Source: Promethearchaeota archaeon (GTDB lineage: Archaea > Asgardarchaeota > Lokiarchaeia > Sigyniarchaeales > SOKP01). Taken from it: a DNA stretch of 37,281 nucleotides. This document shows positions 1 to 37,281 of the stretch, piece after piece. The stretch spans positions 1 through 37,281 of the forward strand of contig WJIS01000225.1 of assembly GCA_014730165.1 (NCBI GenBank), in the 5' to 3' direction. The notes below the pieces were generated by a model, which was not told the origin of the DNA, did not search any database, and saw only the letters and a program-made list of their open reading frames with translations. Both the position numbers and the translations under genes were made by a program. How positions within the stretch are numbered: position 1 is the first letter of the stretch; each line of letters starts with the position of its first letter.

Positions 1-158
1 CCTCGATGATGTTTTAACTCATCCCATTTTACTCCATTAATTATTGCTTTATATAGATCCCAATACATCTCTTTAAATTGCATCTTTCGAGCATAATCTG
101 GAAGGGGAATACTCCCAACGTCGTCAATGATGGGATATTGGTCATTTAAATCAACCAT
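1..158 (-). CDS. 5' end of an unidentified gene, possibly MetE/UroD-like methyltransferase (partial)
   Basis: Reading leftwards from an ATG at 156-158, 52 codons stay open to the window edge, so only the N-terminus is present. The peptide begins MVDLNDQYPIIDDVGSIPLP and continues as an amphipathic helical stretch. The VGSIPLP turn resembles the start of the cobalamin-independent methionine synthase/UroD-like barrel (VGSxPxP), but this is a short motif match only. The region just upstream (about 183-258) is the one duplicated again beyond the neighbouring toxin-antitoxin pair. The reading frame is well supported; the family is a guess. Confidence 0.45.
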   Translation of the reverse strand, partial: MVDLNDQYPIIDDVGSIPLPDYARKMQFKEMYWDLYKAIINGVKWDELKHHR

Positions 159-182
159 TATTAACAATGATAACTTAACATA

Positions 183-258
183 AATTAAAAACCTCTCTCA
201 AGAAATAGTCATTACTCTTAATATATTTTCAGATCTTAGACTTATTTATAAGTAATAA
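183..258. repeat. 76-bp diverged direct repeat, copy 1
   Basis: Gap-free match to 1460-1535: by hand count 59 of 76 positions are identical, with the first 16 bases (AATTAAAAACCTCTCT) and the last 6 (TAATAA) exact. It lies just upstream of the start of the minus-strand gene at 1-158, so it is probably that gene's promoter/leader region, and the second copy would be a duplicate of it. The two copies bracket the toxin-antitoxin pair at 632-1352. Confidence 0.6.
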
Positions 259-599
259 CTAATGATTAAGAGTTTCTGATGATTTATAGGGAGACCGATA
301 AATAATAAATCACTGGCTTTGAAACAAAGTAATATGAAATTTCAAAATCTTGGATTAGTTGAGTGAATTGAAGTATTTGCAGTGCAATATGTTGCGGTTG
401 GAAAATAATTAGATTGGGATTGTGAAAAAACTAATCTTAACGCCGTAAAGATGTTAAGAATGGATCAAGCCACTCATTTTAGGGGGAATATAGTTCAAAT
501 ACCAAAGATTATGATATAAATATGCTAGCGTTTAGTATAAGGATAGAGCAAAATAATGTGAGTTGTGATCTTTTATAGGAATAAGAAGGAATATTTATT

Positions 600-622
600 A
601 GTAAAGAATTTAATTCTTTACT
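600..622. promoter_or_regulatory. Perfect 11-bp-arm palindrome before the antitoxin gene
   Basis: AGTAAAGAATT, one T, AATTCTTTACT: two perfect 11-base arms around a single central base, ending 9 bases before the ATG at 632. AbrB-type antitoxins usually repress their own operon by binding such palindromes as dimers, so this is a likely operator. It would overlap the 5' leader or the start of transcription. The core ATTTAAT is the same as in the palindrome at 21535-21555 before the second antitoxin gene. Confidence 0.6.
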
Positions 623-631
623 TAGAAAAAA

Positions 632-898
632 ATGATTGAAGAATCAAAAATATCAAGTAAAGGTCAGATAACTATCCCAAAGGATATCCGAGAAAAAATG
701 GGCCTTAAAGCGGGAGATAAAGTTATTTTTGAATCAATTGCGGAGGGAATCTTCCTACGAAAAAAGGAAGAGTCAAATTATCAAAAAATATTGGATGATG
801 TTGTTGGAATATGGGAAGATCATCCCTTATTTAGAGACAAAAACACTGAAGAGATTATTGAAATCATGAGAGGTCCCGATGATGACACTAAAGAATAA
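632..898 (+). CDS. vapB: AbrB/SpoVT-domain antitoxin (VapB-type)
   Basis: 88 residues. The first 45 form a SpoVT-AbrB swapped-hairpin DNA-binding domain, with the typical start SKISSKGQITIPKDIREKMG and a following KAGDKVIF strand. The acidic C-terminal half (about 50-88) is the part that usually wraps the partner toxin. Its last 20 bases overlap the start of the PIN gene at 879, typical of a co-translated toxin-antitoxin pair. It should neutralise the toxin and repress the operon through the palindrome at 600-622. The domain call is firm; the role is inferred from family and context. Confidence 0.88.
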   Translation: MIEESKISSKGQITIPKDIREKMGLKAGDKVIFESIAEGIFLRKKEESNYQKILDDVVGIWEDHPLFRDKNTEEIIEIMRGPDDDTKE

Positions 899-1352
899 TG
901 AAATCACCTTAGATTCGAGTATCGTGATTTCTCTTCTGAAAAAAGATATTTTTTCTCAAGATATCATTAAAGTTGTGGAGTTAATTAAAAAATTTAACAC
1001 TCAAGTTTATATAAGCCATATTGTTTATTCAGAGATATGGGTTGGTGTAATCGCAAGTAAAACCCCTAAAGAAGATGAGATTCAAGTGAATAAAACGTTA
1101 TATGAACTTTTTAGAGCAGAAGTAACTGATTTGAATATTACTATAGCGCGTAGTGCGGCAGCAGCTTTCTTGGAATACAAGAATCTTCAAGGCACAAGAG
1201 AATATTTGATACCTGATTTTTTAATAGGTGCCCATGCTTTATATTATACTAAATCTATTCTCACCACTAATCCTAGAGATTTCTTGAACTATATTCCCAA
1301 TTTAAATGTGTTAACCCCCAATGAATTTATTGAAGAATTTTCCTCTTCTTGA
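879..1352 (+). CDS. vapC: PIN-domain ribonuclease toxin (VapC-type)
   Basis: 157 residues covering one PIN domain, the Mg-dependent RNase fold of VapC toxins, which cut tRNA or rRNA. The acidic site is visible: D12 (ITLDSSIVI), E52 (VYSEIWVG), D113 (IPDFLIGAHA) and D134 (NPRDF), in the expected order and spacing, so it looks catalytically intact. It overlaps the AbrB antitoxin gene by 20 bases. M2 is an alternative start. The pair is bracketed by a diverged 76-bp direct repeat (183-258 and 1460-1535), hinting at insertion into, or duplication of, the flank. Confidence 0.88.
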   Translation: MMTLKNNEITLDSSIVISLLKKDIFSQDIIKVVELIKKFNTQVYISHIVYSEIWVGVIASKTPKEDEIQVNKTLYELFRAEVTDLNITIARSAAAAFLEYKNLQGTREYLIPDFLIGAHALYYTKSILTTNPRDFLNYIPNLNVLTPNEFIEEFSSS

Positions 1353-1459
1353 ATAACGCTTTTTATTACAAAATAATAAAAAATCATATGAGAAAACCCA
1401 AACCTATTTTTATTTATAATATCATCCAGTCCAGTAATTAATAACTTTTTTAACTAATT

Positions 1460-1535
1460 AATTAAAAACCTCTCTTACGAAATCATCCTTAGATTTAAAA
1501 AATTTTCAAATTTAAGACTAATTTGTATCTAATAA
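1460..1535. repeat. 76-bp diverged direct repeat, copy 2
   Basis: Second copy of the sequence at 183-258, same orientation, no gaps, about 78% identical by hand count. It is followed within 25 bases by the transposon-derived element. No gene starts next to it, unlike copy 1, so it looks like a stranded duplicate of an upstream region. Confidence 0.6.
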
Positions 1536-1557
1536 AGAGAAAATACGAGAGCTTTTA

Positions 1558-1873
1558 GTGAATTACACCCTCCTCAAGGGGGGGTGCTTCAACCATTCGG
1601 TCAGGTCTTTGCAACACTCACGTCATTCGGCTGTTCGGGGCATTCACGGGTCCCACATCCCAATGAACTCGTTATCCAATGGACTAATGTGTTGTTCCTC
1701 CCTGTGTCTTTCATTCCCGACTCGGGAATAGTTTTCTCCACTTTGGGGAACTCCCACTATATGATAGGATTGATATATCAAAAAATGAGAGGGTGTGCTG
1801 AATTAATAACTTACTAATGCGATTCCTCTCCCCCTTGAAGGGGTGAGTTTTCTCGCATTATCAATGATAAATT
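1558..1873 (-). mobile_element. Non-autonomous IS200/IS605-like remnant, copy 1
   Basis: About 316 bp sharing two blocks with 24925-25101: 1558-1677 and 1836-1873. On the minus strand the left end reads TTGAT, then (A/T)ATGCGAGAAAACTC, then a palindrome CCCCTTCAAGGGG (1831-1843). The right end has a C-rich/G-rich hairpin (around 1568-1585) and ends in TGTAATTCAC. Asymmetric ends with subterminal hairpins, a TTGAT-like flank and no inverted terminal repeats are the signature of IS200/IS605 (TnpA/TnpB) elements and their short derivatives. The ATGCGA/TCGCAT arms (1817-1822, 1853-1858) enclose the left hairpin. No intact transposase is present; a C-terminal TnpB remnant is possible. Exact boundaries are unresolved. 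Confidence 0.6.
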
Positions 1874-1893
1874 ATAATAAAATTCCTAATAAT

Positions 1894-3288
1894 TTACTCT
1901 ATTTCATTTTTTTCTTTATACTTCATTTCTTTTACTTTATGTAGCTCGTGTACTTTTTCCTTTTTATCTCTCCATTTTGGGCCATCTAATGGATAGAACT
2001 TCATTCCTATTACTGCAATTATAAGAAATATAATTGGGATAACACAAAATGCAAATATAATACCAAATAATGCCATATCTGATTGAGGAGACACTTCTTC
2101 TTTAAAACCAAATACTCCGAGAATCAGTAGGAATAACCAGTTCGCGATTGAGATAGCTGGTTTTTGTACAAGAGCGTTTACTCCACCATAAATTGCTTCT
2201 CTTCTCTTCCCAGTAATTAATTCGTCATTATCTATTATATCACCCATTATCACGGGATTACTTACCATAGCCCCCGCAAAACCTACTCCTATGATAAAAT
2301 ATGGAATTGATGAAAGCAAGGCATTATATGCTACAATAAATAGACCTGCAAATCCGATTATTATTAAGCTGAGGTTGATCATCATTGTTTTTTTAGGATA
2401 CCACACATCAATTTTTTTTACATTTATGAACATTCCGACAACGATTCCGATAACAAACGTTAAAATGAAATAAATAATATTCTGACCGGCTACTATATAA
2501 TCTAAATAATAGAGTAGGGCGGTCTGAAAGTTAGGATATACTAAATATATACAAAATGCGGGTATCATAAATATCCAGAATGCCTTATTTTTTAAAGTAA
2601 GCCTTAAACCTTCTACAAATGGTTCATGGGGTTGTAACTGAGCAAATAGATTTTCTTTATAGAAAAATGAAGTCCCGAATAATAGAAGTGTTGATATAAC
2701 AGCGATTAAGATAATTACAGGTGCAAAGTATGAGGGGATACCTTCTGGAATAGTAAACAATATAATTGGAAGAACCAATCCTAATATAATATTGATAAAT
2801 CCAATCACTGCGCTATAAGCACCTAGACTTGCTCGTTCTTTTGCCGAAACCGCAATTTCATTTGGAAGGGAGAAAAAACATGCCCCAACAAAAGTATAAG
2901 CTGTGTCTAAGAGAAATAATGCCGCCAAAAAGTTAATGAAAAGAAGAAGTTCATTATCTAATGGAGCTATCGGAAACCAACAAAAAAGAAATGCCAATCC
3001 ATAAAAGAAAGAGCCGTATCGAATATAAGGAATCCTTCTTCCAAGTTTCGTTCTTGTATTGTCAATAATATAAGATGCTATCGGATCGTTTATGGTATTC
3101 CAGAACATAAAGATGAGCCAGCCAATTCCAAGAATATCCTTATCAGCTCCAAGTTTTATATTATAAAAAAAAGTTAGATTTGCAAATACAAGTGAATTTA
3201 ATAATCCATTACCAAGTCCTCCGAAACTAAAGCTAAGTTTAGCCTTTATGGGTACTTTTTCTTCAGAAATTTTAGTAGGTTTCTCCAT
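1894..3288 (-). CDS. GPH-family sugar:cation symporter (MFS)
   Basis: 464 residues, about 12 hydrophobic segments, full length for the glycoside-pentoside-hexuronide (GPH) branch of the major facilitator superfamily. The loop between helices 2 and 3 carries the family motif (WNTINDPIASYIIDNTR, then KLGRRIPYIRYG); the mid-protein loop (about 215-235) and the charged C-terminal tail are also typical. It would import a sugar with H+ or Na+. It is transcribed away from the GH32 hydrolase gene at 3448, with 159 bp between, so the likely cargo is sucrose or a short fructan; the substrate is inferred from that neighbour only. Confidence 0.85.
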   Translation of the reverse strand: MEKPTKISEEKVPIKAKLSFSFGGLGNGLLNSLVFANLTFFYNIKLGADKDILGIGWLIFMFWNTINDPIASYIIDNTRTKLGRRIPYIRYGSFFYGLAFLFCWFPIAPLDNELLLFINFLAALFLLDTAYTFVGACFFSLPNEIAVSAKERASLGAYSAVIGFINIILGLVLPIILFTIPEGIPSYFAPVIILIAVISTLLLFGTSFFYKENLFAQLQPHEPFVEGLRLTLKNKAFWIFMIPAFCIYLVYPNFQTALLYYLDYIVAGQNIIYFILTFVIGIVVGMFINVKKIDVWYPKKTMMINLSLIIIGFAGLFIVAYNALLSSIPYFIIGVGFAGAMVSNPVIMGDIIDNDELITGKRREAIYGGVNALVQKPAISIANWLFLLILGVFGFKEEVSPQSDMALFGIIFAFCVIPIIFLIIAVIGMKFYPLDGPKWRDKKEKVHELHKVKEMKYKEKNEIE

Positions 3289-3423
3289 TAATATCCCATT
3301 TAATTTTTTATTTATTTTCTTATTAGACGCATGATTTAATTAGAGATTTACTTAATACAAGTTTTTTAGATGTGAAGTTTAATAAAGGTTTCTGATTTAA
3401 GAAAAGATTTTTCTGATAAGTTA

Positions 3424-3443
3424 ATTTCTAATTCCTTAGAAAT
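3424..3443. promoter_or_regulatory. 8-bp-arm inverted repeat before the GH32 gene
   Basis: ATTTCTAA, four-base spacer TTCC, TTAGAAAT: perfect arms ending 4 bases before the ATG at 3448. It could be an operator for a sugar-responsive repressor or an RNA hairpin that covers the start of the message. No SD-like sequence is visible between it and the start codon. Confidence 0.4.
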
Positions 3444-3447
3444 ATTT

Positions 3448-4869
3448 ATGACAACTAATAAACCCAAATCACTTAAAGCAGCTCTCTCTGAATTTGATGA
3501 ACTAAGACGGAAAATTCAGAAAGACTCTCAAAGACCTGAATATCATTTTCTAGCTCCCGTGAGATGGATGAATGATCCAAATGGACCTGTATTCGCTAAC
3601 GAAAAATACCATATATTTTATCAGTTCAATCCATTTGATGACACTTGGGGACATATCCATTGGGGGCATGCAATAAGTGATGATTTAATTCATTGGAAGC
3701 ATTTACCAATTGCATTAATTCCATCAATAGAAAAAGGCGAACAACATTGCTTTTCGGGTAGTTGTGTCATTGATGATGGCACTCCTAAAATTTTGTATAC
3801 AAGCATCGGTCCGAATAAACCTCCCTCTGTTGGAGCAGAACAATGGTTAGCAGTTGGAGATAAAAATTTAATTCATTGGGAAAAATATACTAAGAATCCT
3901 GTAATGACTCTTGATCTTCATAGTTCATTAGATGTTAGGGATTGGAGAGATCCATTCATCTGGAGAGAAGGAAACATCTGGTATTGCGTATTAAGCGGAC
4001 ATTTAATCAAACCAAAACGCCCATTAGTATTGCTTTATCGATCAGTTGACCTTAAAAGTTGGGAGTATATAAATCCATTGCTAATAGAGGATCGGAAAAA
4101 AGGGAAAAACTGGGAATGTCCTAATTTTTTTAAAATCAGAGATAAATATATTTTAATTGTATCTCCTCATAAAAAGGTGATTTATAATATTGGAAATTTC
4201 ATGAACAACAAGTTTGTTCCTTCTGAATGGAAAATATTTGATTATGGAAACTCTTTTTATGCAACTAATATTTTATCTGATCCAATAGAGAATCGTATTA
4301 TTCTTTGGGGTTGGATTCAAGGAGGAGGAGACATTAAAGGATGGAATGGATGTCTAAGTCTTCCGAGAGTATTAAAATTAGATGCTCGCAATAATCTAAT
4401 AATAAATCCTTTACCAGAACTTAAGATACTCAGAAATGAACAAAAACATTTTCAAAATCTCATAATAACTGAAAAAGATGAGGATAATATATTATTTAAG
4501 GGTACTCTTATGGAATTGAAAATCCTTATTGAAAATGTATCTGCTGAAAAAGTTGGATTTTACCTATATTCAGATAGAAACTCTAATAATAAGTATTCAA
4601 TAGGGTTTCATAAAAGTAAGAATTTTATTTGGGCAGGTAAAGAAATAGCTGAAATTGATGAAAAAGTAGATGATCACACCCTAAAATTACATATATATAT
4701 TGATAATTCGGTGACTGAAGTTTATGTTAATAATAGATATTGTCTGACAAGTAGAATCTTCATAAAAGACAATAAGAAATTCTCCTTGGTGCCATTTTCA
4801 GAAGATGGAGAGTTTAAGATAAAAGAGATAGATATCTGGGAATTAAAACCAATTAATAATAAAAAATAG
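3448..4869 (+). CDS. GH32 beta-fructosidase (sucrose/levan/inulin hydrolase)
   Basis: 473 residues with no signal peptide, so probably cytoplasmic. The five-bladed propeller carries the GH32 catalytic triad: nucleophile D43 in WMNDPNG, transition-state stabiliser D168 in DWRDPF, and acid/base E223 in WECPNFF. Supporting family motifs are YHIFYQFNPF (54-63), WGHAISDDLIHW (72-83) and FSGSCV (102-107). Residues about 345-465 form the C-terminal beta-sandwich. It hydrolyses terminal fructose from sucrose or fructans; chain-length preference cannot be read from sequence. It is divergent from the GPH symporter. The stop lies 4 bases from the stop of the convergent M32 gene. Confidence 0.93.
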   Translation: MTTNKPKSLKAALSEFDELRRKIQKDSQRPEYHFLAPVRWMNDPNGPVFANEKYHIFYQFNPFDDTWGHIHWGHAISDDLIHWKHLPIALIPSIEKGEQHCFSGSCVIDDGTPKILYTSIGPNKPPSVGAEQWLAVGDKNLIHWEKYTKNPVMTLDLHSSLDVRDWRDPFIWREGNIWYCVLSGHLIKPKRPLVLLYRSVDLKSWEYINPLLIEDRKKGKNWECPNFFKIRDKYILIVSPHKKVIYNIGNFMNNKFVPSEWKIFDYGNSFYATNILSDPIENRIILWGWIQGGGDIKGWNGCLSLPRVLKLDARNNLIINPLPELKILRNEQKHFQNLIITEKDEDNILFKGTLMELKILIENVSAEKVGFYLYSDRNSNNKYSIGFHKSKNFIWAGKEIAEIDEKVDDHTLKLHIYIDNSVTEVYVNNRYCLTSRIFIKDNKKFSLVPFSEDGEFKIKEIDIWELKPINNKK

Positions 4870-4873
4870 AGAA

Positions 4874-6367
4874 TTAAACCCCATAAATAGGGTAAAACTT
4901 ATCTTTCAAATATTTAACAAAGTATTTTGCGTCTAATTCCTTACCTGAAATTTTTTGGATTAATTCCCGAGGTTGATAAATTCTTCCATATTGGTGAACA
5001 TTTTCTCTAAGATATTCAAGGATTGTGGAAAATTCACCTTTAGAATACTGTTCGGGTAAATTTGGATGCTTTTCAAGAGCGTCTTCATAAATCTGAGCAC
5101 AATAAAGGTTTCCTAATGCATATGTGGGAAAGTACCCGAAATAACCCTCTGACCAATGGACATCTTGAAGTAGACCTAATGAATCATTAGGAGGTAGAAC
5201 TGTCAACAATTCCTCAGATTTAGCATTCCATAAATCTGGTAACTCCTTAGGATCGACTTCACCTTCAAAAATCTGGCGTTCAAGTTCAAATCGAAGGATA
5301 ATATGGAGAGAATAGGTAACCTCATCAGCTTCAACACGTATTAGTGATGGAATCACAGTATTTATTGATCTATAAAACTCATCCTTTTGGTAATCTTTTA
5401 AATTTTCTGGAAAGTATTTTTGTAGCGTTGGATACCAATAATCCCAGAATTCCTTTCCTCTCCCTATAAAGTTTTCGTACATACGTGATTGAGATTCATG
5501 TATTCCCATAGAAGCTCCATTTGCAAGGATAGTATTATGAATTTCCTTCATAAACCCCATATCATACAAGGCATGCCCACATTCGTGAATTGTTCCAAAT
5601 AAAGCGGGTGACAAAAAGTCTTCTGAGATTCTTGTAGTAATTCTTGTATCAGTTGAGGAAAGTGAAGTTGTGAAAGGATGCACTGCTTTATCTTGTCGTC
5701 CGTGTTTAAAATCAAAATTGAACTTTTTAATAACTTCCAATCCAAAATCCCACTGTTTACTTGGATTATAATTTTCCTTAAGGATCGATTGATCAGGTTT
5801 ATCAGATGAACTCATTAATTTATCAAGTATCTTAATTAATTCAGACTTTAAATCATCAAAAACATCCGCGATCCATTTTGAAGATACACCAGGCTCATAA
5901 TCATCTAAAAGTGTATCATATCTTGTTTCTCCCAAATCCAATTTATCCGCATACTCTTCTTTTAACTTAATCATTTTTTCTAAATGGGGAAGAAATATCG
6001 AAAAATCCCGTTTTTCTCGTGACTTAACCCACGCTTTATGTCCGATCGTTTGAGCCCTTGAGATTTTGACCACTAATTCAGTCGGTACTTTAACTGCCTT
6101 TTCATAATCTCGTTTTGCTTCTCGCAGCATTGTAGAATCTATTAAGTCGAGATCTTTAACCTTTTCCGCATTCTTTATTAAATCTTTAGTTTTCTTTGAT
6201 ATTAATTTATTATGAGATATTTCCTCGATTAAGGCTAATAATTCCGAGCGACCTTCATTAGAACCTTCAGGCATATAAGTTTGCATATCCCAATGTAGAA
6301 GATTAGCTGTATAACCAAGCTTTTTAATATCAGAGAAATGTTTCCATAATTTTTTTATTTTTGTCAT
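4874..6367 (-). CDS. M32-family zinc metallocarboxypeptidase
   Basis: 497 residues, normal length for the M32 (Taq carboxypeptidase) family, which trims C-terminal residues from peptides. Visible family motifs: HPF at 230-232, DTRITTR at 240-246, the zinc-binding HECGH at 261-265, third ligand region GIHESQSRMYEN at 289-299, and the substrate-side region around RVEADEVTYSLH. The catalytic glutamate is E262. No signal peptide, so cytoplasmic peptide turnover. The N-terminal LLHWDMQTYMP is also characteristic. Convergent with the GH32 gene; no functional link is evident. Confidence 0.95.
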   Translation of the reverse strand: MTKIKKLWKHFSDIKKLGYTANLLHWDMQTYMPEGSNEGRSELLALIEEISHNKLISKKTKDLIKNAEKVKDLDLIDSTMLREAKRDYEKAVKVPTELVVKISRAQTIGHKAWVKSREKRDFSIFLPHLEKMIKLKEEYADKLDLGETRYDTLLDDYEPGVSSKWIADVFDDLKSELIKILDKLMSSSDKPDQSILKENYNPSKQWDFGLEVIKKFNFDFKHGRQDKAVHPFTTSLSSTDTRITTRISEDFLSPALFGTIHECGHALYDMGFMKEIHNTILANGASMGIHESQSRMYENFIGRGKEFWDYWYPTLQKYFPENLKDYQKDEFYRSINTVIPSLIRVEADEVTYSLHIILRFELERQIFEGEVDPKELPDLWNAKSEELLTVLPPNDSLGLLQDVHWSEGYFGYFPTYALGNLYCAQIYEDALEKHPNLPEQYSKGEFSTILEYLRENVHQYGRIYQPRELIQKISGKELDAKYFVKYLKDKFYPIYGV

Positions 6368-6413
6368 AAAATAACCGTAAATAGTATTTATAATTCAATT
6401 TGAGAAGTAAAAA

Positions 6414-7235
6414 TCAGAAAAATATTTTACTTTTTCGATTTTCCAAGTCTCTCAAAGTCAATTTCTCTGCTTTCAGTACTAGATCAATACTTCCTGCTAA
6501 ATTGTTAGTTTCAATAACCTCATCTGGACAAATATTAATACACCTTAAACATCTTATACAGAGAGAACTTTTTGCGCAACCACTTTCCGCTGTGAAAGCT
6601 TCCGTCGGGCATTTTTCTTCACATAAGAGACACATACTGCATGTAGATGCAATACGTTTTGGTGCTCTGACTGCTCTTATAGGATTCTTTTCTATAATTG
6701 AGAGCGTCTTTTCAGATATAGTAGGTCGATCAAATATTATACCAGCCAAATCATGAGATTTGATTTTTTTTAAAGTGTTTTGAACAAAGTGATTAAGTGT
6801 TTTAAAATCATTTTCATCTGGGCGATTTTCCAATACATTCCATCCACAAATATTAAAGGAATGGTTAGTTACAATTTCAATCGATGTTATTACGGTGAAT
6901 CCTTGTTCTTTTAGTATACGTGTGGTATCATAATGAACTACTCCACTATTAATCCCCCCGTAAGTGAAGAATAAAGAGCATAGTTTCTGTTTTCCCTCCA
7001 GTTTTTTCAACCAGATTCTCATCGGACGAGGTATTCGCCAGGCATATACCGGAAATCCAAAAAATAGAAAATCGAATTTAGCAGCATCAAAAACCTTATT
7101 TTGATTTTTGTGAGATGTAATATCATATTTCAAAACATTAATTTCGTTATCAATTTGAATTAAATATTCTTCTATTTTATCTGCTATTAAAGCAGTATTA
7201 TTAGTTGCTGAGAAATAGATTATCGCTATTTTCAT
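6414..7235 (-). CDS. EFR1-type flavodoxin-ferredoxin fusion protein
   Basis: 273 residues. The N-terminal half is a flavodoxin fold (MKIAIIYFSATNNTALIADK, the FMN phosphate loop; FFGFPVYAWRIPR at 58-70). The C-terminal half holds two [4Fe-4S] ferredoxin clusters: C199, C202, C205, C209 and C226, C229, C232, C236, each followed by proline as usual. This is the EFR1 (flavodoxin-like plus two-cluster ferredoxin) arrangement, a soluble electron carrier, partners unknown. C220 sits between the clusters and is not part of either motif. The tail of about 35 residues beyond the second cluster is charged. Confidence 0.9.
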   Translation of the reverse strand: MKIAIIYFSATNNTALIADKIEEYLIQIDNEINVLKYDITSHKNQNKVFDAAKFDFLFFGFPVYAWRIPRPMRIWLKKLEGKQKLCSLFFTYGGINSGVVHYDTTRILKEQGFTVITSIEIVTNHSFNICGWNVLENRPDENDFKTLNHFVQNTLKKIKSHDLAGIIFDRPTISEKTLSIIEKNPIRAVRAPKRIASTCSMCLLCEEKCPTEAFTAESGCAKSSLCIRCLRCINICPDEVIETNNLAGSIDLVLKAEKLTLRDLENRKSKIFF

Positions 7236-7270
7236 TATTTAAAGATATTAGAAATATACTATTTAAAGAT

Positions 7271-8779
7271 TTAGCCAAATGTTTCTTTTTCAACGAAATG
7301 ATCGGCAGCAATTATTAAATCCTGAAGTCTTAACTCTCTTCCTAAACTTTCTTGAATTTCCTCAAGATATTGCTTACATAAGCTAAGATTTAATTCACTT
7401 CCTCTTTCAAGGATCATTTGACTTAACAATTCGGCGGGATCAGAAACTTCATTTAGATTGTCAATTTTTTGTTCAATTCTCTCCTTAGGCTTTTTAGATT
7501 CTTTAACTTTTTGTACTTTTTTGCTATTTTTCATTTTATTTTTCGAATTTCCCGGGATATGAATGTTTATTTTGACGTCTTCCGGTTTCAATCGTAAATT
7601 ATTAATCCTTTCTTTTTTTGGCTTGTTCGGTTGATTCTTCTTAGTCGGCTTTTTCTCTACTTTCTCAGATTTCGGAAGATTCTTTACAGACACCTTTGTC
7701 GAAAATTTAATCTGTTTAGGAGGAGCAAATTTCTTTTTTCTTTCTATTCTCTTTCTTATTTCAGTTTGTTCTTTGATCTTTAATTCAAGAGCGTTAACAT
7801 TTTGCTTAAATTGTTCTACATAGGAAAAATATTGAAATTCATTTGATATTTTAACTAATTCCTTATATTTCGCTAAAGCTTTAACCAAATTTCTTTCTAA
7901 TTCGAATTTTTCCGCTTCTGAAATTAAATCTTCAAAATTTGAAGGAAGCTTTTTCTTGAGTTTTAATTCTTTCGCGATCAATTCCAATACTTTTGACTTA
8001 GCATCAGCTTCTTTTAATGATATAAATTCGACTTCTGGTCCATCAAATTCATTTTTAAATTTCTTAATGGTGTTTTCATCAACCAAATCAACTTTATTTG
8101 CAAGTAATATTAATTTTGATAAAGGACTCTCTCTTTTTTTAAGAGTTAAAAAATTATCTAGAACTTTCAGATTATATTTTTCAAGACTAAACAAAAATAG
8201 AATTAAATCGGAACCACTAATAAACTTCGACCATAATAGTGAAAAATTATCTTTTAATTGGAAATTCCAAACATCAAATTTTAGATCGAATATATTTAGA
8301 ATAGAAGCTTTAGCAAAATTCATAATACTTCTTTCTTCAGTTTTTTCAGTAAGCATTTCATATAAGGTTGTTTTTCCGGCGTTTAATGGACCCATAATAG
8401 CTATTTTCGAATGTATTTCTGCTTGCATACTCTCTAAGAAGTTAATAAATTCTGAACGTTTTTCGTCTGTTTCTTTTATCTCTTCCAGATTGCTAAACAC
8501 TTCCATAAACTTTTTCTTCGTCTTGGTAAGAATACTCTCTACATAATCAATAGAATCCACTAAATCTGAAATAAAAATAAAGTAGTATGCACCCCCGCTT
8601 GTATGAAATACTTGAAAATTAGAAATAGGTCTATGGTGAATCTTTCCCGGCATTGGCATTTGAATAAAGGTTTCAATGGAATCCATGATGTTTTGGAATC
8701 CCTCCTCCTCAAATGCTAACGCAAGAGTATGAGTGAATACCCGTTTTCCCTTGTGCAAAATATGAATCTGTCTTAGCAT
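7271..8779 (-). CDS. Longin domain fused to an Arf-like (probably degenerate) small GTPase
   Basis: 502 residues. 1-95: a longin domain like that of SNAREs and signal recognition particle receptor alpha (MLRQIHILHKGKRVF ... AYYFIFISDLVDSIDYVE ... FMEVF). 120-275: a small GTPase of Arf/SR-beta type with P-loop GPLNAGKT (130-137) and NKVD (228-231); FDVWNFQ...LLW aligns with Arf FNVWDVGGQ...PLW. At switch II, N172 replaces the Mg-contacting Asp, L175 the Gly and K176 the catalytic Gln, so nucleotide binding without normal hydrolysis is likely. 285-345 is helical, 345-425 a very basic linker, and 440-502 an acidic helical tail. Divergent from the 9001 operon. Domain calls are good; function is inferred. 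Confidence 0.82.
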   Translation of the reverse strand: MLRQIHILHKGKRVFTHTLALAFEEEGFQNIMDSIETFIQMPMPGKIHHRPISNFQVFHTSGGAYYFIFISDLVDSIDYVESILTKTKKKFMEVFSNLEEIKETDEKRSEFINFLESMQAEIHSKIAIMGPLNAGKTTLYEMLTEKTEERSIMNFAKASILNIFDLKFDVWNFQLKDNFSLLWSKFISGSDLILFLFSLEKYNLKVLDNFLTLKKRESPLSKLILLANKVDLVDENTIKKFKNEFDGPEVEFISLKEADAKSKVLELIAKELKLKKKLPSNFEDLISEAEKFELERNLVKALAKYKELVKISNEFQYFSYVEQFKQNVNALELKIKEQTEIRKRIERKKKFAPPKQIKFSTKVSVKNLPKSEKVEKKPTKKNQPNKPKKERINNLRLKPEDVKINIHIPGNSKNKMKNSKKVQKVKESKKPKERIEQKIDNLNEVSDPAELLSQMILERGSELNLSLCKQYLEEIQESLGRELRLQDLIIAADHFVEKETFG

Positions 8780-9000
8780 AATTCTCTATTCATTATTGTG
8801 TTGTTAGGTGATAAACCTATTGTAATAATAAAAGAATTTTTATTAATAGTTATTTATAAAAATTCCTTATATATACATGTAAATCCATATTAATTTATTT
8901 TTTTTTATAATTATAAAATTAAATATGAACAAAACAAGATAAAAATTAATAGAACCCAAAATTTATCTTTTATAAATAAGCCTTCCCATAAAGTTAAACT
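8780..9000. promoter_or_regulatory. Divergent promoter region; TATA-like box at 8969-8978
   Basis: This 221-bp AT-rich spacer separates two outward-facing genes. TTTATAAATA-like sequence at 8969-8978 lies about 23-30 bases before the ATG at 9001, the distance of an archaeal TATA box from the transcription start, so the 9001 message is probably leaderless. A second TATA-like stretch (CTTATATATAC, around 8867-8877) could serve either strand. Confidence 0.4.
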
Positions 9001-9966
9001 ATGCCTTTAGAAGATTCTCACATTCTTAATTTTCTTGATAATCCAGTAAATGACAGATATAAGTCTGAGATCTTGGATCTCCTTATTCAGAGGATAAATG
9101 ATCTCTGTTTTAAGGAATGTCAAGTAGATAGAATCTCATGCACTCTTACTCCATTATGTTCTCGGCGTTTTCTACTTAGGCTTCGCATTAAAAATGAATT
9201 AGGAATGGAAGATCTTCCAAAATTTTGCTATAGTGTTCACAAGGGAGTGGTTGAGAGAGATTTTCGAGGTAAAACTGTAGTATATAAGCCATCGGATAGT
9301 TATTTATTTTTAATCGATTTTCTGGATATTTTTTTCCATGGCGATTATCGTAAATTAAATAAATTTATATCATTTAAAAATTGGAAAGACGCATTAGAAA
9401 TATTTGAAGAAAGGATTGCGAATGGAGAATCATTCAGATACGTCAAATCAGAAAATTATTTCGTATTTAAGTATGAAGATCGTTTACACATAATATTTTT
9501 GAATAAAGACTATGTCTTAACTAATGCAAATCGAGAAAATATAGAGAGTTTAGAATTAATCAAGGATATCATCGAATTAAATTCCTCAATATCTTTTCCT
9601 GAGATTAGGATTATTTTACATGCAAGCCAATTCGTAGAAGTAAAAGTAAAAATACCATTTGATATCATCTCGAAGTTGAATAGTGATGGAATCGCGTCTA
9701 CTGAGGGGGAAAAAAAGGAGAATCCAGATTATTACTTCTGGCATCAATTCCCAAAGGATCTAGAAAAATTATCTGGATTATGTGATAAAATAACACTTCA
9801 GATGAATCAATTTAATGATTTAATGCTCACATTATTTATTAATAAAGAAACATATACATCTACCGATGAAAGTAGACAAAATATTCCTCTCCGCTACAGG
9901 GATTTAGAAGAGATAATTGATTTTATAGAATTTCTTTATACTAAATTTTATATAATTTGGGTTTAA
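9001..9966 (+). CDS. Uncharacterised protein with an N-terminal cysteine cluster
   Basis: 321 residues; not recognised. The N-terminus has a cysteine group (C36, C40, C47, C53, C76) with spacing that could hold a metal but matches no family I can name. Residues 80-215 look like mixed alpha/beta with several aromatic strands (YLFLIDFLDIFFHGDY), and 215-321 alternate strand and helix. No signal peptide or clear membrane segment. It is the first gene of an operon: the stop is 16 bp before the HEAT/coiled-coil gene, which has its own GGTG site. It is divergent from the longin-GTPase gene, so a shared role in a membrane or scaffold process is possible but unproven. Confidence 0.7.
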   Translation: MPLEDSHILNFLDNPVNDRYKSEILDLLIQRINDLCFKECQVDRISCTLTPLCSRRFLLRLRIKNELGMEDLPKFCYSVHKGVVERDFRGKTVVYKPSDSYLFLIDFLDIFFHGDYRKLNKFISFKNWKDALEIFEERIANGESFRYVKSENYFVFKYEDRLHIIFLNKDYVLTNANRENIESLELIKDIIELNSSISFPEIRIILHASQFVEVKVKIPFDIISKLNSDGIASTEGEKKENPDYYFWHQFPKDLEKLSGLCDKITLQMNQFNDLMLTLFINKETYTSTDESRQNIPLRYRDLEEIIDFIEFLYTKFYIIWV

Positions 9967-9982
9967 CAAAGGGTGAAAAAAA

Positions 9983-11062
9983 ATGAATGAAAGAAATGAT
10001 TATACTCAAGAAATAGAGACTATTAGGGAGTTAGTAAGCGAAGGAAGAATAGATGATGCTGTAAAAAAAATTGCTTATTACTTGAATTTAGGTCCCGAAG
10101 ATGAGTATATAGATCGTTTAGAAAACATAATAGAAACTGTGTTAACACTTCATGGAGGTAGAACAGTTCTAAGATTCTTAATTGAGAATATGATTATTGA
10201 TATACCATCATTATTGGAAAACCTTTCGAAAAAGGATAGCGTTTTGAGATATTCATTTTTACTACTTCTAAAATCTATGTGTGAAAATGAATTCGATTTG
10301 TTTCTACCGTATATCGAAGATTTATTACAATCTGATGATCCAAATGTAAAAGAAGCGGCATTACAACTCATTATATTTATAGCAGGCGGAGATAAGAAGA
10401 TCACGGAAGAATCCAAGGTCCATGCGGTGGCAGATAAACTTTCAGATGAAAAAGACTTTGTTATTGAAAAAGCAATTCAAGCAATGAAAGCAATTGGGAA
10501 AGATTCTCCCTCTTTGATTACGAACATCTTAAAGGATTATGCAAAAGAATTCTCCGAAGACGAAACTCTAAAAAATAATATTGATAATGTGTTAAAATCC
10601 ATAGTATCTGTAGAAAAAATAGATGAAATCGTAGAAGAAGAGAAAACGAAAGAAAAAGAAGAGTCCATTATAAAAGAAGAGAAAAAAAAAGAAGCTAAAG
10701 ATGAAAGCGATGAGGAAGTTGAAGAAGATGAGGATGAGCCTGAAGTTATTGATGAAGAATTAGAAAAAGAAGAAAAAGAGATTAAAACTAAGGAAATTGA
10801 ATTAAAAAAGAAGGATATTGAATTAAAGAAAAAGAAATTGGAATTAGAAGAGAAAGAAAAACAATTGGAAGAGAAGGAAATTGAAGAAAAAGAAAAAGCT
10901 CTCAAGAAAAAAGAAGAATTACTTGAAAAAGAAAAACAATTATCCCAAGTTGAACTTGAATTAAGGAAGAAAAAAGTGGAAGAAAAAGAAAAGAAAATTA
11001 AGGAAGAAGAAGCAAAGCGCATCATGAAAAAAATAAAAGAAATAGATGAGGATTCCGATTAG
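9983..11062 (+). CDS. HEAT-repeat-like protein with a long charged coiled coil
   Basis: 359 residues in two parts. 1-205: paired helices of HEAT/Armadillo type (for example SDDPNVKEAALQLIIFIAGG and DKDFVIEKAIQAMKAIGK-like repeats), a protein-binding scaffold. 215-255 is a strongly acidic, disordered stretch. 255-350 is an almost pure Glu/Lys/Leu heptad coiled coil, built of near repeats of ELKKKDIELKKKKLELEEKE. SD GGTGA sits at 9971-9975, 7 bases before the ATG. Such proteins act as scaffolds or tethers; the exact role is unknown. Second gene of the 9001 operon. Confidence 0.78.
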   Translation: MNERNDYTQEIETIRELVSEGRIDDAVKKIAYYLNLGPEDEYIDRLENIIETVLTLHGGRTVLRFLIENMIIDIPSLLENLSKKDSVLRYSFLLLLKSMCENEFDLFLPYIEDLLQSDDPNVKEAALQLIIFIAGGDKKITEESKVHAVADKLSDEKDFVIEKAIQAMKAIGKDSPSLITNILKDYAKEFSEDETLKNNIDNVLKSIVSVEKIDEIVEEEKTKEKEESIIKEEKKKEAKDESDEEVEEDEDEPEVIDEELEKEEKEIKTKEIELKKKDIELKKKKLELEEKEKQLEEKEIEEKEKALKKKEELLEKEKQLSQVELELRKKKVEEKEKKIKEEEAKRIMKKIKEIDEDSD

Positions 11063-11159
11063 AACCTCTTTTTATATTAATAATTGCTGAATTCTCTCTA
11101 TTATTTCAGATTCTATGGAGTCATTAATCGATCCTTTTTCTCTAATTTTGATCTGATTA

Positions 11160-11543
11160 TTACTTTACCAAGATGGTCGATAGAACATCTATTATAATTC
11201 CGTAGGCTATTCCGGCTAGAAATGTTGGGAGATCTAGAAACACCGTTGATAAGAAAAATTGTAATGATACCAAGGTTCCCAAGATGATTCCTCTAATAAT
11301 CGCATTATACCATGGTAAGATATTTTCCCTTTTAATGAAATCTAAGGGTTCGGCAAAACCAATGAGCAACCCCATTATTACTCTGTTGTACCAGAGCCCG
11401 ATCAAAAGGATTTCATTCCCAAACCATCCACCGACCCTCCCACTAGCACCTATAATGCAAAGAATACCTAATATAGCACCTAAGAGAGTTGCTATTCCTA
11501 ATCTTTTTAAATTCATTGTTATTAAGTTTTTCTTTTTAAGCAA
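11160..11543 (-). CDS. Small four-helix membrane protein of unknown function
   Basis: 127 residues with four hydrophobic segments (about 15-34, 43-62, 80-100, 105-125) and glycine-rich helix edges. The internal ATG at residue 10 (MNLKRLGIA) may be the true start, since residues 1-9 are basic and dispensable. Beyond the stop, the neighbouring frame (about 11075-11155, minus strand) keeps a short coding-like stretch (REKGSINDSIESEIIERI), which could be a frameshifted cytosolic tail or chance. No family recognised. It sits alone between convergent or unrelated genes. Confidence 0.65.
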   Translation of the reverse strand: MLKKKNLITMNLKRLGIATLLGAILGILCIIGASGRVGGWFGNEILLIGLWYNRVIMGLLIGFAEPLDFIKRENILPWYNAIIRGIILGTLVSLQFFLSTVFLDLPTFLAGIAYGIIIDVLSTILVK

Positions 11544-11720
11544 CTATTTAAATTCTCTGATTATGAAATAATGGTTTTTCAACTCTAAACTTGTATAAGA
11601 TTATCTCGATTATGAAGAAAATCCAAATTTATAAAATAGTAGTATTCTCGAGGATTAAAACTTCACAAAAATCGTTCAAATGAGTAAACTATAGCAATCC
11701 GGTATGATCAAATAAAATTT

Positions 11721-12704
11721 TCAAATAGGTGTTTCTTTTAATCTTTTCTTAATTTTCCTTACTTCTTGTAGTTTCACACTTTCGGAAGGAAGATTCTTTA
11801 ATAATTCTTCAGCTATTTTATAAGCAAGTTCAATATAATTCAGTGCTTCTAACAATTCTATTATTTGAATTTTGTAATCACTATCAGTAAAGAACTTTTC
11901 ATATTCTTTCAGTTTTTCCTTAATAGGTTCAGATATTTGTGCAGTAGTATTTATATCACCAATTTTCTTAACAAGTTGGTTAAAACTATTCATAATATTG
12001 TATGCTTCAGATTTCGGGTACGCATCAATATTTTGTAGTATCTCCTTTACAAAGACTTCTGCTTTTTCATAACGTTCATTTAAAATGCTAATCGGAATCA
12101 ATTCTAATAGTGCTAGTTCATAGAGAAACTTACTCTCGATATTTGGAATTACTTTCTCATATAGCCATTCAATTAAATTTGGTTGATTGAATTTATTAAT
12201 GATATCTACTAAAAATTTTACAACTGAAAAGTATAACTTTGCATTTTCGGTTTTAGTAGAGGAGAGAAACGAGATTAAAGCATATTTAACTCTTCCCATC
12301 GCATCATCAAAGTTGATAGGCTCTTCGGCAAATTTATAATATGCTGTTTCTAATACAGGCTTAATTTTGTCTTTATTTTTAAAATCATATGTGAAATAAT
12401 CGGACCAAGAAGGTTCGGGGATTTTTGAAGATTTTTTAGATTTTTTTTTACCTTTTTTTTTAGGCTCTTTCTGAGATTTTGAAGTGCTACTCTCTTCTTG
12501 TACGAGGGTATCGACCTCTTCTTCAGATAAAATCTCTAAAATAATCTTATCCTTTTTATTCGGTACTTTCAAATTAAAATATATATCATCGGAATCATCA
12601 AAAAGCATTTCCCTGAGAGCTTTAGGGATTGTAATACCAGTTTTTGTCTTTTTAATAATTTCTTGAAAGAATAACTCTGATTCGGAATCATTTTTCTCTT
12701 CCAT
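11721..12704 (-). CDS. AbrB-like domain fused to a TPR-like helical protein
   Basis: 327 residues. 14-62 look like a SpoVT-AbrB domain (KKTKTGITIPKALREMLF, then DDIYFNLKVPNKKDKIILEI). 63-100 is a Ser/Lys-rich disordered linker. 105-325 is all-helical with TPR-like helix pairs (for example NERYEKAEVFVKEILQNIDAYP, and LNYIELAYKIAEELLK near the end). This combination, a DNA-binding fold on a helical adaptor, is not one I know. It starts 22 bp after the upstream membrane zinc-ribbon gene, so the two are probably an operon. The AbrB call is a sequence-pattern match, not confirmed. Confidence 0.72.
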   Translation of the reverse strand: MEEKNDSESELFFQEIIKKTKTGITIPKALREMLFDDSDDIYFNLKVPNKKDKIILEILSEEEVDTLVQEESSTSKSQKEPKKKGKKKSKKSSKIPEPSWSDYFTYDFKNKDKIKPVLETAYYKFAEEPINFDDAMGRVKYALISFLSSTKTENAKLYFSVVKFLVDIINKFNQPNLIEWLYEKVIPNIESKFLYELALLELIPISILNERYEKAEVFVKEILQNIDAYPKSEAYNIMNSFNQLVKKIGDINTTAQISEPIKEKLKEYEKFFTDSDYKIQIIELLEALNYIELAYKIAEELLKNLPSESVKLQEVRKIKKRLKETPI

Positions 12705-12726
12705 ATTTACAATAAAGGAAGCAAAT

Positions 12727-13368
12727 TTATTTAAAATCTCTGTAATATTGAGATATGTTCAAAATTAAACCGAGAGTAAATACTAATGGGCTTAGAACTA
12801 ACATTAGGACCAAAAATAAAGCGGCAATCTCATCTAAAATATTTAAATGCAAGATCGTAATAGGCAAGAATATTATATATAAGCAGGTTATTTCTACAAT
12901 CCAAATTAAATTTCTCCAGATTGAGTATTTCCGAAAACAATCCTTACAGAAGTATCCTTTAGTTCGAAAAATGAAAAGTGGTTCAACTACATCATTCTTT
13001 GCTCGTTTATATACGGAAGTAGTGTATTTCTTACCGCATCCAAAGCATATTGAATTACGTCCAGATGAGATTATAAAATCATTTTTCTCACCGACTTCTA
13101 AAAGACCTATATAATCAAGAGATTGCTTTCGAAGAATATAAGAGATTGAATAATTTATTAACCAGAAAAAGGATAATACTGATATTTCCAAACTGACGAT
13201 GCTTAAAGGATGATATATCGGTAATGTAAATACTATTAATCCTAAAATGAACATGATGAGAAAAGAAATAAATATTCCCAGGAAAACTAATGTAAGTATT
13301 TTTATGTAAGGTAGATTAAGGTTTTCAAGATTTACTTCCTTAAATTTAAATTCATTTTCAGATTCCAT
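12727..13368 (-). CDS. Four-helix membrane protein with an internal zinc ribbon
   Basis: 213 residues. Two N-terminal membrane helices (about 22-50 and 56-78), a soluble middle with a CxxC...CxxC zinc ribbon (C108, C111, C141, C144; CFGCGKKY and YFCKDC), then two C-terminal helices (about 153-176 and 181-205). The ribbon probably faces the cytosol. No family recognised. It is the first gene of a minus-strand pair with the AbrB/helical gene. Confidence 0.7.
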   Translation of the reverse strand: MESENEFKFKEVNLENLNLPYIKILTLVFLGIFISFLIMFILGLIVFTLPIYHPLSIVSLEISVLSFFWLINYSISYILRKQSLDYIGLLEVGEKNDFIISSGRNSICFGCGKKYTTSVYKRAKNDVVEPLFIFRTKGYFCKDCFRKYSIWRNLIWIVEITCLYIIFLPITILHLNILDEIAALFLVLMLVLSPLVFTLGLILNISQYYRDFK

Positions 13369-13493
13369 ATCTGATCATCCAATATGATTATAAATGGGAG
13401 TTAGGTAGATTTAAAACACTTTCATTTAATAAGATTAGGATAATGATTCATAAGAAAAACAAGGAGGATTTTTACTGTGAATTCCTTTCTTTA

Positions 13494-14102
13494 TCAACCC
13501 GATACATTTACCAATTCAACTCCACGTACATCAAAGTTTCTATCAATAAAAACTAAGATGGCATGACCTGCATGAGTATAAACCAACGGTACGGGAAAGT
13601 CTTCAGCATTTTCTATAAATGACTTTTTTACATAAATAGGGAGAACTTTCTTACAAACTCTACAATACGCATTGATAGGTTTTATTAAATCTAATTTATC
13701 TATATTTTGTAAGAGGTCTTCCACGGTGGAAGCGAAATTTTTAAATATGTTAGAGGAGGCATTTTCAAAGGATAATATTACATCCACTTCATAGGTTTCA
13801 TTAAATTTTTCATCTATTTTTTCTAAAATTGCTTCTAAGAGTTGAAATTGAACTCCATTCCCTGCTCCAGCTGTATAAATTAGATTATTTTTTCTAATGT
13901 GTACAATTTTACTATTTCCTTTGTGAATATGAAAAAAGATATCATTGGTTGCATGTTCTTTTACAATATTTAAGTCTAAAACATAACTTTTGAAGGAACG
14001 GGGAGGTTTCCACTCAAAAATAGACATATAATCACTGCTAATGTTTATAAAATTGAGCTTTTCTTTAAGATTAGACAGATCGGGCTTCATAAAAGCATCC
14101 AT
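13494..14102 (-). CDS. Possible longin-like protein with a CxxC/HxxH metal site
   Basis: 202 residues, not firmly recognised. Residues 66-103 (IVHIRKNNLIYTAGAG, then QLLEAILEKIDEKFNETY) look like the strand-turn-helix of a longin/adaptin-type fold. The C-terminal part has C147-x2-C150 and H177-x2-H180 on either side of a short beta segment, which would make a Cys2His2 zinc site, followed by FIDRNFDVRGVELV. No signal or membrane segment. M5 is an alternative start. It is divergent from the methyltransferase gene at 14293, with about 190 bp between. Confidence 0.65.
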   Translation of the reverse strand: MDAFMKPDLSNLKEKLNFINISSDYMSIFEWKPPRSFKSYVLDLNIVKEHATNDIFFHIHKGNSKIVHIRKNNLIYTAGAGNGVQFQLLEAILEKIDEKFNETYEVDVILSFENASSNIFKNFASTVEDLLQNIDKLDLIKPINAYCRVCKKVLPIYVKKSFIENAEDFPVPLVYTHAGHAILVFIDRNFDVRGVELVNVSG

Positions 14103-14292
14103 CAGTTTTTTACCCTATATCCTTAAATTAAATATTGAATGCAAAATCTTTCATAGTTATTTCAAACAACTTAGAAAAGTTATTTTTCTTAACTAATTAA
14201 ATAACTTCTACTATTTATTTCTTTTTACATCTAAGAGTGAATACGAAATAAATAAGTACTTTTACTCTTTAATGTAAATTAGATACTTAGAA

Positions 14293-15147
14293 GTGATGTA
14301 TGGTTTGGATAAAAACAAGATTACGAAAGAACTCAGAGAATTTAAAGGAACCCATAAAAAAGCTGTATTTGAAAAATTGAATTTCACTATCATATTGGTG
14401 CAACCTGAAACCGCGGGAAATGTTGGTTCAATTGCTCGGATTATGAAGAATTTTGGATTCAACCGCTTAGTGATCTTTAATCCAATAGTTGCGAAGGAAG
14501 AGATATTTAATTATCAAACACAAGGATATGCAATGCATGGAAAGTCAATTTTATTAAATGCGGAGCTTATTTCATTAAAAGATGATGAAGATCATCATAG
14601 TGACTTACAAAAATATCTAACACAATATGATCTTGTAATTGGAACCACAGCTAAAGGGAAGCACTATTCAAATATTAATCGATTATCCATTTTTCCCGAT
14701 GATTTGGAGATCCCAATTCCCAAAAAAACAATGAATATTTGTATATTGTTTGGAAAAGAATCTCGTGGTCTAACTAATGAGGAAGTTGGCTTTTCGGATA
14801 TACTGTTGAGAATCCCAACCGATACGGAATATCCCACCCTTAATTTATCACATGCATGCGGGATTATATTATATGAATTATTTAAAAAAACCCATAATAT
14901 TACTAAAGGACGAGGGAAAAGTCCCGTACTTCTTGCTCGTAAGGATGATAAAGTTATGTTATACGAATTCATTGAAAAAATTATACAAATATTAAAAATA
15001 CGAAATTATAAGGAAAAAAGAGCATTTAATGCGTTTAAAAATGTGTTTGAGCGATCTTTTATGTCTAAAAAGGAATTAAGTTTGATTTTAGGAGTTTTTT
15101 CGAAAACTCACTCAATTCTAAAGAATTTAAATTTATTTGAAGATTAA
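14293..15147 (+). CDS. SPOUT-family (TrmJ-like) RNA 2'-O-methyltransferase
   Basis: 284 residues; GTG at 14293 or the ATG directly after it (14296) starts translation. The three motifs of the TrmH/SpoU branch of knotted SPOUT methyltransferases are present: NVGSIARIMKNFGF (43-56), FGKESRGLTNEE in the middle, and PTLNLSHACGIILYEL. It would transfer a methyl group from SAM to a ribose 2'-OH, most likely in tRNA as archaeal TrmJ does at position 32. The C-terminal helical extension of about 80 residues matches the dimerisation/tRNA part of TrmJ. Target assignment is from family similarity only. Confidence 0.88.
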   Translation: MMYGLDKNKITKELREFKGTHKKAVFEKLNFTIILVQPETAGNVGSIARIMKNFGFNRLVIFNPIVAKEEIFNYQTQGYAMHGKSILLNAELISLKDDEDHHSDLQKYLTQYDLVIGTTAKGKHYSNINRLSIFPDDLEIPIPKKTMNICILFGKESRGLTNEEVGFSDILLRIPTDTEYPTLNLSHACGIILYELFKKTHNITKGRGKSPVLLARKDDKVMLYEFIEKIIQILKIRNYKEKRAFNAFKNVFERSFMSKKELSLILGVFSKTHSILKNLNLFED

Positions 15148-15231
15148 TTTTCAATATTAAGATATTGTATTTGTCCATTTGATTTATAACATTAGAAGAT
15201 GTTTTAACATAAGAGTTTAAAAAAGAGAATA

Positions 15232-16101
15232 ATGAAAGTTCAAAAAATTTCTTCACGAGGATATCTTTTTTCATTCGCGGAACCTTATCAGACAAATTCA
15301 TACGTAATAAAAGGGGATAAATATCTCTATATCCTTGATACATTTTTGGGTCCCGAACCAATGAATAATGTATTAAACCATCTAAGAGAAAATGGTATCG
15401 AGTGGAAAAGGATTTTTGTTTTTAATTCTCATAACGATTATGACCATGTTTGGGGCAATTGCTTTTTCAAGAAGGCAATCATTCTAAGTCACTTTAAATG
15501 TTACGAGCTTTTAGAGTCCAAGGGAGGAGAAAATCTTGAAAAATATAAATCGCACGCATTAGGAAAAGTTAAATTAGTTCTCCCAAATTTCACCTTTACA
15601 GATAGAATTATTTTACCCGATGATAATTTAGAATTCTTTTATTCACCAGGACATACCGTTGATTCAGCATCTTGTTTTGATCGTAGGGATGATGTTCTTT
15701 ATGTTGGAGATAATATAGAAAGTCCTCTTCCCTACATACGTATTCCAAACATTCAAGATTACATCAAAGCACTCAAAGAATATCTTTCACTCGATGTGAA
15801 GATTATCATATCTGGACATGATGAGATACATAAAGGGAACACGGTGATTGAAGATACGCTGCAATATCTCGAAAATTTTAAATTACTTAATATCGATATT
15901 GCTGAATTTACTGAACGAAAAGCTAAAATTCTACATTACACTAATCTTAAAACCTATGGAACTTTACTAAAAGATTCCGAACAAATTGATAAAGGAAAAA
16001 AATACTTAAGGGAAGCAATACAACTCCTTAGATCCATGCCAGACGATCTGGAAGGTAAATCTGAAGAATTAAATGTATTAGACGATATGATAAATTCCTG
16101 A
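15232..16101 (+). CDS. Metallo-beta-lactamase-fold hydrolase, variant metal motif
   Basis: 289 residues, MBL fold. The signature HxHxDH reads H67-N-D-Y-D71-H72: the second His is Asp69. The other ligands are in place: H141 (SPGHT), D160 (YVGDN), H196 (SGHDEIH). Family members are glyoxalase-II-like or other hydrolases; the substrate is unknown. Two metals could still bind with Asp in the second position. Residues 205-289 are a helical C-terminal extension beyond the core. It lies 84 bp after the methyltransferase, same strand. Confidence 0.88.
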   Translation: MKVQKISSRGYLFSFAEPYQTNSYVIKGDKYLYILDTFLGPEPMNNVLNHLRENGIEWKRIFVFNSHNDYDHVWGNCFFKKAIILSHFKCYELLESKGGENLEKYKSHALGKVKLVLPNFTFTDRIILPDDNLEFFYSPGHTVDSASCFDRRDDVLYVGDNIESPLPYIRIPNIQDYIKALKEYLSLDVKIIISGHDEIHKGNTVIEDTLQYLENFKLLNIDIAEFTERKAKILHYTNLKTYGTLLKDSEQIDKGKKYLREAIQLLRSMPDDLEGKSEELNVLDDMINS

Positions 16102-16196
16102 TTTTGAGTTTGAAAAATATCTTATATCCATATCTCAAATTCTTTATACTACTCTTTTTTGAAAAATAGTAAGAAAATAATTTGAGTTTAAAATCT

Positions 16197-16847
16197 TCAG
16201 AAGAAATACTTTTGCTGCAATTCAGCGTATTCGTAATATCCCTTACATAAGTCAACTACGGTATTATTAACTAATTCAAAGAATTGACGGAATAATTCTT
16301 CTGGAAATAAGTTCATCTCAAAAATTAGTTTCGTTGTAAGCTCTTCACTTAAAATTTGGGCATCAAGGGGTTGGTGACATAAGAGAAAATTCATCATCGC
16401 TTTGTCTATTTCAGATTTGATTATTTTTTTTGTTAGGTTTAAACCAATATCCAGATTTGGATCTATGAAATAAGGATAATTCATATCATCCAAAATTTTA
16501 ATTAAATCCAATTTTAGCACCAATTTCTCAACCGAATAATCAAGCGAACTTGGTTTTAGACCATATTTCTCACAGAAATCTCCCTTTGATTCATGTACTG
16601 GAAACGCACGCGGATGTCGAGAAATTATGTAATATGCTGCGATATAGAATTTATAGAGGTTATGAGGAATTTTGCCGGTTTTTCTCAAATATCTATAAAT
16701 TAATGATACCGTATCCGGGAGTAATTCATGGTTAATGTCAAATTCCCGCAAAAATTCTTCTCCTTCTTTAATAAGATCGATAGTGACCCTGTCTTTTGTA
16801 TTTAAAACCTTTTCATTATATGAAACGAGTTCGAGCATTTTACACAC
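16197..16847 (-). CDS. Helical protein, possibly cyclin-fold/TFIIB-like
   Basis: 216 residues, all-helical. Residues 38-115 resemble a cyclin/TFB core repeat: an IYRYLRKTGKIP helix, YKFYIAAYYIISRHPRAFP, then an FCEKYGLKPSSLDYSVEKLV helix-turn-helix-like segment. The N-terminal zinc ribbon of true TFB is missing. If the fold is right, it could be a transcription-factor relative; Lokiarchaeia often have extra TFIIB-like genes. It is convergent with the MBL gene. M4 is an alternative start. The family call is tentative, the gene itself sound. Confidence 0.6.
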   Translation of the reverse strand: MCKMLELVSYNEKVLNTKDRVTIDLIKEGEEFLREFDINHELLPDTVSLIYRYLRKTGKIPHNLYKFYIAAYYIISRHPRAFPVHESKGDFCEKYGLKPSSLDYSVEKLVLKLDLIKILDDMNYPYFIDPNLDIGLNLTKKIIKSEIDKAMMNFLLCHQPLDAQILSEELTTKLIFEMNLFPEELFRQFFELVNNTVVDLCKGYYEYAELQQKYFF

Positions 16848-17037
16848 AATCTTGTTTATTATTTTCCGAGAACTTTAGTCCGTATTTTCTCGGTATTATT
16901 CTGATATTACAAATATTGTTGGCATTCTTTTTAAATGTGATGCATTCCGTGATCATAGCGTGATCTTAAAAGTGAACATTTAAATAGGTTGGTAATTTTT
17001 GTGATCTTAGAAAATTTAATCCTATTCTATCAAAATA

Positions 17038-17484
17038 ATGCCATCATCTACTTCTAAGGACGAGCAAAACGAGAAAAAAAAGCCAAAGATGGATAGAATA
17101 ACCGTTAGTTTAGATGAGTTTGACTATTCTGTTGTAGAGCAGATGGCAAAGAATAGAAACCTTTCCCTTTCTGAAGTTATGAGAAATATAGTTCATAATT
17201 GGATTGAATATAATCCCGAAATTCTTATGAGAAATTACGGTGTAAATGTGGAGGAAATAACGAGAGAAATAGTCGCAGAGTCTATTGAAATTTCGATAGA
17301 AGAGATCATCAACAAACTTCCACAATTTTTTGAAATGGTTGAAGATGTAAGTTTAGTGGATTTAGCAGACTATTTTAAAGTAAGTAAAAAAGTAATTAAG
17401 AAACTAATTTTTGAATTTAGTGATAAAATCAAAGAAGTAGGGTTAAATCTGAAGTATAGAGGAGATAGAATCTATAAAATTTAA
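17038..17484 (+). CDS. Ribbon-helix-helix plus C-terminal helix-turn-helix DNA-binding protein
   Basis: 148 residues. After a charged start, 18-58 match a ribbon-helix-helix domain (MDRITVSLDEFDYSVVEQMA, then LSLSEVMRNIVHNWI). Residues 100-148 look like a second, winged-HTH-type module (DVSLVDLADYFKVSKKVIKKL ... LNLKYRGDRIYKI). Likely a dimeric transcription regulator with two DNA-contacting parts; targets unknown. A TATA-like ATTTAAATAGG (16979-16989) lies about 50 bp upstream of the ATG. Confidence 0.78.
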   Translation: MPSSTSKDEQNEKKKPKMDRITVSLDEFDYSVVEQMAKNRNLSLSEVMRNIVHNWIEYNPEILMRNYGVNVEEITREIVAESIEISIEEIINKLPQFFEMVEDVSLVDLADYFKVSKKVIKKLIFEFSDKIKEVGLNLKYRGDRIYKI

Positions 17485-17518
17485 ATTACTAATTTAATTA
17501 AATCCGGAAATTGAAAGA

Positions 17519-17749
17519 ATGACATTACAGTTATCAGAAAAGGAAAGAGTTGAATCAGTTTTTCAATCTGAAAATGAGTTCAACTCCAAATTGAAGGCTC
17601 GCTCTTTTATCATGTCAAAATATACTATTCCTTATTCTTATTTCAAGATTAATTCAAATGCTAAAAATAAAGCTAAAATTAATAATATTGAAAAACTCTC
17701 GGAATATTCAGAAGAGTTCAAGAATATTTTAAAACGAGAAATTATGTAA
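17519..17749 (+). CDS. Small hypothetical protein
   Basis: 76 residues, charged and largely helical, no recognised motif or cysteine pair. It follows the RHH/HTH gene by 34 bp on the same strand, so the two may be co-transcribed. No clear ribosome binding site precedes the ATG. It could be a real small partner protein or a chance frame. Confidence 0.4.
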   Translation: MTLQLSEKERVESVFQSENEFNSKLKARSFIMSKYTIPYSYFKINSNAKNKAKINNIEKLSEYSEEFKNILKREIM

Positions 17750-17963
17750 AAATATTTTCAATATTCCGTTAATTTTTATTCCCATAAACAAATTATATCC
17801 CTTACTTAAATTGATAGGATGAAATTCTCCTTTTGTTTCCATGTCTTTAATCATTCCTCGAAATTCTAATTAGTAGTTTTCAAAAAACACTTTAGAAGTC
17901 TTTAATTATATCTTAAAAAGGAATATTTTATTGGGAAGTTAGAAATAAATTACATGAAAATCT

Positions 17964-18647
17964 ATGTATGGAAATGAAAAAAAATCTAATGGCTCTCGAT
18001 TTTTAATCATTCTTTCGAATACGATGATTCTCATCGTTGTAGGATGGCTTTATTTTGGTGGAGGAGGTCAATGGATTTCTGATCTATTTAATCTCGGGTT
18101 AGTCGTAGCAAATATTCAGCGCCTTGTATTATTATTCAGTTGCGGAATTATCTATTATATCAGATTGATATACATGTTATTTGGGTTATTGAAGCGAGAA
18201 ATTAAATGGGGTGAGTCGATTGGAGTAATATTTGCATTAGCATTTTATCAGTTGGGGATTGCCATTACAGGAGTTTACCAACCATTCGCGCTCGACATTA
18301 TTGATATATTACCAATATCCATGTTCATTTTAGGGAGTTACTTGAACACATATTCAGAATACCAGCGATTCCAGTTTAAGAAAAGTCCAGAAAATAAAGG
18401 AAAACTTTATACAAAAGGTTTATTCAAATATGCTCAACATATAAATTATTTCGGAGAATTTATATGGATATTTGGTTTTGCGTTGATAACGAGAAACCCT
18501 TGGTCTTTAATAATGCCTTTAGCATGTACGTTGAATTTTATATTCTTTCACATTCCTATGCTTGATAAGTATCTTGCAAAAAAATATGGAGATGAATATG
18601 AAGAGTGGAATGAAAATACCAAGAAGTTCATTCCATTAATATATTAA
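17964..18647 (+). CDS. DUF1295/ICMT-like membrane protein
   Basis: 227 residues with about six membrane helices. The C-terminal part carries the pattern shared by DUF1295, steroid 5-alpha-reductase C-terminal and isoprenylcysteine methyltransferase families: GKLYTKGLFKYAQHINYFGE, then the end DKYLAKKYGDEYEEWNENT and a final FIPLIY. These enzymes bind NADPH or SAM next to membrane lipids; which reaction applies here is open. It stands alone, with a 214-bp AT-rich leader region. The family call is good at superfamily level. Confidence 0.8.
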   Translation: MYGNEKKSNGSRFLIILSNTMILIVVGWLYFGGGGQWISDLFNLGLVVANIQRLVLLFSCGIIYYIRLIYMLFGLLKREIKWGESIGVIFALAFYQLGIAITGVYQPFALDIIDILPISMFILGSYLNTYSEYQRFQFKKSPENKGKLYTKGLFKYAQHINYFGEFIWIFGFALITRNPWSLIMPLACTLNFIFFHIPMLDKYLAKKYGDEYEEWNENTKKFIPLIY

Positions 18648-18757
18648 CTCATAAAATACTTACTGCGAATTTAATAATTAAATCTATTTTTTCAATTTAA
18701 ACATCAGCAATAAAAAAAAATAAGAAAAAACTTTTATAATCTATATTAGGCTCTATC

Positions 18758-19153
18758 TTAGATTTGCCATAAACCAAGAATCAGTCCAGCAATAAGAATA
18801 GCTACGAAATGATATGAAGCATCAATTAAATAGGCAACAACATTTTTATCCTCATAGAGGACATCATATAATCCCGTGGTAAATATAAATCCGCCACCGA
18901 TAATAAAGCTCACTAGAAGGGCTGTAACAAAATCAAAAGGGGCGATAAGTTCTAGTAATATTGCGAAAAATAGAACGCTAACGAACGCCGAACCTGCAGC
19001 TCCGATCAATTCTTTCGGTCCCATGCTTAATTCATTCATATCAAACTTATTCGCTTTCACCCATGCTTTTCCAAACAAGTAATTTGAGTACCATAGGGCA
19101 CCGAGAATAAAATAAATAATAGTACTAACAATTATTGCAAAAAAATTTATCAT
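18758..19153 (-). CDS. DUF1761 family membrane protein
   Basis: 131 residues, four membrane helices. The opening MINFFAIIVSTIIYFILGALWYS with its FGKAWVKAN loop and the acidic DVLYEDKN turn are characteristic of DUF1761, a small membrane family of unknown function found in bacteria and archaea. Convergent with the DUF1295-like gene. Confidence 0.83.
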   Translation of the reverse strand: MINFFAIIVSTIIYFILGALWYSNYLFGKAWVKANKFDMNELSMGPKELIGAAGSAFVSVLFFAILLELIAPFDFVTALLVSFIIGGGFIFTTGLYDVLYEDKNVVAYLIDASYHFVAILIAGLILGLWQI

Positions 19154-19561
19154 TTAATCACCACCTTCAAGCTAGCAGTTTAATCAAATAAATCGAGTTG
19201 AATATTAAAGGGTTATAGTTATAAAATATCATGAAATCGAAGACCTCTTTAACTTTCAATTAGTACTAAGTTAAATTTTAATTATTTTCATAAATAAGAA
19301 AATTTCATGTTGAATAATTTAAGCCTAAACTAAGAGATATACTCTCACCCTTAGTTCAAATAGAAATTCAGTAACTCAAAAGATATGAAATCTTAGTTAT
19401 TCAATTTTATCTTACTCTTTCTCTATTTTTTATTATCATATTTGTTGTAGATAAGTTCCCTATATTCCGAGATTGGTATTTTCTTATATCTACAAACAAA
19501 AATATTTATATATGTTAGATTCGAACAAAAACGTAGAATTAACTTATTAATAGTTGAGCTT
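19154..19561. other. 408-bp gap with two stem-loops and a probable promoter
   Basis: No gene seen. Two hairpins lie close together: AACTAAG/CTTAGTT (19328-19334 with 19350-19356) and a ten-pair stem with a 3-base bulge, TAACT-CAA-AAGAT / ATCTT-AGTTA (19372-19399, 5-base loop). TTTATATATG at about 19505-19514 looks like a TATA box for the radical SAM gene, implying a leader of roughly 25 bases. The hairpins are upstream of that box, so they would belong to a separate transcript or a protein-binding region. Confidence 0.4.
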
Positions 19562-20806
19562 ATGCAACAAGAAACAACATATCTGAAGTTATTTGGTAAA
19601 AATTTGATAAGTTTTCAAAAGCGGGACACAGGAGAAATAATAGGAACAGGATTGCTTAATCCCCTCATTGAAAGACTTAATATAGTCACGATGTTTGTCA
19701 TCCAAGCAAAATTCTATAGAGCATACAAAGAATTAGGTAAATGGAATGGAAAACGAGTTGCGAATACATTTGCGCCGCCTGTAAGGAGTGGAGCAATGTG
19801 GAGAGCTTTATTAGCATCATTAAAATCACGTATTTTTCATAGTCACTATCCAGTGGCAATGACTTTTGCTGTTACCTATGATTGTCAATGTAATTGTATC
19901 CACTGCAGTGCGGGAAGACATAAGCATGAGAATAAGCTTCAGTTGAATATAGCTGAAGCTAAGAAACTTATTGATGATAGCTTGAAACTGGGCATTTCAA
20001 TTCTTGCTTTTACCGGTGGTGAACCCCTCTTAAGAAAAGACATATACGAACTTATCTCTTATGTAGATAAGAAAAAAGCGGTACCATTGTTGTTTACGAA
20101 TGGGGAATTTTTAACAACTGAAAATGTAAAAAGACTAAAGAATTCGGGATTATATTCTCTTTTTGTTAGTTTAGATAGTCATACTCCCGAAGAGCATAAT
20201 AGATTAAGAAAAAGAAAAGACCTTTTCCAAAACGCAATTGAAGGTATAAAACGAGCAAAGCAAGAGGGATTATTTGTAGGAATCTCCACTTATGCCACTC
20301 GAACAGGAACTAAAAATAATGAATTCAAGAAATTATATTCCCTTGCGAGAGAATTGAAACTCCATAATGTAATGCTTTTTGATGGTGTAGCAACGGGTAA
20401 AATGTTGCATGATACAAGCGAATTACTAACCGTTGAACAGCGGCAAAAAATTAGAGATTTTTCATCATATATATTTAATCATAATGTTATTCCGCCGTTA
20501 TCCTCGCAATCATGGCAAAACTCCATCGAGGGATATTTAGGAGGGATCGGATGTTTAGCAGCAAATATCCAATATTACGTATCTGCTTATGGAGATGTAG
20601 CACCGTGTGATTTTACTCCACTTTCATTCGGAAATATTAGAAAAGAACCACTTAAAAAAATATGGAAGAAAATGATTACTCATCCTGCATATAATTATCG
20701 AAGCACATTCTGTAGGATGCAGCATCCAACCTTTCGGAAACTTTTTATCGATCCTATACCCGATGATGCAAGTTTACCTTATAATATTGAAAATTTTAGT
20801 GTTTAA
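19562..20806 (+). CDS. Radical SAM/SPASM-type protein
   Basis: 414 residues. The [4Fe-4S]-SAM motif is C108-x3-C112-x2-C115 (YDCQCNCIHCSAG), followed by the SAM-binding TGGEP (151-155). C331 (GIGC), C349 (VAPCDF, then SFGNI) and C384 (TFCRM) form a partial SPASM-like auxiliary-cluster region, as in enzymes that modify peptides. A 100-residue N-terminal extension precedes the barrel. No small precursor peptide gene was seen next to it, so the substrate is unknown. The last 107 coding bases (20690-20796) are repeated at 21704-21810. The stop overlaps by 3 bases the stop of the opposite-strand PIN gene. Confidence 0.9.
   Translation: MQQETTYLKLFGKNLISFQKRDTGEIIGTGLLNPLIERLNIVTMFVIQAKFYRAYKELGKWNGKRVANTFAPPVRSGAMWRALLASLKSRIFHSHYPVAMTFAVTYDCQCNCIHCSAGRHKHENKLQLNIAEAKKLIDDSLKLGISILAFTGGEPLLRKDIYELISYVDKKKAVPLLFTNGEFLTTENVKRLKNSGLYSLFVSLDSHTPEEHNRLRKRKDLFQNAIEGIKRAKQEGLFVGISTYATRTGTKNNEFKKLYSLARELKLHNVMLFDGVATGKMLHDTSELLTVEQRQKIRDFSSYIFNHNVIPPLSSQSWQNSIEGYLGGIGCLAANIQYYVSAYGDVAPCDFTPLSFGNIRKEPLKKIWKKMITHPAYNYRSTFCRMQHPTFRKLFIDPIPDDASLPYNIENFSV
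20690..20796 (+). repeat. 107-bp direct repeat, copy 1 (3' end of radical SAM gene)
   Basis: The last part of the radical SAM gene, nearly identical to 21704-21810 at an offset of 1014 bp: three mismatches by hand count. It ends 6 bases before the PIN gene's stop codon. This copy is the functional one. Confidence 0.9.
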
Positions 20807-21228
20807 GATATATTTGTTGGTACCAATCCTTTAAAATGACTATCAAAGGTTCCTAGAAATTTGCATTTAAGACGTTTATACAAAACTAAAATTGAGCAAT
20901 CGGTAAATGAGAGACGGTTATTTGAGAATTTTTTGAATAACTTCCAAGAATTTTCAAAATCAATTATAGTTATTTCAATTAGATGAATGCGTGGGCTTGA
21001 TAGAATATATTTCCCAATATCTTTTGCAAAATCGATATTTTTTAATCTAACCAATGCTAATGTGACAACTTCATCAAATATATATGTGGAAGTATATATT
21101 TCTCCAAATTCATTCTTTAAAAATCGTTTCATCCATAGTTGAGCTTGATCAAAATTTTTATCTTCCTTATTCTTTAAACCTATTAAAAATCCTGTGTCTA
21201 GAAATACTCCCATTCCATTAATCCTCAT
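20803..21228 (-). CDS. vapC: PIN-domain ribonuclease toxin (VapC-type)
   Basis: 141 residues; internal M6 is an alternative start that would remove the overlap with the antitoxin. Acidic site: D11 (FLDTGFLIG), E53 (FDEVVTL), D110 (SFTDCSILV), D129 (TFDSHF), complete and in order. The first residue after the last active-site block and the stop lie against the end of the radical SAM gene. It follows the antitoxin gene with an 11-bp overlap. It would cleave a structured RNA unless held by its antitoxin. Confidence 0.88.
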   Translation of the reverse strand: MRINGMGVFLDTGFLIGLKNKEDKNFDQAQLWMKRFLKNEFGEIYTSTYIFDEVVTLALVRLKNIDFAKDIGKYILSSPRIHLIEITIIDFENSWKLFKKFSNNRLSFTDCSILVLYKRLKCKFLGTFDSHFKGLVPTNIS

Positions 21229-21490
21229 CTATTTCATATAAATACTTATCTACCTTTTCTGATAAGTCAGAGATACCTAATGAATAAGTTTTTTTTAACC
21301 CTGTCCATGCGGGATCCCTCTCTAATGGTGGCAATTTTTCAGTACTTTTTAATCCCTCAGATGATGCAGCATTTTCAATTAATTTACCTATAAATTCTTT
21401 CTTAGAGATTTTCTTGCCTTTTAAGGTTAGGTATGCGATTATCTTATCTAAAAGTTTTGCATGTTCTTTATCAATTCTTATAGTACTCAA
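21218..21490 (-). CDS. vapB: Antitoxin of the PIN toxin (VapB-type, probably RHH)
   Basis: 90 residues. Residues 1-45 (MSTIRIDKEHAKLLDKIIAY ... KKISKKEFIGKLIENA) have the strand-helix-helix pattern of a ribbon-helix-helix DNA-binding domain; the rest is an acidic tail likely to contact the toxin. It overlaps the PIN gene by 11 bp. The 21-bp palindrome at 21535-21555 lies upstream and is a likely operator. The start ATG is the only good one in frame. Confidence 0.78.
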   Translation of the reverse strand: MSTIRIDKEHAKLLDKIIAYLTLKGKKISKKEFIGKLIENAASSEGLKSTEKLPPLERDPAWTGLKKTYSLGISDLSEKVDKYLYEIDED

Positions 21491-21534
21491 TTTGATTCAC
21501 ATTTTATATAATTGTATACTTTCACACAAGTATA

Positions 21535-21555
21535 TTAATATATTTAATATATTAA
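21535..21555. promoter_or_regulatory. Perfect 10-bp-arm palindrome upstream of the antitoxin
   Basis: TTAATATATT, one T, AATATATTAA: all ten pairs match around one central base, 45-65 bp upstream of the antitoxin start. It is entirely A/T, so chance is higher than for the 600-622 palindrome, but its position and the shared ATTTAAT centre argue for an operator or TATA/operator overlap. Confidence 0.5.
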
Positions 21556-21703
21556 AATATCGATATTCTTCTATTTTTTGATTCTTAAAAATACAATATT
21601 GCTTGTATATCTATTCAAAAGAGTTATTCTTTCTCTCCGAACTTATCTCATTTAAAATTTTAGAAGTTTGAAAATGCGGAAGAAGATAAGTTCTCGTTCC
21701 GTT

Positions 21704-21810
21704 TATAATTATCGAAGCACATTCTGTAGGATGCAGCATCCAACCTTTCGGTAACTTTTTATCGATCCTATACCCGATGATACAAGTTTACCTTATAGTA
21801 TTGAAAATTT
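21704..21810 (+). repeat. 107-bp direct repeat, copy 2 (dead radical SAM gene end)
   Basis: Nearly exact duplicate of 20690-20796. One of three changes turns an AAA codon into TAA (TTTCGGTAACTT), so this copy cannot encode the C-terminus. The upstream sequence is unrelated to the gene, so only the gene end was duplicated or retained. With copy 1 it encloses the second toxin-antitoxin pair. Confidence 0.9.
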
Positions 21811-22032
21811 CAATTTAAAAACAATAAAATAGCGCGATTAAGTTTACTCATAAATTGGACTTGTATAATACATAATCTCCAATAATATATATCGTCTCTT
21901 AGTTCTCTCAGAATATTTTTGAAAAATCTAAAAATGAGCAAATAAACTTAATATTGTTTAAAAATGGTATTTTTATTAATTAGAAGATGTATATGGGATA
22001 AATGAAAGAAATAAGGAAATAGAACTTTTTTA

Positions 22033-22051
22033 ATGTAAAGTAGATTTACAT
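22033..22051. promoter_or_regulatory. 7-bp-arm inverted repeat upstream of the three-gene PIN module
   Basis: ATGTAAA, spacer GTAGA, TTTACAT, about 43 bases before the first ATG of the module. A second small inverted repeat, AAGGA/TCCTT with a 6-base loop, ends 3 bases before that ATG (22075-22090). Either could be an operator or a leader hairpin. Confidence 0.35.
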
Positions 22052-22093
22052 GTTGATGAATTAGATGATAATTAAAGGAAATTAATCCTTAAA

Positions 22094-22365
22094 ATGATAG
22101 CTTTAAAAAACGAATATTCTAGTTATAAAATAAAACCAATTATATCTTTTTATTATCCTAAGGACTTGGATATAAAAGTTATAAAGAATAAATATCCAGA
22201 AGTAGATTTTGAGACAAATTTCAGAGAAAAGATAAGAAATGACAGAAAAACTTTTAGAGAATTCAATTCTATTAATAATTTAATCGAACAATTCCCCCTC
22301 AGATTAAAGAAGAATTACGTGAGATGGTATCTAAAATTACAGAATCAGAATTAAAAGGTGATTAA
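22094..22365 (+). CDS. First gene of a three-gene PIN module, with an apparent frameshift
   Basis: Unrecognised; as sequenced the frame stops at 22354 (86 codons). After the CCCCC run (22294-22298) the frame one base earlier becomes more protein-like: PQIKEELREMVSKITESELKGD, ending in TAA at 22363-22365, directly before the ATG of the next gene (TAAATG). This suggests one C is missing and the true product is about 90 residues, mostly helical and charged, plausibly an antitoxin-like or accessory protein. The frameshift may be an assembly error or real decay. Function unknown. Confidence 0.6.
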
Positions 22366-22785
22366 ATGACAGAAACTAGTGAAATTAGTCAGCAATATCA
22401 AAAAATAATCAGAGAACTCCATTTTTTAAATCCAAATAAAAAAATTAAAGAAATTAACAAGGATGTTAAAAATTTTCTCTTTAATTCATTTTTAAATGAG
22501 ATTGAAAAGTGGAAATTTTCAAATTTTATTACAATTGATAAAATTCGAAAGGATATAAAAAAACAGCAATTGCAAAAATCAAGACAACCTTTTAAATTAA
22601 GGGTTCTTAAGGACGATAAAATCAAAAAGGAATCACAAAATTTAAAATTTAAAAAAATTCAATCTAGTCTAAACAGAAAAGAATTTTTTGATAAGCTTGA
22701 TTATCCTGGTAATTACAGCAAATCTGAATTGTTCTACATTAATCACACAGATAAAACATATATAAAAAGAAAATCTTTTAAGTAA
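22366..22785 (+). CDS. Second gene of the PIN module, 5' part (probably antitoxin-like)
   Basis: 139 codons as read, strongly basic and helical, no recognised domain. SD GGTGA (22356-22360) lies 5 bases upstream of ATG, so translation starts here. The frame ends at 22783-22785, but the +1 frame opens at 22766 and continues with the same highly charged composition to 23026, so the original product was probably about 220 residues. The break falls in an A5/A4/T4-rich stretch (22764-22779). With the PIN gene 18 bp after 23026, it is the likely cognate antitoxin. Confidence 0.6.
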   Translation: MTETSEISQQYQKIIRELHFLNPNKKIKEINKDVKNFLFNSFLNEIEKWKFSNFITIDKIRKDIKKQQLQKSRQPFKLRVLKDDKIKKESQNLKFKKIQSSLNRKEFFDKLDYPGNYSKSELFYINHTDKTYIKRKSFK

Positions 22786-23026
22786 AGATAAAAACATTAT
22801 TAAAAAGACCCAATCATTTCCAGAAGTTCCTGAAACTGTGGATATTTTTAAACATGTAAAGGAAAAAGATAAGGAAAAAGTTGAAACAAAAGAAAAATTA
22901 GATCTCAGCTTAGAATTACGAAAAAGAATAAAGAATTTAGATTTAAAACCTATTAGTAAAGAAAAATTAGAAGACATTAATCTTTTAGACTATATAGGGT
23001 TTATCGATGAAGAAAATAACACATAA
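22766..23026 (+). pseudogene. Second gene of the PIN module, 3' part in the +1 frame
   Basis: 87 codons without a start of their own that overlaps the 5' part; GTG at 22838 would be the only alternative. It reads TQSFPEVPETVDIFKHVK then KEKDKEKVETKEKLDLSLEL and an acidic end INLLDYIGFIDEENNT. The Pro/acidic/Lys-rich style fits the toxin-binding tail of an antitoxin. Probably the C-terminal half of the 22366 gene, cut off by a frameshift at or near 22764-22779. Confidence 0.5.
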
Positions 23027-23044
23027 TAAATCTACTAATTTTTT

Positions 23045-23467
23045 ATGAAGACTGTTATAGCAGATGCTTCCATTTGGATTGGAGCTTTAGTGAAAAAAGA
23101 CAAATGGCATGAAAATGGTAAGAAATTTTTGAAATGGGTGGATAATGAAGCAAATATAAGAGTTATTATTCCAATTGGAATTATTTATGAAGTTATCGCG
23201 GGAATATTGAATAAATCTTATGGGGGATTTGAAAAAGCTAATAAAGTTCTCAAATTATTTATGAATCATAAAAAATTTGAAGTCTATTATAACACGGAAA
23301 ATTCTTTTCAGGAAGTAATTGATATCTTTAGACAATATAAAATTTTTAGTTTAGTTGATGCTACAATAGTTATATTCTATGAAAATAAAAAATTTGATTT
23401 ATTATTTACAACTGATAAAGATTTTGATTCTTGTTCATTTATAAATAAATTAGAATATCCTGTCTAA
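23045..23467 (+). CDS. PIN-domain ribonuclease toxin (VapC-type), third in the window
   Basis: 140 residues, a complete PIN domain. Acidic site: D7 (IADASIWIG), E49 (IYEVIAG), D105 (SLVDATIV), D124 with extra D126 and D128 (TTDKDFDS). It follows a two-gene unit at 18-bp spacing, so it is likely the toxin of a module with unfamiliar partners. Its sequence differs clearly from the other two PIN genes. T7 at 23501-23507 could end the transcript. Confidence 0.87.
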   Translation: MKTVIADASIWIGALVKKDKWHENGKKFLKWVDNEANIRVIIPIGIIYEVIAGILNKSYGGFEKANKVLKLFMNHKKFEVYYNTENSFQEVIDIFRQYKIFSLVDATIVIFYENKKFDLLFTTDKDFDSCSFINKLEYPV

Positions 23468-23539
23468 TCCAAAATATAAATCCTCATATTTTCTATTCTC
23501 TTTTTTTAAATATCTCAATTTTAGATTTAATTTGGATTA

Positions 23540-23660
23540 AAAAGTATAAAAAGTCTCACCCACCGAACAACTGCTTTCGTTCTTTCCTTCTTGGTGCCCT
23601 TTCCCTCTTTCAAAGCAAAGAGGTTAAATATCGGAGTAAACAAAGAGGAAAAAGACGTAC
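23540..23660. ncRNA. GC-richer island with hairpin; small RNA candidate
   Basis: Within a 238-bp gap between the PIN gene and the DsrE-like gene, about 23553-23623 is unusually C/T-rich for this window. It is preceded by a TATA-like AAAAAGTATAAAAAG (23539-23553) and contains a perfect hairpin, CCTCTTT/AAAGAGG with a 6-base loop (23604-23623). No ORF of note. In AT-rich archaeal genomes structured RNAs stand out by higher G+C, which is the sole reason for this call. Confidence 0.3.
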
Positions 23661-23705
23661 AGTTTTTAGTTTTAATCGAATGGATTAGAGAATCTAACAT
23701 AGCTT

Positions 23706-24053
23706 TTAAAATGTAAGAATATGATATCCATTCTTGATATAATCAGTTAATGGTTGTCCCATATATCTCACATCAATACCCATTTCTTCTAAATCTGGAG
23801 AGACTCCATATTTATCAGCGCAAGCTTTACAAGCTTCAAGAATAACCCCTTTATCTTTCATATTGCCTAAAATTTTCCTTATTTCTTCATCTTCACAGGC
23901 TAATTTAGCTGATGGACCCCAAACTATAAATATTATGTCCTCCCACCAGCTATGTATTTTTGCATTCAGAGTATACATGAATACCATATTTAAGGCGACT
24001 TCTCTATCTCCACTAGTCCATAATACAACTAATTTATTATTTTTAGATGACAT
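23706..24053 (-). CDS. DsrE/DsrF-like sulfur-relay family protein
   Basis: 115 residues. The start LVVLWTSGDREVALNMVF, the FIVWGPSAKLACED loop and the C71-x2-C74 pair (EACKACADKYGV) match the DsrE-like family, small proteins that carry or sense sulfane sulfur. No DsrF/DsrH partner genes lie beside it, so it is probably a stand-alone member. Cytosolic. Confidence 0.83.
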   Translation of the reverse strand: MSSKNNKLVVLWTSGDREVALNMVFMYTLNAKIHSWWEDIIFIVWGPSAKLACEDEEIRKILGNMKDKGVILEACKACADKYGVSPDLEEMGIDVRYMGQPLTDYIKNGYHILTF

Positions 24054-24265
24054 TTTTCACGACCTTATTTATTCTGTAATTATTGTTGAAATATCTTTAA
24101 TTATAATTTTTAAAATAGATTTGCTTTTTAAATAATGAAAAAGGAGTTCTCAATCTTAAAATAGACTCTTATTTTTTATATATGAAATTTCTATATTATT
24201 TCATAAATCTTAGAAATAATTTTAAAACTTATTTAATAATCTTATAACTAAAAAGGAAAATAAAT

Positions 24266-24922
24266 ATGCCAAGTTCTATTTTTTCCCATCAAGCACCAGC
24301 ATTACTAATCAAACTTAAATATCCAAATAAATTTGACGGTACTGCGTTATGTTTGAGTACTATTATTCCCGATTTACTTATACTTACTAACTTCTTCATC
24401 CCTGAAGATTTGAGGAGTATCTCCCATTCATTATTAGGGCAATTTATTTGGACTTTACCCATGACTCTTATTAGTACAATCATTTTTTCACGGTATTTAG
24501 GTCCTTTGATATCTCGTATTGCATCCGTTGATAATTTTTTATTTAAACCTTTAGCTTTCTTTGGTCTAGATAATTGGAATACTCTTAAGAGAAAAAAGTT
24601 TAACAAGAGATTCTTTATTATTGCTTCTTATTCAGCGATAATCGGAGGGCTAACTCATTTATTACTTGATTTACCCTCTCATGGAACAATTGAATTATTT
24701 TCTCCATGGCTTATTTTAAAATCTCCATCTTTTCTATTAATTCCGCTCTCAAATCCTAATTTAATTCAGATTGATTCACGTGTAATAGATGCTACGCTGA
24801 CCGTATATAGATTAATTTGGTTTTTAGAGACAATAATCTTCTTCTTTATATCATTATATCTTCTTAGACTTATTAAAACGAAATCAAATAGAATTGAAAT
24901 CAAGAATTCTATTATTAATTAA
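24266..24922 (+). CDS. DUF4184 family membrane protein
   Basis: 218 residues, about five membrane helices. The start MPSSIFSHQAPALLIKLKYP with FDGTALCLSTIIPDLLIL and the later GGLTHLLLDLPSH are typical of DUF4184, a zinc-hydrolase-like membrane family (conserved His/Asp pattern) of unknown role. The stop lies 2 bases from the transposon-derived element at 24925. Confidence 0.8.
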   Translation: MPSSIFSHQAPALLIKLKYPNKFDGTALCLSTIIPDLLILTNFFIPEDLRSISHSLLGQFIWTLPMTLISTIIFSRYLGPLISRIASVDNFLFKPLAFFGLDNWNTLKRKKFNKRFFIIASYSAIIGGLTHLLLDLPSHGTIELFSPWLILKSPSFLLIPLSNPNLIQIDSRVIDATLTVYRLIWFLETIIFFFISLYLLRLIKTKSNRIEIKNSIIN

Positions 24923-24924
24923 GT

Positions 24925-25101
24925 GTGAATTACAGCCACCTCAAGGGGGATGCTTCAACCATTCGGTCAGGTCTTTGCGACACTCACGTCATTCGGTTGT
25001 TCGGAGCATTCACTGGCCCCCCATCCCAACGAACTCGTTATCCGCTGGGCTATGTTGATACTGTGAAGGGGTGAGTTTTCTCGCATAATCAATGATAAAT
25101 T
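24925..25101 (-). mobile_element. Non-autonomous IS200/IS605-like remnant, copy 2 (internally deleted)
   Basis: Shares block 1 (24925-25043) and block 2 (25064-25101) with copy 1 (1558-1677, 1836-1873); the 158 bp between them in copy 1 is only 20 bp here. Both subterminal features remain: the CTTGAGG hairpin side near 24940-24955 and GAAGGGGTGAGTTTTCTCGCAT followed by ATCAA (the TTGAT flank on the other strand). It fills the space between the stop of the DUF4184 gene and the start region of the dehydratase gene, so it sits in the latter's promoter. Confidence 0.6.
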
Positions 25102-25111
25102 TTTATTAAGA

Positions 25112-26323
25112 ATGAAAGCATTGGTTTACTTAATTAACCATCAATTACAAAATATGAAAAATATTATTCGAAGGATTGAATTAACTCACGTTCACGTACC
25201 TTTTAAGGAAGCTGTACGAAAAGCTATGGGAGAGGGAGAAGGCGGGCTAGGAATGGCGATTGGTGCTGAGGAAGCATGGTTGGGAGGAGATTCAGTCATT
25301 ATTAAATTAATAACTGATGATGGAATAGAGGGAATGGGAGAAGTTTTTGTATGGTTGCCAGAAAGCGGCGTTTCACCAAATCAAATAATCGATTCCATCA
25401 AGAATGGTTTATCGAATTATGTTCTAGGTGAAAATCCATTTGATATAGAAAAAATCAATCATAGAATGGATTTAAACATATCCAGAAACGATATAGCTAA
25501 GGGATTAATAGATATGGCTTGTTATGATTTAATGGGTAATTTAAGCAATCTCCCCGCTTGTAATTTTATGGGAGGAAAAAACATAGATCGCATACCTTTA
25601 GCAGCTTTAATTCCCCTAGGAAGCCCCATGTTAATGAAAGGCATTACTAGAAGCTATTATAAGAGAGGGTTTCGTACTATAAGACTAAAATTAGGTAATG
25701 GAATACAAAACGATGTAGAAATTTGTAAAATCATCAGAGATACTTTTGGTGATAAAATTCGTCTAAGGATTGATTACAATCAAGCTTACACTCCCCCCGA
25801 AGCAATTAAGGCTATAAAATCTATCGAATGCTTTAATATTGATTATGCAGAACAACCTGTGAGTATTGATGATTATATGGGCATGAAATATGTCCAAGAG
25901 AGAGTAGATACTCCACTAATGGCTCATGAGGGCTATTTTTCCTTAAAAGATTTCATATCTTTAGTAGAATTGAGCGCAGTAGAAGTATTAGGAATCAACT
26001 CAGAGAGACCGGGCGGTATTACTAAGGCATTAAAAGCAATGAATTATGCTGAATCAAGAGGATTAGGAATTGTGTTGCATAATCAGCCCTTAGGAATTGC
26101 ATCAGCAATGCAACTACATCTGCATGCAGCTAAAGCTTTTTCAATAAATCATGCTTCAGAATTGTTTGGAGATGAGATGATGGAAGATGATCTCATAAAG
26201 AAACCGATCGATTATAGTGGTGGTTTTGCTAAGCTTCCAGAAGGCACGGGTTGGGGTGTAGAACTTGATGAAATAGCATTAAATAAATATAAGAAATCAC
26301 CAACTCAAGTTATTGAAAGATGA
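25112..26323 (+). CDS. Enolase-superfamily (mandelate racemase/muconate lactonising type) dehydratase
   Basis: 403 residues from the first ATG; M15 (25154) is the likelier start because family sequences begin near NIIRRIELTHV and the region before it adjoins the mobile element. Metal ligands D221 (RIDYNQ), E247 (AEQP) and E273 (AHEG); catalytic K193 region (RLKLG) and H323 (LHNQPLG). Manual alignment puts N296 at the Asp of the mandelate racemase His-Asp dyad. Reaction likely a sugar-acid dehydration or epimerisation. It precedes a GPH transporter by about 108 bp, suggesting uptake and use of one substrate. Confidence 0.9.
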   Translation: MKALVYLINHQLQNMKNIIRRIELTHVHVPFKEAVRKAMGEGEGGLGMAIGAEEAWLGGDSVIIKLITDDGIEGMGEVFVWLPESGVSPNQIIDSIKNGLSNYVLGENPFDIEKINHRMDLNISRNDIAKGLIDMACYDLMGNLSNLPACNFMGGKNIDRIPLAALIPLGSPMLMKGITRSYYKRGFRTIRLKLGNGIQNDVEICKIIRDTFGDKIRLRIDYNQAYTPPEAIKAIKSIECFNIDYAEQPVSIDDYMGMKYVQERVDTPLMAHEGYFSLKDFISLVELSAVEVLGINSERPGGITKALKAMNYAESRGLGIVLHNQPLGIASAMQLHLHAAKAFSINHASELFGDEMMEDDLIKKPIDYSGGFAKLPEGTGWGVELDEIALNKYKKSPTQVIER

Positions 26324-26338
26324 GTTAAAATTAATATA

Positions 26339-26358
26339 TTTTTTTTTCCATTTTTTTT
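26339..26358 (+). terminator. Double poly-T terminator after the dehydratase gene
   Basis: Two runs of T (nine and eight bases, 26339-26347 and 26351-26358) separated by CCA, 16 bases after the stop. Archaeal RNA polymerase terminates at such runs without a hairpin. Confidence 0.6.
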
Positions 26359-26431
26359 AGAGTAAGTTTTATTAAACTTAAATAAAATAAATAAAGAATA
26401 AATATAATCAAAACGAAATTGATTTTAGAAA

Positions 26432-27829
26432 ATGAACGAAATAAATGAAAGCTCTACAATGAATTATAGTACTAAGGTTCATGCATCTTATTCCTTAGGG
26501 AGTTTTTTTGATGACTTTCTCGCAACATCTTTAAGTTATATGGTATTTAAATTCTATGAAACGGAAATATTTCTCCCTGTTTTCTATATTACATTAGGCG
26601 TTATTATTTATGGACTCTGGAATATGGTTAATGACCCTTTAGCAGGCCATATATCTGATGGCAATTATAAGTTTATGAAAAAATATGGAAAGAGATTTAC
26701 ATGGTTTCTTCTCACAAGTATCCCATGTTCCGTTATATTTGTTTTCATTTTTCTTCCTCCAAGAGGTAATGATTTAATTACTTTCTCATGGTTAATATTA
26801 ATTTTATGCATACTTGATACCTTATTTTCGTTTACTATAATCAACTGGCAATCTTTATTTCCTGATAAATTCAGAACTCAAAAGGAGAGAACAAAAGTAG
26901 GAGGTATACAAATATTATTTTCACTATTCGGATTAGCATTTGGTACATTAATCCCTACATTGATCATAACATCTGGGACTCCAGGCACTAATATTGAAAG
27001 CTACTTCATCGTAGGAATTATAGTCACAATCGCACTTCTTATTGTCTCATTATTAATGATTTATGGAATGAAAGAAAATAAAAGAATGATTGATAGAACA
27101 TTTATTCAAGAAAACATGGATGAAGATAAAGAAAAATACTATCAAAAGATTAAATTTGCGTTGAAACAAAAAAACTTTATAGCATATCTATTTGCTTATT
27201 TGGCGCAAACAACGGTTATGGTTCTAATGTTAGCTTCGATTCCGTATTGGCTGGAATATATCCTTAAAGTTGATGATTTCTATGAGATGGTAATTTTGGT
27301 CGTATTCTTACTCTCCAGTGTAATTTCTTCTCCATTTTGGATAAAAATTGCTAGAAAATATGGAAATAGAATTGGATATATGTGTGGTACCTTGGGAACG
27401 GGCATATCCTTAATAGCAACAATGTTTATTTGGCAATTCCCCTACGTTCTGATTGGATTTATATTTATAGGCTTTTGTATGGGTGCTACTTGGAGTTTGA
27501 TATATCCCGCTTTTTCTGACGTTATAGATGAAATTGTAGTTAAAACTGAAAGAAGGGAAGAGGGAATTTATTACGGATTCAGAACCTTCATTGGTAGATT
27601 TTCGATTGTTATTCAGGCATTAACATTTGGTATAATTCACACTTTAACTTTTTTCAATCCAACTTCATCCACCCAACCAATTCTAGCTCAATGGGGAATC
27701 ATAATTGGAATGTTTTTAGTACCTGCGATTTTTTATCTCATTGGCTTTCTATTTATGTGGAAAGTTTATGATCTAACTCCAAAAATAGTTCAAAACAACA
27801 AGCAGAAACTTATTCACTTAGAATTATAA
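26432..27829 (+). CDS. GPH-family sugar(-acid):cation symporter (MFS)
   Basis: 465 residues, about 12 membrane helices. The first cytoplasmic loop has the GPH motif (WNMVNDPLAGHISDGNYK, then KKYGKRFTWF). Only distantly like the symporter at 1894-3288. It lies downstream of the enolase-superfamily gene but after a strong poly-T signal, so the two may have separate promoters. The likely cargo is the dehydratase substrate. Confidence 0.85.
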   Translation: MNEINESSTMNYSTKVHASYSLGSFFDDFLATSLSYMVFKFYETEIFLPVFYITLGVIIYGLWNMVNDPLAGHISDGNYKFMKKYGKRFTWFLLTSIPCSVIFVFIFLPPRGNDLITFSWLILILCILDTLFSFTIINWQSLFPDKFRTQKERTKVGGIQILFSLFGLAFGTLIPTLIITSGTPGTNIESYFIVGIIVTIALLIVSLLMIYGMKENKRMIDRTFIQENMDEDKEKYYQKIKFALKQKNFIAYLFAYLAQTTVMVLMLASIPYWLEYILKVDDFYEMVILVVFLLSSVISSPFWIKIARKYGNRIGYMCGTLGTGISLIATMFIWQFPYVLIGFIFIGFCMGATWSLIYPAFSDVIDEIVVKTERREEGIYYGFRTFIGRFSIVIQALTFGIIHTLTFFNPTSSTQPILAQWGIIIGMFLVPAIFYLIGFLFMWKVYDLTPKIVQNNKQKLIHLEL

Positions 27830-27855
27830 TTCTTTCAAAGAATCACCCTTTTTTT
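27829..27855 (+). terminator. Hairpin plus T-run terminator after the transporter
   Basis: ATTCTTT, C, AAAGAAT (27829-27843) then CACCC and seven T (27849-27855), beginning in the stop codon. A perfect 7-pair stem with a minimal centre; the T-run alone would probably suffice. Confidence 0.5.
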
Positions 27856-28047
27856 AAAAATCATAAAATCAAGAATTTCAAATTAGTAATTTTTTTTCTT
27901 GTAAATAAGAAAAATCTACACCCTCCTTCAGTTTTAAATAGATTTATTTAATCTAAATTTATAATAGATTATTATTTGTCGTCAAATCATTTATGTTTGA
28001 GGCTAATAGACAAGTTAAAAGAAAAAAAACCCATGAGTTAAGACACA

Positions 28048-28812
28048 TTGACATCCGACAATATTTCCTATCAAATCAATTTAATTATAGAAAAGAAACT
28101 CGCAGATTTGAAATTAAAAGCAAACAATTTTCATAAGATTCCCCCCATAATTGGTGTAATTGTAGCCGATCAATATGGCAATACAATATTGATTTTTGAA
28201 TATGATGAGAAAGATAAAAATTATAATCCAATTAAGAGTTACTTATCTGGGAATAATGCAAATTTAATAGAAGTTGATTTAATATCCATGTATTTTAGTT
28301 CTTTCAAAACCTTTGCGAGTCAAACTAATATCCAGAATTTATCAAATCTAGAGATTAATGGATCAAATATTAAATCCCAGATCTATTTCATGAAAGATCA
28401 TATCATTATTGTTTTTCTTAATTCAAATACATTATTAAAAAAAAATGAAAAAAAGTTGATTCTTGACTATCTTTATGAGATTTTGGAAAAATACAATAAA
28501 GAATTATTAGATTTTAATACATCAAATTCACGAGAGATCTTTAAAATGTTAGAATATAAGGGGAGGAATTGGTTATCACATTTTAATAATAAGTTTATTG
28601 AGAATCAAATGAAAGTAATTCTAAGAAATTATGAAGACTTAGAGAGAATTATGAAAGAAATAAAATCTATTCTAAAATTAGAAATTAATGAATATCTTGA
28701 GAATATTTCTGAGGAGATAGTCACAGATCTTTCGAGAGAAATTGAAAGTAAAATTCAAGATAAACTAATTGACATTTTATCCGAAAATCAGAGTGAAGAT
28801 CTTTCTAAATGA
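28048..28812 (+). CDS. Longin/roadblock-like domain protein with C-terminal helices
   Basis: 254 residues; TTG is the only usable start, since TAA lies three codons upstream in frame. Residues 30-150 look like a longin/roadblock fold: PPIIGVIVADQYGNTILIFEY, then SMYFSSFKTFASQ, then IIIVFLN and a long helix DYLYEILEKYNKEL. 150-254 are amphipathic helices, possibly a coiled coil. Such domains regulate small GTPases in Asgard archaea. The fold is inferred from pattern only. Confidence 0.62.
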   Translation: MTSDNISYQINLIIEKKLADLKLKANNFHKIPPIIGVIVADQYGNTILIFEYDEKDKNYNPIKSYLSGNNANLIEVDLISMYFSSFKTFASQTNIQNLSNLEINGSNIKSQIYFMKDHIIIVFLNSNTLLKKNEKKLILDYLYEILEKYNKELLDFNTSNSREIFKMLEYKGRNWLSHFNNKFIENQMKVILRNYEDLERIMKEIKSILKLEINEYLENISEEIVTDLSREIESKIQDKLIDILSENQSEDLSK

Positions 28813-28932
28813 TGATATCTTTATTCTTTTTTAATTCAAAACATTGAATTGAAATATCAGAATTTTTAGTTTAAAATTAAAATCATGTATTCCTATTCTA
28901 TATAATTTTTAGAAAGACTTGTTTATTTAATC

Positions 28933-29901
28933 ATGATTGAATATTCTGATGTATTAGAAGCTTACGATAGAATTAAAGAAGTAGTAAATAAAACTCCTGT
29001 TTTGACTTCTTCCACTCTAAATAGGATGAGCAAATCGGAATTGTTTTTTAAGTGCGAAAGCTTCCAAAAAGTCGGAGCTTTTAAGATGCGTGGAGCATAT
29101 AACGCTATTTCGAAATTAAGTCAATCACAAAAAGAGAAAGGAGTAATCGCACATTCAAGTGGTAATCACGCACAAGCGGTAGCATTATCTGCGAAATTAT
29201 TAGGTATAAAAGCAACAATTGTGATGCCAAATACATCCCCTCAAGTTAAAGTGAATGCTACAAGAGATACTTATGGGGCTACAGTAGTTTTTTGTGAAAA
29301 TACTTCCGTTGCGAGACAAAAAGCTACAGATGAATTAATAAGTCAATATGGATACACCTTCATTCATCCGTACGATAATTATGATATAATCGCAGGCGCG
29401 GGAACTGCCACTTATGAATTTTTAAATCAAGTAAATAATCTTGATATGATTTTTTGCCCTATAGGTGGTGGAGGATTGATCAGCGGAACATTAATCGCAG
29501 CAAATGGATTTAATTCAAACATAGAAATTTATGGTGCAGAACCTCAATTGGTTGATGATGCATTCCGGTCTCTGAACTCTGGAAGAATAGAACATAATAA
29601 AACACGGAACTCTATCGCAGATGGTCTATTAACGGATTTGAGTGAAAAGACATTTGGAATAATTAGAAAATATATCAATGATATCATTAATGTTTCTGAG
29701 TTTGAGATATTAGAAGCAATGAGATTATTATGGGAAAGAATGAAAATAGTTGTAGAACCATCGGGAGCTTGTTCATTAGCAGCAGCACTAACAAAAAGGA
29801 TTTCCATCCAAAATAAACGTGTTGGGATATTATTAAGTGGAGGAAATCTAGACTTGGATCCTATTTTCCAATCTCTTAAAGCCCGTATTGAGAAAAATTG
29901 A
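28933..29901 (+). CDS. ilvA: Threonine/serine dehydratase (PLP, fold II)
   Basis: 322 residues, the catalytic domain only; no C-terminal ACT regulatory domain. PLP lysine K51 in AFKMRGAYNA, SGNHAQ (76-81, the phosphate/carboxylate loop) and PIGGGGLISG (176-185). It converts threonine to 2-oxobutyrate, or serine to pyruvate; serine racemase or 3-hydroxyaspartate lyase are the same size and cannot be excluded. Symbol given for the IlvA/TdcB family. 103 bp upstream of the DUF1028 gene. Confidence 0.9.
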   Translation: MIEYSDVLEAYDRIKEVVNKTPVLTSSTLNRMSKSELFFKCESFQKVGAFKMRGAYNAISKLSQSQKEKGVIAHSSGNHAQAVALSAKLLGIKATIVMPNTSPQVKVNATRDTYGATVVFCENTSVARQKATDELISQYGYTFIHPYDNYDIIAGAGTATYEFLNQVNNLDMIFCPIGGGGLISGTLIAANGFNSNIEIYGAEPQLVDDAFRSLNSGRIEHNKTRNSIADGLLTDLSEKTFGIIRKYINDIINVSEFEILEAMRLLWERMKIVVEPSGACSLAAALTKRISIQNKRVGILLSGGNLDLDPIFQSLKARIEKN

Positions 29902-30004
29902 TTTATATTAGTTTAATCTGAGATCTAATCTTTTTAATCAAAAATCATAATAGATTTCTATAAATAATTATGAATTTAAGTATCATATTAACATTAAGAT
30001 ACTT

Positions 30005-30862
30005 ATGACATTTTCTATTGTAGCTTATGATCCCAAAGAAAATGAATGGGGTATAGCAGTACAATCAAAATTTGTGGCAGTAGGCTGTGTTGTTCCATTT
30101 GCGAAAGCTAATATTGGAGCCATCGCAACTCAAGCGTACGCAAATACGAGTTATGGACCTAAAGGTTTAGCTTTATTAAAATCTGGATTTAATGCAGAAG
30201 AGACGGTAAAAATATTAACTGATCATGATAAAGAGAAAGAACAAAGACAAGTAGGGATAATAGATGCTCAGGGGAATCCATATTCTTATACTGGTTCAGA
30301 ATGTTTTGATTATGCAGGACATTACATTGGAAAAAATTATTGTTGTCAAGGTAATATCTTAGCCGGTGAAGAAGTAATAATTTCCATGGGAAAGGCATAT
30401 GAAAATGAAACTGGTGATATGATTGAAAAGTTTTTTGCCGCTTTGGAAGCAGCCCAAGAACATGGCGGAGATAAACGCGGTAGAGAATCTGCTGCGATTT
30501 TAATAGTTAAGGAAGAAGGAGCTTATGATGGAGGGACAGACAGGTATATAGATATCAGAGTAGATGAACACCCCACACCAATTCAAGAACTTAAAAAAGT
30601 ATTTCAAATATATGATTTATGCATTTTAAACCGAGATGATCCAGACGATATAGTGAAATTAGAAGGGGAAATCGTAATAAAAATTAAACGGATGTTAAAA
30701 CAAGAAGGATTTTACAATGGGGAGATTGATGAGAAATATAATAAAATAATAAAGGATGCTCTGATTAAGTGGATGCACACCAACAACTTTGAAGTAAAAG
30801 AAAGAGATGATGATTATATGTGGGGTTCAGTCTTTAGATATATTGATAACCGAATAAACTGA
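30005..30862 (+). CDS. DUF1028 (Ntn-hydrolase-like) protein with C-terminal binding domain
   Basis: 285 residues. MTFSIVAYDP at the start puts Thr2 at the position of an N-terminal nucleophile; WGIAVQSKFVAVGCVVPF, ATQAYANTSYGPKG and GGDKRGRESAAILIV are DUF1028 signatures. Residues 215-285 (MLKQEGFYNGEIDEKY, ... NNFEVKER) match the putative peptidoglycan-binding-like tail known in this family. Ntn-type hydrolase activity is likely, substrate unknown. Cytosolic. Murein binding would be odd in an archaeon, so that tail probably has another target. Confidence 0.87.
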   Translation: MTFSIVAYDPKENEWGIAVQSKFVAVGCVVPFAKANIGAIATQAYANTSYGPKGLALLKSGFNAEETVKILTDHDKEKEQRQVGIIDAQGNPYSYTGSECFDYAGHYIGKNYCCQGNILAGEEVIISMGKAYENETGDMIEKFFAALEAAQEHGGDKRGRESAAILIVKEEGAYDGGTDRYIDIRVDEHPTPIQELKKVFQIYDLCILNRDDPDDIVKLEGEIVIKIKRMLKQEGFYNGEIDEKYNKIIKDALIKWMHTNNFEVKERDDDYMWGSVFRYIDNRIN

Positions 30863-30869
30863 AACAATA

Positions 30870-31124
30870 TTGACTATACATTCAAATAATAAAAAGAACT
30901 CCAATCCGAGAAAATTTAGAATTAATGCATCCATTCTTCTATTAAATCATATTTCTGTCTTCTTAATATGCATAAGTATTTTAGAATATTTTATTAGATT
31001 TAATTTGATTCATTTCATGGTATATAACATAATTGATCTATGCTTTTCTCTGTTTTTACCCTTACTAATCTATTTCTTATCAAAAAAATTCCGAAAAAAC
31101 TATATCCATAGATATCAAAAATAA
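30870..31124 (+). CDS. Small two-helix membrane protein, perhaps part of a broken gene
   Basis: 84 residues from a TTG 7 bases after the DUF1028 stop; two hydrophobic segments (about 22-45 and 50-70) and a basic tail. It lies directly before the FG-GAP protein in another frame and may be an N-terminal membrane part of the same decayed gene, or a small separate protein. No family recognised. Confidence 0.4.
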   Translation: MTIHSNNKKNSNPRKFRINASILLLNHISVFLICISILEYFIRFNLIHFMVYNIIDLCFSLFLPLLIYFLSKKFRKNYIHRYQK

Positions 31125-31140
31125 CAAAAATTCTTTCTTA

Positions 31141-31716
31141 ATGACGATCATACTAATATTTTTATCATTCCTTATTCTTACACTGATAGGAAAACAATAT
31201 ATTCTGACATATTGTATTCTTATTATACTTATAGGATTCCTTATAGGTTTTTTTGGTTCAATATATCTAAAAATTTCAAATAAAAAGAAACATCTTTTCA
31301 GATTTTTAATTTCAATCATAGTACTGAGTATCTCCATTCCAACAGGATTTTTGGCTCGGGAAACTTTGGATTATTATAGCCCATCTCAAGTTTGGAAATT
31401 GCATGAAATCGATAATCTCGGAATCCTCCTTCCGAATGGTTTGGATCCCGCTGATGTTAATACCGATGGATATTTAGACTATGTAACAAACTATGAATGG
31501 GACGGTAAAATAAAGATCGCTTTTTATCCTTCTTCAGGACAGCTAACCGATCCGTGGCCCTCAATTACGGTTGGAGAGGTTGCTAATGCGGAAAATGCAG
31601 CCTTTGGAGATTTTGATGGAGATGGAAATGTTGATATCGTTGTTGCTCATGGCGAGGAGTTTAACGCTCAACCAGGAGTTTTTATCATTTGGGGTCAGGA
31701 ATCAGAAAAACAATAA
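31141..31716 (+). CDS. Membrane-anchored FG-GAP/VCBS protein, 5' part (frameshifted gene)
   Basis: 191 codons. Three hydrophobic segments (2-18, 22-44, 54-76), then an extracellular part with two FG-GAP/VCBS-like calcium repeats: DPADVNTDGYLDYV and AAFGDFDGDGNVDIVVAHG. The frame stops at 31714-31716 just after GAAAAAC; the -1 frame carries on with another repeat-like stretch. Proteins with this architecture are usually much longer, so this copy is broken. Confidence 0.6.
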   Translation: MTIILIFLSFLILTLIGKQYILTYCILIILIGFLIGFFGSIYLKISNKKKHLFRFLISIIVLSISIPTGFLARETLDYYSPSQVWKLHEIDNLGILLPNGLDPADVNTDGYLDYVTNYEWDGKIKIAFYPSSGQLTDPWPSITVGEVANAENAAFGDFDGDGNVDIVVAHGEEFNAQPGVFIIWGQESEKQ

Positions 31717-31979
31717 ATCCTAATCTATGGACTAAAAGTTTAGATATAGAAGGGAGTATCAATAGAGGACAATTTCACTATATTAAAAGTCATAAAATAA
31801 ATAATGATACCCACGACGATATTTTAGTGGGCGGGAGAGGGGTAAATCCGAAAGCAGGCTTAAAATGGATTGAGTCCCCTACAAACATTTCAGAGAAGAG
31901 AGACCCGACCAAATGGAAGGTATATGATATAGATCCTGACTTGGAAAGCGGGCATGGTTTTACTTTAATATTAACCTAA
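31689..31979 (+). pseudogene. FG-GAP/VCBS protein, 3' part in another frame, truncated
   Basis: Continuation of the 31141 gene after a shift of -1 near the A5 run at 31706-31710. It reads GQFHYIKSHKINNDTHDDIL, a further FG-GAP-type blade, then VGGRGVNPKAGLKWIESP, and ends at GHGFTLILT, where such repeats normally go on with a calcium loop (DIDNDGD-like). So the gene has a frameshift and has also lost its 3' end. Confidence 0.6.
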
Positions 31980-32173
31980 TTCATAGATCTAATGCACTCA
32001 ATCTTTTTTTAGGTAAATAGTTGATTCAAGAAAATTCTTCTTTACAATTTTGGCTAATTTCAAATGATAGAAATAATAAGCTATTATTTTTTCACTTAAA
32101 TTTAATTAAGATTTGTTTTTTTTACTACTTATAATAGTATAATACACATTGAAAACAAAAGGATGAAGATTAG

Positions 32174-32587
32174 TTGATTCAAAAATTATTGATTTGCGAT
32201 TCCCAAGGCTATCCATTTTATTCAAGAGATTTTGATAATGAAATCCCGAAAGTTGATCAAGCATTACTTAGTGGTTTAATCTCTACGATTGGAACGTTAG
32301 GGAGACAACTCTTTAAAAAGGATATAGCAAATATTTCATTTGGCTCAGGATATGACGAAGCCCATATATTCATTGTAACTAAAGAAATCTTATTCAAACA
32401 AAAGTCGATATATTTCATTTTCTTTATGAAAGGGCAATGTGATGTTAAATTAGTAAAAGATATTTCTACAACAATTTTTATTGAAAATAAAAACATTTTA
32501 AAAAATTCAGACCAATTTTCAATCCAAATAGAACAGAAAGTAGATGCGATTATAAACCATAAATTTAATGGTTTAAAGGAATGTTAA
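32174..32587 (+). CDS. Small longin/roadblock-like protein
   Basis: 137 residues from TTG, with an AGGATGA SD-like site (32160-32166). It has the order typical of the small longin/roadblock proteins numerous in Asgard archaea: strand IQKLLICDSQGYPFYS, helix VDQALLSGLISTIGTLGRQLF, strand ANISFG, strand AHIFIVT and SIYFIFFM, then a long helix. These proteins usually regulate small GTPases as dimers. No GTPase gene is next to it; the nearest is at 7271-8779. Confidence 0.7.
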   Translation: MIQKLLICDSQGYPFYSRDFDNEIPKVDQALLSGLISTIGTLGRQLFKKDIANISFGSGYDEAHIFIVTKEILFKQKSIYFIFFMKGQCDVKLVKDISTTIFIENKNILKNSDQFSIQIEQKVDAIINHKFNGLKEC

Positions 32588-32700
32588 TTTCAGCTTTATC
32601 GTATTCTTCTTTCTGCTTAAATTTAGACTTTTTTAAATAATATTTTAAAAGTAAGAGCTATAATCCTATCTAAGTTTAGAATCATAATTTAAATATAAAC

Positions 32701-33657
32701 ATGAGTAAAACAAGAATATTGATTACAGGAGCTTCGGGAACTATAGGATATCATACTTATCAAAAACTAATTACTAATTTAGATAAATTTATACTGAGAA
32801 TTTTTTTAAGGGGATCAAAAAAGAATAGAAAGCTATTTAAGGAATATGAAGAACAAATAGAAATTTTTTGGGGAGATATATTAAATTTCGAAAAATGCAA
32901 AAAAGCTGTGGCAGATCAAAATATAATAATTCACGCTGCTGCACTAATTCCACCTGCCGCCTATAAAGATCAAGAATACACAAAAGAAGTTAATATTACT
33001 GGAACTGAAAACATTTTAAAAGCTATTCAAAATCATTCCCAATCTGTTAAAATAATCTTTACTTCTTCCATTGCTGTCTATGGTGATCGGTTAGAAAATC
33101 CCTTTATAAAAAGTGGAGATCCCACAAATCCCAATGATATCTACGGAAAAACTAAAGTTGCAGCTGAGAATTTAATTATTAATTCAGGTTTAGATTATCT
33201 TATTTTCAGAATATCTTATGTGGCTACAGTTAATTCTTTAAAATTTGATCCAGTGATGTTTCGAATGCCATTGGATACTCCAATAGAATTAATCGATCCT
33301 AATGACGTCGCAACCGCAATTATAAATGCGATTAGTTCTAAAGACATCTGGAATAAAACATATCTCCTAGCTGGTGGGGAAAAAAACAGAATTTTATTTC
33401 GAAATCTGATTAATAAGCTGTTTTCGATAATGGGTTTTGGAAAAAATTTTTTACCCGAAAGTGCTTTTGCTAAAAACGGGTTCAATTGTGGATATTGCGA
33501 TACAGATGAGATTCAGAATAAGTTAAAGTTTCAGAATCATCATATTGAGGATTTTTATGAAAAAGTAGATGATTGGATTGGTTTTAAAAAATATTTTGTA
33601 CCTCTTGTTAAGTATTTTATCAAACAATATCTTCTAAGGAAATCAGAATACTATTGA
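32701..33657 (+). CDS. NAD(P)-dependent epimerase/dehydratase (extended SDR)
   Basis: 318 residues. Rossmann glycine motif TGASGTIGYH (9-18), GDI at 58-60, HAAA at 78-81, S122/S123, and the catalytic YGKTK (Y148, K152). An extended short-chain dehydrogenase such as a nucleotide-sugar epimerase or a reductase. The C-terminus (about 240-318) is the usual substrate part with a short basic tail. No sugar-biosynthesis neighbours, so the substrate is open. It is separated from the large surface-protein gene by 192 bp. Confidence 0.88.
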   Translation: MSKTRILITGASGTIGYHTYQKLITNLDKFILRIFLRGSKKNRKLFKEYEEQIEIFWGDILNFEKCKKAVADQNIIIHAAALIPPAAYKDQEYTKEVNITGTENILKAIQNHSQSVKIIFTSSIAVYGDRLENPFIKSGDPTNPNDIYGKTKVAAENLIINSGLDYLIFRISYVATVNSLKFDPVMFRMPLDTPIELIDPNDVATAIINAISSKDIWNKTYLLAGGEKNRILFRNLINKLFSIMGFGKNFLPESAFAKNGFNCGYCDTDEIQNKLKFQNHHIEDFYEKVDDWIGFKKYFVPLVKYFIKQYLLRKSEYY

Positions 33658-33849
33658 TTCTGAGAGATTGATTTAGGAGTACTTTTTTTTAATTAAATTT
33701 TTGTTAAAAATTAGAATTTAGAGGATAATAAATATTTAAATTAGTACCAAATAAAAGTATTTAAAAGTAAATTTTTTCATTATCTTATCAGTTTTAATAT
33801 ATTAACTAATTATAAGGTTAATTACAATCTAATAAAAATATGATGATAT

Positions 33850-36800
33850 ATGTTTAAAAAAAAACATATTATAAAACAAAAGAATAATCTATTAAAAAAT
33901 TTTAAAGCAAAGAAACTTAAAGTGCATCGATTTCTCATTATCATCACTCTTATCATATCTATATCATTAAGCACACTATTAATTCAAAATCAGTCGACAA
34001 ACATAAGTACCGAGCATTCAAATAATAGGTTAAAGAATTCAGCTGTGTTTCAATGGGTAAATGCACCTTCACTTAGTTCAAAATATTTTAGTCCAGATTC
34101 AACTCCTGGTTCTGGAGATACAACATTATACTCTTTTACTATTAACAATAGCCAATCATTTAATCTGCTAATCTCTGCATATTACGATATTATTGATGTT
34201 GATCTTGGAGAAGCATCATTAGAAGATTTTGCAGGGGGATCAACTAAAGCAGGGTCGCATTTCTTCTCATCTTATATGATGGAGAATGGTACATGGATTA
34301 TTGCTGGTATGGAATATGTGAATAATGGTTCGAGTAATGAAAAATACATAGTCTGTGGGATCGGAACAAATGTGACCAATTTTAAATGGACCAGAGTGGG
34401 ACAAATCAATTTTACGACAGATATAACTATTGCTGCTGATGAATTCGGAGGAATACGCATTGCTTATATAGAATTATATGGATTAAACACCCCTTTCACG
34501 GGAATTAAATATTTCAAAAGTGAGGATTGGGGTAAAAATTGGACTAATGGAACAATTGTTGATACTACAATCCACCCTTATGGAGAGTTTAGAGATCTTT
34601 CAATGGATTCATTTAATGGAAATTATACATGTATGTGGAGTTTCACTAGTAATGGGCTTGCACAAAACTGCACAATATGGGAAACGGAGGAAATCTCAGG
34701 CATTTGGGAAAGTCCAGAGGAATTATATGCTTTATCTGGAGTAGCTGCTTTTGCTCCTCAAGTTTTTTATAACCATACTAATGATAACGGGACAATATTT
34801 GTCGCTTTTACTAATTTTACAGATTCAAACACATATTTAATTAATCTCCAAAATGGTACCAATGATAACTATAAAGATAGCTGGTCAATCCCAAGTTATA
34901 ATAATGTTCCAGATGCTATACCTTTAGTTTACTGCAGAAAGGATTATATAACCAATAACTTTTATTTTCATGACAGAACCGCTGAAGATGGAGAGCTTGG
35001 AATTTTTACAGGTACTTGGCTTGAGAATTTAAATAATAAACCTATTGATGTTTTCAGTGCAGAAAGTGATAGTTTATTCAATTTATATTCCATTAATGAT
35101 AGTTATAAATGTTTCACAGGATTCGCTCTTTCAGATACCGGAAGTTTATTGCCTGGGATCCTCGATTGTAAGACTCCCTACAATGTTATAAATCTTACGG
35201 ATACAACTACGGGATATCAAACATATAGTTATGTGTTTGATGGTAATGATAATGAAGGAAATTCAAGAGAAGCCAAAGCATATTCTTTTATATTAAAGAT
35301 TCCATTAAGCTTAACACAAGACATTTACGAAAAAATTGCGTATGTTGATGATATACCAGCGAATGTATTGTATTCATTAACTGAAAATAGAATATCCCCT
35401 TTCGAAAGCTTGGGCAATAATGATTTCTTCAGAGTTAATGTTACATCTGATAAATCGGGTAAAATGACTTTGAATATTAAATCAGAAGAGGCTATATCAA
35501 GTAAAACTACACTTTCAGATAATATCTACAGAACTTATGATCCGGTGATATGTGGTGATGGATTAAATTATTATATGTTCTATAACGAGATTGAAGGCTC
35601 ATTTATGGACCCATCACTAATTAGAATTATGTTCACTAAATCTAGTAATGGAGGATTATCTTGGGAAGAACCTAAAACTCTTGAAATAATAGAAGAAGTT
35701 GAAATGCATAAATACGCTGCAAGTACAGATACTCAAATTCTATTATGGACAAAAGAATATCTACATATATCCATTGACGATGGAGCAAGTTTTGATAAAT
35801 TCAAATTGCCTTCAAGTGGTAAAGATTATATTATAGATGATGTTTCTAGTGAACTTTCATGTTGGAGAGGATACACTAATGGGACTAGTAATTTCATAAT
35901 TAATAAATCAAGCGATTATGGATATACTTGGGAAATTTTCTCAGTTTTAAATTTTACAGGTGCAGAGAATCAAACTTTGATTGAAGCAGAATATGATCCA
36001 ATCTCTGGTAATTATTCATTTTTACTGGATAGTCTGGAACAACGCGAATTATTATTTGTAGAGATCAACTCGGATGGAAGTATGGCTTTCATTAGTGATA
36101 ATATTTTCCCAGATGGAATGAATTTTGGAGGAAGTAATTTATATGGAAATTATTACGGATTAGTTGATTTAGAAGTTAAAGTAATAAATGAGACTACATC
36201 AGAATGGTATATTTTTACTTCAGCGAAAAATTATACTCAATTTTCTATGGCTAATTTTGATTATAGGATGCCTTTATCTTATAAATCATCATTAAATGGT
36301 AGAAACTTCAGCGATTGGGATAACTATACCGCAATCAATGGGGAGACTATTGAAATATATAATTATTATTTCTCATGGGATCTTATTATACCTGATACTA
36401 ACAACCCATGCTTAGCTTCAGCTATCCATCTAAATCCATCATTTCCATTTGATTACTTTCCTAAAATCATAGAGGTCTATAGTAATTCTCGTTTTGTTGC
36501 GGGTATCTCAGAAAATCTGGATTCACATTACAAAGGAGAAATAACCTATTACGGTTTAACAGCAACAGGAGATAAACTTTCAGATGGAGATTACGAATGG
36601 GAGTTAAATGTTATAGATAGAGCAGGATATAAGTTTTCCAAATTTGGCACTTTAACCATTGATAATACGAATCCTTCCCTAATTGTAAGTTCTAATTTTA
36701 CCACACCAAAAAATCCATATCCAGAAGATGATGTATCTGTTGAAATTCAAATATCCGAAGAAAATCCTGATACTGGAATCTTGTATTATAGAGTACCAGG

Positions 36801-37281
36801 AGAGAGTTGGACAACCGTAGAAATGTCATTTGATAATTCAACTATACCTACCATCAATTTTACCTCTTTGATTCCAAGTCAGACTAGCGCCGCTACGGTT
36901 TACTGGAAGGTATTGATTAATGATACATGCGGTAACTCAATAGAAATAGATAATGATGGTCAACTATATACATATGGTCGCGGTGTTTTTGAATACTTCA
37001 AACAATCTGGAGCGCTTGCTCCAACGTTATTTGATACATGGAATTGGAGTTATACTTTCACTTCTGGTTTAGATCACATTGATGATGTTTGGGTGAGGAT
37101 GCTATATGATGGAAGTATTGATACAAATATTTCACTAACTCCATCTGGAGATGAAAATAACTATTATAAGATTAAAGTCAATTATACAACATTATACTCA
37201 AACGCAACCTATACGTTCATGTTTCGGTCAGATACGGGTCAAGAGTTTATAATGGAGGAGATATTCCTAAAAAAACCATTA
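33850..37281 (+). CDS. Very large secreted Asp-box/Ig-like cell-surface protein (3' end outside window)
   Basis: From ATG at 33850 the frame is open for 1144 codons to the window end. Residues 1-26 are basic, 27-46 hydrophobic (FLIIITLIISISLSTLLI), a signal peptide or anchor. The rest is extracellular: rich in Asn, Ser, Thr and N-glycosylation sequons. Asp-box/BNR-like turns occur at 224-231 (SEDWGKNW), 599-605 (SNGGLSW), 641-648 and 688-694 (SDYGYTW), pointing to sialidase-like beta-propellers. From about 905 on, Ig-like segments follow (for example LNVIDRAGYKFSKFGTLTID). Probably a surface-layer-like or adhesion protein; no catalytic residues identified. Confidence 0.82.
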   Translation, partial: MFKKKHIIKQKNNLLKNFKAKKLKVHRFLIIITLIISISLSTLLIQNQSTNISTEHSNNRLKNSAVFQWVNAPSLSSKYFSPDSTPGSGDTTLYSFTINNSQSFNLLISAYYDIIDVDLGEASLEDFAGGSTKAGSHFFSSYMMENGTWIIAGMEYVNNGSSNEKYIVCGIGTNVTNFKWTRVGQINFTTDITIAADEFGGIRIAYIELYGLNTPFTGIKYFKSEDWGKNWTNGTIVDTTIHPYGEFRDLSMDSFNGNYTCMWSFTSNGLAQNCTIWETEEISGIWESPEELYALSGVAAFAPQVFYNHTNDNGTIFVAFTNFTDSNTYLINLQNGTNDNYKDSWSIPSYNNVPDAIPLVYCRKDYITNNFYFHDRTAEDGELGIFTGTWLENLNNKPIDVFSAESDSLFNLYSINDSYKCFTGFALSDTGSLLPGILDCKTPYNVINLTDTTTGYQTYSYVFDGNDNEGNSREAKAYSFILKIPLSLTQDIYEKIAYVDDIPANVLYSLTENRISPFESLGNNDFFRVNVTSDKSGKMTLNIKSEEAISSKTTLSDNIYRTYDPVICGDGLNYYMFYNEIEGSFMDPSLIRIMFTKSSNGGLSWEEPKTLEIIEEVEMHKYAASTDTQILLWTKEYLHISIDDGASFDKFKLPSSGKDYIIDDVSSELSCWRGYTNGTSNFIINKSSDYGYTWEIFSVLNFTGAENQTLIEAEYDPISGNYSFLLDSLEQRELLFVEINSDGSMAFISDNIFPDGMNFGGSNLYGNYYGLVDLEVKVINETTSEWYIFTSAKNYTQFSMANFDYRMPLSYKSSLNGRNFSDWDNYTAINGETIEIYNYYFSWDLIIPDTNNPCLASAIHLNPSFPFDYFPKIIEVYSNSRFVAGISENLDSHYKGEITYYGLTATGDKLSDGDYEWELNVIDRAGYKFSKFGTLTIDNTNPSLIVSSNFTTPKNPYPEDDVSVEIQISEENPDTGILYYRVPGESWTTVEMSFDNSTIPTINFTSLIPSQTSAATVYWKVLINDTCGNSIEIDNDGQLYTYGRGVFEYFKQSGALAPTLFDTWNWSYTFTSGLDHIDDVWVRMLYDGSIDTNISLTPSGDENNYYKIKVNYTTLYSNATYTFMFRSDTGQEFIMEEIFLKKPL

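Follow-up and report, generated by a model that had tools for sequence, protein, structure and literature searches.

A lokiarchaeal longin-Arf-like fusion family that lost its switch residues and is kept beside two linked genes: a probable non-cycling scaffold

The window (the whole stretch of DNA that was analysed, 37,281 nucleotides) carries on its minus strand a gene, starting with ATG at 8779, which an earlier note had read as a longin domain fused to an Arf/SR-beta-like GTPase. This gene, which we call the target, its domains and motifs, and the genes that accompany it are as follows.

7271-8779, minus strand: whole gene (502 aa), i.e., longin, Arf-like pseudoGTPase, three-helix segment, basic linker and C-terminal helical domain
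8417-8779, minus strand: longin domain, residues 1-121 (AlphaFold2 and AP-sigma-like profile)
7952-8416, minus strand: Arf-like G domain, residues 122-276 (Pfam, AlphaFold2 and tree)
8369-8392, minus strand: P-loop GPLNAGKT, residues 130-137, kept in 47/47 orthologs (set A3)
8312-8323, minus strand: switch I replacement M153-N-F-A156, with Met where canonical paralogs have the Mg-binding Thr of PT
8252-8269, minus strand: degenerate switch II WNFQLK, residues 171-176, replacing WDFAGQ (motif alignment)
8087-8098, minus strand: G4 motif NKVD, residues 228-231 (motif alignment)
7727-7951, minus strand: three-helix (MIT- or TPR-like) segment, residues 277-351, common to canonical paralogs
7460-7726, minus strand: basic low-confidence (disordered) linker, residues 352-440 (AlphaFold2 and composition)
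7274-7438, minus strand: acidic C-terminal three-helix domain, residues 448-502, kept only within the target's orthologous group (hereafter the pseudo group)
8780-9000, no strand: intergenic region between the target and its divergently transcribed neighbour
9001-9966, plus strand: 321-aa protein with near-invariant C36, C40, C53 and C76 (the four-Cys protein), conserved neighbour
9983-11062, plus strand: protein with a HEAT-repeat N-terminal half and a long charged coiled coil, conserved neighbour
11721-12704, minus strand: helical protein, often linked (41/48 neighbourhoods)
13494-14102, minus strand: protein of 202 aa, weakly similar to longins and with a Cys pair (30/48 neighbourhoods)

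Elsewhere in the window, 3448-4869 encodes what we take, from its WMNDPNG motif, to be a GH32-like beta-fructosidase; it lies beside a sugar-transporter-like gene (1894-3288) and may be bacterial in origin. AbrB/PIN-type toxin-antitoxin-like genes were recognised by eye at 632-1352, 20803-21490 and 23045-23467.

An AlphaFold2 model of the target built from 47 orthologs (mean pLDDT 82.4) contains a longin topology of b-b-a-b-b-b-a-a at residues 2-121 (pLDDT about 90), a G fold at 125-271, helices at 282-350, a low-confidence stretch at 370-430 and three C-terminal helices at 448-501. The structure prediction that the earlier note had named as a check of its longin-Arf fusion supports it, since the longin and G folds are both predicted to be complete, and Pfam Arf matches the G domain at 31.5 bits, above its cut-off of 22.3. 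The best Foldseek matches are small GTPases of Rab, Arl, Ran and Rag kinds, so structure alone cannot single out Arf or SR-beta; phmmer against the PDB placed 8oun, an archaeal-type GTP-binding protein, first, and the ArfR proteins 8oun and 8oum are the solved structures nearest to the target sequence taken singly. The basic linker (29 K/R against 9 D/E over residues 352-440) and the acidic helical end (5 K/R against 11 D/E over 448-502) that had been described earlier are seen in both the residue counts and the model. An MIT domain was considered for residues 277-351 and set aside, the PDB profile search having given weak TPR-like matches (best E 0.024); we call this segment MIT- or TPR-like. 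A PDB search for a relative of the C-terminal domain (448-502) found none.

The target longin begins with MLRQ, and R3, D72 and D75 are invariant. In the PDB profile search, the longin profile aligns gap-free to AP-2 sigma over residues 1-102 (E=1.4e-4), hhalign of the target longin against a sigma-type chain gave 86.7%, and Clat_adaptor_s is matched by 11/27 longin domains in Pfam. The longin domains of the pseudo group and of the intact paralogs are homologous; AP-sigma likeness was also sought in the longin of the intact paralogs and was not found there.

In small GTPases, the switch I Thr binds Mg, the Gly of DxxG contacts the gamma-phosphate, and the Gln serves catalysis. Measured against the Arf switching motifs, the target group has the P-loop and NKxD and lacks both the switch I Thr (PTxG) and WDxGGQ. 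The P-loop and NKVD, claimed earlier to be intact, are found at residues 130-137 and 228-231, and among the 47 orthologs P-loop GK[TS] is present in all and NKxD in 40. The replacement of DxxGQ was likewise read exactly (N172, L175 and K176), but N172 is not a family feature: Asp172 is kept in 45/47, with Asn solely in the window protein and one ortholog (L082). Gly175 is lost in 47/47 (to L/I/M/A) and Gln176 in 46/47, the latter position varying among K/R/E/N/D/Q. Switch I, which the earlier note had omitted, adds a further loss, as the residue aligned with its Thr is Met in 45/47 orthologs and Ile and Ser in the others; IMNFA is a near-invariant new motif of the pseudo group. What is constant in the aligned pseudo group is the loss of the Gly, the Gln and the switch I Thr. 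Nucleotide binding without normal hydrolysis, as had been proposed, would fit the kept P-loop and NKxD together with the lost switch I Thr and DxxGQ. NKxD is lost in orthologs L039-L041, and two distant orthologs, L043 (4975-7236) and L044 (4705-6942), have lost both the P-loop (GPNYTDRQ and GPSPFDRQ) and NKxD, retaining IMNFA and the C-terminal domain despite the P-loop loss. L043 and L044 may represent the end of a graded series from a nucleotide-binding to an apparently nucleotide-free pseudoGTPase.

Matches of the best-scoring class (E below 1e-80) are present in 30/36 same-family relatives, and the 48 ortholog loci from named genomes are all in Lokiarchaeota/Lokiarchaeia, one of them in Prometheoarchaeum. 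The weaker matches, spread over the class and phylum, belong to another, intact paralog group with GFSGVGKT, PTxTG, WDFAGQ and NKQD; PT, WDFAGQ and NKQD are retained by 13/13 canonical paralogs. The genome of the window has four longin-type GTPases by N-terminal profile (one on contig C358, two on C239, and the target). In a quick G-domain tree with few reference sequences, long branches and no SR-beta included, the pseudo group is monophyletic (SH-aLRT 100, stem 1.32), shares one branch with the intact longin-GTPases (SH-aLRT 89), and the longin-GTPases stand apart from Arf6, from 8oun and from the bulk of the other GTPases encoded in the genome (SH-aLRT 99). Please note that the Pfam and PDB profiles favour Arf, while this few-reference, long-branch tree sets Arf6 and 8oun apart. 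Judged by alignment, the switch loss defines an orthologous group in Lokiarchaeales and is, as far as found, confined there, which makes the 'ancestral' module suggested by the earlier note doubtful, the group sitting on a long derived branch. A sequencing error in one genome was rejected because the loss is common to 47 orthologs. Between close ortholog pairs, dN is about 0.03-0.07 against dS of about 0.13-0.64 with the G domain included (dN/dS about 0.1-0.3). By these rates and the ortholog alignments, the switch loss is evidently old, fixed and maintained under purifying selection; loss of catalytic motifs in orthologs under selection is the mark of a pseudoGTPase.

The four-Cys gene lies beside the target in at least 45/48 loci, the HEAT/coiled-coil gene in at least 43/48 and an M32-type peptidase gene in at least 37/48; all neighbourhood counts are lower bounds, several loci ending at contig ends. 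At two loci (L103 and L104), the four-Cys and HEAT genes are downstream on the target's strand, i.e., the linkage has survived rearrangement. In family f1 (31 genomes, counted by hand), 27 have both the target and the four-Cys gene, three have neither and one has the four-Cys gene alone (Fisher p 0.0009, confounded by gene linkage and possibly by missing contigs); both genes are absent in G005, G021 and G031. Outside family f1 the neighbours of the target vary more, and in G042 the four-Cys gene is about 88 kb off. What the comparison shows at the level of sequence is that one longin-Arf group early lost its switch I Thr and the switch II Gly and Gln and was kept beside the same two genes. A promoter scan of 8780-9000 found no excess over shuffles, with a sigma-70 model that is inapplicable to archaea.

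Relatives of the four-Cys protein are present in 132/196 Asgard genomes, mostly in single copy. A known fold was sought for it and rejected (best PDB match E 0.17, no consistent Pfam match), and its predicted fold had no PDB match; its four near-invariant Cys could form a Zn or Fe-S site. Outside Lokiarchaeales, in several Asgard families, the four-Cys gene often adjoins a gene for a TrmB-HTH/coiled-coil protein of ~1300 aa, and the older trait may hence be the pairing with a coiled-coil protein. Such proteins of ~1300 aa (L137:3404-7297, L130:8911-12834 and L129:3047-7003) carry a TrmB-type winged helix at the N-terminus, and their amphipathic coiled coil is very long and apolipoprotein-like. 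The HEAT half scores 5.1e-8 against Adaptin_N, below the cut-off, and generic HEAT families and designed repeat proteins score equally, so an 'adaptin' identity of the HEAT protein is not established. The 202-aa protein has an invariant H-x-G-H near its C-terminus; homology of its longin-like part to the target longin was rejected (probability 7.6%).

The earlier note offered an SRP-receptor-like module as a candidate reading; a single chain would then supply both SRX (the longin) and SR-beta (the G domain). The fold pair is indeed the same, longin plus Arf-like GTPase, and SRPRB scores to some extent in 29/47 G domains (best 8.3e-6), but the Arf profile does far better (47/47, best 6.5e-15). 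SRP-alpha_N (SRX) was absent from the Pfam matches of all 27 longin domains at E<=1, AP-2 sigma and Clat_adaptor_s matching instead, and no SRX chain appeared in the PDB search with the target longin (E<=10). FtsY is an ordinary separate gene on another contig, and no SRP gene was recognised within the window. SRX is bound by GTP-bound SR-beta, but the target has lost switch I and II. We consider this reading very improbable, and the AP-2 sigma and Clat_adaptor_s matches, together with the missing SRX signal, move the comparison: judged by its profile matches, the eukaryotic proteins to set beside the longin are AP-type small chains and not those of the SRP receptor.

An active GTPase with unusual catalysis, in which another residue or a partner replaces switch I and II, has in its favour that family f1 conserves the P-loop and NKxD, that Asp172 is retained in 45/47 orthologs, and that GTP hydrolysis without the usual Gln does occur in some GTPases. 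We nevertheless hold it to be unlikely, as the switch I Thr has gone along with the Gly of DxxG, no constant replacement catalyst is seen, and distant orthologs lose NKxD and then the P-loop. It also seems improbable that the protein is a regulator of one of the ~70 other Arf/Ras-like GTPases of the cell, with the longin as a platform of GEF or GAP type and the pseudo G domain as a decoy or dimer partner: the window's genome does contain 72 Arf-profile matches, and dimers of longin/roadblock domains are known to serve small GTPases as platforms (PMC10933270), but the conserved neighbours in the 48 loci include no GTPase gene and the client GTPase is putative. Chance breakage of the motifs in a decaying gene would account for the lost catalytic residues, and we give it practically no credence given an intact ORF in about 48 genomes, dN/dS of about 0.1-0.3, the IMNFA motif and conserved synteny; a pseudogene is ruled out by purifying selection and ORF conservation.

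The explanation that we consider probable is a pseudoGTPase scaffold, i.e., a protein that does not cycle and is not a molecular switch; the lost switches, and a constant pair of partner genes that accompanies the gene across dozens of genomes, suggest such a fixed scaffold. The G domain of the window family, with its kept P-loop and NKxD, would hold a guanine nucleotide as a structural cofactor, and the switch loss implies that it would not alternate between a GDP and a GTP form. Together, the longin and this frozen domain could then make up a fixed platform with a single presented surface; the linker, flexible and basic, and the acidic helical end may reach or bind partners or the membrane. 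The HEAT/coiled-coil and four-Cys proteins, encoded by the linked genes, would be the target's likeliest partners, and we infer that they contact it; please note that linkage is no proof of physical interaction. Some distant orthologs look able to do without even nucleotide binding, which is what one would expect of a protein whose surface, and not its catalysis, matters. Against the scaffold, Asp172 is retained in 45/47 orthologs, and some Mg or phosphate contact may remain. It is possible, yet on the unlikely side, that the locus encodes a lokiarchaeal adaptor-like complex, in which an AP-sigma-like longin fused to a non-cycling Arf-like domain would join the HEAT/coiled-coil and four-Cys proteins. 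If true, the complex would be an independent or a precursor arrangement of AP/COPI parts (longin, Arf and HEAT solenoid) without the GTP switch.

Evidence for early membrane traffic is drawn from the GTPases of Asgard archaea. The present analysis indicates that at least one widely conserved member of the Asgard GTPase set is unlikely to be an ordinary switch and is not simply to be counted as one. The gene module is defined, and its subunits can be expressed and tested.

Among known systems, ArfRs are described, in Vargova et al. 2025 as relayed by PMC12554972, as stand-alone switches with an N-terminal amphipathic helix, and the longin-GTPases lie across the branch with 99% support from the ArfR structure 8oun. 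The N-GTPase of p190RhoGAP, which binds GTP without hydrolysis, and CENP-M, a scaffold pseudoGTPase (PMC10211241), have like the target kept the G fold without catalytic residues, whereas they belong to unrelated lineages and have no longin. Eukaryotic SRX/SR-beta also pairs a longin with an Arf-family GTPase, but in two chains and with a switchable SR-beta, and the target is without SRX sequence signal. The small chains of AP/COPI (sigma/zeta) with Arf1 and the HEAT large chains resemble the target in the sigma-type longin and the Arf-like domain, and the locus in its adjacent HEAT gene with a weak Adaptin_N score, a HEAT signal that is generic; they differ in that the target is one chain, accompanied by just one HEAT protein, which is short and has a coiled coil, with no mu chain or appendage seen at the locus. 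Closest are the lokiarchaeal longin-Arf fusions, of which five were reported in Lokiarchaeum by 2016 (as summarised in PMC4917890, citing its reference 23) and for which longin-GTPase architectures of MK-D1 were modelled in 2024 (PMC10933270). Such fusions are hence already published, and we found no description of the switch-less subfamily or of the gene module in the searchable literature, which mostly excludes subscription papers. They share with the target the N-terminal longin, the Arf/Rag-like G domain, the three-helix segment and the clade, and they are not described as switch-less. The target group is set apart from the reported fusions by its own C-terminal domain, its conserved gene neighbourhood and the fact that DxxGQ has been lost as well as the switch I Thr.

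Follow-up and report, generated by a model that had tools for sequence, protein, structure and literature searches.

A VapBC toxin-antitoxin pair between two copies of a radical SAM gene end in a Loki-group archaeon: probable insertion with a long target duplication

Some integrase-mediated elements restore the 3′ end of their target gene and have direct repeats at their borders. Some restriction-modification systems insert with long target duplications that vary in length and are on the order of 100 bp, according to PMC3874152 and PMC1643837; the former credits Nobusato et al. 2000 (Nobusato, Uchiyama, Ohashi, Kobayashi, Gene 259:99) and Furuta et al. 2010. Toxin-antitoxin pairs are themselves described as highly mobile, and their fixation within populations is not understood (PMC2654758). 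In Sulfolobus islandicus, vapBC loci occupy variable genome regions and are taken to be mobile, nearly all of them having degenerate IS flanks (PMC3718332). In Microcystis aeruginosa, a ParE/ParD-like pair lies downstream of MaOC1 with an identical 152-bp direct repeat on either side (PMC7935541). A preliminary description of the locus studied here held that a PIN module between such repeats was not known to be described. In view of PMC3874152 and PMC1643837 on restriction-modification systems and of PMC7935541 on the ParE/ParD-like pair, that statement is too strong.

The repeated gene end and the VapBC pair

The locus lies in the window, by which we mean the whole 37,281-nt stretch of DNA that was analysed. 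It is one contig of a 4.65-Mb draft genome (392 contigs, 4.9% contamination) from a Loki-group Asgard archaeon. The relevant features, in window coordinates and with protein functions assigned from sequence, are:

19562–20806, plus strand: target gene, an intact radical SAM/SPASM gene of 414 aa (Pfam PF04055 and PF13186) with orthologs in many relatives; the near copy of the repeat forms its 3′ end
20657–20689, plus strand: upstream continuation of the repeat, near copy; 22/33 identical to the far copy
20690–20796, plus strand: near copy of the repeat, the live radical SAM gene end; ancestral at all three differing sites by comparison with the relative G001
20797–21703, no strand: the 907 bp inserted between the two 107-bp copies; the segment ends at 21670 when the 33-bp block is taken as part of the repeat
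20803–21228, minus strand: vapC-like PIN-domain toxin gene, 141 aa (Pfam PF01850, 2e-11, above the cut-off)
21218–21490, minus strand: vapB-like antitoxin gene, 90 aa, listed with a TTG start; assigned by position and co-conservation with vapC
21491–21556, minus strand: region upstream of vapB, common to other modules; outer limit of module homology
21671–21703, plus strand: diverged upstream part of the far copy, which breaks residues invariant in 32 orthologs
21704–21810, plus strand: far copy of the gene end, with an in-frame TAA at 21752–21754; the frame continues to a TAG at 21830–21832
23706–24053, minus strand: weakly YedF-like gene downstream; in G001 its ortholog is the direct neighbour of the radical SAM gene and flanks the empty site

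The preliminary description had placed a direct repeat of 107 bp with three mismatches at 20690–20796 and 21704–21810, and our alignment returned exactly these coordinates. The mismatches are found at 20738/21752, 20768/21782 and 20784/21798, and the first of them produces the in-frame TAA that had been reported for the far copy. The length of a 107-bp match excludes chance as its source, and a whole-genome search found two copies only of this sequence. Homology continues upstream for another 33 bp, giving an identity of 97% over 107 bp and 90% over 140 bp. The insert is therefore surrounded by a direct repeat in the range of tens to hundreds of bp, whether 107 or 140 bp are counted.

Within the 33-bp extension, no other place among the 74,496 on both strands of the window equalled the score of the 33-mer except the 33-mer itself. 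Transitions make up eight of its 11 changes, and a profile HMM made from 33 orthologous genes aligned 21671–21810 in one piece, spanning the whole 140 bp. A longer extension of the far copy past 21671, in a gapped alignment to 20563/21587, was rejected as not significant, since 11.6% of random places scored equally beyond the 33 bp.

The two parts of the repeat differ in divergence, with 11/33 positions changed in the 33-bp block and 3/107 in the rest (p = 6e-6). By comparison with G001 as the outgroup, the far copy carries the derived base at all three differing sites of the 107 bp, and the earlier assignment of the near copy as the live gene end holds. Additionally, within the 33-bp block the far copy departs from 32 orthologs at four positions where these do not vary. 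Because of these three derived changes and four altered invariant positions, the far copy is a non-functional, decaying remnant. Because the 33-bp block is far more diverged, the last 107 bp of the far copy were probably refreshed later by gene conversion and re-homogenised; we propose that gene conversion between the copies accounts for the two ages of the repeat.

The vapC and radical SAM genes converge tail to tail, and their stop codons overlap. The pair does lie between the repeats, as had been noted, but not with the exact fit described: it is tight on the near copy and further from the far copy. Consisting of a PIN protein beside a small antitoxin, it is classed as a putative VapBC type II toxin-antitoxin system, in which VapC would be an RNase that the antitoxin neutralises. 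Neither NCBIfam nor PADLOC gave a name for it, and no sequence-similar solved structure was found for VapC. The 90-aa partner has no match in Pfam or NCBIfam, so it is assigned to no known VapB family; it is kept beside vapC in 12/12 loci examined, and we call it VapB-like by position and co-conservation only. A search of Rfam gave no RNA family match.

Between the copies, the only ORFs are those of vapBC, with no transposase and no integrase among them. DNA homology to modules of other genera runs from ~20800 to 21556, covering the two genes and ~66 bp upstream of vapB. VapC orthologs that are 55–65% identical occur in 18 genomes of the class, with weaker ones in 3 more. The distribution of the module family is patchy: 22/85 genomes of the class have it, with one match each (E ≤ 1e-30), and none of four congeners does. 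Such a spread is consistent with a horizontally moving cassette.

Empty sites and comparable loci in related genomes

A relative with a single copy and no VapBC had been suggested as something to look for in related genomes, and G001 fits, at genus distance. This member of the same genus, whose radical SAM gene is 79% identical, is the closest relative to share the downstream gene; the genomes compared are nearly all drafts. In G001 the radical SAM gene, with its one end, is followed by ~117 bp and then by the ortholog of 23706–24053. The window interval is 2.9 kb longer, holding VapBC, the far copy, short ORFs and a PIN-like gene at 23045–23467; the extra 1.9 kb beyond the far copy lies outside the insertion that we propose for VapBC. 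No match was found between the intergenic DNA of G001 and the window from 21811 onward.

Two side observations concern this region and its target gene. The PIN-like gene at 23045–23467, the third in the window and a weak VapC match, is preceded by lysine-rich ORFs at 22366–22785 and 22838–23026 that resemble one broken gene; all are absent from G001. Copies of the radical SAM gene that have decayed or lost internal parts occur at G032:C177:1491–1586, G023:C18:64358–64540 and G010:C87:600–1460, and the first of these remnants sits where G013 has the whole gene.

Full empty sites are available for the same module family at a different gene. In G023, a module of the window's VapBC family separates an ERCC4-like nuclease gene from a TauE-like gene, and in G033, G065, G066, G068 and G071 these two genes are 92–111 bp apart with no VapBC. 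The ERCC4-like gene of G023 has its normal end beside vapC, while its last ~50 bp are repeated beyond vapB, where they lead into the native intergenic sequence that G065 and G068 also have, and from there to TauE. By this comparison, G023 is evidently an insertion with target duplication in which the far copy is the native end. With these sites, and with the single-copy, VapBC-free G001, the earlier suggestion of an insertion into a gene end with regeneration of that end is supported.

A different VapBC, with an AbrB-type antitoxin, is bracketed in G033 (contig C16) by the end of an MvhD-like gene, and 12 relatives have this end without PIN or AbrB genes nearby. That comparison covers the gene end and the downstream DNA, the gene past the far copy not being the MvhD neighbour in relatives. 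The reading of the far copy as the native gene end, which sequence comparison bears out in G023, is indicated in G033; for the window locus, the intergenic DNA of G001 gave no match that would speak to it.

Further VapBC pairs are bracketed by copies of a gene's 3′ end: that of an epimerase-like gene in G023:C23 (193 bp, 86.5%), of a 518-aa ORF in G010:C84 (310 bp, 98%) and of a 361-aa ORF in G088:C129 (183 bp, 76%). In G072:C184 the bracketing repeat (109 bp, 95%) copies mostly a gene-upstream region. The target differs from one insertion to the next, being a radical SAM, ERCC4-like, epimerase-like, MvhD-like or other gene. The repeat in G031 was considered as a parallel case and set aside, as its CACCACGGGGGAGGGA motif also brackets an unrelated VapBC in G068. 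This dispersed repeat was seen around the two unrelated VapBC at G031:C89 (L098, L185) and G068:C1 (L325, 1934–1975 and 2743–2783). In G014:C24 (L191), a VapBC sits amid several copies of a dispersed palindromic repeat (TTCATGAACCTTTCATGAA).

The window's other VapBC, with an AbrB-type antitoxin (632–898) and a PIN gene (879–1352), is bracketed by 180–258 and 1457–1535 (79 nt, 77%), the left copy lying just upstream of a minus-strand ORF that starts at 167. The repeat around 632–1352 is possibly an older case of the same process. A G+C-richer two-part repeat (108 nt at 90% and 46 nt at 91%), present at 1579–1881 and 24945–25109 with different spacing and no Rfam match, may be a non-autonomous mobile element.

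The frequency of bracketing repeats was compared with that at control positions. Using 400-bp flanks, repeats of at least 44 bits were found at 4/21 modules of the window's VapBC family, against 5/1190 random placements at 40 bits or more; 17/21 modules have no repeat. The four are the window itself, G031 and G014 with their dispersed repeats, and G023. Taken alone this count is weak, because one case is the window and two are dispersed repeats; counting G023 alone as independent gives a chance of ~0.08. A wider test covered 96 other Loki PIN loci with 800-bp flanks and 1986 control placements. Repeats of at least 90 bits were present at 6/96 PIN loci and 4/1986 control placements (p = 1.5e-6, p-values here being approximate because control placements share loci), and repeats of at least 150 bits at 4 PIN loci and 0 controls. 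At a loose 40-bit threshold the excess is modest (12/96 versus 84/1986). Four of the six strong PIN cases copy the 3′ end of an intact neighbour, one copies an upstream region and one (L301) resembles a dispersed repeat. Bracketing repeats at control loci were mainly found at tandem paralogous genes.

Possible origins of the arrangement

We consider it likely that a ~0.9-kb VapBC cassette lacking both transposase and integrase entered the radical SAM gene at its 3′ end, duplicating at least 107–140 bp of this target. The gene would have kept an intact end, the near copy, that meets vapC tail to tail, and the other end would have been left beyond the insert to decay. The joining would not have been site-specific. 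For its enzymology, we infer two possible routes. In the first, a captured linear DNA fragment would be joined into a break whose long staggered ends are then filled in. In the second, template switching during replication would copy the fragment in and re-enter the target some 50–310 bp behind the exit point. Either route would yield a duplication of variable length and would need no enzyme from the element. Insertions at gene ends would survive because, as we propose, the duplicated stretch makes the gene whole again. Recombination between the repeats would excise the module, and the cost of losing an addiction module would help it to persist. A later gene conversion would then have reset the last 107 bp.

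Three observations stand against this account. At the window locus there is no empty site from a close strain, G001 being at 79% and its intergenic DNA having no match to the far flank. The unequal divergence of the 33-bp block and the 107 bp calls for an added step. Lastly, since 17/21 family modules lack a repeat, most would have to be old, or many would have to enter otherwise.

The age contrast within the repeat would fit a tandem duplication, in which a former second radical SAM gene downstream was reduced by decay to its 3′ end, VapBC came to lie in between, and gene conversion from the live gene refreshed the 107 bp: the 33-bp block would be old and the 107 bp young. Solo 3′-end remnants elsewhere, such as that of G032:C177 at the whole-gene site of G013, point the same way. 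However, none of the relatives showed the radical SAM gene in tandem, and the homology of the remnant past 33 bp is not significant. Additionally, the far side in G023 consists of the last ~50 bp of the target and native flank, and relatives have no tandem gene there. The earlier alternative of a tandem duplication whose second gene was replaced keeps the age contrast in its favour and lacks tandem copies in relatives; it is less likely than insertion, and for this one locus we regard it as unlikely.

A site-specific integration by an element that carried its own att copy of the gene end, with its integrase since lost, would equally restore the gene end beside the insert and leave direct repeats at the borders. 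No integrase gene is present between the copies, however, and different modules, including members of one family, are found at unrelated targets with unrelated repeats. Because targets and repeats are unrelated between cases, the source of the repeat is the target, not the element. We judge this origin very improbable, and the likeness to integrated att-site elements drawn in the preliminary description is not supported, as the insert has no integrase and the target gene is different in each case.

Recombination between dispersed repeats, or insertion of an IS or MITE that duplicates a short piece of its target, is hardly credible here: the common CACCACGGGGGAGGGA motif brackets the G031 module and an unrelated VapBC in G068, but the window repeat is part of a gene and is found nowhere else in its genome. 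Transposons and IS elements have short duplications, inverted ends and a transposase, whereas here the duplication is 107–140 bp and only vapBC lies inside; by eye, the insert ends of seven cases have no common terminal sequence and no inverted repeat. An assembly artefact joining two strain variants of the gene end in one contig, conceivable in a draft of 392 contigs with 4.9% contamination, deserves next to no credence, given that a diverged 33-bp shoulder, an in-frame stop and a different downstream sequence set the far copy apart, and that independent draft genomes have the same architecture at other genes.

Insertion with a long target duplication is thus the explanation that we favour for the window. 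A broader version of it would make Asgard VapBC cassettes mobile units that enter by a recurrent pathway using host or trans-acting factors, with duplications of ~50–310 bp and a tendency to spare genes at their 3′ ends. We put this forward as a tentative generalisation that may well prove too broad.

Implications and comparison with known systems

How transposase-free toxin-antitoxin pairs pass from one genome to another is a standing question, and here occupied and empty sites come with duplications that can be measured. The hosts are Asgard archaea, the archaeal group nearest to eukaryotes. Insertion with target duplication would extend a mechanism proposed for restriction-modification genes to another class of addiction module, and would account for partial copies of neighbouring genes beside toxin-antitoxin modules. 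It also supplies a search rule for any genome collection, namely a module bracketed by a copied end of its neighbour. If Asgard VapBC cassettes are indeed mobile units, bare toxin-antitoxin pairs would have a general route by which to spread.

Unlike integrase-mediated elements, the window insert has no integrase, its kind of insertion varies in target, and the repeat derives from the target. The loci of Sulfolobus islandicus are likewise archaeal vapBC, but no IS elements were recognised in the window insert. The Microcystis pair resembles ours in being a toxin-antitoxin system just downstream of a gene, with direct repeats of similar length. In contrast, those repeats start 14 bp past the gene stop and have inverted repeats within them, no gene end is copied, and the text examined in PMC7935541 describes no empty site; the ParE/ParD-like pair may represent another instance of insertion with target duplication.

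Literature searches, with most subscription papers outside their reach, returned no VapBC or Asgard case of such an insertion, and novelty is provisional for that reason. The closest parallel is the insertion of restriction-modification genes as described in PMC3874152 and PMC1643837. Both involve a small addiction-type pair with no known mobile element, a long and variable duplication, and occupied and empty sites. Here, unlike in that case, the cargo is VapBC, the host is an Asgard archaeon, from a different domain of life, and what is duplicated is often a gene's 3′ end. Provisionally, then, the mechanism is one already known for restriction-modification genes, and what is new is its VapBC cargo and its occurrence in Asgard archaea.
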